From Fibrobacter sp. UWB11 (GTDB lineage Bacteria; Fibrobacterota; Fibrobacteria; Fibrobacterales; Fibrobacteraceae), in contig NZ_FSRT01000001.1 in NCBI RefSeq assembly GCF_900143015.1, positions 1,364,001-1,428,000 of the forward strand: a stretch of DNA of 64,000 nt, given 5' to 3'. Position 1 is the stretch's first letter, and each line of letters begins with the position of its first letter. The notes under the pieces were generated by a model. It was not told the origin of the DNA, did no database searches, and was given only the letters and a program-made list of their open reading frames with translations. This document shows positions 1 through 64,000 of this stretch, piece by piece. Made by a program: the position numbers and the translations under genes.

Positions 1-135
1 GCGAGCCTCATCCGCCCCCACATTCACTTTATTGTTGGCAGTATAGTCACTCCCCGCACAACCGAAAAGTGAAATCAAGCCACCACAAAACAGAAACTTT
101 AAAGAATTCATATTGGCAAATATAATTTTTTTCAT
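1..135 (-). CDS. Lipoprotein, N-terminal part (gene runs off left edge)
   Basis: Reading leftward from ATG at 135 there is an open frame of 45 codons to the window edge with no stop. It begins MKKIIFANMNSLKF, has a hydrophobic stretch and then a lipobox-like LFGC followed by AGS, so the product is probably a lipid-anchored envelope protein cleaved before Cys26. A second in-frame ATG (codon 9) could be the true start; no strong ribosome binding site is visible before either. It starts 5 bp after the stop of the cadherin-repeat gene, so the two are very likely cotranscribed. Function unknown because the mature part lies outside the window. Confidence 0.6.
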   Translation of the reverse strand, partial: MKKIIFANMNSLKFLFCGGLISLFGCAGSDYTANNKVNVGADEAR

Positions 136-140
136 GGTAA

Positions 141-3100
141 TCACTTCACATTCACTCGTTTATAGCCAAGCCCAACTCGAACGACATACGCGCCACGCGT
201 CGAAACCTTCACACGAGTATCCTTGTCGCTCAACTCACCCGTAGAAATCACATGCCCCATCATATCCATAACGGCATATTGTTTTGCAAGTCTCGGCAAG
301 GATTCATCCATAACGATTTCAAATTCGAACGGAGCAACCACTCGAACATGGAATGTCGGAATACCATAATCAGACGCATTGGAATTAGACGAAGACACGC
401 TTGATTCAGGCGTTACAATATTCTTGCTAGAGCTTGAAGCGACCGTTTTGCTGCTAGAGGAAGCCGGCTTAGAATTGCTAGAACTCGAAGCAGGCTTTGC
501 AGAGCTGCTAGAAACAGCCTTGCTGGAGCTAGATTCCACCGGATCATTCGGTGAATTCTTAAGCGAAATCAGCACCTTTGAAGAAGATTTGTAGTCCGGA
601 TACTTTTCAGTATTCCTATCGTACAACGAGACATCAAGAGTGTACGAAAAACGCGTTTCTTTTTCAAAGTCAAAATCACGTTTTGTCTTGATTAAACCAT
701 TTTCGGTAATCATAAACAAGTCGGTATCTCCACCCACGGCTTTAAAAATGTTATCCGTAAACGCTTTTGACGTATCTGGATCATCAGCATAAAGCTGACC
801 CACCAAATGATTCTTCCCTTCATGTTCGTAGAAGAAATTGGTAAGGCTTCCCGAAATCGAGGGTTTCTCGTTCACATCAGTGATATTAATTGTTTTTGTA
901 AGTGAAGCTGTTTTATTATCAGAATCAACTACAGAAATTTTGACCTTATGGGTGTGCGCAACCGTTTCGTAATCCAGCTTAGAGCCATCCTTCACGACAA
1001 GGCAAAGTTTATATATGGAGCCAACTTTTTTGATTTCTGCTTTAAAGAAATTATTGGCCTTTGTACTACCCAAGTCAGTAAACGACGCAGAAAGATTTTC
1101 AACTTGACCTGGATCTTTGTCCGACACTACGTAGCAAGCGATTTCTGAGCCTGTCGATGTTTTACTACCATCAGTAGATTCGGCAACATTATAGGAGTCA
1201 TGGCCATCATCAGCAATCTCGGGCTCATGCGCTACCTTGCGAACATTGATAGTGATATCAACAGAATATGTAAGTGATTCATCCGATCCATCTGTTGCAA
1301 GAACATGATATTCATAAACATTCTTCACATCATAATCCAAGGCACCATCTTTAGCTAGCTTAATCGTTCCGCCACTACCAATGGTAAACAAATCACCGTA
1401 TTCTTCGTAGCCGAAAAATGGCGAAAGCATGTAAGTCGGTAACGCACAGGTCTCAATAAAATCACCCTTGCAATCGTCATCTGTTGCAACTACAGTTCCA
1501 ACCATTGTGCCAGAAGATGCATTTTCATCAATGTAGAATACAGTCGTGATGTCTTCCGGGAAAATTGGCGATTCAGGAAAATCAACGACATTAACAGTTA
1601 CAGGCACGCGATTTTCAAGAATTTCATCAGAAGCAACAACTTCAAAGGTATAAGAAGACTTGGATTCGTAATCGAAAGTTACGTTCTCGTTGGTAGTGAT
1701 TTCACCCGTATTTTTATTAATCACAAACGATTCAGATTCATCACCCACAAGAGAATAAATAACCGTTCCATCAACATCGTGATCTACAGCAGAAACAGAA
1801 CCCAAAACCGTTTGCTCTGCATTTTCTTCAACAGTAAATTCATAAGACGGTTTTTCAAATACCGGCTTTTCGTTGACGTCTACAATTTCAACAGTTACAA
1901 GAGATCTGACTTCAAATTTACCATCCGAAGCAACAACTACAAAAACATAAGAAGTTTTTGTTTCGTAATCGAAAGTTGTACCATCCTTAATCACAATTTC
2001 ACCAGTACTTGCATTAATATCAAATAACGCTGCATCATCCCCATCAAGAGAATAAGTAATCGTGGCATCAGCATCTGGGTCTACAGCAGAAACAGAACCT
2101 ACAAGATTCGAGACATCAACATCTATATCCTCTCTAATAAAATATTCATATGAAGAATAAGCAAACACAGGTTCTTCGTTAACATCGGTAACTGTAATCT
2201 TAAATGTTTTGTCTTCATAAAGGTTCGGATTAAGAAGATTTCCATCACCATCCACACCGGCATCACGCACTCGCACAGTGATTTCGTATTCATTTTTAGA
2301 TTCGTAATCAAGTGCAGCATCTTTCTTTAGCTGAATTTTACCATCGGAATTTATTTCAAAGATACCACTATCATCAGTGATAATGACTAATTCATTATTG
2401 TTATTTGCAAATTTATCCTTATCTTCAAACGTAATCGCAACCGTTGACACGGTTGTATTTTCAGCCATTTCGATTTCATCCGTAGTAATTGTAAAGTACG
2501 GTTCTTCGTTTACATCCAGCACTTTAATTCGGGCATACTTTTCCGTTTCGTTTTCTTCAGCATCTTTTATGGTCAATTTAACATTAAAGGCAGCGTCTCT
2601 CTTATTGGTATTGTATAAAGCTTCATAATCCAAACTCTGTTTTGTAACAAAAACAAACTTATTCAAGATAGGATCTTCATTATCATCAATAGCAGATGCA
2701 ATTTCAAACAAATCTTGAGCACAATTCGTTTCAGGGGTACAATCATCCATATCTGTTATTGAAACAGATTGCGCAGTCACACCAGAAGCATCATCTTCAT
2801 AAGCGGAAAATTCGCCAAAGCGTGTGCCAGAAGATTTATTTTCAGAAATTTCATAAGTTTTAGCAGGCAAAGATTCTTTCAACAGAGTCAAACCATCAAG
2901 ATTATTATCAATCCACTGCACTTGAATAAAAAGGTTATCGTTAATCAATTTTTTAGGATTAGCAGCATAGTCTACAAAAATCAAGTGACCGCTAGTTGAA
3001 GTAACAAAAAGATGTCCCAAGCCATCAGCAACCCCTTGATGGAAACGCCACCCAACACCAGATGTTCTCGGCCCAGTTAGATTTTCTTTTGTTTCTTCAA

Positions 3101-4124
3101 AGAAATACTCACGCATATCTATCATTGCAACGACCTTGGCTTTAACAAGCCCCTCTTCACGATAGGGCTGAATCTGCACAATTCTCGCACCACCGAAAAC
3201 AAAGATAGTCTTGGAATACGGGTCATAGACACCACCATGGGCACCTTCCAACGAATCAATCAAAATTTTGGTTCCAAGCTTAGTGATGACATTTTCACCA
3301 ATTTCACCGCCAATTTCGGCTTGGTTTTCGGAGTTCACTTCCGTCCAAGTCGTATCGGTAATTACACCAAAATAAACATCTTTCAAACTGTTTCTTCTTT
3401 TTCTGTCTTCATCAGTACAGGCCCTAGTTCCGCCGGAGGCTTCGCATCCACCACCAAAATAGTCAGAATGAGTAAAGAAAGCTGTTCCTTCACCATCCCA
3501 AATTAGGGTTGTCATTTTGTGGTCCGGATCTGTACCATCGCTAGCTTCAAGTTCCACCTTATAACCAATTGATGCAAGGTTACCGTTACTAGGATCAGTC
3601 TTTGTTGAAAAACGATAAAGATACCCCGGAATACCTGCAGCCCAAAGATTTTCTCCATCGGGTTGCATCATCAGGTGCCAAAAACCACCACTTTGCGATG
3701 CGGGCTCCGATGTAGCAACAAGACATTGTTCCCCCATTTCCTTAGCAGTACGGCTTACTTTATAAATGTATTCGCCCATACCTGCCACCAGCAAGTCTCC
3801 ATCAGGGTGTAACCCCATACCTCCAGAACCCTTGATGCCGTCTTCCTGCTCACAAAGCGTTTTCTTGCTCTCTGTATTTATCTGCAAATAACCTGCACCA
3901 TCGTACCTGTAATCGATACTTTTTACACAATCACTCACTTCGTACTTGGTATAATATATCGTACCCTTAACCATAGCATGCGGCACAATATCGCCAATCT
4001 GCTGGACCCAAATACCTGTTCCTACGTTTTGGGGAGCAGGAAGTGATATATCAGCAGCAAACGACAAAGCAAACCCAACCAAAACAGAAATCAAAACTTT
4101 AAAATTCATCTTACGAAACAGCAT
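141..4124 (-). CDS. Secreted cadherin-repeat surface protein with poly-Ser linker and C-terminal sorting-like domain
   Basis: About 1327 residues. A signal peptide (MLFRKMNFKVLISV to SFA) is followed by a roughly 370-residue region with propeller-like beta repeats, then about six to seven cadherin-type repeats marked by recurring LDYE and DVNEKP or DVNEEP motifs, which normally bind calcium between repeats. After these come runs of Ser4-5 broken by Lys/Ala/Pro (about residues 1200-1255) and a final 70-residue domain ending in a basic tail (GYKRVNVK), like type IX sorting domains or Fibrobacter basic terminal domains. I infer an exported adhesion or polysaccharide-contact protein. Start: GGAGGGG sits just upstream of ATG 4124; a GTG at 4130 overlaps that site and is less likely. 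The PEGA/beta-barrel gene ends 13 bp upstream, so this is the middle gene of an operon. Confidence 0.85.
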   Translation of the reverse strand: MLFRKMNFKVLISVLVGFALSFAADISLPAPQNVGTGIWVQQIGDIVPHAMVKGTIYYTKYEVSDCVKSIDYRYDGAGYLQINTESKKTLCEQEDGIKGSGGMGLHPDGDLLVAGMGEYIYKVSRTAKEMGEQCLVATSEPASQSGGFWHLMMQPDGENLWAAGIPGYLYRFSTKTDPSNGNLASIGYKVELEASDGTDPDHKMTTLIWDGEGTAFFTHSDYFGGGCEASGGTRACTDEDRKRRNSLKDVYFGVITDTTWTEVNSENQAEIGGEIGENVITKLGTKILIDSLEGAHGGVYDPYSKTIFVFGGARIVQIQPYREEGLVKAKVVAMIDMREYFFEETKENLTGPRTSGVGWRFHQGVADGLGHLFVTSTSGHLIFVDYAANPKKLINDNLFIQVQWIDNNLDGLTLLKESLPAKTYEISENKSSGTRFGEFSAYEDDASGVTAQSVSITDMDDCTPETNCAQDLFEIASAIDDNEDPILNKFVFVTKQSLDYEALYNTNKRDAAFNVKLTIKDAEENETEKYARIKVLDVNEEPYFTITTDEIEMAENTTVSTVAITFEDKDKFANNNNELVIITDDSGIFEINSDGKIQLKKDAALDYESKNEYEITVRVRDAGVDGDGNLLNPNLYEDKTFKITVTDVNEEPVFAYSSYEYFIREDIDVDVSNLVGSVSAVDPDADATITYSLDGDDAALFDINASTGEIVIKDGTTFDYETKTSYVFVVVASDGKFEVRSLVTVEIVDVNEKPVFEKPSYEFTVEENAEQTVLGSVSAVDHDVDGTVIYSLVGDESESFVINKNTGEITTNENVTFDYESKSSYTFEVVASDEILENRVPVTVNVVDFPESPIFPEDITTVFYIDENASSGTMVGTVVATDDDCKGDFIETCALPTYMLSPFFGYEEYGDLFTIGSGGTIKLAKDGALDYDVKNVYEYHVLATDGSDESLTYSVDITINVRKVAHEPEIADDGHDSYNVAESTDGSKTSTGSEIACYVVSDKDPGQVENLSASFTDLGSTKANNFFKAEIKKVGSIYKLCLVVKDGSKLDYETVAHTHKVKISVVDSDNKTASLTKTINITDVNEKPSISGSLTNFFYEHEGKNHLVGQLYADDPDTSKAFTDNIFKAVGGDTDLFMITENGLIKTKRDFDFEKETRFSYTLDVSLYDRNTEKYPDYKSSSKVLISLKNSPNDPVESSSSKAVSSSSAKPASSSSNSKPASSSSKTVASSSSKNIVTPESSVSSSNSNASDYGIPTFHVRVVAPFEFEIVMDESLPRLAKQYAVMDMMGHVISTGELSDKDTRVKVSTRGAYVVRVGLGYKRVNVK

Positions 4125-4137
4125 ATTCACCCCTCCC

Positions 4138-6105
4138 CTACAAGAACCAATAAGTTGCGTTCAACTGCCCCTGCCATGTTTTCGGGGAGTCCTCGCCATC
4201 ACTGATGCGAGTCAAACCAATTACAAATCGTAAATTAAAATCGAGGATATATTTGCCGATGTTGCGCGTGACACCTAAACCTGTAGCAATGTCAAATTCG
4301 ACAGCGCTGAATTCACCGTTCTGTTCGAAAGTCTGAGTTCCATAAATATCAGAGACATCGACTTTGCTTTTTGAATAGACGTTAAACGAAAGCATGGGGC
4401 CCGCTTCAAAGTAAAGCACTTTGGGAATCGAGACGCGAGCGAGTACAGGAATATCGATATTCAATTGTTTTACGTTATATACAATTTTCACATCGGATTG
4501 CTTTTGGGCGCTCTCGAAATCTTTCCTGGAGACCATCACAGAGAGATTCGTTTCACCGGTTCCTTGCCTTAAGCCTAACGTGAATTCGCCAAGCACGCTA
4601 AAATACGGTGAAGCAATAAACAAACCGCTCATGCCGGCCTTGAATCCGACTCCCCAGAAATTGCTCAGGAGATCATCGGAGCCGTTCACGGACACATTGT
4701 ATTCGGAACTATGCTTTATATTATTCAAGCCAAAATGCGTGCTATGAAAATCATTATAGATGAAGCCTGCAGTAACACCGCCCCAGAAACGCTTAGCACT
4801 AGGAACTGACGCGGCTGTCGCAGTAGTATCCTTGACCGTGTCCGCAGGAACCTTAACGCTATCCACTTTCGCATAGGCAGTATCTGCTTTTTGTTGCGGT
4901 TCCTCCACCGGCTGTTCAATTACAGGCTGGCTATTTACATCGAAGGTAGTCTTTACAACCTCGTGCCATTTTACGCTGACAGGAACTTCCCTGCGCACGC
5001 TATCGTACTCAACTTCAATCTTGGAACAAAGCGGAACCACGCCCGAGAAAGGCGTTGTGCCCATGACGCTATCGTTCACAATTACAGGCAAAGCCAACGG
5101 TTCGCCATTATTCACTGCATCCAATTCGAGCGCACCAACACCGCGTTTCAGGGTATCTGTGATTTCCTTTGTTTCGCCCTTTTGCAAAGCAACATTGAGT
5201 TCGATAGGATCGTAACAGATGTGCGATATGCGAACAGCATAAACTCCCGGTACAAGTTCATTCCGGCCAAGATTAGCTCTCTTTTCATTAATGGTCACTG
5301 CAACGGGTGAAATACTTTTAAATTCCTCAGATATCTGAGGAGCTACATCGACAAAGCCGATGTTCGGAGTAAGAATCAACTTTATGGTCTGCGTATTTTC
5401 GTTCACGTTTATAAGCGTGTCCAAATCAACAAATCTTTCTTTTGAAACAAGGAGTCTGTGTTCGCCGGATTCAAGCTGAATTTTGCAGGGCGTACTTGTG
5501 CATTGCGGATAGGCCTTACCGTCAAATGTCGGGATTGCGCCAGCAGGTTCCGTCTGGACTTCGACAATAAATTTTTTGGAACCTTGGAACGAGAACGCAT
5601 TGTTGGTGCTTACATATCCCACTCCGTTCAAAGCATTATCACGAGCTTTTCTGAAAAAAGAGGGCGCACTTTCCTTGATAATTTTTTCGATATCATCGAC
5701 TGTTTCGCCTTTACCCGCAAAACTCGAAATGAGCTTGCTGCTTGCAGTTTCGTAAAGTTCGGCGCTAATCGCCAAAGATTTTCCAAACTGCGAAATGCGA
5801 GCCTGAGCCACGTAATCGGCAGCGATATTTTTTCCGGTTTCGGCAAGGCAACTGCCTTCACATTCTTCGATAGTTTTTCCTGGAGGCAACATGACATTAA
5901 TATTTTCACGCGTCATGATAGTCCAGTTCTGTTCCGCAGGGAGAATATGAACAGCCTGCCCTCTCAGAATGTCCGTCAAATAGAGTTTTTCTTGCCTTGT
6001 GAGCAAGTCATTTGGGGAAAGCGTTTCAAGCACAGCCATGTATTTGGCAAAGACAAAACATGGGAATAGCAAAAGGAACACTAATGCAATTGCAATTTTT
6101 TTCAC
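4138..6105 (-). CDS. PEGA-domain protein with C-terminal outer-membrane beta-barrel
   Basis: About 655 residues. Signal peptide MKKIAIALVFLLLFPCFVFA, then a domain of about 150 residues resembling CsgG/FlgO/TolB-like folds (motifs TIMTRENI, CEGSCLAETGKNIAADYVAQARI, LYETAS), then a PEGA domain (about residues 175-245, EPAGAIPTFDGK) and further beta-sandwich repeats. The last 220 residues begin FWGGVTAGFIYNDF and alternate polar and hydrophobic residues, ending WYFL-like, as outer-membrane barrels do. A TTG at 6114 is in frame, but the AGG at 6117-6115 abuts it and is well spaced for GTG 6105, so I choose the latter. The N-terminal half is paralogous to the protein at 11185-12867. Exact role unknown; likely envelope assembly or anchoring with the downstream cadherin protein. 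Confidence 0.85.
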   Translation of the reverse strand: MKKIAIALVFLLLFPCFVFAKYMAVLETLSPNDLLTRQEKLYLTDILRGQAVHILPAEQNWTIMTRENINVMLPPGKTIEECEGSCLAETGKNIAADYVAQARISQFGKSLAISAELYETASSKLISSFAGKGETVDDIEKIIKESAPSFFRKARDNALNGVGYVSTNNAFSFQGSKKFIVEVQTEPAGAIPTFDGKAYPQCTSTPCKIQLESGEHRLLVSKERFVDLDTLINVNENTQTIKLILTPNIGFVDVAPQISEEFKSISPVAVTINEKRANLGRNELVPGVYAVRISHICYDPIELNVALQKGETKEITDTLKRGVGALELDAVNNGEPLALPVIVNDSVMGTTPFSGVVPLCSKIEVEYDSVRREVPVSVKWHEVVKTTFDVNSQPVIEQPVEEPQQKADTAYAKVDSVKVPADTVKDTTATAASVPSAKRFWGGVTAGFIYNDFHSTHFGLNNIKHSSEYNVSVNGSDDLLSNFWGVGFKAGMSGLFIASPYFSVLGEFTLGLRQGTGETNLSVMVSRKDFESAQKQSDVKIVYNVKQLNIDIPVLARVSIPKVLYFEAGPMLSFNVYSKSKVDVSDIYGTQTFEQNGEFSAVEFDIATGLGVTRNIGKYILDFNLRFVIGLTRISDGEDSPKTWQGQLNATYWFL

Positions 6106-6198
6106 CGAATCCAACCTGTTTAAATTTCTTTTTCAAAAATTAAAAAAAATATTACATATTACAAAGGAAATTCCAACCAAAACACCCCCATAATGTAA

Positions 6199-7668
6199 TC
6201 ATTCATAAACAAGCACGGGGCCATCTACAGGATTATCCGCATACGGCCAAATATTCACAGAATAAGTAAACCGTCCTTTCGTTTTGGACTTTCCATTATC
6301 AAGTGTACCTTTAAACACGCCAAAATTTAATTCAGGCGCATCAGCATACATTCTTACGCTTAGTCCAACAAAACTATTTGAGCCTAACACGCGCCACCCC
6401 ATAAAATTCGGGCCAGTATCAATTGCGATATAGGCATCAGCATCAATATCATAGTCTTCAACATTAAACTTTATTTTATCGCTTTTTCCCCTATATTTAA
6501 TATCCGTTAAGGACAATTTAAAAAGTAATATATCACGTCCTTCATTCAACTCAAACTTTTTATTTTTGTTCATTTGTTCGGAATAAAATACTTTTATAAA
6601 ATCATTTTTATCCAAATCCTTATTACCGATACTATCGCTATGTATTACGCCTATATCTTGCAAAGGATATTTTATGCTGTGAATTTCCAAGCAACACTCT
6701 AATTGAGCTAAATCAATAAAATCATATCCACGATTCAGACTTTCGTAGACACAATGCCTTAAAATGAAAGTATAATCTTGAAGGATATAATATATATACT
6801 CTATTGAGAATTCTTTTTTCATCATTGAAACTTTTAAATCATCAAAATACGGAATTTTTATATAACTTAATTTATAATCAGCAAAAATTCTTCTATTCCA
6901 ATATTCATGATCGGACATATCAATATTAGCTTGTACATCTCCTCTTGTTATAAAGACCTTCAAAAATTCACCTTTCATAAGAACCGGCAAATTTTTCTCC
7001 ATCGCTCTTTTTGCCGTTATACCCGGAAATTCCAACCGGAAACAGTCAAATTCGGTCTCTAGAGTACTATCATATGCACGCACGCGGACCTTTTCAGAAA
7101 TAAAGGACTTAATGACAGTTTTTTCGTTTATACCACCAAAAGCAACACTTCTTTTTTCAGGCTTTAAGCAATATTCAATCGAAATATTATCTCTATAAAT
7201 TTGAATATCTTTCAAATTTGTTTTTGACAATTTCAAAATATCAATTACATACGAATCTGCAGCCCCATTTCTCTTAACCTTTAAATTTACTGCAGATAAT
7301 AAAGATTTTATTTTTTTACCTTTCGCAATTCCGGAGACAACCTTCAAGGTATCCATACTTCTTTTTATATTGGCAAAATCAAAATTTACAACTTTATCAT
7401 TTATTTCCATATTACTTTGCACAACAGATACAACATCAGTATTGATGTCGTTCATCATTTCCAAAAATGCACGAACACTATACTCGCGCCCAGCAACCAT
7501 CATATGTTTTCCAACATACGGAATTACAAATTTTTCACTCAAATTTGGAAATTTTGTATCTTGCGGAACAGATTTCCACCACCAATTAGGATTCCAAGAA
7601 GGCATTTTAACTATAGCATTGCAAAAGCCAAACATCAAAAGAATCAAGACAGTCGCAAGAATTTTCAT
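6199..7668 (-). CDS. Secreted protein of unknown function
   Basis: 489 residues with a clear signal peptide (MKILATVLILLMFGFCNA) and no family I recognise. The mature protein is rich in Lys, Asp, Ile and Tyr and predicted to be mostly beta strand, with Trp-rich N-terminus (NPNWWW). It is noticeably AT-richer than its neighbours and uses more Ile/Lys/Asn codons, which may mean recent acquisition or weak selection. It is followed downstream (62 bp after its stop) by the PEGA/barrel operon in the same direction. Stop TGA at 6201-6199. I cannot assign a function. Confidence 0.75.
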   Translation of the reverse strand: MKILATVLILLMFGFCNAIVKMPSWNPNWWWKSVPQDTKFPNLSEKFVIPYVGKHMMVAGREYSVRAFLEMMNDINTDVVSVVQSNMEINDKVVNFDFANIKRSMDTLKVVSGIAKGKKIKSLLSAVNLKVKRNGAADSYVIDILKLSKTNLKDIQIYRDNISIEYCLKPEKRSVAFGGINEKTVIKSFISEKVRVRAYDSTLETEFDCFRLEFPGITAKRAMEKNLPVLMKGEFLKVFITRGDVQANIDMSDHEYWNRRIFADYKLSYIKIPYFDDLKVSMMKKEFSIEYIYYILQDYTFILRHCVYESLNRGYDFIDLAQLECCLEIHSIKYPLQDIGVIHSDSIGNKDLDKNDFIKVFYSEQMNKNKKFELNEGRDILLFKLSLTDIKYRGKSDKIKFNVEDYDIDADAYIAIDTGPNFMGWRVLGSNSFVGLSVRMYADAPELNFGVFKGTLDNGKSKTKGRFTYSVNIWPYADNPVDGPVLVYE

Positions 7669-7762
7669 ATGTTCTTAACAGATAAAAAAATTATTTTCTG
7701 TAATAAAATAAAAAAATAGCGGTCATAAAACCGCTACAAAACAACATTTCAATCTATATTTA

Positions 7763-10057
7763 TCACCTTCCCCGCTTTACGACCTTGCGATAGCCAGCGC
7801 TGGATTTCAGCAAATAAGTTCCTTGACGGAGGGCAGGCTTGAGCGTTCCATTATCGTTAAGAGCATCTGCAGCCAAGCCTTTCCAAACAACATTACCGTT
7901 CAAGTCAAAGACTTGCATTTTTAGCGAAGACATCGTCGGAACTAAGCGATTTTTATTAAACTTGCGAACAATCGTAGGCCCCGGTTCCGTCTGCGTAGAA
8001 TCTTCGGCAATCGCATACCACTTTGCATTTTCGATACTTGCAGTCGCTTCCGTTGGCGGAGTCGTCAAATTTGCACCATAATTTGCATTATCAAGCATTC
8101 CGTCATCGACCATGCCATAGAAAATTCCCTTTGAAAGCTCTTTCGAAAAATTGTTTTCAAGATCGCCACGCAATTGCGCCGTTCCACTCAACTTTTTGCC
8201 AGAAACAGCCCACATTACACCATAAACTTGAGCGTTGTCTGTCACAGTTGAATTCACAATCAGCGAGAGCGCACCGACCTTGGCCTTGCCACTAATCGTT
8301 CCACTCACAAGCCAAGCGTCTTCTTCAAGCACGGCGTCATCGCTAATCGTGCCCGCAGTCACAAGAGCGCGCCCGCGCACCACGGCGTTCTCACTGATGG
8401 TGCCGCCGTTTACAACGGCGAAATCTTCGATTCGGGCGTTGCCAGAAACTGTACCGCCATTCACAACGGCATCAGGCCCCACATAAGCCGTAGCAGCGAC
8501 TTTAGCCTTGTTACTGACCCAGCCACCACCATTTGCATGTTGCGAATAGCCCGAAGTTGTCGTTCCATTAAAGCCAGCCGGTTTCCAAAAGTCTTTCGTA
8601 TAGCCTTCAGGCGTTCCGTTCACGACTTCAATCATGTACGGATAGCGATAAATACTGTAATAGAACTGGTCCCACAAAATCGTCTGCATTTCGGTCGGAG
8701 TCGCCGTCACCGCAAGCCACAAAGCCTTGTCATTCGCCTTCGTCTGAATTTCAAGATTAAAACCTGTACCGTGTTTCATTTCACTGTAACGCGGCGTGCC
8801 ATCAGCACCTTCCGCGACCAAGCCAACCGTCCAACCCGATGCAGGATCCGGCAATTTGTCCGGAGCATAATTGCACCATTTATAAGTTTTGCCCTTGTAA
8901 TAATCCGTGTTATCGCCAAAGCAAGTGTAACCATTGACCGTCGGCTTTTCCTGCACAATACCACGGAACTTGACCGTCACCTTCCCCGCCGAATCCGGAT
9001 AAATGCGCACCAGGTTATAACCCCAGCGCTGCGGAGCCCAGTAGCTCGGCGAAATATAGCGGTCCGCGCAACCTTCGGTACCCGCGACATTCCCATCCTC
9101 GCATTTCATTTTGTTCAACATCGTCACGCGGGAATGTCTGCGATACAAATCTCCCCAGCCATCGTGCGTACGACGAGTCGCAAATTCGTAATCGCCCCAG
9201 GATTTTTTGTACAATGTCTTTTTTGCTGGCGCATATTCCATCGTTGCATTCTTCATCGCAAACTTGCCGAACTCATTGTTCAGTTCTTCGAGCGACCAGC
9301 CGAAAACCATCATCATCGCCGTAAATGGAGTCTGTTCCATACGACCATCTTCGCCATCGCGAATTGATTCCATCCAAATGCGATTGACCTCGTGCGCGCC
9401 TTTATAGCCACCACCGAATTCTTCCTTTAAATGTTCCAGGAATTGCCAGTTGCAGTAGCGATCTCGCGTGGAGCCGTAATACAAGTACGGGAAATTGATT
9501 AAATATTCCGAGCAATGCGCATCGTTAGGATTGTACTGGTGAGCCATCCAGTTCGCATGCGATTCTGCCATCCAACCCGAATGGCTATTGTTACCAAGCC
9601 AACCCGCCACACCTTGCAAACCATGCGCGAACTCATGCGAAGTTCCCCAATAATCCTTGAGGGAACCAACGCCAATCCACATGCCGGGGCCAAATTCGTT
9701 ATTCAGTCCCTTCACGTAATCCTGGCCGCCGTAAAGTGCCGCCATCACAGAGTTGTCGAACACGTAAATGTTGCTTTTGAGTTTTCTGTCCGGGCTTTTC
9801 GGGAACGGAAGCATCCACCCGAGCGAATCAATGTAAAACGAATACACCTTCTCTAGCGATTGGAGTACACCCTCGGCATCCGATGTCGGAATGGAAACAT
9901 TATTCGCCTTCCCGTCGTCACTCGTCGGCTTTTTGCAAACTTCAAAATGTTCTGAAGAACGGATCAGCGAAAAGCCATTATCTTCACACTGCGGGACCCA
10001 AGTCACGTCGGCAAACGACGCAACAGCCATAGCACAGACTATCTGCGTAAATTTCAT
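7763..10057 (-). CDS. Secreted HExxH metallopeptidase-like protein with beta-helix repeats and sorting-like C-terminus
   Basis: About 764 residues. Signal peptide MKFTQIVCAMAVASFA. The catalytic-like region (about 90-290) contains SHEFAHGLQ, a zinc HExxH signature, with WMAESHANWMAHQ downstream as possible further ligands; the layout resembles DUF6055-type peptidase-like proteins. Around residues 510-620 is a run of short repeats (AYVGPDAVV, SGNARIEDFAVV, SENAVVRGRALV, SDDAVLEEDAWLV) of left-handed beta-helix, hexapeptide style. The last 70 residues (MQVFDLNGNVVWKG, QGTYLLKSS) form a type IX-like sorting domain with basic tail. Start chosen at ATG 10057 because it begins the signal peptide and follows GGGTGG; earlier TTG/ATG codons at 10075-10069 are less likely. 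Probably a secreted protease acting on polymer or protein substrates. Confidence 0.8.
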   Translation of the reverse strand: MKFTQIVCAMAVASFADVTWVPQCEDNGFSLIRSSEHFEVCKKPTSDDGKANNVSIPTSDAEGVLQSLEKVYSFYIDSLGWMLPFPKSPDRKLKSNIYVFDNSVMAALYGGQDYVKGLNNEFGPGMWIGVGSLKDYWGTSHEFAHGLQGVAGWLGNNSHSGWMAESHANWMAHQYNPNDAHCSEYLINFPYLYYGSTRDRYCNWQFLEHLKEEFGGGYKGAHEVNRIWMESIRDGEDGRMEQTPFTAMMMVFGWSLEELNNEFGKFAMKNATMEYAPAKKTLYKKSWGDYEFATRRTHDGWGDLYRRHSRVTMLNKMKCEDGNVAGTEGCADRYISPSYWAPQRWGYNLVRIYPDSAGKVTVKFRGIVQEKPTVNGYTCFGDNTDYYKGKTYKWCNYAPDKLPDPASGWTVGLVAEGADGTPRYSEMKHGTGFNLEIQTKANDKALWLAVTATPTEMQTILWDQFYYSIYRYPYMIEVVNGTPEGYTKDFWKPAGFNGTTTSGYSQHANGGGWVSNKAKVAATAYVGPDAVVNGGTVSGNARIEDFAVVNGGTISENAVVRGRALVTAGTISDDAVLEEDAWLVSGTISGKAKVGALSLIVNSTVTDNAQVYGVMWAVSGKKLSGTAQLRGDLENNFSKELSKGIFYGMVDDGMLDNANYGANLTTPPTEATASIENAKWYAIAEDSTQTEPGPTIVRKFNKNRLVPTMSSLKMQVFDLNGNVVWKGLAADALNDNGTLKPALRQGTYLLKSSAGYRKVVKRGR

Positions 10058-10099
10058 ACCACCACCCATCAACAAACCTAGAACATTCTAGGTATTACT

Positions 10100-10128
10100 A
10101 ATATATATTCTCGCCCCCTCAAGCGCAA
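10100..10128 (-). promoter_or_regulatory. Candidate promoter of the HExxH protein gene
   Basis: On the minus strand TTGCGC (-35, 10128-10123) and TATATT (-10, 10105-10100) are separated by 17 bp, about 40 bp upstream of the start codon. The -10 matches the box seen at the tRNA promoters in this window. Confidence 0.35.
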
Positions 10129-10171
10129 GAATCAACTAGCAAATTGTTGTCTCTAGACAACTCGTTTGAGT

Positions 10172-11092
10172 TTACTTTCTTCCGAGATTTTTGAAATTAG
10201 GCGAAATGAACACGCAATTGGAGTCTTTGGGAGCAGAGCGATAAAGCACTAGATCCAAGGTGAAAATTCCCTTGGTGGCCGCACTCACCGACCAGCGGGT
10301 ACCGGCAGGGCAATCCTTGACATTCTTGTTCAAAGTCGCCGTAAACTTACCGCCCGTAATGCGATACGTAAAGTAGTCAGACACTAAAGAATCCGGCATC
10401 TGGAGGGATTTCGGCCCGCCCACCTTATTCGTCTTTGCAAAGAACGACTTTTGCGCCTGGATATAGTACAAAGTCTGTCCGTTCAAATCATCGGTCACAG
10501 CCTGCGAGCCGCCGAAAACGCTCGGAGCCGAACAACCGCGCACGCCAAAGACGAGCACAAGCACAAACACAAGCGAGCAACCGATAAAAATCCAGTACTT
10601 CGGCTGAACTTTTTTCGCAGCAGCGGCAATTTTTCCGCAAAGTTCCTTAAGTTTATCAGAAACGCGAGGTCCCTCTGACGGAGTTCCCGAGAGTTTCATA
10701 TCCTGCAAAACAATCCCGTCTTGCCACTTGAGGAGCTTCATCGCCACAAGTACATGGCAGAACTGCTTCGGGAATGCAATACCAAAAGCAGCCACTATAA
10801 AGAGAACTAGGCAAATAATGAACAAAGCAAGCGAGACTTTCTCTGCAATCGGGAAAAGCTCATTCGCCTGACGGAGAACATCCAAGAGTTTTTTGTCATC
10901 CGAGAAATTCTCGGCTGCAAAGCGCCCCGTGAACGAATTGGAATAACGGTTGAGCCCCATCTGCACGCCGTCTTTTGCCATAACGCAGACTTTTGTAAGC
11001 ATGCGTTCCACAGCAAAAACGAACATTCCAAAGATTGCAATCAGAGATGCAATCAAACGTGCGGTACGTATAGGAGTCAAAGAGAAATTCAT
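10172..11092 (-). CDS. Three-TM membrane protein with extracytoplasmic pilin-like C-terminal domain
   Basis: 306 residues. Predicted membrane segments at about 10-30, 86-107 and 166-184; the stretch 188-306 is soluble and probably periplasmic. That domain contains LYYIQAQKSFFAKTNKVGG and a two-Cys pair (KDCPAGTRW ... NCVF), resembling the globular end of type IV pilin-like proteins, but the N-terminus is not a prepilin peptide, so this is a weak fold-level guess. A GAAGGATAT ribosome site lies before ATG 11092. No partner gene is obvious: it sits between the secreted peptidase-like gene and the PEGA/FSU-major gene, all on the same strand. Function unknown. Confidence 0.7.
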   Translation of the reverse strand: MNFSLTPIRTARLIASLIAIFGMFVFAVERMLTKVCVMAKDGVQMGLNRYSNSFTGRFAAENFSDDKKLLDVLRQANELFPIAEKVSLALFIICLVLFIVAAFGIAFPKQFCHVLVAMKLLKWQDGIVLQDMKLSGTPSEGPRVSDKLKELCGKIAAAAKKVQPKYWIFIGCSLVFVLVLVFGVRGCSAPSVFGGSQAVTDDLNGQTLYYIQAQKSFFAKTNKVGGPKSLQMPDSLVSDYFTYRITGGKFTATLNKNVKDCPAGTRWSVSAATKGIFTLDLVLYRSAPKDSNCVFISPNFKNLGRK

Positions 11093-11184
11093 GTTTTTTA
11101 TATCCTTCGCATAATAAATGTTGCTTATTTGTTCTCTTTATACAAAAATATACAACTTCATTACAGCCCTAAATTAGGAAATCT

Positions 11185-12867
11185 CTAATTATAATCTTTT
11201 ACACAACGAACACTAAATCTATAATATTTTCCATTATAACCAAAATACGCATTATCACTATTCTCATCTAACTTCATAAAATACGCATAGCCGGGGCCTT
11301 TTTCTGTAGAACTCCAAAAAAAAGCCGAATTACCTAAACTACCAAAACTACCATCATGGTCTTGATAGCCCGATGGTATAGCACCAAAATCAAACGTATT
11401 CTCTCCAGCACCATCACCAAACCAATAATTTGTTGATTTAAGCATTTTCCCAGCCACATGTTTACCACCAACAGAATTAAATAAATCTTCAAAATCTTTT
11501 TTGGTTGGTAGACGCCATCCTTGTGAACAAACCAACTTAGCTTCGCTCCAACTATAAAGGTGTCCATAACGTTGGCAATTCTTTACTTCTTTATCATAGC
11601 AATAACTATTTCCAATTTTTTCCTTTAGATTTTCAGCCAGCCAACGATGATTACCTATTTTAATTGTCTTATACGCATTACCATCGCGATCTTTATAAGC
11701 ACCATTTTCTTTTTCATTATACACATACTCAACTGTTTCATGATACTTTAGTGACACAGGAACAGAATCTTTGGAGTTTCCAATTTCAACACGACTACAA
11801 ATTGAAACCGATTCAAAAAAAGGAGTTTTCCCCCTCATTTTTCCATCAATAAAAACAGGCATAGACAAGGGACCATTTTCATCCATCGCAGAAAGCGATA
11901 GTCCGCCCATAGCAGGTTCCATAGCATAATCAAATTTTAATTCACTTCCATTTTTCACAGTCACATCAAAAGACACCGGTTCAAAACAATGATGACGTAA
12001 ATCAACATGATGCGTCCCAATAGCAAGTCGAATTTTTTTTGATCTATACTCTTTTTTATCAATTATTACAGAAAGGTCCGCAATATCACCACGCCCATTT
12101 AAGCGAGGCGCAATTTCAAGTGTTCCAAAATTAGGTATTAAATTAACAACCAAGCGCTGCTCATTACTATTAACATCGATCAACGTATCTAAATCAAGAT
12201 AAAAATCAAAAGCAAATGAAATATTGTGTTTTCCCTCATCTAACTGCACATTACACGGTGTTGATTTACATTTGGGCCGACCATCAACACTTACCATAGC
12301 TCCTTCTGGTTTTGAAAAAAGCTCTATTAAAAACTGACGAGTACCTTTCATACTGAAAGAAGTCCCTTGTTTAAAGCCGGTAATTCCATCACTAAAGGCC
12401 CTAGAAGGATTCTTAATTGTAGAAAAAAGTGACGGAGCTTGAAGTTCTATTTCTTTCAACAAGCCTTCAGCATCTTGGCTTTGTGCTGTAAAGCTAGCCA
12501 TCAACTTACCAGATGCGGTCTCATACAGTTCCACTGTTTCCGTAAATGATTTTCCAAACACACTAATTCTTGCTTGAGCAATAAAATCAGCAGAGATATT
12601 TCTACCAGTTTCAACAAGACAAGAGCCTTCGCAATCATCAACCTTTTTACCAGGCGGTAGCATTGCGATAATGTTTTCACGAGTCATGATGGTATAGCCC
12701 ATATAACTTGGAAGAGAAGTCACTGCAATTTGTCGTAATTTATCTGTTATATACTGACGTTCTGTAAAAGTAAGTGTATTAGGAGCACTCATAGTCTCTA
12801 AAACAGCTACAAACGCAGCATAACAATTGAAAGAAAAGAACAAAATAAAAATTAATAGAGATTTCAT
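11185..12867 (-). CDS. PEGA-domain protein with Fibrobacter major paralogous (TIGR02145-type) C-terminus
   Basis: About 560 residues. Signal peptide from MKSLLIFILFFSF, then the same module as the 4138-6105 protein (AVLETMS, TIMTRENIIAMLPPGK, CEGSCLVETGRNISADFIAQARIS, LYETASGKL), a PEGA domain (about 185-255, KPEGAMVSVDGRPKC) and a second PEGA-like unit. The C-terminal 155 residues (DRDGNAYKTIKIGNHRWLAENL, GWRLPTKKDFEDLF, FWSSTEKG, FSVRCVKD) match the FSU major paralogous domain, a C-type-lectin/SUMF-like fold very abundant in Fibrobacter. Start at ATG 12867 is supported by AGAAGGAAA just upstream; ATG 12885 is in frame but has no such site. Sequence is AT-rich. Probable exported envelope protein; ligand unknown. 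Confidence 0.85.
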   Translation of the reverse strand: MKSLLIFILFFSFNCYAAFVAVLETMSAPNTLTFTERQYITDKLRQIAVTSLPSYMGYTIMTRENIIAMLPPGKKVDDCEGSCLVETGRNISADFIAQARISVFGKSFTETVELYETASGKLMASFTAQSQDAEGLLKEIELQAPSLFSTIKNPSRAFSDGITGFKQGTSFSMKGTRQFLIELFSKPEGAMVSVDGRPKCKSTPCNVQLDEGKHNISFAFDFYLDLDTLIDVNSNEQRLVVNLIPNFGTLEIAPRLNGRGDIADLSVIIDKKEYRSKKIRLAIGTHHVDLRHHCFEPVSFDVTVKNGSELKFDYAMEPAMGGLSLSAMDENGPLSMPVFIDGKMRGKTPFFESVSICSRVEIGNSKDSVPVSLKYHETVEYVYNEKENGAYKDRDGNAYKTIKIGNHRWLAENLKEKIGNSYCYDKEVKNCQRYGHLYSWSEAKLVCSQGWRLPTKKDFEDLFNSVGGKHVAGKMLKSTNYWFGDGAGENTFDFGAIPSGYQDHDGSFGSLGNSAFFWSSTEKGPGYAYFMKLDENSDNAYFGYNGKYYRFSVRCVKDYN

Positions 12868-12997
12868 TTTCCTTCTTATCTTCATCCAAACTATATAAAC
12901 ACCAAAGCAAAATCCCCAATCTTACATTCCTCCCCTATTTCATAAAACATGGTTGAAAATCAACCATGCACATCAGGGAGGGAATGAAAAAAGGTTT

Positions 12998-15900
12998 TTA
13001 CTTCTTCTCCACCAGTTCCTTTGCCATCTTCTTTGCGGTCGCAAAGTCAGCCTTTCCAGAACCAAGCTTCGGCATCACTTCTACGTTAAACGCAGCAGAC
13101 GGAAGCATCAAAGGCGGCATGCCGCTTGCACGCAGTTCCGAAAGCACGTCCTTCGGATCCTTTTCGCCTTGGTACAAAAGAACAATCTTTTCGCCCTTGG
13201 TGGCATCCGGGATAGCAGTAACAACGTAATCGCACCCCTGCAACACCGGCGTGTCCTGAATCTTCTTTTCGACGGCGCCGAGACTAATCATTTCACCACC
13301 GAGCTTTGCAAAGCGGCTGTAGCGGTCCACAATCGTAAGGAATCCATCTTCATCGAGATAGCCCTTGTCGCCAGTACGGTAATAACGGACACCATCCTTC
13401 TGTACAATTACACTCTTTGTACGATCAGGATCATGAAGATAGCCCTTCATCACCTGGCAACCACCAATGAGAATCATACCCGCTTCACCAGTCGGCAAAG
13501 TTTCGTTCGTCTCAGGGTCGACAATCAAGAACTGCGTACCCGGAAGAGCTGGGCCCACGGTTCCCGGCTTGTTATTCACCTGCATGGTGGTATAGTCATC
13601 AAACAACGTATTTTCGGTATTGACAGACGCCACCGGAGCCGTTTCTGTACAGCCGTAGCCTTCGTAAATTTCCTTACCGAACTTGAGGCGGAATGCATTC
13701 GCAAGTTCCGGACGGAGCGCTTCGGCACCAGCAATAATGATACGCACAGACTTAAACATCAACGGATGCACATAACGGCTCACCGTAAATGCACGGAGGA
13801 ATGTCGGCGTTGCAATCAAGAACGATACCTGGAATTCGGCACAAACGCGAGACATGGTCTTTACGTCGGTCGGGTCTGCCACAGCAACAATCGGGCAACC
13901 TTCCGTGAGGTTCAAAAGCGTTGTCACCGTAAGACCAAAGCTATGGAACAGCGGGAGTTCCGAGAGCATCACATCGCCACGGCTCACATTCAAAATACAG
14001 GCGAGTTGCTGGATGTTACCCATCAAGTTACGCTGCGTAAGTTCCACACCCTTCGGCGTACCTTCGGAACCAGAGCTGAACACGATACAAGCATTGTCGT
14101 CCAAAGAGCGGCGCTTCACGAACACAAAGCGTATCAACCAGCTCGGCATAACCATGCAGAGCACGAGGAATGCAGCAATCTTAACCTTCGGGATTTCCTT
14201 CATCATGTCTTCGGCGTAAAGCAGACGAACCTTGTCCGAAGCAATCTGCGAATAATCGTTACCACGACCCTTCAACTTTTGAACAAACTGGCGGCTCGTA
14301 ATCACAGTAGAACATTCTGCACGTTCACAGCAGAACTTCACGTTATCGACAGACGAGGTATAGTTCAAGTTCACGTTCGTCTTGCCCAACACCCAAAGAG
14401 CGAGGTTCACAATCACACCGGCAGGGCTCGGCGGAAGCATGATACCCACATTCCGTTCTTGCTTGCCAAGCGTCTTCTTGAGGTAACCGCGGAACGCCAT
14501 CACAGCACCCATCAACTTGTAACCCGAGAAATGTGCGCCATCCGGACTATAAATTGCAGGGCCGTTTTTCACATATTTCTTGTAAGTGCGGATCCAGCTA
14601 TCAGCAATCGGGTGCACGAACGACACAGCGTAGTTCCATGCATCAATGGAAATGCGGCGGAGAATCGCACGGATTTCGTTAGGAGGCGTATTTGCAGGAA
14701 TAGCGCTACCAAAAGCAATCGTCACAGAACGTTCGGCAGAAGCACCAAACATGTTCGAAGAACTGTAACTGTAGTTACTGCCCCACAACCCCTGGATGTA
14801 GAAAGGAATCACCTGAGCCTTCGTTCCATCAACAGCAGAGGAATAATCAATCGTAAACGGTTCCACGTGCGGGGACTTGGACACTTCGCCCGACGGGAAA
14901 ATCACGACAGCCTTACCCGCAAGGAGTGCATCGTGAATCTTGTCCATCGCAATCTTAGGATTGCGGCTATCGATGCGGATCATGCCCAAGCGCTTGAGCA
15001 CGGCACGCAAATACCACTTATCGAAATGGTCCTTGTTACTTGCAATGCAAAGCGGACGCGGCGATGCCATCTGCACCATAGCCCAGTCAATAAAGCTGTG
15101 GTGGTTACCGACCAAAAGAATCGGGCCTTCGTTCGGGATGTTCTGCACATTCAACACGCGGATTCTGTAGCGGCTAAACACAAAGCGGAGGAGCGTGCGA
15201 AGCATGGCCTGCGGCAAGTTGTAAATCGACCAGATAAACACACCGACAGAAATAACAGCAAGGCCAATGAAGTAGTTCTGCGGGCGGATATCCGTAGAGC
15301 GAACCAACATCGTAAACACGAACAGGAATACCACGAGCACAACGGCCTGGATCAAGTTAGCAAGAGCAATCACAGAACCGGAGTTATTCGGACGCGTGTT
15401 ATACTGCAAGAGAGCATTCACCGGCACCAAGATGAGACCGCCAAAGAAACCGGTCATAGAATAAAGCACAACGAGAGCAACCGGGTGCACAAGGAACGGC
15501 ACGAGGAACATGCAAATCGAAGCGCCAAACATGCCAAGAGGCACAAAACCTGATTCGATAAAGTCCTTGGAGAAATGCGCAGCCACAATCGTACCGACCA
15601 TAAGGCCAATAATCGCAAACGACATGTAATCCTGCATCATGTTCACGGTCGAAGAACCGGAAACGTCCTGATACACAAGAACAAACACCTGAGCCAAAGC
15701 CCAGAACATCGAAAGGGCAATGATAGAAGCACGGAGCGTCGGCACGCGGAAACCGAGACTCAAATGGCGTTTAACCTTATCGATGCTTACGTTCGGGTCT
15801 TGGTACTTCACGCGAGGAATCATGAAGTTTGCAACCGTACCGAGCACGCTCACCGCAGTGAGAATCCACGGAATCACAACGGACTTGGACGTAATGCGAC

Positions 15901-16423
15901 GCACAGCTTCGTAAGACACGAGCTGGTCAAGATTAATGAGGTTCACACCGACAATTGCAAGCCAAGACGCCGCGATAATACCGCCAATGCTAAAGATTTG
16001 GAGGAAAGCGTTTGCATAGCTCAATCTGCGCACTCCAAACATTTCCTTCACAATGGCATACTTAGCCGCACTATGGATTGCAAAACCGCAGCTAAGCCCG
16101 ATTGAGAGCCAGAATGCGATTCTCGGGTAATCGACAGTCACCAAGACCGACTGCGCTATCACAAATAGCGTCATCACGAGTGACGACCACGCCATCACCT
16201 TGTTCTTCGAGAACTTATTGGTGAAGAACCCCGCAAAGAACACCATCAGCACGTATGGCGCGAGGAAGAATATTTGAAGCATGAAGCTCTGCCAGATGAT
16301 ACCGTCTTTCGCAAAGAACGATCCGGAGAGAATCTTTTGAGCGTAAATAAATACACCCGCCTGAACAAAAGCTGTAGCAAGGACAGATAAGAAGAATCTT
16401 ACAGCACCTTTAACTTTCCACAT
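12998..16423 (-). CDS. aas: Trifunctional Aas-like protein: LplT-type transporter, PlsC acyltransferase, acyl-ACP/CoA synthetase
   Basis: 1141 residues combining three domains: an MFS-type transporter with about 12 TM segments (about 1-420, lysophospholipid flippase LplT type); a PlsC/1-acylglycerol-phosphate acyltransferase domain (about 430-620) with the NHHSFIDW acyl-acceptor motif and FPSGEVSKSP; and an AMP-binding synthetase domain (about 680-1135) with CIVFSSGSEGTPKG, YEGYGCTE and YRTGDKGYLDEDG. In E. coli LplT and Aas are separate and together import and reacylate lysophosphatidylethanolamine; this fusion should do the whole repair cycle at the inner membrane. GAGG precedes ATG 16423. 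The next upstream gene (M24 peptidase) ends 54 bp before, same strand, so cotranscription is possible. Confidence 0.88.
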   Translation of the reverse strand: MWKVKGAVRFFLSVLATAFVQAGVFIYAQKILSGSFFAKDGIIWQSFMLQIFFLAPYVLMVFFAGFFTNKFSKNKVMAWSSLVMTLFVIAQSVLVTVDYPRIAFWLSIGLSCGFAIHSAAKYAIVKEMFGVRRLSYANAFLQIFSIGGIIAASWLAIVGVNLINLDQLVSYEAVRRITSKSVVIPWILTAVSVLGTVANFMIPRVKYQDPNVSIDKVKRHLSLGFRVPTLRASIIALSMFWALAQVFVLVYQDVSGSSTVNMMQDYMSFAIIGLMVGTIVAAHFSKDFIESGFVPLGMFGASICMFLVPFLVHPVALVVLYSMTGFFGGLILVPVNALLQYNTRPNNSGSVIALANLIQAVVLVVFLFVFTMLVRSTDIRPQNYFIGLAVISVGVFIWSIYNLPQAMLRTLLRFVFSRYRIRVLNVQNIPNEGPILLVGNHHSFIDWAMVQMASPRPLCIASNKDHFDKWYLRAVLKRLGMIRIDSRNPKIAMDKIHDALLAGKAVVIFPSGEVSKSPHVEPFTIDYSSAVDGTKAQVIPFYIQGLWGSNYSYSSSNMFGASAERSVTIAFGSAIPANTPPNEIRAILRRISIDAWNYAVSFVHPIADSWIRTYKKYVKNGPAIYSPDGAHFSGYKLMGAVMAFRGYLKKTLGKQERNVGIMLPPSPAGVIVNLALWVLGKTNVNLNYTSSVDNVKFCCERAECSTVITSRQFVQKLKGRGNDYSQIASDKVRLLYAEDMMKEIPKVKIAAFLVLCMVMPSWLIRFVFVKRRSLDDNACIVFSSGSEGTPKGVELTQRNLMGNIQQLACILNVSRGDVMLSELPLFHSFGLTVTTLLNLTEGCPIVAVADPTDVKTMSRVCAEFQVSFLIATPTFLRAFTVSRYVHPLMFKSVRIIIAGAEALRPELANAFRLKFGKEIYEGYGCTETAPVASVNTENTLFDDYTTMQVNNKPGTVGPALPGTQFLIVDPETNETLPTGEAGMILIGGCQVMKGYLHDPDRTKSVIVQKDGVRYYRTGDKGYLDEDGFLTIVDRYSRFAKLGGEMISLGAVEKKIQDTPVLQGCDYVVTAIPDATKGEKIVLLYQGEKDPKDVLSELRASGMPPLMLPSAAFNVEVMPKLGSGKADFATAKKMAKELVEKK

Positions 16424-16477
16424 TTACAAAATCCTCATTCTTTTTGCAAAATGTTATATAGCTAAAAGATAGAAAAA

Positions 16478-17854
16478 TCACCTCATTAGAGCCTCAATAT
16501 CCTCTACTGTACGCGGAATATGCTCCGAAATATTTTCAAATCCGCTTTTTGTAATAAGTAAATCATCTTCTATGCGTATTCCGATACTTTCACGGTAGCG
16601 CACCCCATCAATTGTCGCACTAAAATCACCGTAAAGTCCTGGCTCACAAGAGATTAACATTCCCGGTTTTAGCACCACATCCAATGAGCGGGAGCCCGGG
16701 GCGCCTTCGTGAATATGCTCGCCAATAAAGTGGCTCACCCCATGCGGGCGCTTTTCGTAAAGCAACTTGAACGAACCCTTCGCCCCCTTTACGAGTCGAC
16801 GGTCGAGTTCCATCATGATGAACTCCCAACAAATCATGCCTATTTCCTTGAGCGAAACGCCCGGACGCACCACGCGCTGGTACACCTTCGCAGACTCGAG
16901 CACGATTTCGTACAACATTTTTTGAAGTGGGTCAAACTTGCCATTTACAGGGATTGTGCGCGAGATATCGCTATGCAAAGTCCCGAACCGCACACCAAAG
17001 TCAAAGAGCACAAGTTCACCATCACGCAAAGGCTCGTCGTTTTTCACGTAATGCAAACAGCAGGCATTCTTGCCGCCCGCAATAATTGTCGGGAACGCAA
17101 GGTCCCCATCGCCACGGCGCTGCATTTCGTAGTTCAGATAGAGCGCCACATCGCGTTCTGTCTTCATGTTTTTCATCGCAGGCAAAAGCGCACGGAAAGC
17201 CTCATCCGTAATCTCTTGCGCCATGTGGGCATCGCCAATTCGTTCCGGTTCTAGCACCAAGCGGTCCTCAAAGTGCATGTCGGCACAGCTATTGACCTTC
17301 ATCTTATGGCGACGGAGTACGCTTTTCATCTTAAGCATAAACTTTTCGTTGTGGTCGCCCTTGAATTTTTCATAGAAGAAAGCAAAAGCGTGATCCACGG
17401 CAGCCTTACCATTCGAATAAGCCGCAGCAAGCGATTCGACAAACGGCCATAAATCATCAACCGGTCGAACATCATCAATCCCCGTCAACCGAGAAACAAC
17501 ATTTTCGCCATCCACAAAACCGAGACGTTTACCGTTCCAGAATTCCTTGAACGGATCTTTTTTAGGTACAAACAGTGTCGTAGAGCTTTTCCGCGGGTCC
17601 AAAACCAGAAAACACCCCGCCTGGTTCACGCCGGTCATGTACAAAAAGGCCGGATCCTGCACAAAGCGAGTCCAAGTTTGAACAAAGGCTTCCTCGCCCC
17701 CTGGTTCAACAGGCATTCCTGCAAAAACGCAGAACGAATCCAATTTTTTCATCAAAGACAGACGTCTTTTCGCATAAATTTTCTTGGAATCGTAATTTTT
17801 AGACGATAAAAAGACCTGAGAATAGGCCTGAACATCGGTTTTTCGTGATTGCAT
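16478..17854 (-). CDS. pepP: Xaa-Pro aminopeptidase (peptidase family M24B)
   Basis: About 458 residues, normal for aminopeptidase P, which removes N-terminal residues preceding proline using two metal ions in the cytoplasm. N-terminal creatinase-like domain (about 1-180) and C-terminal pita-bread domain. Metal ligands are visible: Asp in LVLFDFG, Asp in LHSDISRT, His in GVSHFIGEHIHEG, Glu in ISCEPGLY and Glu in GIRIEDD. Start is ambiguous: ATG 17854 begins MQSRKTD; a TTG at 17860 lies 6 nt after AAAGG and could be used instead. Divergent from the lipoprotein gene at 17938. Confidence 0.88.
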   Translation of the reverse strand: MQSRKTDVQAYSQVFLSSKNYDSKKIYAKRRLSLMKKLDSFCVFAGMPVEPGGEEAFVQTWTRFVQDPAFLYMTGVNQAGCFLVLDPRKSSTTLFVPKKDPFKEFWNGKRLGFVDGENVVSRLTGIDDVRPVDDLWPFVESLAAAYSNGKAAVDHAFAFFYEKFKGDHNEKFMLKMKSVLRRHKMKVNSCADMHFEDRLVLEPERIGDAHMAQEITDEAFRALLPAMKNMKTERDVALYLNYEMQRRGDGDLAFPTIIAGGKNACCLHYVKNDEPLRDGELVLFDFGVRFGTLHSDISRTIPVNGKFDPLQKMLYEIVLESAKVYQRVVRPGVSLKEIGMICWEFIMMELDRRLVKGAKGSFKLLYEKRPHGVSHFIGEHIHEGAPGSRSLDVVLKPGMLISCEPGLYGDFSATIDGVRYRESIGIRIEDDLLITKSGFENISEHIPRTVEDIEALMR

Positions 17855-17937
17855 AGTCAATTTTTACCTTTTTTAACATTTTTTCTGCCACAACTATATA
17901 TATTTTAGCCATCAAAGACTAGAATGGAGCTTAAATA

Positions 17938-18291
17938 ATGTCTCTTAAAAAATGGAAATTAGTTCTCGCCTCTCTTTCTGTAGCACTTTTCACGGCTTGC
18001 GCAGGTTCTTCTAACTCGGACAGCGGTGACACTGGCTATACGGGAAGCAACGATTCCTCCACCGAATCCTCTTCTTATACAGGCTACAGTGACAACACTG
18101 AATCTGCAAAGCCGGCCGCACCGGTGAAGAAGGAACCGCCCAAGGAAGTCATCAACGAAAAGACTTTGAAGAAGACTCAGGACGAAGCTTCTGCAGCAAA
18201 CGAAGACAACCACAAGCTCCGCAAGGAAATCTTCGAAGCAAGAACCAAGCTTGGTCTTCCGATTCAGCAACCTTCTACAGATGCAGAGTAG
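17938..18291 (+). CDS. Small lipoprotein with Ser/Gly-rich linker and helical C-terminus
   Basis: 117 residues. Signal sequence MSLKKWKLVLASLSVALFTAC ends in an LFTAC lipobox, followed by a Ser/Asp/Gly/Thr-rich flexible segment (about 22-60), a Lys/Pro stretch and a charged amphipathic helix (KTLKKTQDEASAANEDNHKLRKEIFEARTKL split here only for reference) likely to form a coiled coil. GGAGC lies 10 nt upstream of the start. Its end overlaps the phoH start by 11 bp, implying translational coupling. Probably a small envelope lipoprotein; no precise function. Confidence 0.75.
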   Translation: MSLKKWKLVLASLSVALFTACAGSSNSDSGDTGYTGSNDSSTESSSYTGYSDNTESAKPAAPVKKEPPKEVINEKTLKKTQDEASAANEDNHKLRKEIFEARTKLGLPIQQPSTDAE

Positions 18292-19234
18292 TATAAGGCA
18301 TTACTCGCTGTCTGACAACCTGAAACGAGTTATTTCAGGCGAACGTGAAACGGTTTTCCGATTACTGGAGAGCCGTTTTTGCGTTGAAATACGCACCCGA
18401 CTTCCGGGACTCGACATTGTCCCGCTCGAAGATGCTGACATGTCAGGCATACTAGCAGTCCTCGACCAGCTTAAAATCGCCGCGCGCAACGGCGAAGTTT
18501 TGGATGCTAAGCAGCTCGAACGCATGCTCGGCCCCAAGGAAGCCCCCTTTACCGAAGCCATCCCCGACAGTCCCATCTTCAGGAACAGGTTCGGGATAAG
18601 CGTTTCCGCAAAGACTCCTGCACAGGCCGAACTGGTCAAGGCAGTCGAAACAAACGATATCATCTTTGCGAAAGGCCCTGCCGGCACAGGTAAAACATTC
18701 CTCGCTGTAACACTTGCCGTTGCAAGCCTCGAACGCGGTGAAGCCGAACGCATCTGCCTTGTGCGCCCAGCAGTTGAAGCAGGCGAATCGCTCGGATTTT
18801 TGCCAGGCGACCTGAAAGAAAAAATTGCGCCTTACCTCCGCCCCATCCACGACAGCCTCTCCGAACTTCTGTCTACAGAAAAGTTGCGCCGTTACGAAGA
18901 GACCGGAGCCATCGAAGTCGCACCGCTTGCCTACATGCGTGGACGCACTCTAAAACGGGCATTCATTATCTTGGACGAAGCGCAAAACACGACAACCGCC
19001 CAGATGAAGATGTTCCTCACCCGACTCGGCCCCCACAGCAAGGCTATCATCACTGGTGACACAAGCCAAATTGACCTCGCCAAAGGGCAAGTTTCCGGTC
19101 TGGAACACGCCATGAGAATTCTCAAGGGGATCCGGGGAATCGCCGAAGTCGAATTTAGCGCCACTGACGTTCTTCGACATCATTTAGTCAAAGACATTTT
19201 GCTAGCTTACGAACAGAACGAGCTCAAAAAATAG
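18281..19234 (+). CDS. phoH: PhoH-family P-loop ATPase
   Basis: About 317 residues. N-terminal PhoH/KH-like region, then a superfamily-1-like ATPase with Walker A GPAGTGKTFLA and Walker B FIILDEAQNT, plus the conserved TGDTSQIDL and VRHHLV-type end (DVLRHHLVKDIL). PhoH proteins (YbeZ in E. coli) are linked to rRNA maturation and RNA metabolism, often beside ybeY. Here the next gene is pgpH, a common PhoH-PgpH(YqfF)-YbeY order in other phyla, but no ybeY follows. Start ATG 18281 overlaps the stop of the preceding lipoprotein gene; an in-frame TTG at 18251 would add 10 unconserved residues. Confidence 0.9.
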   Translation: MQSSIRHYSLSDNLKRVISGERETVFRLLESRFCVEIRTRLPGLDIVPLEDADMSGILAVLDQLKIAARNGEVLDAKQLERMLGPKEAPFTEAIPDSPIFRNRFGISVSAKTPAQAELVKAVETNDIIFAKGPAGTGKTFLAVTLAVASLERGEAERICLVRPAVEAGESLGFLPGDLKEKIAPYLRPIHDSLSELLSTEKLRRYEETGAIEVAPLAYMRGRTLKRAFIILDEAQNTTTAQMKMFLTRLGPHSKAIITGDTSQIDLAKGQVSGLEHAMRILKGIRGIAEVEFSATDVLRHHLVKDILLAYEQNELKK

Positions 19235-19245
19235 AAGAGTGTTAA

Positions 19246-21522
19246 ATGAACAAGAAAGAGAAAAAAATTCATCTGTTTATCGGCTGGGTTATTTTAATCC
19301 TCATTGCCATTATCTTGTTTCCCGACAAGAATATCGCACTCCGCGCCGAACGCCCGCACCTGGGCCAGCTCAGTACGAGAACGATAGTCGCTCCGTTCAA
19401 GTTTGAAGTTCCCAAAACAGAACAGGAAATTCAGAACGAAAAAGCTCGTGCAGCCGAGAAGGTGAATGCCATTTTCGAGTTCAACGCCGATGAAACAACG
19501 CGCCTGTTACGCGAACTGGAACAGTACCTCAAAAAACTGGAACAGTACGGCAAGATGCAGTCCGTCATCAGTTCCAGCAAAGACGATGGCAGCGCCTCCA
19601 TGCAGGAGAAAATCAAGGAAGCCTCCAGCATTTACGACCAGCTCAAACAGCGTCTTTCGATTACAGCTATCAAGCCCTTGAGCACAAACGCAGTCGCACG
19701 CGATTCGTTGATGTCCGTATTCTACCAGATGATGCAAAAAGGTGTTTCGAACACGCTCCTTGCAAAAACAGAAACCGAAGTGAACCTGTTCTGCAACAGC
19801 TACAACATCAAGCAAATCAAGAATCTCATTTACAACAAGCCGACGATTTCTCTCATCAAGGAAAACGAAGAAAACACGCTGGATATCAACGAAATACAAC
19901 CCATGCAGCGCCGAATCGACGAAGCGTTCGGTCAATTGCAGAGTTCGTTCTCTACAGAGCAGGGATTGCAGAGCGCTTTCTACGAAGCTCTTTACGTATT
20001 TACCAGCCCGAACGTTTTCTATCTCGAAAAAGAAACCGAAGCCCGCAAGCTTGATGCAAGCAACAAGGTCACGCTCATCAAGGGCATGGTTCCCCGCGGC
20101 ATGGAAATCGTTGCACAAGGCGCACCCATCACCAAGGAAATCCTCGAAAAGATTGACGCACTCCAGCTTGCTCAACAGAACGAAGAAAATTCGAAGATGC
20201 TCACCGCTCCTTATGGTAACGTGCTCGTCTTTGTCATTATCATTACGCTGCTCATCATGTTCTGCCTCTACACGCCGACGCGCACCATGTTCAAGACACC
20301 GCGCCAGTTGTGGAGCCTTGTATTCTTGACCGTATTGCAGCTCCTTGCATTCTGGATTATCCATAACCTTTCTGGAACACTCAACAGGCCCGACAGCATC
20401 CTCCCCGATGCCATCGACTTCATGTGGCTCTACCCCATTACCTTTACGCCCGTGATTGCCGTTGTGCTCTATGATTTCCGCATGGGACTTGCTTTTGCAA
20501 CATTCTCCGCCGGATTCTATGGAATTTTGAACGGATACGACCTTGCCGCAACGCTCACGAGCCTTCTTGTCAATATCGCAGTCATCGCACCGCTCTTCCG
20601 CATGCGTTACCGTGTTCAGTTTGCTTGGAGTATGATTGCAGGTGTCGTTGCAGCAGCAGCATCCATCAGCATAATGCTTCTCCTCCGCAACAGATTCAAC
20701 TTCGTGACATTCTACCAGACGCTCATCGCAGCAAGCGCAAACATCATCATCTTTACCGCAGTTGCATCAGTGCTCTTGATTCACGTCGTCGAAAAAGTAT
20801 TCAGCATCACGACAGTGCTTACGCTCATGGAAATGTCCGACTTCAACAGACCTGCACTCAAGCGCATTTCTGAACTTGCACCGGGCACATTCCACCACAG
20901 CATTCAAGTTTCAAACCTTGCAGAAGGCGTTGCCGAAAGCATTGGCGCCAATTCGCTCCTAGTCCGCGTCATGGCACTCTACCACGATTTAGGCAAAACA
21001 ATGCGCCCGGAATACTTCACAGAAAACCAGAAGCAAGGCGTGAACCCGCACAACAACCTTGATCCGTACCAATCCGTAAAAATCCTGACGGGCCACGTCT
21101 CTCAAGGCATTTTGCTTGCGAAGGAATACAAGATTCCGGAACTTGTTACTACCGGCATCCAGGAACACCACGGCACGACGCTCATCCAGTATTTCCACCA
21201 CAAGGCTAAAGAACTCGCTAAGGAAACAGGAAAAGAAGTCAAGGAAGAGGATTTCCGCTACAAGGGCCCGCGTCCACAAAGCATGGAAACAGCAATCCTC
21301 ATGCTTGCAGACGTTATCGAAGCCACAAGCCGCTCCATGGCAGATACATCTTCCGAAGCTCTTGAATCCATGATCCACAAGACGATTCTCGACAAATTCA
21401 TGGACGGGCAGTTCAACGAAAGTAATTTGTCCGTAAAGGAACTTTCAAAGCTCGAAGAAGCGTTCTTGCATAGTTTGGACGGAACATACCATACCCGTGT
21501 CAAATACCCAGGACAGAGATAA
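19246..21522 (+). CDS. pgpH: 7TM-HD cyclic-di-AMP phosphodiesterase
   Basis: 758 residues with the architecture of PgpH/YqfF: N-terminal TM (about 10-30), a large extracytoplasmic 7TMR-HDED domain (about 40-320, highly helical), seven TM helices (about 325-540) and a C-terminal HD domain (about 550-745) with [30 protein letters not shown] and QEHHGTTL. This family hydrolyses cyclic di-AMP to pApA on the cytoplasmic side. GAAGAG precedes ATG 19246, 12 bp after phoH, so the lipoprotein-phoH-pgpH genes form one operon, ended by the hairpin at 21554. The matching cyclase, cdaA, lies at 38864-39706. Confidence 0.92.
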
Positions 21523-21553
21523 TCCGGAATTTGAAATGCATAATTAGGGATTT

Positions 21554-21585
21554 AGATGCTCGACTTTCTCGAGCATCTTTTTTTT
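21554..21585 (+). terminator. Rho-independent terminator after pgpH
   Basis: Perfect 10-bp stem AGATGCTCGA / TCGAGCATCT with loop CTTTC, followed by a run of eight T. It lies 30 bp after the pgpH stop. Confidence 0.9.
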
Positions 21586-21617
21586 CAAAAAAATTTCACT
21601 TTTTTTGCACATGACCC

Positions 21618-21646
21618 TTGACACTTAATTTAAATCTTTTTATATT
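21618..21646 (+). promoter_or_regulatory. Promoter of first tRNA-Asp gene
   Basis: Consensus TTGACA (21618-21623), 17-bp spacer and TATATT (21641-21646), 45 bp before the tRNA. The boxes and the following TTGG closely resemble those at 22016-22043. Confidence 0.75.
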
Positions 21647-21690
21647 TGGGTCGTTCGGTTGAAAGACCTAACAAACAAAAACAAACCACT

Positions 21691-21766
21691 GGGGTGGTAG
21701 CTCAATTTTGGTTAGAGCACCGGCCTGTCACGCCGGAGGTTGCGAGTTCAAGCCTCGTCTATCCCG
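21691..21766 (+). tRNA. tRNA-Asp (anticodon GTC)
   Basis: Acceptor GGGGTGG pairs with CTATCCC (two G-U pairs); anticodon arm CCGGC-CTGTCAC-GCCGG gives GTC; T arm has GTTCAAG. Discriminator G; the 3' CCA is not encoded. A second copy of identical sequence is at 22368-22443. Short ORFs read across it in both copies are spurious. Confidence 0.95.
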
Positions 21767-21769
21767 CGA

Positions 21770-21798
21770 AAAAGCGCTTCTCTTTGAGAAGCGCTTTT
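21770..21798 (+). terminator. Terminator after first tRNA-Asp
   Basis: Perfect 13-bp stem AAAAGCGCTTCTC / GAGAAGCGCTTTT with loop TTT, immediately after the tRNA 3' end, ending in T4CGTTTG. Confidence 0.85.
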
Positions 21799-21825
21799 CG
21801 TTTGCTGTGCGCACTCACCCTTACT

Positions 21826-21920
21826 GTCACCCCGCACTCGATGTCTTTGACCACTTAGAGCTTTTGCTCTTATGTGGTCATGATCCGCGAATGGGGACGG
21901 GATCACCATACATAGTTCCA
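21826..21920. repeat. Imperfect inverted-repeat cluster between tRNA-Asp and the small membrane protein gene
   Basis: Contains TGACCACTTAGAGC-TTTT-GCTCTTATGTGGTCA, a near-perfect 14-bp hairpin with one bulge (about 21850-21882), flanked by GTCACCCCGC on the left and GGGGACGGGATCAC on the right, which look like degraded ends of the dispersed palindromes seen elsewhere in the window. No gene is seen between 21799 and 22070 apart from this and the promoter at 22016. Confidence 0.4.
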
Positions 21921-22015
21921 CACGGCACAAAAGCGATGTCAGCACTTTGTTCCAAACTCCCCAAAAACATACTCAAAAAAATTTCATTTTTTTTTGCAAA
22001 AAAGCCCGTTTTCGG

Positions 22016-22043
22016 TTGACAAGACTTTTAATATTTGTATATT
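22016..22043 (+). promoter_or_regulatory. Promoter of small membrane protein-tRNA-Val-tRNA-Asp unit
   Basis: TTGACA (22016-22021), 16-bp spacer and TATATT (22038-22043), followed by TGGCACG. It lies 28 bp before the ATG at 22071 and reads into the two downstream tRNAs. Confidence 0.7.
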
Positions 22044-22070
22044 TGGCACGTAATCTTGAGGTTGTAGAAA

Positions 22071-22262
22071 ATGTTAAATAAAAAGAATCTTGTTCTTATA
22101 GCTATTGGCATTTTACTACTCGTCATCGGTTTCATTTGCTTGGGCACAGGTCCTGCAGATAATCCAATCAGCCTCTCGGTTGCACCGATTATTTTGACAA
22201 TTGCTTACGTTGTAATTATTCCGCTTGGAATTCTCTTCAACGGCAAGGAAGAAAAGAAGTAA
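22071..22262 (+). CDS. Small two-TM membrane protein (DUF3098-like)
   Basis: 63 residues: MLNKKNL then two hydrophobic helices (about 7-27 and 36-56) joined by CLGTGPADNPISLS and ending in a charged tail NGKEEKK. The pattern resembles DUF3098 proteins of Bacteroidota, whose function is unknown. A GAGG sits 9 nt before the ATG. It is preceded by its own promoter and its stop is only 6 bp before tRNA-Val, so the mRNA and tRNAs must be processed from one transcript. Confidence 0.75.
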   Translation: MLNKKNLVLIAIGILLLVIGFICLGTGPADNPISLSVAPIILTIAYVVIIPLGILFNGKEEKK

Positions 22263-22268
22263 TCATTT

Positions 22269-22343
22269 GGACGATTAGCTCAGCTGGTTCAGAGCGTCTG
22301 CCTTACAAGCAGAATGTCAGCGGTTCGAATCCGTTATCGTCCA
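22269..22343 (+). tRNA. tRNA-Val (anticodon TAC)
   Basis: Acceptor GGACGAT pairs perfectly with ATCGTCC; anticodon arm TCTGC-CTTACAA-GCAGA gives TAC; T loop GGTTCGAATCC. Discriminator A; CCA not encoded. Confidence 0.95.
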
Positions 22344-22367
22344 CTACCGAAGAATCGGAAACGATTT

Positions 22368-22443
22368 GGGGTGGTAGCTCAATTTTGGTTAGAGCACCGG
22401 CCTGTCACGCCGGAGGTTGCGAGTTCAAGCCTCGTCTATCCCG
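22368..22443 (+). tRNA. tRNA-Asp (anticodon GTC), second copy
   Basis: Identical in sequence to the tRNA at 21691-21766, 24 bp after tRNA-Val and without its own promoter boxes, so it is probably read from the promoter at 22016. Confidence 0.95.
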
Positions 22444-22448
22444 CGAAG

Positions 22449-22476
22449 AAGTCCTCTCGAAAGAGAGGACTTTTCG
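22449..22476 (+). terminator. Terminator after second tRNA-Asp
   Basis: Stem AAGTCCTCTC / GAGAGGACTT with GAAA tetraloop, followed by TTCGTTTGTTTT. Confidence 0.8.
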
Positions 22477-22504
22477 TTTGTTTTACGATAGCGAAACAAA
22501 AACC

Positions 22505-22537
22505 GCACTTCTCTTTGAGAAGTGCTTCTTCTTTTTT
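22505..22537 (+). terminator. Second hairpin terminator downstream of the tRNA unit
   Basis: Stem GCACTTCTC / GAGAAGTGC with TTT loop and a T-rich tail. The stem resembles that of the terminator at 21770-21798, suggesting the tRNA-Asp plus terminator block was duplicated. Confidence 0.7.
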
Positions 22538-22568
22538 AGATTGCCGCGCTGCGCTCGCAATGACGACT
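22538..22568. repeat. Dispersed-palindrome remnant ending in AATGACGAC
   Basis: AGATTGCCGCGCTGCGCTCG followed by CAATGACGAC has the same plan (GAT, palindrome, ATGAC) as the repeat families annotated below. It lies in the gap between the tRNA unit and the convergent gene at 22606. Confidence 0.4.
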
Positions 22569-22605
22569 TAAATCCGAATTCCGGACTCCTAATTCCTAAT
22601 TGATT

Positions 22606-23355
22606 TTAAATCTGGAATCCTATCGCAGCGTTCACGTCGATGACAAGACCCTTGTCCATCTCAAAGAATCGATCTTTGCGGTCCGCATCAAAATCACTAG
22701 TCCAGACGTAACCTAATCCTACGTCAAGAAACACGGCGAAGCGCCCCAAGAAGCCTTCCCCGCCGTTCAAGACCTTCTTGACGCCACCATTAAGCATAAA
22801 GCCGTAAAGCCAACCATCAAAGCCACCATCGCGGTTCGAATGGATATGCAGATGATCCACTAAGAAGCCTACCTGGAAATAGCGCCAACGCTTGCCACCG
22901 ACACCATACAAACGGAAACTTTCCTGCAAACCGATATCATGAATCTTGTAGCGGTCGCTTTTTCTTTTTCGGTCCACACGCACATAATGCGGCATCGAAA
23001 TAAGGGAAATTTTTTCCATCAATTTCCATTCCACCGTCAAATAGTACAACGGATAATCCGTAAATCCATTCGGTACATTGACGCCACCCCAGAAATGCGA
23101 ATACGGCACCATAAAGTTAAACGGATGGATATAAATGGTAACCGTCGAATCCATAATCTCTGATTCGTCCTGTCCAGTAGAATCAGATGCAGGCGTTTCC
23201 ACAGCAATAGCGTTTTCTTCGGCAGCTTGGGTTTCGTCCTTTTCGACCACTTCCGTTTTTACAGCTTTTTCAGCACTCGCTTTGGGTTGCTTCTTTGCCG
23301 GTTTAGCCACACACAATACAGACAAAGCAATCAATAAAAGGACGACTTTTTTCAT
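22606..23355 (-). CDS. Probable outer-membrane beta-barrel protein
   Basis: 249 residues. Signal peptide MKKVVLLLIALSVLCVA, then a Lys/Glu/Ala-rich linker (about 19-65) and a beta-rich domain with alternating aromatic residues (VEWKLMEKISLISMP, YFQVGFLVDHLHIHS, VFLDVGLGYVW) ending NAAIGFQI, as outer-membrane barrels do. No family name recognised. It is 9 bp after the stop of the gene upstream of it on the same strand (23365-24165), so the two are probably cotranscribed with 24137-25396. Confidence 0.75.
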   Translation of the reverse strand: MKKVVLLLIALSVLCVAKPAKKQPKASAEKAVKTEVVEKDETQAAEENAIAVETPASDSTGQDESEIMDSTVTIYIHPFNFMVPYSHFWGGVNVPNGFTDYPLYYLTVEWKLMEKISLISMPHYVRVDRKRKSDRYKIHDIGLQESFRLYGVGGKRWRYFQVGFLVDHLHIHSNRDGGFDGWLYGFMLNGGVKKVLNGGEGFLGRFAVFLDVGLGYVWTSDFDADRKDRFFEMDKGLVIDVNAAIGFQI

Positions 23356-23364
23356 ATGTCAAAG

Positions 23365-24165
23365 TTAGTTAATTTTCCTCCTTTCATCTTTAAGCCAACG
23401 CGTAACATGGAGGCCATTCCATGCTATTGAATTGTGCTTAAAGCCCCGCGCAAAGGATATTCCGTAACGAGAAATTTCAAAAGACAGCTGTAACGCCACC
23501 GCAAAGTCAGGAAACCGGTATGATGAGCTAATTTCAGCAAATTTCCATCTAAAAACAGTCCCTATGTACAAATAATCAAAATCGCATTCCGCAAAAGCGG
23601 CTATGGATTCATCCGAAATCCAATGAACTCCGACCATAGGCGAAACACCTTCATCCGTATAGCCGCTCAACATTCCTGCCAAATGGATTTCACGCCATCG
23701 GTAATCAAGAGCACCCTTAAAACGATGACGCGCCCAAAAATCCCCGCCAGGAATCCATTCCATATCTACCCCATAGCTAGCACCGATTGCAAAACGATTC
23801 CACGAACGCGCATACGAAAGTTCCGAGTACAAGTTCCGGTACAAGGAATCCATAGACAGGTACGCGACAAAGGCTCCCACACGATGGTCGTGATTTCCAA
23901 ATTCAAGCGACATATTCCACGAGGTTTCTTCGACTTCATCCATCCAGTAATACGAAAGCCCGTACGACGGGTCTGCAAAACGAGCCGGTGTCGAATAATA
24001 ACCACCAAGCCCAACAGGAGAAAGTCCACCCGCAAGGAGAGACGCAAACGAGGCGTGCCCCTCAGCCGCATAGCAAGGCTCAAAGCACCCCAATGCAGCA
24101 AGCATCACAACAACTGCCGAAAATACATACAAACGTTTAAGGGCGAACAAGAATACCGATGACAT
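23365..24165 (-). CDS. Secreted beta-rich (probable outer-membrane) protein
   Basis: About 266 residues. Signal-like start MSSVFLFALKRLYVFSAVVVMLAALGCF, then repeated beta-hairpin patterns (WNMSLEFGNHDHRVGAFVAYLS, NRFAIGASYGVDMEW) typical of small outer-membrane barrels. Resembles proteins that carry a PorV/UPF0164-like barrel only in general style, so no name is given. ATG 24165 follows GGGGGAATACGAAG and is preferred over ATG 24195; either way the start lies inside the 3' end of the lamin-tail gene (overlap 29 bp), which implies translational coupling. Confidence 0.7.
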   Translation of the reverse strand: MSSVFLFALKRLYVFSAVVVMLAALGCFEPCYAAEGHASFASLLAGGLSPVGLGGYYSTPARFADPSYGLSYYWMDEVEETSWNMSLEFGNHDHRVGAFVAYLSMDSLYRNLYSELSYARSWNRFAIGASYGVDMEWIPGGDFWARHRFKGALDYRWREIHLAGMLSGYTDEGVSPMVGVHWISDESIAAFAECDFDYLYIGTVFRWKFAEISSSYRFPDFAVALQLSFEISRYGISFARGFKHNSIAWNGLHVTRWLKDERRKIN

Positions 24166-25396
24166 CTTCGTATTCCCCCACAGAAAAAGCGACATAGCCT
24201 ACACCAACTCCAAGATATTCCTGTGCAGGCACCTTGACCCATTCGTTAGACATTGCAGAAACAACGGATTTCCACACACGCCGCCCTGCAGAATCCAACA
24301 ATGCAAGCGCCACATCATGCTCGGAATCAACACGCACACGAAGCGCAGCACCTTTTTTCGAAGCCACCCTCGAAGAAAGTTTATATGTAAGCGGCGCATT
24401 TATAGGCACATTTATAGGTGTATTTATAGAAGGATTTACGGCTACATTTGTCGAAGTTCGACCTCCACCGATCCAAACACTTTTGGGCTGATACCCCGGC
24501 GTAAACTCTCGCTTTCCCGTCAACGGGTTGAATCCCAACGGACAAGAGACCATTCCCTTGTACCAAGAAACACTATCAACAACCTCATTACGGAAGCAAA
24601 GACGAAGCGAGCCTTCTACGTTATTCAAATACCCTAGCGATACCTGAACCATGCGAACATCAGGAATTCCAAGAGCCTCCCGCAAAGCCGCCGTATCCTT
24701 GCTCACCAGCAATGTCTGGAATGGCAGAATCGAATCATTTACATTCCCCAAAGCGCCACCACGATCGCAAAAGCGGAACTCCTGCAACGGGAGCGTATAC
24801 GTGCTCGCATTATAAAGTTCCACCCACTCCGGCATAGGCTCTTCCGGACATTGATGAATCTCCGTCATGCGGAGCGTTCGCCCCTGCTTGCCCAGTTCAC
24901 TCACCAAAGCCAAAAGCGATTCTTCTTCAACGCCAAGTTCGTATTCAGGATCGCCAGCACCAAAAGTACCAGCAACAAACACCCATTCATCCGTAAGGCC
25001 CACGCGCTGAATTGCCTTACCCGGCTTTGGCTGCGGAACCGTCACCGAATCCATGCACACGCCCGACCAAGCCTTCCAGATAGACTCTCTAGAATTCGGG
25101 AGCGAGACCTTCCCTAGCATGCCACACGCGACATTCTTTCGCATAGGACACTGCGAGGAATCATGCACCAGCACCAAGCGCTCAGCCTCCGGCCATTCAA
25201 ATGCCAAGATTTCCTTGTTTTCGAACCGCACAAAAAGCGAATCCGCACGAAATTCATCCAAGCGAATTTCAACGTACTCGCCCTCCTGGTCTGAAACATT
25301 TTTAGGATCAGGGAAAAATTCAACAAACTGCGGACATGAAAAAGCCCACGAGAAAAATGCCAAGCCTAATGCCGGCACACAACAACAATTATTCAC
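24137..25396 (-). CDS. Secreted lamin-tail-domain protein with sorting-like C-terminus
   Basis: 419 residues starting at GTG 25396, with GGAGGG 4 nt upstream. Signal sequence (LGLAFFSWAFSC), then two lamin-tail-like segments (EGEYVEIRLDE and MPEWVELYNASTYTLPLQEF), the second with the classic EWVELYN signature. A short repeat NPSINTPINVPINAP (about 330-345) separates these from a C-terminal domain (VALALLDSAGRRVWKS ... IGILVRP) like type IX sorting domains. Lamin-tail proteins are commonly surface-exposed, often with nucleases or adhesins; the ligand here is unknown. First gene of a three-gene envelope operon running to 22606. Confidence 0.78.
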   Translation of the reverse strand: MNNCCCVPALGLAFFSWAFSCPQFVEFFPDPKNVSDQEGEYVEIRLDEFRADSLFVRFENKEILAFEWPEAERLVLVHDSSQCPMRKNVACGMLGKVSLPNSRESIWKAWSGVCMDSVTVPQPKPGKAIQRVGLTDEWVFVAGTFGAGDPEYELGVEEESLLALVSELGKQGRTLRMTEIHQCPEEPMPEWVELYNASTYTLPLQEFRFCDRGGALGNVNDSILPFQTLLVSKDTAALREALGIPDVRMVQVSLGYLNNVEGSLRLCFRNEVVDSVSWYKGMVSCPLGFNPLTGKREFTPGYQPKSVWIGGGRTSTNVAVNPSINTPINVPINAPLTYKLSSRVASKKGAALRVRVDSEHDVALALLDSAGRRVWKSVVSAMSNEWVKVPAQEYLGVGVGYVAFSVGEYEDVIGILVRP

Positions 25397-25444
25397 GACA
25401 CCCTCCCCGGGCGCGCCCCTCTAAGCGTAAAACGCTAGCGAGAT

Positions 25445-26365
25445 TTAGTCGACTTCATAGTCGTTAGGGAGAATATAAGGAAGAGGGTTCACCGGCACAC
25501 CGTTTTTCCAGACCTCATAGTGGAGGTGCGGACCGACGGAACGTCCAGTATTGCCCATATAGCCAAGAATTTGATAACGATGTACAAACTGTCCCGGAGT
25601 CACGGCAGACATCTGCATGTGTCCATAACGGGTCTTAAACCCATTGCCATGGTTCAGGACTACAAAATTCCCAAAAGAAGAACTCAGCTGGGAAATTTCA
25701 ACAACGCCATCCGCCGGAGCATAAATCGGAGTCCAGCGGTCATTACCGATATCGATGCCCTGGTGCATCTTACCAATTTCACCGGTAACCGGATGGATAC
25801 GCGGCCCAAAGGCTGACGCATAACGACCCGTGGTCGGCGAAATCGACGGAATGTAGCGTAAAACAGAGCGGCTCTGGTCGATATACTTAGTCAGAGCATT
25901 AAAAGATTCTTCGTTGTTCTGGATCTGTCCAAAAATACGCCAGACATCTTCGTGCATCTTGGCAGTACGTTCGAACACAGGAGAACTATTGCGCAAAAGC
26001 TGGACATTCGGTTCGATATGGCCACCTGTCGACAGCTTACGGGAAGCTTCATCCGGCAGCGGCAGACCGAGCTTTGCATGGAGCATTTTTTCGGCATTGA
26101 AGAAATCCTTGGACGTATTGGAAATGTAATCCACGGTACTCTGGATTTGCGTCAATTCCTTATTGAGCTTTTGGCGACTTGCGAAAGCGTGCTTCAAGAT
26201 ACCATCATAGACGGAAGTCGAAAGCACCTGAACCAAGAAGAGAATAAAACCAACAACAACGACGATTCGCGCTAAAAGCGAACCGCGCAGAATGAACGAA
26301 GGCACCTTCACGGTCAACATCCGTGACGATTTCTGGAAATGTATGGAGGCCCTAACGAAATTCAT
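25445..26365 (-). CDS. M23 (LytM-type) peptidoglycan endopeptidase, membrane-anchored
   Basis: About 306 residues. Single N-terminal membrane anchor (about 28-50), a coiled-coil stretch (about 55-95), then an M23 domain (about 180-300) with the zinc motif HQGIDIG, the GHM loop and the HLHYEVW signature; all expected metal ligands are present, so it should be an active cross-link hydrolase or MepM/NlpD-like enzyme in the periplasm. Start: TTG 26368 directly precedes ATG 26365; ATG preferred. The stop is 48 bp upstream of the GTG start of the lamin-tail gene. Confidence 0.9.
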   Translation of the reverse strand: MNFVRASIHFQKSSRMLTVKVPSFILRGSLLARIVVVVGFILFLVQVLSTSVYDGILKHAFASRQKLNKELTQIQSTVDYISNTSKDFFNAEKMLHAKLGLPLPDEASRKLSTGGHIEPNVQLLRNSSPVFERTAKMHEDVWRIFGQIQNNEESFNALTKYIDQSRSVLRYIPSISPTTGRYASAFGPRIHPVTGEIGKMHQGIDIGNDRWTPIYAPADGVVEISQLSSSFGNFVVLNHGNGFKTRYGHMQMSAVTPGQFVHRYQILGYMGNTGRSVGPHLHYEVWKNGVPVNPLPYILPNDYEVD

Positions 26366-26502
26366 CAAGGGATAATGTAAATAAATGGCACAAAAATTTC
26401 AAAGGATTTATCCCTATTTTTTTATTACAAGTCCTGTTTATGCAACAATTTGTCGTTTTTTAGACCTTTTTTCCCGTTATTTTTCATTTACACAAAAATA
26501 TT

Positions 26503-27267
26503 CTAAACCGGATTATCCAAGTCAATGAACTTTGACGGAATATTCAGTTCAGCCTGAATTTTTGCAGCAAGCGCGCTTACGCCAAAGATTTCGGTCCTGT
26601 GGTGCCCGCAAGATACAAGGTTCACGCCGTTTTCTTGGCAGAGTATAGGAATATCTTCCTTGATACTACCGGTCACATAAGCATCGCAGTTCATTTCCAT
26701 AGCTTCCCTGACCGCAGATGCGCTACAACCGCCACTGCAAATGGCAACACGCTTAATCTGTTCGGAACCGTAGAAGAATTTATTCTGCACGCCATGTTCA
26801 AAAGCAGTATCCAAGCAATCCAAGAATTCTTCTCTTGTTGCAGGAGTATTCCATTCGGCAATCACGCCAATAGCCCTCATGCCTTCGTACGCAAATTCAC
26901 GGACTGGGTTCAAACCGAGATTCTTGGCGATAACGGCATTGTTTCCAATTTCGCGGTGGCCATCGAGCGGCAGATGGAAGCCGAACAAAGAAATTCCGTT
27001 ATTCATAAGCTTGCGAAGACGTGCCCCGAATTTCCCTACCGGGAGCTGGTTTTCGCCTTTCCAAAAGCCATTCGGATGATGAACGATAATGCAATCCGCC
27101 TTTTCTTCTATGGCAGCATCAATCAACTGGTCGCGCAGGCTCACGCCCGTCACGATTTTGGTGACTTTATCATTAGCTTCAACACAAAGACCATTAACAC
27201 AGTAATCATTAAAAGATTTTGGGTCGAGCAGGTCATCAAGCCATGCAGTTATAAAAGGCAAATCCAT
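26503..27267 (-). CDS. Nif3-like dinuclear metal-centre protein
   Basis: 254 residues, typical length for bacterial Nif3/YbgI proteins (annotated as GTP cyclohydrolase 1 type 2 homologues, real substrate uncertain). Metal-binding features: CIIVHHPNGFW near residue 65, FGFHLPLDGH near 105 and CGHHRTE near 225. AAGGAG lies 6 nt before ATG 27267. It stands alone, transcribed away from metK, with a 130-bp gap to the M23 gene downstream. Confidence 0.88.
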   Translation of the reverse strand: MDLPFITAWLDDLLDPKSFNDYCVNGLCVEANDKVTKIVTGVSLRDQLIDAAIEEKADCIIVHHPNGFWKGENQLPVGKFGARLRKLMNNGISLFGFHLPLDGHREIGNNAVIAKNLGLNPVREFAYEGMRAIGVIAEWNTPATREEFLDCLDTAFEHGVQNKFFYGSEQIKRVAICSGGCSASAVREAMEMNCDAYVTGSIKEDIPILCQENGVNLVSCGHHRTEIFGVSALAAKIQAELNIPSKFIDLDNPV

Positions 27268-27435
27268 ATTCGCTCCTTGTTAGTCAAGACATCCTGACAC
27301 CATGCCAGAATTTACTCTCCGCCATCCAACTTTCTATTAGTAGCTATAGGAAATATAAATATATAATTTTAATTTACAACACACCCCCCTATTTTAGAGC
27401 GTAAAAAAGCCATTCGGATTATTTTCTCGTTGCCA

Positions 27436-27471
27436 CAATCTATGCATTTAACTAAATTTACGCATAGATTG
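27436..27471 (+). promoter_or_regulatory. Leader hairpin upstream of metK
   Basis: Perfect 10-bp inverted repeat CAATCTATGC / GCATAGATTG with a 16-nt AT-rich loop, ending 29 bp before the metK ATG and 19 bp before its AGGAG site. It has no U-tract, so it is not a plain terminator. It could be a protein operator or part of an RNA control element; I do not recognise a known SAM riboswitch class. Confidence 0.45.
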
Positions 27472-27500
27472 AATTTAAAGAATTATTATAGGAGCCCCAA

Positions 27501-28694
27501 ATGGCACATTATCTTTTTACATCTGAATCAGTTTCTAAAGGTCACCCGGACAAGGTCGCCGACCAGATTTCCGACTCCATCCTCGATGCCTGCCTCGCCC
27601 AGGACCCGAAAAGCCGTGTCGCTTGCGAAACTCTCGTGAACACCGGTCTCGTCGTTATCTCTGGTGAAATCACCACCAAGGCTGTTGTTGATTTCCAGGA
27701 AGTTGCCCGCAACACCATCAAGAACATCGGCTACGTGAACCCGGACCTCCAGTTCGACTATAAGGGCTGCGCCGTGCTCGTCGCTATGGACAAGCAGTCT
27801 CCGGATATCGCCCAGGGCGTTGACGCCAAGGCAGCCGAAGGCAAGGAAGACGACAAGCAGGGTGCTGGTGACCAGGGTATGATGTTCGGTTACGCCGTCA
27901 AGGAAACCAAGGAACTCATGCCGCTTCCAATCAGCCTCGCCCACAAGCTCATGGAAGAAATCCAGAACCTCCGCGAAAAGGGCAAGATCAAGTGGCTCCG
28001 TCCGGACGCCAAGTCCCAGGTCACCGTCGAATACGACGAAAATGACAAGCCGGTCCGCGTTGACACCGTCGTCATCTCCACTCAGCACGACGAAAAGGTG
28101 AACGGCAAGGAACTCAAGCATTCCGTGATTGAAAAGGAAATCATCGAAAAGCTTATCAAGAAGGTCATCCCGGCCAAGCTCTTGGACAAGAAGACCCGTT
28201 ACCTCGTGAACCCGACCGGCAAGTTCGTTGTCGGTGGCCCGCACGGCGACTGCGGTCTCACAGGCCGTAAGATCATCGTTGATACCTATGGTGGCATGGG
28301 CCGTCATGGTGGTGGCGCATTCAGCGGCAAGGACCCATCCAAGGTCGACCGCAGTGCAGCATACGCAGCACGCTACGTTGCAAAGAACATTGTTGCAGCA
28401 GGCCTCGCCTACCGTTGCGAAGTCCAGCTTGCTTACGCTATCGGTTACTCCAAGCCGGTTTCTGTGCTCGTGAACACGTTTGGCACAGGCAAGATCGACG
28501 ACCGCAAGATCGAAGAAATTGTCGCTAAGAACTTCGACCTCTCTCCGGCCGGCATCGAAAAGATGCTCGACCTCCGCAAGCCGGGTTACGTGCAGACCGC
28601 AGCCCTCGGCCACTTTGGCCGCACGGGTGCTCGCTTCACGTGGGAAAAGACCGACAAGGCCGAAGCATTGAAGAAGGATGCTGAAGCGGTTTAA
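27501..28694 (+). CDS. metK: S-adenosylmethionine synthetase
   Basis: 397 residues; makes SAM from methionine and ATP in the cytoplasm, normally as a tetramer. Diagnostic motifs are present: [13 protein letters not shown] near residue 15, [10 protein letters not shown] near 120 (loop over the active site), and [16 protein letters not shown] near 270. Length and motif order are normal, with strong codon bias (GCC, AAG, CTC) as expected for a highly expressed gene. AGGAG lies upstream of ATG 27501, behind the leader hairpin at 27436, and a terminator follows at 28722. Confidence 0.97.
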
Positions 28695-28721
28695 TAAAAA
28701 TCGCGAACAAACTTTACAAGG

Positions 28722-28755
28722 CAGACCGCACTTTAGCGGTCTGTTTTTGTATTTT
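28722..28755 (+). terminator. Rho-independent terminator of metK
   Basis: Perfect 8-bp stem CAGACCGC / GCGGTCTG with loop ACTTTA, then TTTTTGTATTTT, 27 bp after the metK stop. Confidence 0.88.
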
Positions 28756-28770
28756 ATTCGAGGAGGAAAT

Positions 28771-29325
28771 ATGATACAAAGAATATTTGCACTTTTGCTT
28801 ATCGCGGCTGTATTATGCTCAGCCCACGCAAATCCGTCTAGCGATTTACGCCCTCCCTATTTTGCAAAAGATTCCGTTCAAGCCGAGCAACATGCAACGC
28901 TCACGCAAGTCGATTTTGACGGATACTACGAGAACTTGATCCAAGCAGAAAAAGACGCAGTCCGCAACGCCACAACCATAGGCATCGCAAGCGGAGTCGT
29001 TACCGGATTTGGGGTATTTGCGACAGTCATCGCATTTAGAGACAAGGACCAAACAAAAGAAAATTCATACGCCGAGACTCACAGGCAATTACTTCAAGTC
29101 GGAGGCATCGCCTTCACCGCCATCGGAACAATCGGACTCATCCGCAGCATTTATACAATTGTCACTAGTACAGGCGAAAACAGCAAACGCGCCTCGTACG
29201 AACATGCCTACGAGATTTACAAACGCAGACGTTCCGAACACAAGGACGGAACAAAAGTCATTGTAACACCAGCTGTCAACTTGCTCGGAAGCTCCGCAGG
29301 AATGATGTTAAACGTTATATTTTAA
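28771..29325 (+). CDS. Exported or membrane protein of unknown function
   Basis: 184 residues. An ideal AGGAGG site lies before ATG 28771; upstream in-frame codons would cross the metK terminator and are rejected. A signal peptide (MIQRIFALLLIAAVLCSAHA) is followed by a Tyr/Gln-rich helix and two hydrophobic segments (about 70-92, IGIASGVVTGFGVFATVIAF, and about 107-127, VGGIAFTAIGTIGLI), then a basic region (KRRRSEHKDG) and a short beta end. It resembles small Fibrobacter envelope proteins but I cannot name a family. The next gene begins 39 bp on, same strand. Confidence 0.75.
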   Translation: MIQRIFALLLIAAVLCSAHANPSSDLRPPYFAKDSVQAEQHATLTQVDFDGYYENLIQAEKDAVRNATTIGIASGVVTGFGVFATVIAFRDKDQTKENSYAETHRQLLQVGGIAFTAIGTIGLIRSIYTIVTSTGENSKRASYEHAYEIYKRRRSEHKDGTKVIVTPAVNLLGSSAGMMLNVIF

Positions 29326-29364
29326 AACACAATTCAGTGTAAGGGAATCTTTCGAGGAGCGTGT

Positions 29365-30936
29365 ATGACTAAAAGTTTTTTTCTCGCTAGCGCTGCAATT
29401 ACCGCACTAACAACAGGTATTCTTGCGACTAGCTCATTTGCAGTAGCACGTTCCATTGCACTAAACAAGAGCATCGAATCACTCGAGCCCATGAAGGGCA
29501 TCGTATTTTGGCCCGATCAAGCCAAAAGCCAGAAAGACTTGCAAAAATCCATCTCGCTAGAATTCTCATATTGCCTCCCCTGTGCTGTTGTCACTGGGGA
29601 ATACGGCGGTAAAATTAGCTACGACTGGAGCAGTTTCGAAAAGTTACTTGAAGATATCAAGAGTCGTGGGCACCAAGCCATCGTGCGGTTCCGCATCGAG
29701 TACCCGAATGAAACCATCAAGAACGCCCCGAACTGCACCGAAAACGTGAAAGGCGCAACCGCTGTTCCCAATTACTTCGTTACCAACAGCAATTATTTGG
29801 AGACGTTCTCTGAAAATCCGGGCGGTGACGGCCCCACATTCTATGCCGACTGGAGCAGCACAGCATTACAGTGGTTCTACAAACAATTCTACGCCGACTT
29901 CGCCGCCAAATACGATAAAGACCCGCGCATCGCATTTGTACAAGCGGGTTTCGGCCACTGGGCAGAATACCACATCTACGGCACCAAACTCAAGCTCGGC
30001 TCGAACTTCCCATCCAAGGACTATCAAAGAGATTTTCTGACACATCTTGATACTTTATTCAAAGAAACACCTTGGAGCATTTCTATTGACGCCGCAGACG
30101 ATGAATACACACCTATCGCCAGGAACAAGACTCTGCTTGCACTTAATTTCGGACTTTTTGACGATTCATTTATGCACGAAAAGCACGATATTTCACAAGG
30201 CGAAGGCGACAACGAAAAGAACTGGCAAACAATGGGCAAAGACCGCTGGAAAACATCACCCGCCGGCGGCGAAATCAGCTACTACGAAGACAAGGACCAA
30301 AAAGAATTTCTGAACCCCGCCGGACTTTACGGAGTAACCTGGGAAGATGCCGCAGCCAAGTACCACATGACATACGTCATCGGCAACGACGCGCCTGAAG
30401 GCAAGTACGCCACCAGGAGCCGCGTCTATGAGGCAAGTTCCAATGCTGGCTACAAATTCGAAGTCACAGGATTTGCGGTCAACAAAGTTTCAGCCGCAAT
30501 CCGCGTGAAAAACGTGGGTATAGCCCCGCTCTACCACAACGCCTATGTGACCATTAAAGGCATTCGCAGCGAAAAATCGCTCAAAGGTCTTTTGCCCGGT
30601 GAAGAAGCCACCTATACCATTTCAGGAATTTCTATCGCCGACAGCGAAACGCCCGAACTCACCATCACCAGCGATAAGCTTTTGCAAAATGCGACAATCC
30701 CCTATAACGCAAGCCTCAACGGAAGCGCAGCTGTCATCGAAGGACTCGTCGACGAAAACGGAACCACATCAATCGCAGGCGCACGTTGGAATAAAGGTGC
30801 CGCGAGCAAAGTTCACGAAAACCGCGCCAAGAACTCACAAATCGTAGATCTCAAAGGCCGTACCATAAACAACGCCGAAGCACAAAACTTCACAGGAACT
30901 GTGCGCAAAGCGTACTATAAAGTGAATAGGAAATAA
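29365..30936 (+). CDS. Secreted glycosidase-like TIM-barrel protein (DUF4874/DUF4832-like)
   Basis: 523 residues. Signal peptide at residues 1-27; GAGGAG precedes the ATG. Residues about 40-270 follow a (beta/alpha)8 pattern with GHQAIVRFRIEYP and VQAGFGHWAEYHIYG, resembling the GFxGxWGEWH motif of DUF4874/DUF4832 proteins and GH42-like barrels; a beta-sandwich region (about 340-460) follows. The end (VDLKGRTINNAEA ... YYKVNRK) looks like a shortened sorting domain with a basic tail. Probably a secreted carbohydrate-active or carbohydrate-binding enzyme, but catalytic residues cannot be fixed from sequence alone. Confidence 0.75.
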   Translation: MTKSFFLASAAITALTTGILATSSFAVARSIALNKSIESLEPMKGIVFWPDQAKSQKDLQKSISLEFSYCLPCAVVTGEYGGKISYDWSSFEKLLEDIKSRGHQAIVRFRIEYPNETIKNAPNCTENVKGATAVPNYFVTNSNYLETFSENPGGDGPTFYADWSSTALQWFYKQFYADFAAKYDKDPRIAFVQAGFGHWAEYHIYGTKLKLGSNFPSKDYQRDFLTHLDTLFKETPWSISIDAADDEYTPIARNKTLLALNFGLFDDSFMHEKHDISQGEGDNEKNWQTMGKDRWKTSPAGGEISYYEDKDQKEFLNPAGLYGVTWEDAAAKYHMTYVIGNDAPEGKYATRSRVYEASSNAGYKFEVTGFAVNKVSAAIRVKNVGIAPLYHNAYVTIKGIRSEKSLKGLLPGEEATYTISGISIADSETPELTITSDKLLQNATIPYNASLNGSAAVIEGLVDENGTTSIAGARWNKGAASKVHENRAKNSQIVDLKGRTINNAEAQNFTGTVRKAYYKVNRK

Positions 30937-30940
30937 CATT

Positions 30941-30971
30941 TTTCGCAAAATGCGTTACGCAAAATGCGAAA
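30941..30971. repeat. Paired CGCAAAATGCG palindromic repeat between convergent genes
   Basis: Two copies of CGCAAAATGCG (30944-30954 and 30958-30968) separated by TTA, within a larger dyad TTTCGCA ... TGCGAAA. It may be a bidirectional terminator core, although no long T tract follows. Confidence 0.4.
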
Positions 30972-31010
30972 CTTTATACAATTCTCGCCCATTTAAGGTT
31001 TGGAAGCGTT

Positions 31011-31973
31011 TTATTCTCTATACCAGCATTTAGGAAATCCACTACAGCCCCAGAATTGATTACCTGCATTTTCACCTTTTTTAGCGGTTCGCAGAACTAA
31101 AGGTTTTCCGCACTTGGGGCAAATTTTTTCAGTTGATGGATTTTTAGCAGGTTCGACAGGTGTTTGATCACCACGTTCTTCCTTAATTTTACCGATAACG
31201 GACATCAAATAAATGTCCTCGTATTTTCTTGCATAGTCCGATTTATTTGGTCGATTGCAATTCAAGAAATACTGCATTGTTTCCAACATGGAAGAATCAG
31301 ACCAATCAGCATTCCTTGAATTATCCATATTTTTTATAAAAGCAACCAATTGGTCTGCACGAATAACATGTTCTCTAATATTTTTAGGGGCTTTTTTATC
31401 GTTCAAAACTGTTTTTGGATTTGCAAGAACAACAATAGACTTGTAATTACTTGAAAAATTTTCATCAAAAACTTTTTCTGCGAGTCCAAGAAAACTACCT
31501 GTTTTGGCATCACGACGAACTTCTCTAAGGACATTCAAATGTCTTTCATTTTGTGTAACAGGAGAATACAAACCTTCTCGCTTATAAAATTTTCCAAAAT
31601 TAAAGCGTCTAATAAAATTTCCTTTATCGTCTATTTCGATATCACCAAACAAGTTCTTACACTCAATTGCATAAATATGTTGGCGTGTACAAATCAAAAA
31701 ATCAATCTGTGCAGACAAATCACCTTTTTCAAGATAAATATCATGCAATATATACATATCTAAGCCGCTATTTTTTAGTTCATAAATTATCTGTTTTTCA
31801 CCAAGTAATCCAATTTCAGCAAGCTTAATCTGTTCTTCAATTTCACTTTTTAAACTTCCAGAAGCTCTTTCTGAAAGAGTCTTCATTTTAGCAATAAAGT
31901 TTTCAGCATCACTGTTTTCCTTTAAAAATACAGGACCTAGGCGTTTGTTGAAAAAAGCATCAATAATAGACAT
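31011..31973 (-). CDS. NERD-domain nuclease-like protein with C-terminal zinc ribbon
   Basis: 320 residues. Helical N-terminus (about 1-50), then a NERD (nuclease-related) domain (about 50-170): GEKQIIYEL, QIDFLICTRQHIYAIECKN with the Asp and Glu-x-Lys expected of a PD-(D/E)xK-like fold. The C-terminal 40 residues are a topoisomerase-type zinc finger (CPKCGKPLVLR ... FWGCSGFPKC), a DNA-binding element. AAGGAG precedes the ATG. NERD proteins occur in DNA processing and in some mobile or defence islands; no defence partners are evident here. The coding sequence is AT-richer than average for the window. Confidence 0.85.
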   Translation of the reverse strand: MSIIDAFFNKRLGPVFLKENSDAENFIAKMKTLSERASGSLKSEIEEQIKLAEIGLLGEKQIIYELKNSGLDMYILHDIYLEKGDLSAQIDFLICTRQHIYAIECKNLFGDIEIDDKGNFIRRFNFGKFYKREGLYSPVTQNERHLNVLREVRRDAKTGSFLGLAEKVFDENFSSNYKSIVVLANPKTVLNDKKAPKNIREHVIRADQLVAFIKNMDNSRNADWSDSSMLETMQYFLNCNRPNKSDYARKYEDIYLMSVIGKIKEERGDQTPVEPAKNPSTEKICPKCGKPLVLRTAKKGENAGNQFWGCSGFPKCWYRE

Positions 31974-32059
31974 ATCAAACTCCTTGCATAATAATTCAAT
32001 TCCAAATATATACTGTATTTAAAGACATATTAAAAAAAGGCACATTCCAACTTAGCATA

Positions 32060-32275
32060 TTAGTTCCATTTTTCACCATAAAAAGGGAAGTCCCCCGCAT
32101 CAGCGAAGGACTTCTTGTGTTTCAAATTTCTGTTATACTTTGTCTTGTCTCGGACAACTCTTGTCCGTAACGAGGCTCCGTTTTGGGAGCCGTCTATGCG
32201 TCGCATGCGCATCATATCGCTTTCTTTGGCTGTTTCAGCAACCTTGCTGAACATTTTGTCTTTATTTTTAGCCAT
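32060..32275 (-). CDS. Small basic conserved-looking protein
   Basis: 71 residues (MAKNKDKMFSKVAETAKESD ...), very rich in Lys/Arg/Met with a disordered basic middle (RTRVVRDKTKYNRNLKHKK) and an aromatic end (DFPFYGEKWN). A textbook AAGGAGG sits 5 nt before ATG 32275, which is strong support that this is a real gene; the longer frame from TTG 32296 covers that site. Could bind nucleic acid or ribosomes; no function assigned. Divergent from the lipoprotein gene at 32335. Confidence 0.65.
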   Translation of the reverse strand: MAKNKDKMFSKVAETAKESDMMRMRRIDGSQNGASLRTRVVRDKTKYNRNLKHKKSFADAGDFPFYGEKWN

Positions 32276-32334
32276 GACAGCCTCCTTATCGACCAAATTT
32301 AATATATTCGATTTGAATAGAAAAGGTATTTAAT

Positions 32335-33351
32335 ATGAAAAAAGCTTACACGTTCTTATTTGGCATGTTCATGTTCGTCGCCTGCAGCGATGACAATCCG
32401 ACATCGGGTCTCGACAACACACAAAACAAAAATCCATCCGTTCAGTCAAATGTTGATTTCGGTGAAGGTTACACATATGCCATCCCAATTAAATACGATG
32501 AAGCAACGGGACGTGTTTATCAAGGAACGTACGCTTGCAATTACCACCCCGACACAAAGACTTTTGCTTGGGAAGAATATCCAGAATCATTGGATCCGGG
32601 CACTTATAAAATTGTTGGCGACTCGCTTTGGATGGGACCAACCGAAAAGCAAATTTCTGAAGATTCCGATGAACAACAATTTCTTGACACATACTACAAC
32701 TATGAAACTTTGTCGTTAAGCAATGACCACAATGATATTTATGGAACGTGGAAAGTCACCGGTTGCAGAAGAAACCTTGGTGATACAGAAATCAAGTGTT
32801 CAAAATACATCGGTGGCCTAAGTGGAATTGCAAGAACAATGCAAATTACAAAAGACTCCATTTATATTACCACAACTATTGATACAGACAACTTAGAGCC
32901 AAACGACGTTAACATCGGAAAAATTATAAATCGTAGTTTTGGTTTTGATATTGGCGACGCCATCATCAAACAGCTGATGATTGAAAATACGATAAAGAAG
33001 GAATCCAAAGACTTTTTAACGCAATCCTTCTCTATCGGTAACCAGCTCTTTGAAGTTATTTCGACTCCTAAATTCGACGCCACAGGGATGAACTACATTT
33101 CAACGATATCCAGCAATGGAAAGACTTGCACAAACACGCAAAGATTGGGATTCATCAACGAGAAATTGTGCAAAGAAGAAACCGCAGAATTTTTATTGAG
33201 CGCACGTGATAAAAGCGATGATCAATCTTACTATAAAGAAGGACCTGTAGAAGGATTCAGCATAGACAACGATGATGAATTCAACAAATGCGCCAAAGAA
33301 CTCCCGACAGAAGAAACAAGGCAATTGTTGAGACAGTACTCACGAGAATAG
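32335..33351 (+). CDS. Lipoprotein of unknown function
   Basis: 338 residues. Signal MKKAYTFLFGMFMFVAC with lipobox FVAC, then SDDNPTSG linker. The mature part is beta-rich with several Cys (CNYHPDTKTF, TGCRRNLGDTEIKC, CTNTQRLG), suggesting disulphides, and includes DIYGTWKVTGCRR, reminiscent of lipocalin-like or DUF4595-type lipoproteins but not clearly one. AAAGG precedes the ATG. Next gene is 103 bp downstream on the same strand. Confidence 0.72.
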   Translation: MKKAYTFLFGMFMFVACSDDNPTSGLDNTQNKNPSVQSNVDFGEGYTYAIPIKYDEATGRVYQGTYACNYHPDTKTFAWEEYPESLDPGTYKIVGDSLWMGPTEKQISEDSDEQQFLDTYYNYETLSLSNDHNDIYGTWKVTGCRRNLGDTEIKCSKYIGGLSGIARTMQITKDSIYITTTIDTDNLEPNDVNIGKIINRSFGFDIGDAIIKQLMIENTIKKESKDFLTQSFSIGNQLFEVISTPKFDATGMNYISTISSNGKTCTNTQRLGFINEKLCKEETAEFLLSARDKSDDQSYYKEGPVEGFSIDNDDEFNKCAKELPTEETRQLLRQYSRE

Positions 33352-33454
33352 AACATAATTCTGTTTAAGTGCATAGATAGAACAGCATATTTAGCCGCAA
33401 AGGCATCCTTAAACTCAAATTTATTTTTAGATTTGAAATGGAAAGGAGTAAAAT

Positions 33455-34486
33455 ATGCTTGAAATTTTTAAAATCGTTTTAGAAGACGTAGCGAATTATG
33501 GGCTGAATATTTTTGCCCCATGTGTTCTAGCCTTAATTCTCACCCTGCTATATAAAAAGAACAAGCACAAAAAAATTTGCAAAATATTATTGTGGGTAAT
33601 CCCCTTAATCATCATTTGCAAGTTGCGATTTCTTTCCTCTTATACATACGCATACACGATTGCGATTTTCCTTATTTTCGCGATTCTGTATGCGGCAACG
33701 ATTGCTATTGGGAAACGTTTTGCAGAAAATAAAATCGTTCTTTGCTTATCGGTCCCCTTTATTTTAGCTTGTTCCTATCTGTTCCTTGCGGTTTTTGAAT
33801 ACATTGATTCGAGGGAAACATTCGGAAGCGTTGAAGATCGACCCTTACCAGACCATACAAAAAGTAATCACGACTACACCATCAGAATCAATTACGCAGA
33901 TGCTTGGGGTAACAACAATTACACAATGACCATACGTGGAAAAAATGCTACAGACGTCCAAGCAGATTCCATTATCTTTTGCAAGCAGGTTAGGCTCTGT
34001 GCCGGTGCAAAATTTACTACAAAGGATTCCGCAAGCCGTGATACACAAAAGGTCTTACCGACTGAAAGAATTCGTTGCCAGTGGGAATTGTTCCCTAACG
34101 ACAAAAAAGCAAATCTTTTTAAATTCAAAGAACTTGCTGAAAATTATACAAAAGAATACAAAATTGGCTTTGTCTTGGATGGCTATACATTTAGCGTAGA
34201 CATGATTGACTACAACAAAAAAACAGTTCGTAATTTGAGCCTCGATAACGCTACAAATTACGAAGACCAAGTTCCTAAAGCCAAGGAAATTGTCAATCTC
34301 GGTTTGAATTTGATTGATTTCAATGATTCTATAAAAGTAGATAAGAAATGTAATGAACATCTACCACAAATGTCTACATCATTTGGTGTGGATTCAACAT
34401 CATTAAACACAAATGATACAGGAACGGCGTTGATAAAACTAGACGAAATAAAGAAGCCCAAACGTCGTAAGCCCACTAAAAAATGA
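33455..34486 (+). CDS. Membrane protein of unknown function
   Basis: 343 residues with about four N-terminal TM helices (about 15-33, 43-60, 62-86 and 96-112), then a soluble domain (about 115-343) beginning with a linker (DSRETFGSVEDRPLPDHTKSN) and having beta-rich sequence such as YTIRINYADAWGNNNYTMTIRG. AAAGGAG precedes the ATG. Its stop overlaps the tilS start as ATGA, so the two genes are translationally coupled despite no obvious functional link. Confidence 0.7.
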   Translation: MLEIFKIVLEDVANYGLNIFAPCVLALILTLLYKKNKHKKICKILLWVIPLIIICKLRFLSSYTYAYTIAIFLIFAILYAATIAIGKRFAENKIVLCLSVPFILACSYLFLAVFEYIDSRETFGSVEDRPLPDHTKSNHDYTIRINYADAWGNNNYTMTIRGKNATDVQADSIIFCKQVRLCAGAKFTTKDSASRDTQKVLPTERIRCQWELFPNDKKANLFKFKELAENYTKEYKIGFVLDGYTFSVDMIDYNKKTVRNLSLDNATNYEDQVPKAKEIVNLGLNLIDFNDSIKVDKKCNEHLPQMSTSFGVDSTSLNTNDTGTALIKLDEIKKPKRRKPTKK

Positions 34487-35868
34487 CTTTAATTTGTCGT
34501 CACAGTTTTAAACGTCTGTTGCTTGCAGTTTCGGGCGGCTTAGATTCTATTTGCTTAGCGCATTATTTTATCAAGAATCGCGAGACTTTCGGAATCGAAT
34601 GGCTTGGGATTGCGCATGTGCATCACGGGTTACGCGAAGGGACCGCAGACAGGGACGCAAAATTTGTGGAAGAGTTTGCGAAATCGTACGACGTTCCTTT
34701 TTTCTTGAGAAAACTAGATGGCGAAGCGCTGAAAAGTGCCGATGGATCGCTCGAAGAAAATGCACGAGATGCAAGATATAAAGCGCTATTCGAGATTGTG
34801 GAAAGCATTGTCACTCTGGAGCCAACAGGCGATAGAGTCCACAAAAAAAACGTTATGGATCCTATCGCCTCTGCGAGGCTCCAGGATGACGAAGGAAGAT
34901 GCCCGCATCTTTCAGCTACGCTCAACACAAGTTCTGGCGGGCATGACAGTCTCCATAGCTCATACCCCAAAGCAGCCGAAAACTGCGGCCCCATATTCCA
35001 TAGCTCTATTGCAATCGTGACGGCGCATCATGCAGGGGATCAGGCGGAAACCATGTTCATGCGACTCAAGCGCGGAACAACGCTTGCCGGGCTCCGCGGG
35101 ATTCAAGAAGTCCGCATTCTAGACGAAGCCTCCCCCACCCAAGAAGACAAGAGTGAAGAAGGGAGATTCCCGCTCGGAGGCGGGAATGACAACGAAAAAG
35201 AAGGTTGCAACCTCATACCCCATACCCCATATCTCTACCGTCCATTCTTAAATGTCACGCGCAGCGAATTACTCGCCTACGCTCGTGAGCACGATCTCGA
35301 TTGGTGCGAAGACGAAAGCAATACCGACGTGAAGTTCGCACGTAACAAGATTAGGCACGAGTTTTTGCCGAATTTGGAAAGCGAATGTCCGGGGGCAATA
35401 AAACAGCTTTGCAGAATTGCCGGGATTGCAGACAGGGCGTATGCGAAAGTGATAGGGAAATGCGACGAGGCGTTTGCACCGTGTTTATTAGACGAGAAGG
35501 AGATGCCCGGTCAAGCCGGGCATGACACGTGGCGATCCCGGAACAGAGTCCGGGATGACAATGCAATACGTACGATTGCGCTGGACAAGAAAAAGCTCAA
35601 CAAGGTTCTGCGCGCACATGCCGATGCAGACCTTTCTGAATTATTCCGGTTGTGGCTTTCAGAGAAGGGTTTCCGCTTCCCAACAGGCTTTTTCTACGGC
35701 CCCAAGGAACCCGCCCATGTAAAAATTCCGATTCGTACCGTATATCGCAAGCGATCTATCGTCAAAATACGCAATACTGTCTGGATTTGCGATTTCAAAG
35801 ACGCGCTATCCGCTGCAAAATTTGTATCTTGCGAGATGAAAGAAAAGGATTATAATGAACCAACCTAA
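34483..35868 (+). CDS. tilS: tRNA(Ile)-lysidine synthase with three in-frame repeat-derived insertions
   Basis: 461 residues. Catalyses lysidine formation at C34 of tRNA-Ile(CAU), an essential decoding step. The PP-loop motif [17 protein letters not shown] is at about 12-28, HVHHGLR at about 46, [13 protein letters not shown] at about 90, [17 protein letters not shown] at about 173, and [17 protein letters not shown] at about 265-285. Between conserved blocks are three Arg/Gly/Asp-rich segments with no counterpart in typical TilS (about 106-160, 222-246 and 338-362); their DNA is made of palindromic repeats of the same families found between genes here (see repeat entries). The frame stays open throughout, so the gene is probably functional. 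Overlaps the preceding gene by 4 bp and ftsH by 14 bp. Confidence 0.92.
34816..34890. repeat. Dispersed palindrome inside tilS (family 2, AGGATGAC end)
   Basis: CTGGAGCC and AGGCGATAG pair with CTATCGCCT and GGCTCCAG across an A-rich loop; a GGATCC lies before the right arm and AGGATGAC closes it, as in the intergenic copies at 47308 and 52655. In the tilS frame it encodes part of the first extra segment. Confidence 0.7.
34899..34948. repeat. Dispersed palindrome inside tilS (family 1-like)
   Basis: ATGCCCGC (34899-34906) pairs with GCGGGCAT (34937-34944), followed by GACA, but with a 30-nt loop instead of the usual 6 nt. Lies directly after the family-2 element in the first tilS insertion. 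Confidence 0.6.
35161..35194. repeat. Dispersed palindrome inside tilS (family 1, complete)
   Basis: GGGAGATTCCCGC-TCGGAG-GCGGGAATGACAACG: 8-bp stem, 6-nt loop. Nearly identical to the intergenic copies at 41481 and 50521. Encodes the second extra TilS segment. Confidence 0.8.
35499..35528. repeat. Dispersed palindrome inside tilS (family 1 variant, TCAAG loop)
   Basis: GGAGATGCCCGG-TCAAG-CCGGGCATGACA: 8-bp stem. Together with the next element it encodes the third extra TilS segment. Confidence 0.7.
35533..35560. repeat. Dispersed palindrome inside tilS (ATCCCGGA stem)
   Basis: ATCCCGGA (35535-35542) pairs with TCCGGGAT (35549-35556) and is followed by GACAA, 5 bp after the preceding element. 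Confidence 0.65.
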
Positions 35869-37954
35869 GAAGCCTACATCCCCGTTTAAGAACAAGAATT
35901 TCATTATTGTTCTCGTCATGCTCCTCATGCTTTTTGTTTTGTTCCCCAAGACCGGGAACGACTACAACAAGGAAATTACCCGTACGGATTTTTTGGCATT
36001 GATGGGAGATTCCACCAAAGTCATTACGGAACTTTCGCTCCAGAAGACTCCTGATGGCGTAATTATCGAAGGCGCTTACGAGATGACTCCGGAAGAAATT
36101 GCCGAAGCGAAAAAGAACCAGAGCGCCATAGCAAGGTTCACCCGCGCCAGTAGCGATACAAAGCACAAGCATTTCAAGAGCCACATGCTCGAGGTCTCGA
36201 ACGAACAGATTTCGACATGGGAAACGTTCAAGGGCGTAAAAGTCAAGGTCATTCACGAATCGACCACCTGGATTGAAACGCTCATCGGATTTTTGCCGGC
36301 CATTTTGCTCATCGCATTCTTCTATATCATGATGAGCCGTCAAATGGGCGGTGGCGGAAAGAGCCCGTTCTCGTTTGGCAAGAGTCAGGTTCGCCAGCTG
36401 ACTTCGCAAAAGAAGACAACATTCAACGATGTAGCCGGCTGCGATGAAGCCAAGCAGGACTTGCAGGAACTTGTCGAATTTTTGAAAGACCCCAAGAAGT
36501 ACGACAAACTCGGCGGACGCATTCCGAAGGGTGCTTTGCTCGTTGGCCCTCCGGGCACGGGTAAGACGCTCCTCGCCCGCGCTGTTGCTGGCGAAGCTGG
36601 CGTGCCGTTCTTTAGCATGTCGGGTTCTGACTTTGTGGAAATGTTCGTTGGCGTGGGTGCATCCCGCGTGCGTGACTTGTTTGAAACAGGCAAGAAGAAC
36701 GCTCCGTGCATTTTGTTCATCGACGAAATCGATGCCGTAGGTCGCCAGCGTGGTGCTGGTCTCGGTGGCGGTCACGATGAACGCGAACAGACATTGAACC
36801 AATTGCTCGTGGAAATGGACGGCTTTACCGCTAACGAAGGCGTGATTTTGATTGCCGCAACAAACCGTCCTGACGTGCTCGACAAGGCGCTTTTGCGTCC
36901 GGGCCGCTTTGACCGACAGATTGTGGTGGGACTCCCCGACCTCAAGGGCCGTGAAGAAATTTTGAAAGTCCACTTGAAGAAACGCAAGGTTCCTCTTGGC
37001 GATGATGTCGATGTAAAGGCTGTTGCCAAGGGAACGCCTGGACTTGCCGGTGCGGACCTCGAAAACTTGGTGAACGAAGCTGCGCTCCTTGCCGCAAGGT
37101 TCAACAACAAGAAAGTGACGATGCTCGATTTTGAAGAAGCCCGCGACAAGCTCAGCATGGGTGCTGAACGCCGCACGCTCCTCATGACCGACGAAGAAAA
37201 GCGCCACACCGCTTACCACGAAGCGGGCCATGCCCTCATGACCTTGCTCTGCAAGCACTCGGACCCGCTCCACAAGATTACGATTATCCCGCGCGGACGC
37301 GCTCTCGGCGTGACCATGAGTTTGCCGGAACGCGACCAGGTAAGCTACAGCCGCGAATATGCCGAAGAACGCATCATGATCATGATGTCTGGCCGCCTTG
37401 CCGAACTCATTTTCTTCAACCACCAGAGTACCGGTGCTTCGAACGACATCCAGCGCGCCACAGAACTTGCCCGCAAGATGGTCACGGAATGGGGATTCGA
37501 CGAAGAAATCGGACCTGTCTGCTACAGTCGCGCCGATGGCGAAGTATTCCTCGGTCGTGAGATTTCGAAGCCGAAGGAAATGTCCGAAATGATGGCCGAA
37601 AAAATTGACAATGCCATCAACGGCCTAATCAAGCGCATGGACGCAGCGGCCCGCAAGCTCCTTGAAGAAAACAAGGACAAGCTAATCGACCTCGCCGAAG
37701 CACTCTTTGAATTTGAAGTCCTCGACCGCGAAGAAATCGACAAGGTCATGGCGGGCGAAAAGCTCACCGGCACAAAGAAGAGCCGCCAGTACAAGGCCAT
37801 GGAAGAACTCGCAAAGAAGCGCGAAGAAGAAAATACTCCACCTCCTGATCCGGGTGACCAACCTCCGGTAGCCCCGATTACCGACGTACAGCCCGCCCCC
37901 GCTACAGGTAACGAAACAGCCACTAACTCCGTTAAAGAAACCGAACAACAGTAA
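35855..37954 (+). CDS. ftsH: ATP-dependent zinc metalloprotease FtsH
   Basis: 699 residues. Two TM helices (about 16-34 and 141-160) flank a periplasmic domain; AAA+ domain with Walker [14 protein letters not shown] (about 228) and Walker [25 protein letters not shown], then the M41 protease domain with zinc motif HEAGH (about 453). The C-terminal tail (about 655-699) is Pro/Thr-rich and probably flexible. FtsH degrades membrane and regulatory proteins as a hexamer at the inner membrane. Its start overlaps the tilS 3' end by 14 bp; folP follows 8 bp later, making a tilS-ftsH-folP-cdaA unit. Confidence 0.97.
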
Positions 37955-37962
37955 CCGCGATT

Positions 37963-38877
37963 ATGCTCCACTCTATTCTTGAATCCACTCGTGCAATCTC
38001 CTGGAAAATCGGAAACGACATCATTCCAGCTTCGAGGATGCCGCTTGTCATGGGTATCGTAAACGTTACCCCGGACAGTTTTTTTGATGGAGGCAAGCAT
38101 AATACCCCCGAAGCGGCTTACGAACACGCGATTTCTCTTGTTGAACAAGGTGCCGTGATTCTCGATATCGGTGGCGAAAGCAGCCGTCCGGGAAGCGAGC
38201 ATGTAAGCGAGCAAGAAGAAATCGACCGCGTTTGCCCTGTTGTCGAAGCGCTCGCACAGACCGCAACTATTTCGGAAGACCTCGACAATCCGGGATTCCG
38301 CAAATTCTACATCTCGGTCGATACGGTCAAGGCTAAAGTCGCCGAAGAATGCATGAAGCTCGGTGCGCACATCATCAACGACATCAGCGCCTGCATGATG
38401 GACCCGAACATGATCGACACGGTAGCCCGCACCAAGGCTAGCGTCGTGCTGAACCACATGCGCGGAAACTTCGGAACAATGCAGCAGGACTTCAAGCCTT
38501 ACTCAAACGTGGTGCAGGAAGTTCAGGAAGAACTATTGGCTCAGGTAAAGAAACTCCTCGATGCGGGTGTAGAAAAAGAACGCATTTGCATTGACCCGGG
38601 TATCGGTTTTGGAAAGACTGTTCAAGACAACATAGACTTGATGAAGTCCGTCGAGGTTATGCTCAAGGACGGTTACCCCGTCTTGATAGGCACTTCGAGA
38701 AAGTCCTACATCGGAAAGATGCCGGGTCTCGAATCCAGCGACAGATTAATTCCGACGGTAACCGCAGGCATTGTGGCAGCCCTCGGCGGTGCAAGCGTTA
38801 TCCGCGTTCACGACGTTCGTGAAGCAAAAGAATCACTTTTATATTTGGAGGCATTGAAGTCCCATGACTCTGTTTAA
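37963..38877 (+). CDS. folP: Dihydropteroate synthase
   Basis: 304 residues. Condenses para-aminobenzoate with dihydropterin pyrophosphate in folate synthesis. TIM-barrel signatures: MGIVNVTPDSFFDGG near 27, GAVILDIGGESSRPGS near 62, INDISA near 132, LNHMRG near 163, DPGIGFGKT near 210 and GTSRKSYIG near 245; all normal. The 3' end overlaps cdaA by 14 bp. The ftsH-folP-cdaA order is also seen in other bacteria, linking folate, proteolysis and second-messenger genes only by position. Confidence 0.95.
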   Translation: MLHSILESTRAISWKIGNDIIPASRMPLVMGIVNVTPDSFFDGGKHNTPEAAYEHAISLVEQGAVILDIGGESSRPGSEHVSEQEEIDRVCPVVEALAQTATISEDLDNPGFRKFYISVDTVKAKVAEECMKLGAHIINDISACMMDPNMIDTVARTKASVVLNHMRGNFGTMQQDFKPYSNVVQEVQEELLAQVKKLLDAGVEKERICIDPGIGFGKTVQDNIDLMKSVEVMLKDGYPVLIGTSRKSYIGKMPGLESSDRLIPTVTAGIVAALGGASVIRVHDVREAKESLLYLEALKSHDSV

Positions 38878-39706
38878 GTTATTCGGCATCATCGATGTTC
38901 GTATGGCTGACATTCTGGACGTTCTCCTCATATCAGTCATTCTGTACTATATCTTTTTGCTGTTCCGCGGGACGCGTGCAGCACAGATGATTTTCGGTGG
39001 CTTTTTGCTTATTCTCGCATGGCTCATCGCACAATGGTGGGAACTCCACACACTCGTTTGGATGCTCAGTAACCTCGCTACGCTCGGTATTATTGCCATC
39101 GTGATTTTGTTCCAGCCCGAAATTCGAAGCGCCCTTACACGAATCGGCCAAAGCGTGAGTAAGGTGGACTTGCGCAATATTCTCTTCCACGCCAGCGGTC
39201 TCGACGATATTTCCCAAAAAATTTGCAGTGCTGTCCAAGACCTCGCCAAGACAAAGACCGGTGCTCTTATCGTGCTTGAAAAACGCGTTGGCCTCAAGAA
39301 CTACGCCGACACAGGTGAGCTTTTGAATGCACGCATCAGTTCCAGACTTTTACGCGCACTCTTTTTCCCGAACTCCGCTTTGCATGACGGTGCCGTAATC
39401 CTGAACTGCAAAGAAATTGTTGCAGCAGGATGTATTTTGCCGATGCCGACAGGTAATGCCGAAGGTGATGCAGGCTATGGCATGCGCCACCGCGCAGCAA
39501 AGGCTCTCGCAGCCGAAAGTGACGCCCTGATTATCATCGTCTCCGAAGAAACGGGTAAAATTTCGACCGCATACAGAAACAACCTGAGACGCGGCCTCAC
39601 TCCAAAGGAACTCAAGGCAGAAATTTTCCGCCACTGGCATGACCTCTTCAACGAAGTTATCGATGAAGAACCGAGCGAAACTGAAAACGAAGCTGTTGAA
39701 AATTAA
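38864..39706 (+). CDS. cdaA: Membrane diadenylate cyclase (CdaA/DacA type)
   Basis: 280 residues. Three N-terminal TM helices (about 17-35, 40-57, 63-83) and a DAC domain (about 100-260) with the catalytic DGA motif (SALHDGAVIL, about 172-180) and RHR motif (YGMRHRAAKA, about 209). Converts two ATP into cyclic di-AMP, usually controlling potassium, osmolyte and cell-wall balance. With pgpH at 19246 the window contains both synthesis and breakdown enzymes. No CdaR/YbbR gene follows; an SUMF1-like gene does. Confidence 0.94.
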   Translation: MTLFKLFGIIDVRMADILDVLLISVILYYIFLLFRGTRAAQMIFGGFLLILAWLIAQWWELHTLVWMLSNLATLGIIAIVILFQPEIRSALTRIGQSVSKVDLRNILFHASGLDDISQKICSAVQDLAKTKTGALIVLEKRVGLKNYADTGELLNARISSRLLRALFFPNSALHDGAVILNCKEIVAAGCILPMPTGNAEGDAGYGMRHRAAKALAAESDALIIIVSEETGKISTAYRNNLRRGLTPKELKAEIFRHWHDLFNEVIDEEPSETENEAVEN

Positions 39707-39720
39707 GATCTAGGAAAGTT

Positions 39721-40935
39721 ATGGCTAAAAACACCAATACACCAAAAAACTCCGCAAATAAACAAAACAAGAAAAACGGGAAACGCAATCTCGTCATCTT
39801 GATTTTAATGTTCCTTTTACTTGTATGCTTGTTCGTTGTACAATGCCAGCTCAACAAAGTGAAGCAACAGGCTCTTGAAGAACAAAAGCTTGCGGAACTC
39901 GCCTTGCGCCAAAAAGAAATTCTCGACAGCCTCCGTGCTGAACAAGCTAAGGCCGACAGCCTGAAGGCCCTCGAAGACGCACGAATCACAGACAGCTTGC
40001 GCCGTGCCGATAGCCTCCGCACAGCAGATTCGCTCGCCAATTTGCCGAAGGTCAACAAGGATAGCCTCAAGCATGTGCGCGACAGCATCCGTGCCGAAAG
40101 AAAGGCTCGCAGGGATAGCCTAGACGCCCTTGCAAAAAACGAAAAAGCTAAGCAGGATTCCTTGGACAAATTACGCGAAGCCGAAAATCTCCGCAACTCG
40201 GACAAGGTCCCGCCTACCGCAGAAATCACACCCCCAGCAGGTCGCTATTACTCCCCCATCAAACTTAAAGTCAAGTGCGATGAAATCAAGTGCAAGACAT
40301 TTGTTTCCATTGGTGATACGCTGAATCCGCAGGATGCAAGCAAACCCATTGACTACAACAAGACCGGTTCCGTATTCTTCCTTGCTGAAGATTCCGTCGG
40401 CAACCGCACCGCTTGGGAAGAAGCAAAATACGACATGGCAAGCGACAATATTTGTGGCAAGAACGCCTACCCTGTGCCTGTCGGCGGAAAAACGGTTTGC
40501 GTTGACGCATACGAATACCCGAACCAGCCGGATGCAACGCCCAAGGACATGGTAAGCCAGGAAGAAGCCGCCCGCATTTGCAAGAACGAAGGCAAGCACC
40601 TCTGCTCTATCGAAGAATGGCAAGCCGCCTGCCGTGGCAAGGACGGATTCAAATATTCTTACGGCAATAGCTATAAGCAAAGCAAGTGCAACACCAATAC
40701 AAAATCGGCCAAGAGAAGTGGCCGCAAAACTCAGTGCCGCAGTTGGTGGGGCATGAACGACATGAACGGAAACCTTTGGGAATGGACGAGTTCCACAAGC
40801 AAGCAACACCCCGACAAATACCTGGTCGCAGGTGGCGCATGGAATACCAATAACGAAAGCAGCTGTTCCGAGAGCAAATTCAGTTTCTACCCGCAAAACC
40901 AGTACCCGAGCGTTGGTTTCAGGTGCTGCAAATAG
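39721..40935 (+). CDS. Membrane-anchored coiled-coil protein with SUMF1/FGE-like C-terminal domain
   Basis: 404 residues. One N-terminal TM (about 24-42) then a long charged coiled coil (about 45-160) with repeated DSLR/DSLK heptad-like units, a beta-sandwich piece with KVKCDEIKC (about 175-235), and a formylglycine-generating-enzyme-type domain (about 240-404): YEYPNQ, EEWQAACRG, MNDMNGNLWEWTS, AGGAWN, VGFRCCK. The Cys pair needed by true FGE enzymes is not evident (only ESSCSE before the end), so this is more likely a binding or structural domain. AGGA precedes the ATG. It follows cdaA by 14 bp. Confidence 0.82.
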   Translation: MAKNTNTPKNSANKQNKKNGKRNLVILILMFLLLVCLFVVQCQLNKVKQQALEEQKLAELALRQKEILDSLRAEQAKADSLKALEDARITDSLRRADSLRTADSLANLPKVNKDSLKHVRDSIRAERKARRDSLDALAKNEKAKQDSLDKLREAENLRNSDKVPPTAEITPPAGRYYSPIKLKVKCDEIKCKTFVSIGDTLNPQDASKPIDYNKTGSVFFLAEDSVGNRTAWEEAKYDMASDNICGKNAYPVPVGGKTVCVDAYEYPNQPDATPKDMVSQEEAARICKNEGKHLCSIEEWQAACRGKDGFKYSYGNSYKQSKCNTNTKSAKRSGRKTQCRSWWGMNDMNGNLWEWTSSTSKQHPDKYLVAGGAWNTNNESSCSESKFSFYPQNQYPSVGFRCCK

Positions 40936-41001
40936 AATTTGTTAAAACATCGTTACACACTTTCACTAGCTCACCCCCGCAAAAAAATCTAATTTAAAAC
41001 C

Positions 41002-41379
41002 ATGAAAACAAAACTTATTCTCTCCGCACTTGTTCTTTCGACTTTTGCATTCTTCGGATGCAGCGACGATCAACCCGTATACACCGGTTATTGGAAAGGC
41101 GAAGCCGATATGATTTTTGAAGTTTTCACTGAAAACAATATCGACTTCACCATCAGAAACGTGAATGGCGATCTTACCGCCAAATACGAAGACAACGCTC
41201 TCCGTGGCAAGAATTCCCTCAACATGGACATCTTGATGCGCGTCAAGGGCGACTCCGCTTACTATGAATTCGGCGAAGACGAATCTGGCAAGATTGTCAC
41301 GGGTTACATGAGAATCACTAAGGACGAATACGACAAGATTTTCAAGGCCCAAACGGACGCAAGAAATAGCTATAACTAA
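41002..41379 (+). CDS. Small lipoprotein of unknown function
   Basis: 125 residues: MKTKLILSALVLSTFAFFGC with an FFGC lipobox, then SDDQPVYTGYWKGEADMIFEV and a beta-rich remainder (YTGYWKGE, NDFTIR-like, GYMRITKDEYDKIFKAQ) about the size of a single small beta-barrel or META-like domain. A terminator follows at 41444. Upstream spacing of 66 bp from the FGE-like gene allows a separate promoter. No family recognised. Confidence 0.7.
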   Translation: MKTKLILSALVLSTFAFFGCSDDQPVYTGYWKGEADMIFEVFTENNIDFTIRNVNGDLTAKYEDNALRGKNSLNMDILMRVKGDSAYYEFGEDESGKIVTGYMRITKDEYDKIFKAQTDARNSYN

Positions 41380-41443
41380 GCGCTGAAACGTCGGCGACAT
41401 GCCGCGAAAACGCAGCAGCAAAAAAGCTAAAATTTAAAGCAAG

Positions 41444-41479
41444 AAGCCCCGGTTTAAAAGCCGGGGTTTCTCGTTTTTT
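41444..41479 (+). terminator. Rho-independent terminator after the small lipoprotein gene
   Basis: Stem AAGCCCCGG / CCGGGGTTT (one G-U) with loop TTTAAAAG, then CTCGTTTTTT. Confidence 0.85.
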
Positions 41480-41480
41480 A

Positions 41481-41516
41481 AAGGAGGTCCCCGCTCAGAG
41501 GCGGGGATGACAACTT
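41481..41516. repeat. Dispersed palindrome (family 1), intergenic
   Basis: AAGGAGGTCCCCGC-TCAGAG-GCGGGGATGACAACTT: 8-bp stem with 6-nt loop, between convergent genes. Same plan as copies at 35161, 50521 and 58409. Confidence 0.8.
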
Positions 41517-41541
41517 AATGCGGGAGTGCCGCGGCACTTCG

Positions 41542-42288
41542 TTATTTCTTGAGTGCCGAAAGGAATTCCTTGAGGCGGGCGTCTTTTGGATTGTCGAAGA
41601 TTTCTTCGGGCGTTCCATCTTCCTTGACGTAACCGTCGGCAAAGAACAGTACGCGGTTAGCCACTTCGCGTGCAAAGCTCATTTCGTGTGTCACAACAAT
41701 CATCGTCATGCCGGACTTCGCAAGATCCTTCATGATCTTGAGCACTTCGCCCACCATTTCGGGGTCCAGAGCGCTCGTCGGTTCGTCAAAAAGAATCGCT
41801 TCAGGTTGCATCGCCATGGCACGGGCAATCGCCACACGCTGTTGCTGACCGCCAGAAAGCTGTGCCGGATAATGGTCGGCACGTTCCAAAAGTCCCACGC
41901 GCTTCAAGAGGTCTTTCGCGCGAGCTTCGGCATCGGCTTTAGAAAGGCGTCCGAGCTTTACCGGAGCAAACATGATGTTCTTGAGAGCCGTCATGTTCTT
42001 GAACAGGTTGAACTGCTGGAATACCATACCAACGCGTTCGCGAATTTCAGGCTTCGAAACATTCTTGGCCAAAATGCTCTTGCCATCCAAAAGAATATCA
42101 CCACTCGTTGGCTGCTCAAGCAAATTCAGCTGGCGCAAGAACGTCGACTTGCCGCAACCCGAAGGTCCGATAATGGCAACAACGTCTCCACGATGGATAT
42201 CAAGAGAAATACCCTTGAGAATTTGCTTGTCACCGTAAGATTTGCAAAGGTCCTTGACCTGGATTAAAGTTTCAGCATTAGCGTTCAT
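41542..42288 (-). CDS. glnQ: Polar amino-acid ABC transporter ATP-binding protein
   Basis: 248 residues, complete single nucleotide-binding domain: Walker [13 protein letters not shown] near 40, Q-loop VFQQFNLF near 87, signature [14 protein letters not shown] near 145, Walker [13 protein letters not shown] near 168 and switch His TH near 200. Closest to GlnQ/HisP/ArtP-type ATPases, which import Gln, His or Arg. GAGG precedes the ATG, and its start overlaps the permease gene by 11 bp, so the pair forms one transporter operon. Substrate cannot be read from this subunit. Confidence 0.94.
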
Positions 42289-43771
42289 TTTTCTTCAACC
42301 TCTTTTCAAGTTTTGCAACACAAGCCGAGAGCCCGGCGACAAGAATAAAGTAAATTACAGCCACAGCAAGGAGCGGGAGCATGGCTTCGTAAGTCATACT
42401 GCGGATGATGTCACCACCGCGCGTCAAATCGGTAAGGCCGATGTAACCGCAAATGGAAGTTTCCTTGATGAGCGATATAAATTCGTTCGTGAGCGCGGGG
42501 AGAGAATTCTTGAAAGCCTGCGGATAGACAATGTGATAAAGCACCGTACGGAAACGAAGGCCAAGACTGCGCCCCGCTTCAATCTGGCCCGGATCCACGC
42601 CCTTGATACCGCTACGGATAATTTCAGAAACATAAGCACCGGAGTTCACACCGAATGCGACAATCGCAACGAGAATCTTGTTCACGTTCACCGACGAGAA
42701 GACGATGTAGTAAATGATGAGCAACTGGATCATCATTGGCGTTCCGCGAATCACGGCGAGGTAAGCTTTTGCAAACCAATTCAACACCTTCCAGCGACCG
42801 TTAAATTCATTGTTCGTGCGGATTTGCGCAATCACAAAGCCAATCATGATGCCGAGGAGAGCTGCAAAGAATGAAATAACAAGCGTGTTGCGGAGACCTT
42901 CGAGAATGAACTTCCAGCGAGATTCCTTCACAAAGTTCTTGTAGAAATGATCCCCAAAGCTTTCGTCATTTTCAATAGCCTTGTCGCCACGGACAATCAC
43001 GACAACTTTAGAAAGCGTGTAAGGGGTCGTAAAGTTGATGGACTTTTTGCGTTCTTCAGTAACCGTGAAGCCCGCGAAACCGACATCAGCCTTGCCCGAT
43101 GCGACCGCATTGATAATCGCATCGAATTCTATATCCTGAATTTCGACAGTTCGATGCAAATAATCGGCAATGTAATTGACGATTTCGATATCAAGACCGA
43201 CAATCTTATTGTCCTTGTAGAATTCGTACGGAGGGAACTGAGCATTGGTCGAAACGATAAGTTTCGGACCTTCAGTCACTTTCTTCTGGTAATGATAATC
43301 GCTAGTGTGATTGATGTAATTATTGAAAATTGAATCGTAAACACCGTCGAACTTCATTTGCGCAATCGCCTGATTCACAGAATCAAGCAGCGATTCGTTG
43401 CCCTTTGCGACAACGCCCGCATACATCTCTTCGACGAAGACTTCTTCGAGAATGCGAAGTGACGGATTTTGGCGCACGAAAGCCTTGGCCGGTTGGTCAT
43501 CGCTCATGACCGCATCAATCTTCCCCTGCATCAAGGCCTGCACGGCATCGGCAAGTTTCGTGTAGCGTTCGACATCGATTTTCGCCGTATCGCCACCATA
43601 TTCGGAAGCATAGATATCGGCGGTGTTGCCAATCTGCACGCCCACTTTTTTGTGGCCGAGATCGCTAATGGAATGAACCTTATTGGGGATGACCGCCTGC
43701 TTGTTATCGCAAGAGGTCAAGGCCAGCGAATAAAACGCAATGAGAACTGGGAGTAGTAACTTTCGTATCAT
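42278..43771 (-). CDS. Amino-acid ABC transporter: rearranged binding domain fused to permease
   Basis: 497 residues. Lipoprotein-type signal (LALTSC, Cys21). Residues about 38-153 match the second lobe of SBP_bac_3 proteins ([50 protein letters not shown]) and about 168-262 match the first lobe ([56 protein letters not shown]), i.e. the order of the lobes is reversed compared with GlnH/HisJ. A permease domain of about five TM helices (about 290-490) follows, with the EAA-like loop [23 protein letters not shown]. This explains why a separate binding-protein gene is absent. AAGG precedes ATG 43771. Confidence 0.88.
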
Positions 43772-43834
43772 TTTTTAACCTTAATTTTAAAGTTAGTTAA
43801 AAGCCGAAAGTTTGGGAACCCTTGTGAGTTTTAT

Positions 43835-45544
43835 TTAATAAATCAACCTCATTTCGTCAATGATAAGAGTCGCGCCCTTTATTCCCTCATAGTGGTTTCC
43901 ATTGGCGCTTGAGGCAAAGACCACGCGGATATGCGTTACCGGCTCTTCGCCCGAGCCCTGCTCTAAGCCATTGTTAACAGCAGACTTGTTCGAGGATTCA
44001 AGTTCGGTATTGAATGTCGAAGAGTTCTCAATTGGAGAACCCGCCAGCGGTTCTCCATACTTGAGTTTGAGAAGAAGCGTGCGCATTCCATTTTCGTCCG
44101 GTTCCGAAACACTCACGACATCCGGATTTTCGCGGCCAGAATTGTCAGCCTTTGTAGAGCGGAACCAAGCCGAAGCCACCAACTTGTTCACATCGCCGGC
44201 CTTACGGTTTATATTCCTATCGCCTGTACGGTTTTCGAGCAGAATATAAATGTCGCAGCTATCGCCCTTGCCTTCGTAACTGAACTTGACTTCCATAAAT
44301 TCGGGACGTGCCGCAAACGGTTTGCCAAAGTCCAAAAGTTCATTGCCATCGGGCCATGTCGATGCATTTGCCATCGAGAGCGTACCGACGCCCTTGGGGT
44401 TGAAATCTGCCGTGTAAAGGCTACCGCTTGCGACTTTTCCGAGCACGGAACTGGTCTGAATTTGCGCACCAATCAAGGAACCCGAAGTAATTTTTTTCGT
44501 CGTCGTCAAAATCGTGTTGGCATTACCCCAAATAGAATCCGGGGTCACGTCATCACCTTTCCAAGAATTAAAATTGGAGCCCGGCAATTGATAGCCCGCC
44601 TTGACGGTGTACGTTTCGCTTTCGTCATTTCCATTCATCACTGTCACCTGGACGCCAGTGCTAAAATCGTAAGACTCGCCCACTTTAATATTTGCCGAAG
44701 CACCTTCCGAAAGTTCCAAATCAGAAAGTTCAAGCGATGTCAAATCCGTTCGAAAATCGAGATCGTCAACGTGAATAGACTTGCTTTCTTCATTAACAAC
44801 TGCCGCCAGGCCGGCAATAGAAAGCGCAAGAATTTTCGGGGGTTGAGAAGACTTTGCCGCTGAAGAGCTTGACGCAACAGATGCCGCAGAACTGCTAGAT
44901 TCATTTTTTGCAGAACTGCTAGATTCGCTAGACTTGCCAGAATTGCTGGATGATGCGGATTTTGCGGAACTGCTTGAGGATGCCACCGACTTTACCGAAC
45001 TGCTTGAAGATGCCGAGCTACTTGACTTAACCGAATTGCTTGAAGAAGATTTCGGTTTCACTTCAGGGATATTAAAGACCAGCTGCCAAACAGCCTTTTT
45101 ACCACTTTCCGAAATTACAACAACATAAAGAACATGGCTAGAAGGAATATCAATTTTCTCGCCCATCTTAATGGATTCATCGGATACAGAAATCTTTTGC
45201 GCTAAAGAATCGAGCGCAACCGAATCCGTCGGAAATTCTTCAACTTTACCTTTAACCAAATGGAGCGAAGCGAAATGACTCATGTCAATAGCATCAATCG
45301 TCACGGAATTCCATGTTTCAAGCGATTCCGGCGGAGCCACCAAATCAAATACCATTCGATGATTATTCGAATAAACTGCAGGCGAAGATTCTTGTTCAGC
45401 AAATGTTATTTCGCTCAACACGCAATAATCCGATTTTCCAAAAGTATCGTAATCTGCAGAGCAACCATTCAACGAAACGAGCGTATAAACGGCACAAGAA
45501 CACATCGCGATGATTTGCCAAAAAACTTTATTTTTAAACGACAT
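43835..45544 (-). CDS. Lipoprotein with poly-Ser linker and PCMD domain
   Basis: 569 residues. Lipoprotein signal (SLNGC, about residue 28); N-terminal beta domain (about 40-160); a Ser-rich linker of about 70 residues with repeated AKSSSS-type units; a second beta domain; and a C-terminal PCMD (putative carbohydrate metabolism) domain (about 325-569) beginning LPGSNFNSWKGDD and including LLDFGKPFAARPEFMEVKFSYEG and HIRVVFASSANGNHYEG. PCMD proteins are cell-surface carbohydrate-binding candidates, common in Bacteroidota and Fibrobacter. AGGAG precedes the ATG, 9 bp after the beta-barrel gene. Confidence 0.85.
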   Translation of the reverse strand: MSFKNKVFWQIIAMCSCAVYTLVSLNGCSADYDTFGKSDYCVLSEITFAEQESSPAVYSNNHRMVFDLVAPPESLETWNSVTIDAIDMSHFASLHLVKGKVEEFPTDSVALDSLAQKISVSDESIKMGEKIDIPSSHVLYVVVISESGKKAVWQLVFNIPEVKPKSSSSNSVKSSSSASSSSSVKSVASSSSSAKSASSSNSGKSSESSSSAKNESSSSAASVASSSSAAKSSQPPKILALSIAGLAAVVNEESKSIHVDDLDFRTDLTSLELSDLELSEGASANIKVGESYDFSTGVQVTVMNGNDESETYTVKAGYQLPGSNFNSWKGDDVTPDSIWGNANTILTTTKKITSGSLIGAQIQTSSVLGKVASGSLYTADFNPKGVGTLSMANASTWPDGNELLDFGKPFAARPEFMEVKFSYEGKGDSCDIYILLENRTGDRNINRKAGDVNKLVASAWFRSTKADNSGRENPDVVSVSEPDENGMRTLLLKLKYGEPLAGSPIENSSTFNTELESSNKSAVNNGLEQGSGEEPVTHIRVVFASSANGNHYEGIKGATLIIDEMRLIY

Positions 45545-45553
45545 AACAAGCTC

Positions 45554-46369
45554 CTAGAAGAAATAAACTAGCGAAAAATCAAGCGCTAGTAAGTTTATCT
45601 TAAAATTCACAATGTTGTAAGAAACTTCACTACGACGTTCACCATTTTCTTCTACGACTATCCAAGACGAACTCAAGCCCAACAAGCCCACCGACGTTTC
45701 AAATGCCAAGCGATCCAGCACCATAATGCAAAGGCCCGGATTGATACCAAACTTAAAAGTCCATCCGTGATTACGCGTTTTCGAGACATCTTCACCATCA
45801 TCCGACTGCGAAATTCCATAAGAATATTCAGCCGTAAGCGAAGTCTCGTTAAAAAAGTAAATCGTTCTGGAATCAAAAACTTTCAAATAATTTTTAAGAA
45901 ACGGCTGGACAAAAAAGCCATTGCTCACATACTTGCGACGTTCCTTAACATCAGCCAAATCTTCGAGAATCGAATAATCGACATCGACATAAGTGCGACT
46001 ATAACCAGCACGCATACCCACAGCCATTGCATCACGAACAAAATATCCGCCAAAGGCCTCCGCCGTAAATGTATAACCTTCAGCCTTGTAAATATCGCCA
46101 AAGAGAATGTTCAAGGCATCTTCATCTGAATTTCCTTGGAGCAAAAAAAGCGTTGCACCTGTAAGGATATTTCCGCGATGAATCGCCTCATCTTGTTCAA
46201 CGGCAAAAAGGCTACCAAGGAGCCCGCCTTTTTTCGCGGGCGATTTTGTAGAATCCGTAACAGAAACATCCGGCTGATGGGTTTCAAGATAAGCCGTTGT
46301 TTCCGGCATTTTCGCCAGAACATGCACTGCAATGAGCGAAATAACAAAAAAAATAGGCCTAATATTCAT
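45554..46369 (-). CDS. Probable outer-membrane beta-barrel partner of PCMD lipoprotein
   Basis: 271 residues. Signal peptide (MNIRPIFFVISLIAVHVLA), a linker (about 20-60) and a beta-rich domain (about 65-271) with alternating residues (GNILTGATLFLLQG, YTFTAEAFGGYFVRDAMAVGMRAGYSRTYV, INLLALDFSLVYFF) ending in Phe, as outer-membrane barrels do. Directly upstream of, and cotranscribed with, the PCMD lipoprotein, suggesting a surface pair. Confidence 0.75.
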   Translation of the reverse strand: MNIRPIFFVISLIAVHVLAKMPETTAYLETHQPDVSVTDSTKSPAKKGGLLGSLFAVEQDEAIHRGNILTGATLFLLQGNSDEDALNILFGDIYKAEGYTFTAEAFGGYFVRDAMAVGMRAGYSRTYVDVDYSILEDLADVKERRKYVSNGFFVQPFLKNYLKVFDSRTIYFFNETSLTAEYSYGISQSDDGEDVSKTRNHGWTFKFGINPGLCIMVLDRLAFETSVGLLGLSSSWIVVEENGERRSEVSYNIVNFKINLLALDFSLVYFF

Positions 46370-46442
46370 AGGCCTAAAGATAAAAAATTGATTTTAAAAT
46401 CCAAATACTACAAAAAGCGTAATTTTTTAGAGTGAAAGACCA

Positions 46443-47288
46443 TCACTTTCTAAAGAAATTCACGTTGAACCAGCCTTTTTTGCCATCTTCGCTGAGTGTA
46501 ATGCCACAAGCGACAGTTTTATAGTTGCCCTTCATGTTGAGGTAATGGCCAATGTAGGAGTAATCCTCGTCTTTATTAGGGTCACGTTCGCCGCTTGTCA
46601 CAAGCGCCTTTTCGTCTTCCCACATCATCTTAAGATAAGCATCGGACACTTCAATAGCCGTTTTTCTCCAAGAGGTATTGAAATTCGGGCCGCTGTTCTG
46701 AGCCCCTTCGCCGCAAGCGCCAAAGTGACCGTGCGCCTTATTTTCCGCAAGGTCGTCACCCGCTTGCTTATCGGTGCAGGTCTGCTTTTCTTCAGGAGCT
46801 AAGGTAAGTGGTTCCAAATTTTCTGTGGCACGGTATTCGTTGATTTTGTCGAGGCAAGCTTGACGCCAATTTTCACTAAAGAACGATGTGCCCGCAGACG
46901 AAGACGATGTTGCAGATGATTTCGGTGTTTCAGAAGAAGAACTTGCAGGTTTCTTTTCAGATGAGGAACTTTCAGACTTCTTTTCTGAAGATGAACTCGA
47001 AGCTTTTGCAGAGGAAGAGCTCGATGGTTTTGCAACGGAAGAACTCGATGTTTTTGCCGAAGAAGACTGCGCAACAGACGAAGAACTTTCGGATTTCTTT
47101 GATGAAGAACTAGCCTTGCTCTTTGCGCTAGACGAGGATTTTATGACTTCGGAAGGAGAAGGCTGTTTTTCTACTTCATGGGATTCATACTTCACAACCG
47201 AAACATTATCGGAGCATGCCGTAAATGCAAAAGCAAGCGATGCACAGATTGCGAATCCTGCCGTTTTCATAAACAAATTAACTTTCAT
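46443..47288 (-). CDS. CAP (SCP/PR1)-domain lipoprotein with poly-Ser linker
   Basis: 281 residues. Lipoprotein signal (MKTAGFAICASLAFAFTAC), then about 80 residues of Ser runs punctuated by Lys/Ala/Glu, then a CAP domain (about 140-281): CLDKINEYRATENLEPL, ADDLAENKAHGHFG-type motif with the conserved His pair, and GHYLNMKGNYKTVACGI. CAP proteins bind sterols, lipids or cell-wall ligands; in bacteria the role is unknown. Two in-frame starts (47288 and 47270) both lack a strong ribosome site. Next gene on the same strand, 73 bp away, begins the beta-barrel/PCMD pair. Confidence 0.85.
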   Translation of the reverse strand: MKVNLFMKTAGFAICASLAFAFTACSDNVSVVKYESHEVEKQPSPSEVIKSSSSAKSKASSSSKKSESSSSVAQSSSAKTSSSSVAKPSSSSSAKASSSSSEKKSESSSSEKKPASSSSETPKSSATSSSSAGTSFFSENWRQACLDKINEYRATENLEPLTLAPEEKQTCTDKQAGDDLAENKAHGHFGACGEGAQNSGPNFNTSWRKTAIEVSDAYLKMMWEDEKALVTSGERDPNKDEDYSYIGHYLNMKGNYKTVACGITLSEDGKKGWFNVNFFRK

Positions 47289-47307
47289 AATATGCCCTAA
47301 TATTTTA

Positions 47308-47360
47308 GACCCTTCGACTACCCCTATCGCCTGCGGCTCCAGGGTCCGCTCAGGATGACT
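47308..47360. repeat. Dispersed palindrome (family 2), intergenic
   Basis: Contains GACCCTTCGACTACCCC, CTATCGCCTGCGGCTCCAGGG and CAGGATGAC; shares the CTATCGCC ... GGCTCCAGG core and AGGATGAC end with the copy inside tilS. Lies between the CAP protein gene and the divergent ABC-F gene. Confidence 0.55.
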
Positions 47361-47443
47361 CGTTTATTTAATTATAGCTTTTTCGGGCAGGATATGCCCT
47401 AGCCCCCTACAATCACGACCCATAATTTACTATCTTTGGCGCC

Positions 47444-49039
47444 ATGCTTAATGTTTCTAATGTCAGTCTTCAATATGGTAGCCGCGTTCTCTTCAAGGAA
47501 GTAAACCTTTCCTTCAAGCGCGGCAATTGCTACGGTGTTATCGGCGCAAACGGTGCCGGCAAGTCCACATTCCTCAAGATTCTTTCGGGCGAACTCGAAC
47601 CGAACACGGGTGAAGTCACGAAGGACCCGGGCGAACGTATCGCCGTCCTCAAGCAGGACCACTTCGCCTACGAAAACAACACTGTTCTCGAAACCGTGAT
47701 GATGGGTTTCCCGGAACTTTACGAACTTAGCAAGAAGCGCGACGAACTGTACGCACTCCCTGAAATGACCGAAGAACAGGGCATGCAGGCCATGGAAATC
47801 GAAACGCGCTTTGGCGAAATCGGCGGTTACGAAGCCGATTCCAACGCAGCTGTGCTCCTCAAGGGCCTCGGTATTCCCGAAGAATTCCACTACAACTTGA
47901 TGTCCGAACTCGATGGCGGTCAGAAGATCCGCGTGCTCTTGGCACAAGCCTTGTTTGGCAACCCGGACATTTTGCTCTTGGACGAACCGACGAACCACCT
48001 TGATTTGGAAACCGTCGGCTGGCTCGAAGACTACCTCGAACGTTTTGAAAACATCGTGATCGTGGTGAGCCATGACCGTCACTTCTTGAACGCTGTCTGC
48101 ACGCACACTTGCGATATCGACTACGGCAAGATCAACATTTATGGCGGTAACTACGAATTCTGGTACGCAGCAAGCCAGCTCGCCCAGAAGCAGCGCAAGG
48201 ACCAGAACCGCCGCGCCGAAGAAAAGATTGAAGAACTCAAGGCGTTCATCCGCCGCTTCGCATCGAATGCCGCTAAGGCCAAGCAGGCCACCAGCCGCAA
48301 GAAGCTTTTGGACAAGATGACCGTCGAAGAAATGCCGGCCTCCAGCCGTAAGTTCCCGTGGGTGAACTTCAAGATGGACCGCGAACCGGGTAAGATCGTG
48401 CTCGAAGTCAAGAACGCCACCGTTGATGGCGGCGACGGCATCATATGCAAGGGATTCGACTTCTCGCTCGGCAACCAGGACAAGGTCGCGCTCGTCGGTG
48501 AATACGACACTCTCAAGACGGCATTTTTCCAGCTCATTGCCGAAGAAATCAAAGCTCCGGATGGCGTGCTCAAGTGGGGCAACACCATCAGCTACAACTA
48601 CTTCCCGAAGAACAACGACGCTTACTTCAAGACGGACCTTTCCCTCGTGGATTGGCTGCGCCAATACAGCAAGGAACAGGACGAGACCTTCATCCGCGGA
48701 TTCCTCGGCCGTATGCTCTTTACCGGTGAAGAAGCCCTCAAGAGCGCCAACGTGCTTAGTGGTGGTGAAAAGGTGCGCTGCATGCTTTCGAAGATGATGC
48801 TTTCGAACGCAAACTGCTTGCTCCTCGACGAACCGACCGCTCACCTCGACTTGGAAGCCATCACCGCTTTGAACAACGGTCTCAAGGCATTCCAGGGTCC
48901 GGTCATCTTCTGCTCTCAGGACCATGAATTTGTCCAAACTGTCGCGAACCGCGTTTTGGAACTCACGCCGAACGGTGTTGTTGACCGCAGTATTACCTTC
49001 GACGAATGGCTTGAAACCAAGAAGACGAAGAAGAAGTAA
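47444..49039 (+). CDS. ABC-F ATPase with degenerate second nucleotide-binding site
   Basis: 531 residues, two ABC domains without TM segments. First: Walker A GANGAGKSTFLK, signature LDGGQKIRVLLAQAL, Walker B LLLDEPTNHLDLE. Second: Walker A is replaced by VALVGEYDTLKTAFFQLI (no GKS/T), but signature LSGGEKVRC and LLLDEPTAHLDL remain. ABC-F proteins act on ribosomes (E-site factors such as EttA, Uup and YbiT) rather than transporting. The linker is the usual helical arm (about 240-300). The weak second site could make it rely on one ATPase site. Initiation signals before ATG 47444 are weak. Confidence 0.88.
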   Translation: MLNVSNVSLQYGSRVLFKEVNLSFKRGNCYGVIGANGAGKSTFLKILSGELEPNTGEVTKDPGERIAVLKQDHFAYENNTVLETVMMGFPELYELSKKRDELYALPEMTEEQGMQAMEIETRFGEIGGYEADSNAAVLLKGLGIPEEFHYNLMSELDGGQKIRVLLAQALFGNPDILLLDEPTNHLDLETVGWLEDYLERFENIVIVVSHDRHFLNAVCTHTCDIDYGKINIYGGNYEFWYAASQLAQKQRKDQNRRAEEKIEELKAFIRRFASNAAKAKQATSRKKLLDKMTVEEMPASSRKFPWVNFKMDREPGKIVLEVKNATVDGGDGIICKGFDFSLGNQDKVALVGEYDTLKTAFFQLIAEEIKAPDGVLKWGNTISYNYFPKNNDAYFKTDLSLVDWLRQYSKEQDETFIRGFLGRMLFTGEEALKSANVLSGGEKVRCMLSKMMLSNANCLLLDEPTAHLDLEAITALNNGLKAFQGPVIFCSQDHEFVQTVANRVLELTPNGVVDRSITFDEWLETKKTKKK

Positions 49040-49067
49040 CTAGCGCCGCTTCGCGGCAGTTAGACCA

Positions 49068-49601
49068 ATGCATCCGATTCGGCATTTCATCACGATTACC
49101 AAGCACAAAAACGAAGTCATGAGACTTTGTTTTAAGGCAGGTATCGGGTTGCAGGGGTTGCTACACGATTTATCGAAGTACAGCCCCACCGAATTTATTC
49201 CGGGTGCAAAATATTACACGGGCAAGGAATCGCCAAACAACGGCGAACGTCGCGATACGGGCATGAGCCTCGCATGGATGCACCACAAGGGGCGCAACAA
49301 GCACCACTTTGAATTTTGGTACGATTATGATATGAAGACCAAGAAAATCGTGCCGATGGATATGCCCGACCGCTATATCAAGGAAATGTTCTGCGACCGC
49401 GTGGCCGCCTCCAAGACGTACAACAAGGAGACATACACGCAAGAAGCACCGCTCCTTTATTTGACGAAAAGCACCGCGCACGAGAAGATGACGGAAACAA
49501 CTTACAAGAAGTTACTGTTCCTGCTCAAGAAACTCGCAAAGGATGGCGAAAAAGAAACGCTTAGGTTTATGCGGCATTGCAAGGAACTGCCAACGGAATA
49601 A
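49068..49601 (+). CDS. DUF5662 family HD-like protein
   Basis: 177 residues, nearly all matching DUF5662: HPIRHFITITKHKNEV, GLLHDLSKYSPTEFIPGAKYY, AWMHHKGRNKHHFEFWYDY and YIKEMFCDRVAASKTY. The HD-like HDLSKYS and HHKGRNKHH motifs suggest a metal-dependent phosphohydrolase fold, but activity is unproven. Starts 29 bp after the ABC-F gene; the downstream CvfB frame begins 75 bp on. Confidence 0.85.
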   Translation: MHPIRHFITITKHKNEVMRLCFKAGIGLQGLLHDLSKYSPTEFIPGAKYYTGKESPNNGERRDTGMSLAWMHHKGRNKHHFEFWYDYDMKTKKIVPMDMPDRYIKEMFCDRVAASKTYNKETYTQEAPLLYLTKSTAHEKMTETTYKKLLFLLKKLAKDGEKETLRFMRHCKELPTE

Positions 49602-49675
49602 CTATATTTAATTATATCGCGGATGTCCGCGACATTACCCCCGCCCTGCGGGATACCAGAACGGAAAGGCAAATT

Positions 49676-50509
49676 ATGGAACTTGGAAGAATCAACCGCG
49701 CACGCGTCGAATCTATCACGCCACAGGGTTATTATCTGGAACTCGAAACTGGCGGAAGCGTGCTCCTCCCCGGCAACCGCAACAAATTCACGCTCGTCGA
49801 AGGCGAAATCATTGACGTGTTCGTCTATACGGACTCCGAAGACCGCCCGATTGCAACGCTCGACAAGCCGCTCGCGCAAGTGGGCGAATTCGCCGTGCTC
49901 ACGGTCAAGGAAGTCAACCGCGTCGGCGCATTTTTGGATTGGGGTCTCAACAAGGACTTGTTCCTCCCCTTCAAGCAGCAACTTGGCGAATTGCAGAAAG
50001 GCGACCGTTGCGTAGTCTTTGTTCTCGAAGACGAAAAGAGCGGACGCATTATCGCTACTGAAAAAATCAAGAGCTTTATCGACCCGGACACGAACGACTT
50101 GCACATCGGCCAGCGCGTAGAACTCGCCGCATACGAAGTCACGCCCGATTACGTCGATTGCCTTGTGGATTACCGCTACACGGGCCGCATCATGACAACA
50201 CCGGGCATGGAACGTATCTACATCGGCGATACAATGCCGGGTTACATCCAACGTTTCACGAGCGACGGAAAGATTACGCTCAACTTAACACCGGTCGGTT
50301 ACAAGGGCATGATGAAGAGCGAAAGCCCCAATGCCATTCTGCAAAAGCTCGAAGCTGCGGGCGGATTCCTCCCCTATGGTGACCACACCGATCCGGAAAC
50401 TATCCGTCGTGAATTCGGCATGTCCAAAAAGACGTTCAAGAAAATTATCGGGACGCTTTTCCGCGAAGAAAAAATCGTGATCGAAGAAGACGGAATTCGC
50501 GCGGTTTAA
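49676..50509 (+). CDS. cvfB: S1-domain RNA-binding protein (CvfB-like)
   Basis: 277 residues from ATG 49676, chosen because AAAGG precedes it and it matches the family start (MELGRINRARVES); an earlier in-frame ATG at 49577 overlaps the preceding gene. Contains several S1-like OB repeats (YYLELETGGSVLLPGNRNKFTLVEGEIIDVFVY, VGAFLDWGLNKDLFLPFKQQLGELQKGDRCVV, LVDYRYTGRIMTT) and a C-terminal winged-helix end (MSKKTFKKIIGTLFREEKIVI). CvfB proteins bind RNA and influence virulence in staphylococci; here probably a general RNA-binding regulator. Confidence 0.88.
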   Translation: MELGRINRARVESITPQGYYLELETGGSVLLPGNRNKFTLVEGEIIDVFVYTDSEDRPIATLDKPLAQVGEFAVLTVKEVNRVGAFLDWGLNKDLFLPFKQQLGELQKGDRCVVFVLEDEKSGRIIATEKIKSFIDPDTNDLHIGQRVELAAYEVTPDYVDCLVDYRYTGRIMTTPGMERIYIGDTMPGYIQRFTSDGKITLNLTPVGYKGMMKSESPNAILQKLEAAGGFLPYGDHTDPETIRREFGMSKKTFKKIIGTLFREEKIVIEEDGIRAV

Positions 50510-50520
50510 TCCCCTAAAAA

Positions 50521-50553
50521 GGAGATTCCCGCTCAGAGGCGGGAATGACAACT
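50521..50553. repeat. Dispersed palindrome (family 1), intergenic
   Basis: GGAGATTCCCGC-TCAGAG-GCGGGAATGACAACTGA: 8-bp stem and 6-nt loop, 12 bp after the cvfB-like gene. Differs from the tilS copy at 35161 by only about two positions in the core. Confidence 0.8.
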
Positions 50554-50586
50554 GAAAAGCAGCGATTTGCGGCTTTCTTCATTTTC

Positions 50587-50625
50587 AAGATTCGCGCGGC
50601 TCAACGGCCGCGCATCTTAATTTTT
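50587..50625. terminator. Bidirectional terminator between cvfB-like and ompA-like genes
   Basis: AAGAT-TC-GCGCGGC-TCAACG-GCCGCGC-ATCTT stem followed by AATTTTTAG on the plus strand, serving the convergent genes. Confidence 0.75.
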
Positions 50626-51322
50626 AGAAATTCACTTCGTCGGCGTTGAGAACCTTGAGCTCGATGCGGCGATTAGCACGACGCCCAGCTTCGGTAGCAT
50701 TGCTTTCCCTCGGACGGCTCGGGCCATAACCCACAGCAGTCACGCGTTCTGCTTCGATTCCATTTTCAATCATGTAATCGCGGACGCTATTGGCGCGGTC
50801 TTCAGAAAGTTTCTGGTTCAGTTCATCACCGCCTTCGCTACTCGTATGGCCTTCCACTTCGATTTTAGCCTTCGGATTGCGCTTGAGGCCAGCAATGGCA
50901 GCATTGAGCGTTTTCAAAGAACCCGGAACGAGTTCTGCGCTACCGGCCTTGAACGTAACACCCGTGAGTTCAGAACGAGTATCATCAAAGACGACTGTAA
51001 TTCCACCCGTGCTTGCCGTGCGCGACACATACGGAGTTTCGCCACATTCGAACGGACCCGTCAAACTTTCGCAGAGAATCGTGTAAGTATCTTCACGCGG
51101 AATATGGAAACTGGCTTCGCCATACACGTCCGTCGTAATCACCACCTTTTTACCCTTGTTCTGCCCCACAAACGTGAGTTTTTTCTTTGCATGCGGAACG
51201 TCCTCGTTGTTCGTGTAAGTCACATTCAAAACAGCGTGAGTCTTGTTCGGGGCGAGCTTTCCGGCAGATGCAAACGAAACTGCCACCATCGCCGAAAGCA
51301 GGGTGCGTGAAATCATTCTCAT
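50624..51322 (-). CDS. OmpA-family peptidoglycan-associated outer-membrane protein
   Basis: About 232 residues. Signal peptide MRMISRTLLSAMVAVSFASA; ATG 51322 follows GGAG and is preferred to the in-frame upstream start at 51352. N-terminal beta-sandwich domain (about 20-110) of carboxypeptidase-regulatory/Ig-like pattern (DVYGEASFHIPREDTYTI), then a C-terminal OmpA domain (about 125-232) with VEGHTSSEGGDELNQKLSEDRANSV and GPSRPRESNATEAGRRANRR, the residues that grip diaminopimelate. Likely anchors the outer membrane to the cell wall. Confidence 0.85.
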   Translation of the reverse strand: MRMISRTLLSAMVAVSFASAGKLAPNKTHAVLNVTYTNNEDVPHAKKKLTFVGQNKGKKVVITTDVYGEASFHIPREDTYTILCESLTGPFECGETPYVSRTASTGGITVVFDDTRSELTGVTFKAGSAELVPGSLKTLNAAIAGLKRNPKAKIEVEGHTSSEGGDELNQKLSEDRANSVRDYMIENGIEAERVTAVGYGPSRPRESNATEAGRRANRRIELKVLNADEVNF

Positions 51323-51443
51323 TCTTGTACTCCAATTGATTTTTCGAGCCAAAAATAAAAATTGATAGACGGAGTTTCAAATTATCTTTAAATATTTTTT
51401 GAAATTTCTAGATTTGCGCCCGTACGATATACAAGGAGATTCC

Positions 51444-52499
51444 ATGAACTTCAAAAAATTCACAAGCGCACTTTTGGTTGCAGGTCTCGTCTCTGCAGCC
51501 GCTGCAGCCGATGGCGAATTCGGCCTCAAGGGCAACGTCCAAACGCAAGCTACCAAGATGATCGCAGACCGCGACAACAACTTGAGCTCCCTCTGGATCC
51601 GCGCCAACATTGGCGGGCAGTACAAGAGCGAAAACTTCGACGCTCTCGTGATGCTTCGTATTTTTGCCCCGCAGTTCGGCAACAAGATTAAAGATGGTGA
51701 CGGCAAGACCACGAGCTACGACAAGATTCTCGCCGACCTCTACTGGGCAAACTACAAGTGGAATTTTGAAACCTATAAGTTGAACCTCAAGATTGGTCAC
51801 TGGAAAACGGACTGGTCCCAGTCTACCCACTTCGGTACCTATATCGATAAGGACCTCACGGCACGCGGTCTCTGGATGCGCGATTACAGCCACAACGCTA
51901 TTGAACTCGGCTGGCAGACAGGTTACTCCAACTTCACCGCCATGCTCGCCACACGTGACAACAAGGCTAACACGGGTTACTTCCGCTTAGAAGAAGGCCT
52001 CAAGTTCGACTTCCCGCTCGAAGCTAAGCTCGCCTACCGCGTGAACGCTGTTGACGTCGTGCAAAATTCGGCATACATCACCCACCGTATAGCAACATAC
52101 TTGAGCTACAAGCCGATTGAATTTTTACGTTTCTATGGTGAATATGGCTATATCCATACGCAAAAAGACAGCCACATCAATGGTAAAGAAGAAAACTATG
52201 TCGCTCAGGAATACAAATACATGAAGCCGGGTGACTCTTACCATCCGTTCTATCTCGGTGCTGAATACACCCCGAAAAAGGATTGCTTCATGAACACTCT
52301 CATGAGCAGCCTCTACGTCGAATGGGAACACATCAACGACCGTGCAGCTCTCACTGGTGGAAAGAACATCGATAACTGGGCATGGACCGTAGCTTGGGCC
52401 AAGAAAATCGCAAATTCCAAGCTCCAGTTCAGTGTTTATAGCGGCAACGAAATCAGCGATGTCGGTTTTGCATTCCGCTTGACCAGCACAATCAAGTAA
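51444..52499 (+). CDS. Porin-like outer-membrane beta-barrel
   Basis: About 351 residues from ATG 51444, which follows AAGGAG; in-frame codons further upstream precede that site. Signal peptide MNFKKFTSALLVAGLVSAAAA, then repeated antiparallel strands with aromatic girdles (WIRANIGGQYKSENFDALVMLRIF, WNFETYKLNLKIGHWKTDW, FYLGAEYTPKK) ending in a barrel-closing strand (VGFAFRLTSTIK). Looks like a medium-size porin; exact family not identified. Divergent from the ompA-like gene; terminator follows at 52561. Confidence 0.8.
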   Translation: MNFKKFTSALLVAGLVSAAAAADGEFGLKGNVQTQATKMIADRDNNLSSLWIRANIGGQYKSENFDALVMLRIFAPQFGNKIKDGDGKTTSYDKILADLYWANYKWNFETYKLNLKIGHWKTDWSQSTHFGTYIDKDLTARGLWMRDYSHNAIELGWQTGYSNFTAMLATRDNKANTGYFRLEEGLKFDFPLEAKLAYRVNAVDVVQNSAYITHRIATYLSYKPIEFLRFYGEYGYIHTQKDSHINGKEENYVAQEYKYMKPGDSYHPFYLGAEYTPKKDCFMNTLMSSLYVEWEHINDRAALTGGKNIDNWAWTVAWAKKIANSKLQFSVYSGNEISDVGFAFRLTSTIK

Positions 52500-52560
52500 T
52501 AAACGCCAAAACGCGCGGGCATATTAACGAAACTGCGCGAAATTCGCGAAAAGCATTTGA

Positions 52561-52594
52561 AAAGCCAGGGTAACAAGCCCTGGCTTTCATTTTA
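52561..52594 (+). terminator. Rho-independent terminator of the porin-like gene
   Basis: Perfect 10-bp stem AAAGCCAGGG / CCCTGGCTTT with loop TAACAAG, then CATTTTA. Confidence 0.85.
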
Positions 52595-52654
52595 CCCATA
52601 ACGAGAAATAATGGATGGGGCAAGCCCCAACGCAAGAGCTAAACAAGAAATTAT

Positions 52655-52683
52655 GGATCCTTCGCTGACGCTCAGGATGACGA
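52655..52683. repeat. Dispersed palindrome (family 2), intergenic
   Basis: GGATCCTTCGCTGACGCTC followed by AGGATGACG; the same GGATCC ... AGGATGAC frame as the tilS and 47308 copies, with a shorter arm. Confidence 0.65.
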
Positions 52684-52693
52684 AATGCGGAAA

Positions 52694-52727
52694 ATAAAAA
52701 CGACCAGCCTTTCGGTTGGTCGTTTTT
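52694..52727 (-). terminator. Terminator of tRNA-Glu
   Basis: Minus-strand stem AAAAACGACCAACC / GGCTGGTCGTTTTT (one G-U) with GAAA loop, directly after the tRNA 3' end, then TATTTTC. Confidence 0.8.
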
Positions 52728-52728
52728 A

Positions 52729-52801
52729 TACCCCCAAGCGGACTCGAACCGCTGTTGCGGGAATGAGAATCCCGAGTCCTGGGCCACTAGACGATGGGGG
52801 C
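52729..52801 (-). tRNA. tRNA-Glu (anticodon CTC)
   Basis: Acceptor GCCCCCA pairs with TGGGGGT (G-U at the first pair); anticodon arm CGGGA-TTCTCAT-TCCCG gives CTC; T arm AGCGG-TTCGAGT-CCGCT. Discriminator A; CCA not encoded. Its promoter is at 52813. Confidence 0.92.
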
Positions 52802-52812
52802 AAGTGCGGCAC

Positions 52813-52841
52813 ATTATAGCAATTTAAGCCATATCCGTCAA
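52813..52841 (-). promoter_or_regulatory. Promoter of tRNA-Glu
   Basis: Minus strand TTGACG (52841-52836), 17-bp spacer and a perfect TATAAT (52818-52813), 12 bp before the tRNA. Confidence 0.8.
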
Positions 52842-52908
52842 CCAATAATTGAATTTATTTGCTGACGGATTTTGTGCGCGCTCGAGAGCATTGCTCTCGC
52901 GAAAGCCC

Positions 52909-54843
52909 TTAGTCTCTGTAGAAGAGGTCAAGGTTGCTCTTAACCGGCGTAGAAGCTTCGAGATTCGTAACATAGTCGTTGAATGCAGTCATCACGCCAA
53001 AGCGGTATGCATTGTCTACATCCTGCTTGATAGCGTCTTCAACGTCTTCAATCTTCGGAGCCTTCTTGGAAACTACCTTGAGCATCACGGCGCCATTTTC
53101 AGCGACAACCGGAGCAGTCCATTCACCGACCTTAGCCTTGCCCACAACGCGTGCGACCTGAGCATTGCCGTAACCAAAGCCCGGAACGAAACCTTCAACA
53201 GATGCATTCTTGGATTCGATTTCGACCTTTTCGATCTTGGCTGCTGCGGTATCAGCCGGATTGTAAGCCTTCACCTGTGCGGCAACAGAATTCAAGTAGT
53301 TTTCAGCAGCCTTAGCAGCCTTCTGCTTGAGGAGAGTTTCCTTGATATTATCGTAGTAGAGCGGGAGGCTACGTTCGCCAGCCTTGAAGGAACCAACCTT
53401 CTTAGCAATGACAACCCACTTGTTGTTTCTGAGCACGCCAGAAATTTCGCTGTCTTCCTTCGGGAGGTTTTCGTTCGGCCATGCGAAAGAAGCGAGACCC
53501 TTGAGGTAACCAAAGGCAGCCATGTTGCCATCACGAGAAACCCATTCAGAAGTCTTGACTTCGAGACCGCGAGCCTGAGCTTCGGTGAGCAAGTCAGAAC
53601 CAGCATCGACATCCTTCTTGATGTTCGTGAGGATCTTTTCGAGGCTATCAATAGTATTAGAAGAAGCAGTCACCGTAAGGAGAATGTGGCCAACCTTGAC
53701 CTTTTCGACTTCACCCTTGGCATTCTTCACATTACCGTAAGACTTAATGATGTGGTAACCGAACTGAGAACGAACCGGTTCAGAAATCTTGCCTGAATCA
53801 AGAGCGAAAGCAGCGTCTTCGAACGGCTTGACATAAGCGCCACGGCCAACGAAATCATCGCTCAAGATGCCACCCTTTTCTGCACTACCCGGATCTTCAG
53901 AAGAAACGCGGGCCATGTCTTCGAACGTCGTTGTCGAAGAAGAATCGGTGAGCTGGTAGTAAAGAGTCATTGCATATTCACGGATGCTAGCATCGTCGCC
54001 TGCAGTAGCTTCGACCGGAATGGAAACATACTGGAACTGAGCAATGTCCTTCTGCACAAAGAAACTATCAGCATGAGCCTTGAAGTAGCCAGCAACCATC
54101 ACGCTATCCACGGAGTTGCTATCCACAACAAACGATGCACTCGGGGCGACCGCCACCTGCAGTTCGTAATCCGTCAAGCGACGTTCAACACTCCACTTGG
54201 CTTCGAGAGCAGTCGGATGAACAGAAGCACCAATCAAAGTCTGGAGCTGACGAGCCGGAATGGTGTTGTTCTTCATTTCGTCTTCGAGCATGAGCATGGC
54301 GCTCCAGCGGTATGCAGCCGGAGTTTCAATCCAAGCGTCATAATCAGCCTTGTTGAAAGTCGTGTCCGTGAGGAACTTCGGCAAAGAAGCGATGTAGGCC
54401 TGAGAACGCTGCATCAAGTCTTCCTGAGAGGTAGCCTGCTGCTGGATAGCATAGAGGCGAGCCTGAGCTTCCTGAACCAAACGACCGCGAACAGCGTCGG
54501 AATTGCGCTTGAACTCGTTCTTGAGTTCTGCAACCGAGGCGTTAAGTTCGGCCTTTTCGAACTGTTCAGCAAAAAGAGCCTGACGGACGAAGCTAGAGAA
54601 CACCTGAGCGCGGAGCTGGGAGTACTGTTCGTCGTCCAAGTGCTGATTCTGGTACTGATTCTGCACGATCATCTTCACGCGAGAATCAAAGTCCGTGTAA
54701 GAAATCTTGGTATCATTGACAACGCCGATAGGATAGCTACGTCCCTGATCCGGAACACGGTCCATGGCGAGAAGACCGATGGCGATACCGGCAGCAAAGA
54801 TCACAATTACCCACTTGGCTTTTTCATTAATCCACGTTAACAT
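52909..54843 (-). CDS. ppiD: PpiD/SurA-like periplasmic peptidyl-prolyl isomerase chaperone
   Basis: About 644 residues. N-terminal membrane anchor ([17 protein letters not shown], about 11-27) then a long helical SurA_N-like region (about 40-240), a parvulin domain (about 255-400; [25 protein letters not shown] and [12 protein letters not shown]) and helical C-terminal parts. Such proteins hold outer-membrane precursors as they emerge from Sec. ATG 54843 is chosen because GGAG precedes it and the anchor begins at once; the longer frame to 54927 adds unlikely residues. Divergent from nadB. Confidence 0.88.
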
Positions 54844-55000
54844 AGAGACAACTCCATTAAAATTTTGTCGCACGAAAAATAGCAAAAAAAAATGTTTGCA
54901 TTTTATTTTATCGAAATTGCAAGCCAAATATAATGCCGAAAAGCCCTATTTTTTCTATTTATTGGACATAAAAAATACATCAATTCCTTTGGAGTATCTC

Positions 55001-56581
55001 ATGTACGATATTTTGGTTCTGGGTGCCGGCATTTCTGGATTGAGCGCAGCTCTCCACGCGGCAGAAAAAGGTTTCCACGTAGTTATCCTAACCAAAGGAG
55101 CAAAACCGGACGGCTCATCAAACTATGCACAGGGCGGTATCTGCTCTGTCACCGAAAAAACAGACAAATTTGAATTCCATGTGGCAGACACCCTCGAAGC
55201 AGGTGCAGGTCTTTGCAAAAAGGACTCCGTGAAAATTCTCGTGAAGAACGGTCCCACGACTATCAAGCAACTCGTGAAGTGGGGCGTCCAGTTCACACCG
55301 TCCCCCGAGGACAAAACGCAGTTTGACCTCCACCTCGAAGGCGGACACAGCCACCACCGCATTTTGCACGCCGCAGACCTCACCGGTAAAGAAATCATGC
55401 GCGCGCTCCTTTGCGAACTTCACAAGCAAAAGAACATCGACTACCTTGAAAACTGCTACATCAAGGACTTGATTTGCGAAGGCGAAGGCAAGGCAAAGCG
55501 TTGCATCGGGGCAAAGATTATCCACCAGAAGTCCGGCGAAGTCGAAAGCATTTTTGCAAAGGCCACCATCCTTTCTACAGGTGGTGCAGGTCGCATTTGG
55601 CAGTACACCGTTTGCCCGCCCGACAGCTGTGGCGATGGCATGGCGATTGCAGCACGCGCAGGTGCAGCCCTTCAAGACATTGAATTCATGCAGTTCCATC
55701 CCACGAGTTTGTACGCACCGAAGTTCAAGAAGCCGTTCCTCATTTCCGAAGCGGTTCGCGGTTTCGGCGGCATCCTCAAGAACGACAAGGGCGAAGAATT
55801 CATGAACCAAGTGCACCCGCTGCACTCCCTCGCCCCCCGCGACATCGTTGCACGTGCCATCCACAGCGAAATGCAGCGTCTCGGCAAGGACCACATGTAC
55901 ATCGACCTTTCCGGCCGTACCCCGAAGGATATCAAGAGCCACTTCCCGCACATTTATTCTAAATGCATGGACGCAGGCATCGATATCACCAAGGAATGGA
56001 TCCCGGTCGTTCCGGCAGCCCACTACATGTGCGGCGGCGTTCTCGTCGATACTTGGTCCCGCACCGAAATCAAGGGTCTCTACGCCTGCGGCGAAGTCGC
56101 TGCAACGGGCGTTCATGGAGCAAACCGTCTCGCATCGAACTCGCTCTTGGAAAGTGTCGTATTTGCCATCCGCGCGGTCGATGACATCGAAAAGAGCGGC
56201 ATCGCCAAGGAAAAGTTGAACGTATCTAAGTCCAAGAAGGAATCGGTCAGCTTTGCAAAGGCCGCCTACTGGAAGAAGCGCAAGAAGATGCTCCAGGACA
56301 TGATGTGGACCCACTGCGGCATCGTGCGCACGGTGGCAGGCCTCAACCAAGGTCTCAAGGTCATCGAAGAACTCCAGAAGGATGTCGATACCGCCATCAA
56401 GAACAAAGAAACAGAAAACTTGCACTTCCTTGAATTCCTCAACGCATTGCAGGTTTCCAAGATGATTCTCATTGCAGCCCTCCGTCGCAAAGAATCTCGC
56501 GGGCTTCACTACATCCTCGATTACCCCAATCAGGACCCGAAGACAAAGCACCAGAGCATTTACTTGAGCGACAAGAAATAA
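55001..56581 (+). CDS. nadB: L-aspartate oxidase
   Basis: 526 residues from ATG 55001 with GGAG upstream; oxidises aspartate to iminoaspartate for NAD synthesis using FAD. FAD-binding GAGISGLSAALHAAE near 8, NYAQGGI near 42, EGGHSHHRILHA near 105, QFHPTSL near 229, and a C-terminal helical domain with the FRD/SDH-type GEVAATGVHGANRLASNSLLE near 365. No nadA or nadC is adjacent. Antisense ORF on the other strand is a shadow. Confidence 0.92.
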   Translation: MYDILVLGAGISGLSAALHAAEKGFHVVILTKGAKPDGSSNYAQGGICSVTEKTDKFEFHVADTLEAGAGLCKKDSVKILVKNGPTTIKQLVKWGVQFTPSPEDKTQFDLHLEGGHSHHRILHAADLTGKEIMRALLCELHKQKNIDYLENCYIKDLICEGEGKAKRCIGAKIIHQKSGEVESIFAKATILSTGGAGRIWQYTVCPPDSCGDGMAIAARAGAALQDIEFMQFHPTSLYAPKFKKPFLISEAVRGFGGILKNDKGEEFMNQVHPLHSLAPRDIVARAIHSEMQRLGKDHMYIDLSGRTPKDIKSHFPHIYSKCMDAGIDITKEWIPVVPAAHYMCGGVLVDTWSRTEIKGLYACGEVAATGVHGANRLASNSLLESVVFAIRAVDDIEKSGIAKEKLNVSKSKKESVSFAKAAYWKKRKKMLQDMMWTHCGIVRTVAGLNQGLKVIEELQKDVDTAIKNKETENLHFLEFLNALQVSKMILIAALRRKESRGLHYILDYPNQDPKTKHQSIYLSDKK

Positions 56582-56603
56582 ATCTTTTTCTATATAGGGA
56601 CGC

Positions 56604-57653
56604 ATGGAAGAAGTCAAGGCAACACAATCGAGGAAAAAAGTAAAGGATCAACTACCGTCCAAAATTGGCGGATACAAACCCATACAAGCTCTAAACAGCG
56701 GAGCCATGGGCAGTCTGTGGCTTTGCAGAGACCCTTCGCTTGACCGACTTGTCGTTGCCAAAAGACTCCATTCGAACTTGAACCAGCAAGATGTGTATAT
56801 CAAGCGGTTCCTGCAAGAAGGGAGCATCCTCGCCCACTTGAACCATCCTAGCATCATCCAACCGTACGCTCTCTGGAAAGATAGCGACGGCAATTATACG
56901 ATGTCCATGGAATACGTACAAGGTTCAAGCCTCAAGGACTTGCTCTTAAGGAACAAGCGACCGCCCATTTGGGTTGTCGAGACAATCTTGTACGAACTTT
57001 TAAGTGCATTAAGCCACGCCCACCGCAACGGAGTCACTCATCGCGATCTAAAGCCCGCAAACATGATGATTGACAAAGACGGCCGCGTACGCCTTCTGGA
57101 CTTTGGAATCGCCCATACCGAAACGCCTCTCGAAATCGGCAAGGAACTTACGCAGACCGGCTGCATCATCGGCACCGCCGCCTACATGAGCCCCGAGCAA
57201 ATCATGGGTGAAAAGGTCAATTACGCAAGTGACCTCTATAGCGTAGGCATCATCGCAAGCGAAATGCTCATCGGCGAAAATCTTTTCCGCGGCAAGGACT
57301 TCGAAGAAACGCGCGAAAACATCCTCAAGATGAAATTCAAGCTCGAAGTTTTCCCGGACGATGTACCCAAGCCACTCCGCAAGTTCGTGTTGAAGTTGCT
57401 CAACAAGCGAGCAAGCAAACGCCCTTCCTCGGCATGCGATGCAGCAAACGAGCTTGCCGACATCATGAAGGAATACCCACGCGACATGACGCCATACATT
57501 GCCGAGTGGGCAGACACGGTAAACGAAGACCAACCCGTCGATACCGTTATGTCTCCGAAGCCGCAAAAAACTACATTTAAGTATGGAATAGGATTTATAC
57601 TTGGAGTGAGTGTTGCGACGGCAGCTTTTATTGCCATCCAGCTTGCGACTTAG
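56604..57653 (+). CDS. Membrane-anchored Ser/Thr protein kinase (PknB-like)
   Basis: 349 residues. Kinase domain (about 20-280) with a slightly unusual glycine loop LNSGAMGSLWLCR, Lys in VVAKRL, catalytic loop THRDLKPANM, DFG in LLDFGIAH, and APE variant MSPEQI, all consistent with an active Hanks-type kinase. One C-terminal TM (about 323-343) anchors it, with almost no extracytoplasmic part, so it lacks PASTA-type sensor domains. AGGGA precedes the ATG; nadB ends 22 bp before. It may regulate the CvpA-like neighbour, 12 bp downstream, but this is positional only. Confidence 0.92.
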   Translation: MEEVKATQSRKKVKDQLPSKIGGYKPIQALNSGAMGSLWLCRDPSLDRLVVAKRLHSNLNQQDVYIKRFLQEGSILAHLNHPSIIQPYALWKDSDGNYTMSMEYVQGSSLKDLLLRNKRPPIWVVETILYELLSALSHAHRNGVTHRDLKPANMMIDKDGRVRLLDFGIAHTETPLEIGKELTQTGCIIGTAAYMSPEQIMGEKVNYASDLYSVGIIASEMLIGENLFRGKDFEETRENILKMKFKLEVFPDDVPKPLRKFVLKLLNKRASKRPSSACDAANELADIMKEYPRDMTPYIAEWADTVNEDQPVDTVMSPKPQKTTFKYGIGFILGVSVATAAFIAIQLAT

Positions 57654-57665
57654 AGGATTAGTCCA

Positions 57666-58400
57666 ATGAATTGGATAGACATTACTTGCAGCGCTTGTCT
57701 GCTTGTTTTCGGTGCCCTCGGGTTATGGCGTGGTCTACTCGGCAGCGTGTTCAGATTTTGCGCATGGGTCTCTGCGATTTTTGGAGCATACTTTGCACAA
57801 AGTCTTTTCGGTGATTTTTTCGCAAGGAACTTCGCCTTTGGCGACTTTGCATCTCACCTTATTTGCACTTGCATCGGCTTTTTGGTTCCGTTCCTGCTGT
57901 TTACGTTTATCGGGCATTTAGTCGGAGATTCTATCAAGAACACGATTGTCGGCAAAACAAACCGCATTCTTGGCCTCTTGTTCGGACTCATCAAGGCCGT
58001 CATTGCCTGCTTTATCTTGCTCACAATTTTGCATTTGCTCCCCGTCGAAGGTAATCTCAAGAAATTGAGAAACGATGCAATTTCGTACAGCGTCTACAAG
58101 TCTTCGCTCGAAACAATGGGATTTTCTTCTGACGAAGTAAACCTCCGCAAGATGGCAAAAGAAAAAGCAAGCGAACTTACCAAGACGATTACAGACAAAG
58201 CAAAAGGCTCGACAGAAGAGACCGCAGATTCGCTCAAAAGCGCCGCTAAAAATGCTGCGGATAGCGTAGCAACCAAAGTCTCAGAAACAGCCGAAAAAGC
58301 CAAGGATGCCGCTATTGCCGCTAAGGACGCAGCAATAAAGACCTTCGAAGAAGGCAAGTCAAGCAATTCCGCTTCGTCTTCAAGCTCTGCTAAAAAGTAG
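57666..58400 (+). CDS. cvpA: CvpA-family membrane protein with LEA-like helical tail
   Basis: 244 residues. Four TM helices in the CvpA pattern (about 5-24, 28-50, 65-85 and 100-125; starting MNWIDITCSACLLVFGALGLWRGL cut here), then a cytosolic tail (about 150-235) of amphipathic repeats SAAKNAADSVATKV, AEKAKDAAIAAKDAAIKT, resembling LEA or apolipoprotein-like helices, ending in Ser runs. CvpA proteins are linked to membrane homeostasis and colicin V export. The tail is unusual for the family. Confidence 0.82.
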   Translation: MNWIDITCSACLLVFGALGLWRGLLGSVFRFCAWVSAIFGAYFAQSLFGDFFARNFAFGDFASHLICTCIGFLVPFLLFTFIGHLVGDSIKNTIVGKTNRILGLLFGLIKAVIACFILLTILHLLPVEGNLKKLRNDAISYSVYKSSLETMGFSSDEVNLRKMAKEKASELTKTITDKAKGSTEETADSLKSAAKNAADSVATKVSETAEKAKDAAIAAKDAAIKTFEEGKSSNSASSSSSAKK

Positions 58401-58408
58401 CCGAAAAA

Positions 58409-58442
58409 GGGAGATGCCCGCACGGTGGCGGGCATGACAATT
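58409..58442. repeat. Dispersed palindrome (family 1), intergenic
   Basis: GGGAGATGCCCGC-ACGGTG-GCGGGCATGACAATTG: 8-bp stem and 6-nt loop, 8 bp after the CvpA-like gene and before the convergent SecA-like gene. Confidence 0.78.
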
Positions 58443-58498
58443 GTTATTTCGAAACGAGCGGCGCAATTTTAAGTAACGCAGCCGCATTCATTATTGTT

Positions 58499-60469
58499 TT
58501 ACACATCGCCACCGCTAAACCCTAACGATTCTTCAAGCCAGGTATCGGTGCGCTGTACAGCCACACGACTTTGATACGATTTACGGCCAGCACGATATTG
58601 CGCCCACTTTACCGCTAAAGAAGCCAATGGCCCCGCATGTCGAAATAGCGTCATCAATGGCGAAGGCAAATTTCGACGAAGCACTTCATCTTCAAAACTG
58701 GCATAATGGCTTGCGCTGCCCGGATCGCCCTGACGCGCCGAACGCCCAAAGAGCTGACGGTCAATTCGTGACGACATGTTGCATTCCGTCGCAATCACAT
58801 GGAGCCCGCCAACTTTTTTTACACCAGCCGGAATCTTGATATCCGTACCACGCCCGGCCATGTTTGTAGCCACGGTAATTGCGCCTGCCTTCCCAGCTTC
58901 GGCAATGATATTCGCTTCGTCATCACTGCGCACGGCATTAATAATTTTGCAAAAAAGACCCGATTCCGACAGCATCCGTCCGAAAGTTTCACTTTCGTCA
59001 ATATCCTTTGTACCAATCAAAATTGGGCGGCCCAACTTATGGATACGAACAACTTCATCCATAATAGCCTTGCGTTTGCTTTCCTTAGTGGAATAAGTCT
59101 TTAGACGATAAATTTTACGTTTATTCTTGCGATGGTTCGGGATACATAACACCGGCGTTCCATAGACCATCCAGAATTCATTGGAAGCTTCTTTCCCGGT
59201 TCCGGTCATTCCCGAGAAATGCTTATACAGTCTAAAGAAACGCTGGAAGCTCATTCTTGCTTCGGTTTCCTTAAGGCCCGTCAATTCAAGACCTTCTTTC
59301 AACTCTATCATTTGGTGCAAGCCGCCATTCCAAGAACGCATCGGCATTTTACGGCCGGTAGACTCGTCCACAATAACAACCTTGCCTTCTTCAATCAAAT
59401 ATTGACGTCCGAGGAAAAAGAGTTCCCTAGCAATCAAAGCCTGTCGCACCAAATCCTTCAAGAACGAAGCTCTGCAAAAGCCTCCATTTCCACCATTTTT
59501 TTCGGCAAGTTCATCTTGGATTTCTTCAAGGCGCTCATCCATATCGACCAAGAAGCGGATCGTTCGCAACTTAATATCGACTTTATAATCAACATCGCGG
59601 ACCAAATTGTTAGAAAGTCCAAAAGCGATTTCGCAAGTTCTATTAAAGCCCTTGTTTTCTTTTTCACGAGAAATAATCAAAGGAGTAACGGCTTCATCAA
59701 TAAGCACATTATCTGCTTCGTCCACAATAGCCGTAAAAAGTCCACGCTGTACAAGTTTATCCGAAAACGCATTTTGCTGTAAAGTAAAGCTATCCAAAAT
59801 TCTCTTCGAAAAATTTTGGCTTTTGCCCATAGCAATACGGTCACGCAAAAAATCCGCAAGCACTTCTTTCGCCGTAGAATAAGTCACATCGGCAGCATAG
59901 CCTGCGCGTCGATCAGGCGGTTTCATGGCCCCGGTAACCGCACCAACAGAAACGCCACAGAAATTATAAAGGCCTCCCATAATCTGCGCGTCACGAGATG
60001 CGAGGTAATCGTTTGCCGTAATCACATGGCAAGGGCGACCGCTCCACCCGCGAATAACACCGCACATTGCCGCCGTTACCGTTTTACCTTCTCCTGTAGA
60101 CATCTCAGCGATATAGCCTTTGTACAAAGCAAGGGCACCTGCAATTTGTTCTACATAAGGGCGATACCCCAGAACTCGCAAAACAGATTCTTGCACAAGA
60201 GCAAAAGCCTCGGCCAACACATCATCATTTACAGGACGCTTAAACTTTTCACGAATATCAAAAAGCTTTTTTTTCAATTCAGAAGATTCAAGAGAAGCAA
60301 ATGCCTTCCCCATGGCATCGATTTTTCGTGCAGTCCTAAGCAGCTTGCGGCGGACACTAGAACGTTCCTTGAACTTTCCTACCAAACGATAAACAACCGC
60401 ATCTAACCCCGAAGGGATTTTCTTGATGCGCTTGAGCGAAGTCAACCTGTAATTATCCGTCAAGTTCAT
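58499..60469 (-). CDS. Short SecA-like ATPase lacking the HWD and most of the helical scaffold
   Basis: 656 residues, against 800-1000 in housekeeping SecA. Has the SecA DEAD motor: Walker A EMSTGEGKTVTAA (122-134), DEAD box VDEADNVLIDEA (249-260), PPXD-type region, VATNMAGRGTDIK and QLFGRSARQGDPGSA (canonical GRAGRQGD is changed to GRSARQGD). It stops soon after motif VI with only AVKWAQYRAGRKSYQSRV, so HWD, two-helix finger and the C-terminal zinc motif are absent. I infer a specialised, SecA2-type motor for its neighbours, not the essential SecA. Starts 18 bp after the M50-HlyD gene, same strand. Confidence 0.9.
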   Translation of the reverse strand: MNLTDNYRLTSLKRIKKIPSGLDAVVYRLVGKFKERSSVRRKLLRTARKIDAMGKAFASLESSELKKKLFDIREKFKRPVNDDVLAEAFALVQESVLRVLGYRPYVEQIAGALALYKGYIAEMSTGEGKTVTAAMCGVIRGWSGRPCHVITANDYLASRDAQIMGGLYNFCGVSVGAVTGAMKPPDRRAGYAADVTYSTAKEVLADFLRDRIAMGKSQNFSKRILDSFTLQQNAFSDKLVQRGLFTAIVDEADNVLIDEAVTPLIISREKENKGFNRTCEIAFGLSNNLVRDVDYKVDIKLRTIRFLVDMDERLEEIQDELAEKNGGNGGFCRASFLKDLVRQALIARELFFLGRQYLIEEGKVVIVDESTGRKMPMRSWNGGLHQMIELKEGLELTGLKETEARMSFQRFFRLYKHFSGMTGTGKEASNEFWMVYGTPVLCIPNHRKNKRKIYRLKTYSTKESKRKAIMDEVVRIHKLGRPILIGTKDIDESETFGRMLSESGLFCKIINAVRSDDEANIIAEAGKAGAITVATNMAGRGTDIKIPAGVKKVGGLHVIATECNMSSRIDRQLFGRSARQGDPGSASHYASFEDEVLRRNLPSPLMTLFRHAGPLASLAVKWAQYRAGRKSYQSRVAVQRTDTWLEESLGFSGGDV

Positions 60470-60487
60470 GATAGCAGCTCTAGAAGA

Positions 60488-62650
60488 CTACAGCCTATAA
60501 TACTTCTGCAAAGCTTGGCGGGCCTTGCGAATTCCCTGCAACGCAATCGGCTTCTTTCCCAAATCAAAGCGGATTTTTCCAGAACGGCCATGTTTCATAA
60601 GAGCGCGCTTGTCATCGGCCAATAGCGTTGTTCTCACTAAATAAACAGGTTCAGCCGTTTGCTCCGAATAACCATTCGTTTTCGTTTCAATATCACCACC
60701 GCCATGCCAGCCTAACGCATTCGAAGGAAGCTTATCTTGGGCCGTGGGAATCACTTGAATTTTATCCGTCAAAATTTCCGTAAACGCTTCGCCGTTCAAG
60801 CGAACACTCGTCTTATGCGGAGTCCCCGAAAACAAGCGTGAAACATCTTCTTGACTTACGACCGCTACAAAATCATACGAAGTCGTATCAAGCAAAATTC
60901 CAATCGAATCACCCTTCTTGACATGACGCCCCACATAATTCTGAATATCACCCGTGCTAAGGACGCCATCCATTCCAGCCACTAACGTCAACCTGTTCTG
61001 CCTTTCTATAAGATCATCCAAACCCTGATTCAAAACATTCAACCGAATTTTTATAGGATGCATATTTTCTGGAGAACGTTCCAAGGCTTGATAGTACATT
61101 TGGTTCGTTTCCCTAATTTCACCCTGTTTTTCTTCGATTTTATAAGTCAACTCTGGATTTTCGAGAACCATGAGCGTATCACCCACATGCACAAAATCGT
61201 TAGAAATATGGTTCACGCCAACAACGACACCGCTCTCGCCCACAATGCTGTTTTCGAAACGGCTCGCCTCGATAACCCCCGGTGCCGTAAACGTATCGGG
61301 CACAGGCAAATAAAACAACACGCCCACAAGAGACGAAAATACAAGGAGCGTCAATATAATCGCTCGACTACGGACCTGCGCAAGAGCGGGCCCCGCAAAT
61401 ATATACTTGATAAACTTACCGAACGGGATAACAAGCATGGTCAAGCATAGCAAAGTTCCCATTATGAACGACAAAATCAAGTAATGCTCCGAAATCGCAA
61501 TGACAAGCCCTGCGAACAAGAAGAACCTGTAAATAGCACTCGCCACACCGTAGAACGTGTAAATAAAGCGTTCGCTCCATGTATCCGCAATGTTTTCGGC
61601 ATCGTACTTGCGGAACACATAACGTTCAAGCAGATACTTCAAATGACTAACAGAACGTTGCTGCAAATTGGGCATATCCAACAAGTCCGTGAGAATGTAG
61701 TATCCATCAAAACGCATCAACGGGTTCACGTTAAACAACACCGTCGATATGGAACAAATGATAAACACATTGTATGCCAGAGCCTTTAAAATTCCACCGC
61801 CAAGATTCGCCCATAATATGAGCGCCACCGCAGCGATAAAGAATTCAAAGAGCATGCCGCCAGCACCCACAAAAACGCGTTGCCATTTTTTGCGGAAAGA
61901 CCAGCTCGCAGTAGCATCCATGTACGGGAGCGGAGCCAAGAGCATGAACATGACGCCCACCGTGTGAACTTCGCCACCATACTTTTTCACCACGGCGCTA
62001 TGTCCGAATTCATGGAGCAGCTTAACAACCACCGTACAGACATACACCCAACCGATATTCGACGGCGATAAAAATCCGTGTGTCTGATCCTTGAGCGTAT
62101 CGAAATTTTCAATGCCATATTTTGTCGCAACGATAATCGCAGCAAGCCACACAAGCGCAAACGGCACACTCAACAAAATGTTGATGAGCCACTTGAGCTT
62201 ACGCAATAGAAATTCAGGATCAAAAACAGGGACCTTCAAAAAGAAGATATTCAAAAGAGTCGCTTTCACCTTCTTGCGAACATTCTTCTTGTTACGGTCA
62301 AACAACATCGTACCATCATCCACGCCCTCGTACAAGAGCATGTTCGACTGATACAACTGCGAAAGCATTTCGATGACCTCGCCCTGGCTAGGAACGCTCT
62401 CGGCACCGCTATTCAAAAGTTCGTTCCAGACCTCGCCCACCGTTTTATGCGAACTCAGCTTAGAAATAAATTCGTACGCCCCTTGAGGCAAACGGTAATA
62501 CTGATTTGTAAACGGTTCATAAAGAACGTACCACAGAACGCCACGATAAACTTGGCGATGAACGTGGACACTCGAACGCAAAGTAATTTTACTCTCTGCA
62601 AGCCGGTACCACGATTCATGAAAAATCTTTCGCTGTTGGTCTAGAATCAT
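60488..62650 (-). CDS. PqqD-like / M50 site-2 protease / HlyD adaptor fusion
   Basis: 720 residues. N-terminal PqqD-like domain (about 40-110; substrate or leader binding), a membrane-embedded M50 protease with zinc motif LLHEFGHS (213-218) and NPLMRFDGYY (309-318) among several TM helices (about 150-440), then a periplasmic HlyD/lipoyl region (about 455-620; GVIEASRFENSIVGESGVVVG, helical hairpin, DGVLSTGDIQNYVGRHVKKGDSIGIL). It combines peptide recognition, intramembrane cleavage and type I-like adaptor roles in one protein. AGG precedes ATG 62650. The RTX-like gene ends 136 bp upstream, separated by a terminator. Confidence 0.9.
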   Translation of the reverse strand: MILDQQRKIFHESWYRLAESKITLRSSVHVHRQVYRGVLWYVLYEPFTNQYYRLPQGAYEFISKLSSHKTVGEVWNELLNSGAESVPSQGEVIEMLSQLYQSNMLLYEGVDDGTMLFDRNKKNVRKKVKATLLNIFFLKVPVFDPEFLLRKLKWLINILLSVPFALVWLAAIIVATKYGIENFDTLKDQTHGFLSPSNIGWVYVCTVVVKLLHEFGHSAVVKKYGGEVHTVGVMFMLLAPLPYMDATASWSFRKKWQRVFVGAGGMLFEFFIAAVALILWANLGGGILKALAYNVFIICSISTVLFNVNPLMRFDGYYILTDLLDMPNLQQRSVSHLKYLLERYVFRKYDAENIADTWSERFIYTFYGVASAIYRFFLFAGLVIAISEHYLILSFIMGTLLCLTMLVIPFGKFIKYIFAGPALAQVRSRAIILTLLVFSSLVGVLFYLPVPDTFTAPGVIEASRFENSIVGESGVVVGVNHISNDFVHVGDTLMVLENPELTYKIEEKQGEIRETNQMYYQALERSPENMHPIKIRLNVLNQGLDDLIERQNRLTLVAGMDGVLSTGDIQNYVGRHVKKGDSIGILLDTTSYDFVAVVSQEDVSRLFSGTPHKTSVRLNGEAFTEILTDKIQVIPTAQDKLPSNALGWHGGGDIETKTNGYSEQTAEPVYLVRTTLLADDKRALMKHGRSGKIRFDLGKKPIALQGIRKARQALQKYYRL

Positions 62651-62676
62651 CTAAAAACCTTGCAAAGCAAGCTCAT

Positions 62677-62730
62677 TCCATTATTAAACATTGCAAGCAA
62701 ATATAGCAAATTCGCCTCCATTATTAAACA
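62677..62730. repeat. 14-bp direct repeats upstream of the M50-HlyD gene
   Basis: TCCATTATTAAACA occurs at 62677-62690 and 62717-62730, 26 bp apart, in the gap between the RTX-like and M50-HlyD genes. Could be operator sites or the scar of a small duplication. Confidence 0.4.
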
Positions 62731-62767
62731 AAAAAATCCTCACCTTTTTTTTGCAAAGGTGAGGATT
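62724..62767 (-). terminator. Rho-independent terminator after the RTX-like gene
   Basis: Stem AATCCTCACCTTT / AAAGGTGAGGATT (13 bp) with loop GCAAAAA on the minus strand, then TTTTTTTG. It implies that the M50-HlyD and SecA genes have their own promoter or depend on read-through. Confidence 0.85.
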
Positions 62768-62786
62768 ATTTTATTACAACATTTTA

Positions 62787-64000
62787 TTACTGATTAACAT
62801 AGAGCGATGCTCGGCCCGAAGTCTTTGCAGTCACATAGATTACGTACATGCCGTTTTCTCCATTCGGATGATCCGGAATATCAACATACAAATCATTAGT
62901 TGAATTCGTATGAGCCCTGAATTTGCCATCCCAGAACCAATCAAGTTCAGGAATCGGAGCATTTTCTGCGTTATTGCCCCTGATGCAAATATTCGGAGTC
63001 CAATATGGATTGCCCTGCGGATAATCCGTGCAAACAAGCTTAATCGTCTTGCCCGCTTCAAACACAATAACTTCAGGCAACGTACCAATAGTTTCTACAC
63101 GTTCATCTGTATTTGTGTTGTTAGAAGAACCCTGGTTGTTTTCGCCTTGGTTTGAATTACCCTGGTTGTTGCCAGTATTGTTCTCGCCTTGGTTTGTATT
63201 ACCCTGGTTGTTGGTGTTGTTCTCGCCTTGGTTCGTGTTACCCTGGTTATTGGTGTTGTTCTCGCCTTGGTTCGTATTACCCTGGTTGTTGGTATTGTTT
63301 GAAGATTGCTGTTGTTCCACATAAAGCGGAGCATCATTGTATTCACCTTCAAACACAAGGTCCTTACCAGATTCACCATCGATATCGTCACGACGACCAT
63401 TTTCAGTATTCTGCAAAGCAATACCAGAAAGTTTACCCTGATAGTACTTCTGTTCCATAGTCTGAACCTGCACACCATCATTATCGAGATATGCTTCGTT
63501 CGTTCCCTGGAAATACTGATTATCTTCGAGAACAATTTCCACATCCGGGCGGAACACACCAATCGGGTTATTATTTTCGAGTTTGAGCGAAGCATTGTCA
63601 CCCAAAACCACATCATCGCCATCGCCAGTTCTGATATAATCTTTACCATCACCGCCAACGACAACATCGCGGTCTATACCTGTATGAATTACATCATCAG
63701 TACGGACATTCCTTGCAGCATCAGCAGATACACTCATCGATGTTGCAGAAATCACGCGATTCTTGTAATCCGATAGATTTTCGTTACCCGCAAAAGGAAT
63801 ATCGAGATCGAAATCAAGCATGGCATCATCACCAAAGACAAGGTCCTTGTCATGATCGCCACCAACTGCGATATCGCCTGTACGTTTTGCACCAGAAACA
63901 ATCTGCACACCCGTAAACACCGGAATGTCATTGGGCTGCTGGTTGCCGACTCCAGTTTGTACGCAACGAATTTGTACAGTATATTCAGCAGTCTTGATTC
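62787..64000 (-). CDS. RTX-like surface protein, C-terminal part (gene runs off right edge)
   Basis: Open frame of about 404 codons continuing past the right edge with no stop upstream, so the true start is outside; a GTG at 63920 is internal. Contains RTX/hemolysin-type nonapeptide-like units (GIDRDVVVGGDGKDYIRTGD, GDDVVLGDNA), scattered GKDLVFG units, an Asn/Gln/Thr-rich tract with a 12-residue repeat TNNQGNTNQGEN (about 63127-63299), and a final beta-sandwich domain (VIVFEAGKTIKLVC ... ASLYVNQ). Probably a very large calcium-binding adhesin, the likely cargo of the SecA and M50-HlyD genes downstream. Terminator at 62724. Confidence 0.8.
   Translation of the reverse strand, partial: IKTAEYTVQIRCVQTGVGNQQPNDIPVFTGVQIVSGAKRTGDIAVGGDHDKDLVFGDDAMLDFDLDIPFAGNENLSDYKNRVISATSMSVSADAARNVRTDDVIHTGIDRDVVVGGDGKDYIRTGDGDDVVLGDNASLKLENNNPIGVFRPDVEIVLEDNQYFQGTNEAYLDNDGVQVQTMEQKYYQGKLSGIALQNTENGRRDDIDGESGKDLVFEGEYNDAPLYVEQQQSSNNTNNQGNTNQGENNTNNQGNTNQGENNTNNQGNTNQGENNTGNNQGNSNQGENNQGSSNNTNTDERVETIGTLPEVIVFEAGKTIKLVCTDYPQGNPYWTPNICIRGNNAENAPIPELDWFWDGKFRAHTNSTNDLYVDIPDHPNGENGMYVIYVTAKTSGRASLYVNQ
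63127..63299. repeat. 36-bp coding tandem repeat in the RTX-like gene
   Basis: Three near-exact 36-bp units plus degenerate ones, encoding TNNQGNTNQGEN repeats, with a few synonymous changes (Q/G codons conserved). No spacers, so not a CRISPR array. Confidence 0.75.

Follow-up and report, generated by a model that had tools for sequence, protein, structure and literature searches.

TGTC-tagged, REP-like hairpins dispersed through Fibrobacter genomes and carried in frame by tilS

The window analysed here is a stretch of 64,000 nucleotides (C1 1364001-1428000) from a Fibrobacter genome of 3.76 Mb in nine contigs; a search with its tilS gene returned 45 loci from Fibrobacter or Fibrobacterales, at identities of 68-90%. 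An earlier note on this DNA placed a hairpin at 58409-58442, and one is indeed found at 58410-58439, shortly past the stop codon that closes a Colicin V production-like gene (57666-58400) and ahead of a convergent SecA-like gene. The features of the window that matter below are as follows.

22539..22564 (+), third hairpin type, GATTGC..GCAATGAC, intergenic, with convergent genes on either side
34483..35868 (+), tilS, encoding tRNA(Ile)-lysidine synthase, an open frame with five hairpins in three insertion zones
34857..34890 (+), in-frame family-2 hairpin of tilS zone 1, GGATCC..AGGATGAC
34894..34948 (+), second in-frame hairpin of tilS zone 1; its stem of 8 bp, ATGCCCGC/GCGGGCAT, starts inside the A of 34899 and encloses a loop of 32 nt
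35162..35191 (+), in-frame family-1 hairpin of tilS zone 2, translated as FPLGGGND
35499..35527 (+), in-frame family-1-type hairpin of tilS zone 3 with the arm GCCCGG, translated as EMPGQAGHD
35531..35560 (+), in-frame family-1-type hairpin of tilS zone 3 with the arm CCCGGA
41483..41512 (+), family-1 hairpin with a GGAGGT head variant, intergenic, 3' of a terminator-like hairpin
50521..50550 (+), family-1 hairpin in the gap where a CvfB-like and an OmpA-like gene converge
52655..52681 (+), family-2 hairpin GGATCCTTCGCTGACGCTCAGGATGAC, intergenic
58410..58439 (+), family-1 hairpin, the reported copy, GGAGAT-GCCCGC-ACGGTG-GCGGGC-ATGACA

The earlier note had described two families of hairpins scattered over intergenic and coding sites, and both the families and their placement are borne out, since copies lie between genes as well as in frame within tilS. 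Apart from the reported copy, family 1 occurs at 35162, 41483 (the GGAGGT variant) and 50521; with up to three mismatches, its core pattern gives 10 matches in the window against 1.04 expected, including four exact copies and the same four sites on the opposite strand. Family 2 is present at 34857 and 52655, with 0 copies expected. The accumulation of five in-frame copies in a single gene, tilS, does not figure in the earlier note.

The two families were said to share an ATGAC end. They do, and they share more than that, namely the whole order GAT-stem-loop-stem'-ATGAC with the AT paired. Families 1 and 2 are members of one structural superfamily, whose consensus plan is AAAAGG(A/C)GAT-[6-nt arm]-[4-6 nt loop]-[arm']-ATGACAA, with an 8-bp stem closed by AT. 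The plan was examined in an unbiased sample of 464 kb (the window and twenty 20-kb stretches) by counting the pattern G-AT-stem-loop-stem'-AT followed by any trinucleotide. The GAC tail gave 29 matches against a mean of 1.9 for each of the other 63 trinucleotides, the head base G gave 29 against 3 for each other base, and the stem measured 8 bp in nearly all copies; the AT closing pairs were required by the search, so that AT itself is no independent result. A looser palindrome scan, with the GAC tail and no head requirement, was too noisy. Among 116 copies the flank consensus AAAAGG(A/C)GAT...ATGACAA shows a sharp A-rich stretch directly 5' of GG, and the base 3' of GAC is A in 95%, which makes the tag TGTC on the strand that I call the tag strand; on that strand the tail reads C(T/G)CC and is followed by a T-rich flank.

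Pairing of the arms was assessed at sites defined by their ends only, i.e. picked by GG.GAT and ATGACA at the correct spacing with pairing ignored. All six inner pairs formed at 99 of the 107 such sites, as opposed to a mean of 12 and a maximum of 21 when arms were shuffled among copies. The perfectly paired copies comprise 21 different 6-nt arms, with loops of 6 nt (62 copies), 5 nt (34) or 4 nt (3). An alignment also gave three covarying pairs with changes on both sides, and pairing was lost when it was slid, but its rows had been preselected for pairing and are circular as a measure of percent paired, so the claim rests on the 99/107 test. The stem variants listed in the earlier note (TTCCCGC/GCGGGAA, TGCCCGC/GCGGGCA and TCCCCGC/GCGGGGA) were all recovered, together with CCGGC, CCCGG, CCTGC, CCCGA and others. 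I read the differences between occupants of orthologous sites, described below, as changes of the whole cassette rather than as stems compensated stepwise in place. One locus (L185:8691-8739) carries a second GC-rich hairpin insert (CCCCGGAACATGTCCGGGGCAAGCTCC) within the element loop, the orthologue in genome G045 (L310) having a plain loop.

Far from being restricted to a few copies, the element was found 154 times in the genome by a covariance model built from 23 copies. The long and short family-1 patterns have 26 and 35 exact copies, respectively, and the short one, with up to three mismatches, gives 156 genome matches versus 4 with a reversed control, some sites being counted on both strands. 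For family 2 there are at least 37 good copies, chosen by eye from a looser search. Judging by the positions, the copies are mostly singletons, with few opposed pairs (e.g. C1:1118175-/1118224+). Beyond this genome, the structural model has matches in 79 of 80 Fibrobacter genomes, with recorded counts limited to about 40 per genome, and is sparse elsewhere in the phylum. By contrast, the sub-family with CCCGC arms is unevenly spread, at 28-106 matches in each of 13 Fibrobacter genomes and 0-14 in any other, so the plan is genus-wide while the arms are lineage-specific. Wherever comparable sequence was found, the 13 genomes lay near the one studied here, from which I infer, by similarity rather than from a tree, that they form a related set.

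Genes were called with a purpose-made codon-pair scorer. Of 145 copies whose sequence context could be used, 128 are intergenic and 17 lie within predicted genes. The intergenic copies occupy unidirectional (77), convergent (34) and divergent (17) gaps, and their median distance to a gene 3' end is 45 bp. Pfam supports the identity of the following hosts: TilS, topoisomerase III, an HrpB-type helicase, an RluB-type pseudouridine synthase, TruB, the NAD-dependent DNA ligase (ligA), a SUMT-HemD fusion, a LysE transporter and two Fib_succ_major proteins; a radical-SAM-like host protein scores under the Pfam cut-off. Family-1 copies within genes of this genome are sense in ten cases and antisense in five. 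Proteins acting on nucleic acids make up 5 of 11 hosts versus 4 of 46 window genes (Fisher p=0.009), in a post hoc count that uses Pfam names as read by the author and leaves out tilS, because tilS had drawn attention to the elements.

TilS is a tRNA-modifying enzyme that is normally essential, and no second tilS copy was found in the genome. Across the genus, 46 tilS loci totalling 57 kb, that of the window included, were scanned, and 23 of them hold elements, 42 in sense and 0 in antisense orientation, some of them tandem or nested. The flanks of these genes (218 kb) gave nine detector matches, several of which are conserved codons of an ftsH-like neighbour; some antisense matches there were discarded as elements on this ground. 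Most TilS frames range from about 340 to 572 residues and share 307 conserved columns, broken by three internal zones, the first two of which map to a four-residue gap and a direct junction in the A. aeolicus enzyme. The core evolves with a dN/dS of 0.10-0.13 relative to the eight nearest relatives, and this purifying selection, together with the gene being the sole copy, indicates that the host remains functional. The topB gene behaves likewise: in 30 species it holds 23 sense and 0 antisense elements, with a single element in 55 kb of flanks. Counts from related species are non-independent events. The orientation in tilS (42:0) and topB (23:0) is stricter than the genome-wide replication bias described below predicts. 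No stop codon closes any of the three antisense frames of a typical element, yet the tilS and topB copies are sense only.

Other sequences share these zones. Those of tilS (34819-34992, 35143-35215 and 35490-35560 in the window; L087-L131) also hold other in-frame repeats (CACACCCCATACCCC, TCTCGTCTCTCGTCTTTCGTCT, ATCATCAATCATC), so that tilS seems to collect repeats of several types. In the tilS genes of L125 and L126, tandem 3' halves (arm'-ATGACA) follow a full element in a manner that resembles replication slippage. The insert zones of topB (L316-L345) contain other short repeats, e.g. GGTTCGGCAGGCTCACCAACC and ACGTCATCCTGA..AAGGATCC.

Comparison of orthologous sites gives a view of how the occupants differ. 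At one topB codon position, this genome and G071, G046 and G018 carry GGCGATGCCGGAACAGAGTCCGGCATGACA or a near copy, G001, G054 and G023 carry GGAGATTCCCGCTCGGAGGCGGGAATGACA between flanks that are near-identical in the two groups, and G005 and G069 have neither hairpin; the difference spans the whole cassette (head, both arms and loop) and not single pairs. In relatives, the CvfB-OmpA gap, site of the 50521 element in the window, holds that element, either of two other hairpin types, or no hairpin, and sites aligned with G045 differ both in presence and in occupant. One aligned orthologous copy in the G045 comparison has an inner pair broken in one of the two genomes, so pairing is not obviously maintained after insertion. 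I read these differences as whole hairpins having probably been copied or swapped and having then undergone ordinary decay, rather than stepwise compensatory mutation in place. The copying of an intact palindrome, which the earlier note had put forward beside selection on structure, is thus the option that gains support, since orthologous occupants differ as whole hairpins.

The orientation of the elements follows replication. Within C1, the sign of the GC skew, taken from sampled stretches, reverses close to 1.3 Mb, and element orientation flips along with it. Sorted by skew, the C1 elements of family 1 divide 61:24 and those of family 2 divide 14:4; with C2 and C3 included, where the sign of the skew comes from one or two stretches each, the figure is 124:48 (p=6e-9), and the same rule applied to a second genome, G045, gives 49:25 (p=0.007). 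TGTCAT-hairpin is preferentially what the G-rich strand reads, and the G-rich strand by skew is the lagging-strand template. Gene direction as the sole determinant of orientation was rejected, because beside unidirectional genes the elements oppose leading-strand genes (27:4) but not lagging-strand genes (6:10; Fisher p=0.0008). At lagging-strand genes and in convergent or divergent gaps, where gene direction cannot produce the bias, only 35 of 56 copies follow the rule (p=0.08); gene direction could add to the bias. IS200/IS605 elements act via single-stranded DNA on the lagging-strand template (PMC6006769), and with this precedent the strand bias suggests, without proving, a single-strand route.

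The earlier note envisaged mobilisation in trans and proposed a search for a REP-associated tyrosine transposase. Y1_Tnp (PF01797), the catalytic domain of IS200/IS605 and RAYT proteins, has 0 matches in this genome but is detected in all five control genomes, E. coli among them, and in a search of 168 genomes of the phylum several that are complete and rich in elements proved to lack a Y1 gene. Y1 proteins do occur in part of the Fibrobacter genomes, but their presence is not associated with copy number (5 of 13 CCCGC-rich versus 22 of 67 other genomes, Fisher p=0.75), an element lies close to only 1 of the 30 Y1 loci retrieved, and a sister genus of the same family has up to seven Y1 matches and no structural-model matches. 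RAYT/Y1 mobilisation was rejected on the absence of the gene and the lack of association with copy number. The transposase search covered the Y1 class, and possibly another trans-acting factor mobilises the elements. In genome G139, nine Y1 matches accompany only six model matches, the reverse of the element-rich genomes. The flanks show no clear direct-repeat diagonal of the kind a target-site duplication would leave.

The explanation that I favour, with moderate confidence, is that these are CGTC(TGTC)-tagged, REP-like, non-autonomous hairpins, copied as cassettes and probably by way of a single-stranded lagging-strand template. The DNA hairpins, of about 32 nt, would be recognised by structure and not by arm sequence, the parts recognised being, on the tag strand, the unpaired TGTC foot, the 8-bp stem closed by AT, the short loop, the C(T/G)CC tail and the T-rich flank. 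An intact hairpin would be copied or swapped as a cassette, so that both arms change together, and this would happen while the DNA is single-stranded, the tag-first strand lying on the lagging-strand template. The sub-family with CCCGC arms would have expanded in one related set of species; most copies would persist between genes, mainly near 3' ends, and some in frame in the tolerant loops of TilS and topoisomerase III. As far as comparison of sequences can tell, the elements would thus be mobile, by a single-stranded route, and the enzyme would be a general or an otherwise unrelated one. A further proposal, put forward tentatively and with rather less than an even chance in its favour, is that these hairpins, with no transposase of their own, spread as cassettes on the single-stranded lagging-strand template, preferentially replace one another at occupied sites and so keep rewriting the same loops of TilS and topoisomerase III across the genus.

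Several other explanations deserve consideration. Spread might involve no dedicated enzyme, with homologous recombination of flanks and conversion of hairpins by replication slippage or template switching. The same-site swap between near-identical topB flanks and the slippage-like half-elements in the tilS genes of L125 and L126 speak for this possibility, but alone it does not account for copies at unrelated sites or for the expansion of a sub-family to 28-106 matches, and I regard it as unlikely though worth keeping in mind. A classical REP/RAYT pair, in which a Y1 (HUH) tyrosine transposase, encoded or recently lost, acts in trans, would explain the tag-and-hairpin anatomy and the lagging-template bias, both of which fit HUH single-strand transposition (PMC6006769), and Y1 proteins are encoded in some Fibrobacter genomes. 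Considering that Y1 is absent here and from many element-rich complete genomes, that model matches are lacking in the same-family genus whose genomes have up to 7 Y1 matches, that copy number shows no association and one element lies near 30 Y1 loci, and that the tag is TGTC and not GTAG, this explanation appears quite improbable.

Functional RNA or DNA signals selected in place, i.e. 3' mRNA stabilisers, attenuators or terminators kept by compensatory mutation, would agree with the position of the copies (gene 3' ends lie a median 45 bp away; 77 unidirectional, 34 convergent and 17 divergent gaps) and with the A-rich upstream flank, which gives a T-rich run on the tag strand. Among close relatives, however, orthologous sites vary in whether a hairpin is there and in its type, what changes is an entire cassette (head, both arms and loop) rather than single pairs, orientation tracks replication more than transcription, some copies lie within coding sequence, and a T-run follows on the ATGAC side in only 4% of copies; in-place selection is therefore improbable. 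Intrinsic terminators in particular were rejected, since an A-run of at least 4 upstream (a run of T, offset from the stem, when read on the tag strand) is present in only about one third of copies. Finally, spread linked to transcription or mRNA, through an RNA copy, reverse transcription or recombination of a cDNA, would accommodate the sense-only elements of tilS (42:0) and topB (23:0). It is hard to reconcile with a genome-wide orientation that mostly opposes leading-strand genes and follows skew, or with antisense copies in other hosts of this genome (10 sense and 5 antisense for family 1), and seems to me very improbable.

If cassette copying of REP-like hairpins is the right reading, tilS would be a normally essential gene for a tRNA-modifying enzyme that has repeatedly gained coding sequence from mobile hairpins. 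Fibrobacter also makes spread testable, by virtue of an expanded sub-family, CCCGC-poor relatives, differing occupants and a replication-strand bias. How CGTC-type REPs spread without a transposase is a question left from 2013.

A literature search with sequence strings returned only chance matches among the matches listed, none of the papers retrieved describes these elements in Fibrobacter, and the main text of the S85 genome paper does not mention repeats of this kind. The earlier note had called the elements REP/MITE-like. They are REP-like dispersed palindromes, of the CGTC/TGTC-tagged superfamily, but not classical GTAG REPs; MITEs were rejected, because the element is a single hairpin of about 32 nt, not a unit bounded by IS-like terminal inverted repeats, and has no clear target-site duplication. 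With GTAG REPs and REPINs mobilised by RAYT they have in common tagged hairpins in many, mostly intergenic copies, while differing in the tag (TGTC and not GTAG) and in the lack of a RAYT or other Y1 gene in this genome. The closest counterparts are the CGTC-tagged REPs of Di Nocera, De Gregorio and Rocco (2013; PMC3733652). According to the sections of that paper that characterise them, these have a CGTC (or TGTC/CCTC) tag, an 8-9 bp stem with complementary AT in positions 1 and 2, loops of 4-5 nt with exceptions in some species, a short, unpaired CCA-like tail and a predominance of head-to-head dimers, and are listed in Proteobacteria, Chlorobi, Bacteroidetes, Spirochaetes and Thermotogae. 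The Fibrobacter elements resemble them in the unpaired TGTC tag at one end, the 8-bp stem closed by AT, the variable arms, the tens to hundreds of copies, the intergenic preference with some intragenic copies, and the lack of a dedicated transposase. The tendency toward hosts acting on nucleic acids, including TruB and DNA ligase, is reported there for other phyla, and DNA ligase, tRNA pseudouridine synthase B and helicases are common to both sets of hosts. Relative to those descriptions, the Fibrobacter elements belong to a phylum outside the list, have loops of 4-6 nt, 6 being commonest, a C(T/G)CC tail with a T-rich flank in place of CCA, and copies that by inspection are mostly single and not head-to-head dimers; the replication-strand bias and the tilS/topB hot spots are not among the features described in those sections. 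RPE-4 and RPE-6 of Rickettsia, filed in the same paper as CGTC-4 and CGTC-1 REPs, likewise lie within protein-coding genes, but in another phylum, with other arms and other host genes, whereas a Fibrobacter tilS may hold up to five elements. Neisseria dRS3, also filed there as CGTC-1, is similarly a short inverted repeat in many copies, mostly in clustered arrays, unlike the dispersed elements of Fibrobacter. On the strength of these comparisons I call the Fibrobacter elements a probable variant of the CGTC-tagged REPs that differs in loop length, tail and single arrangement.
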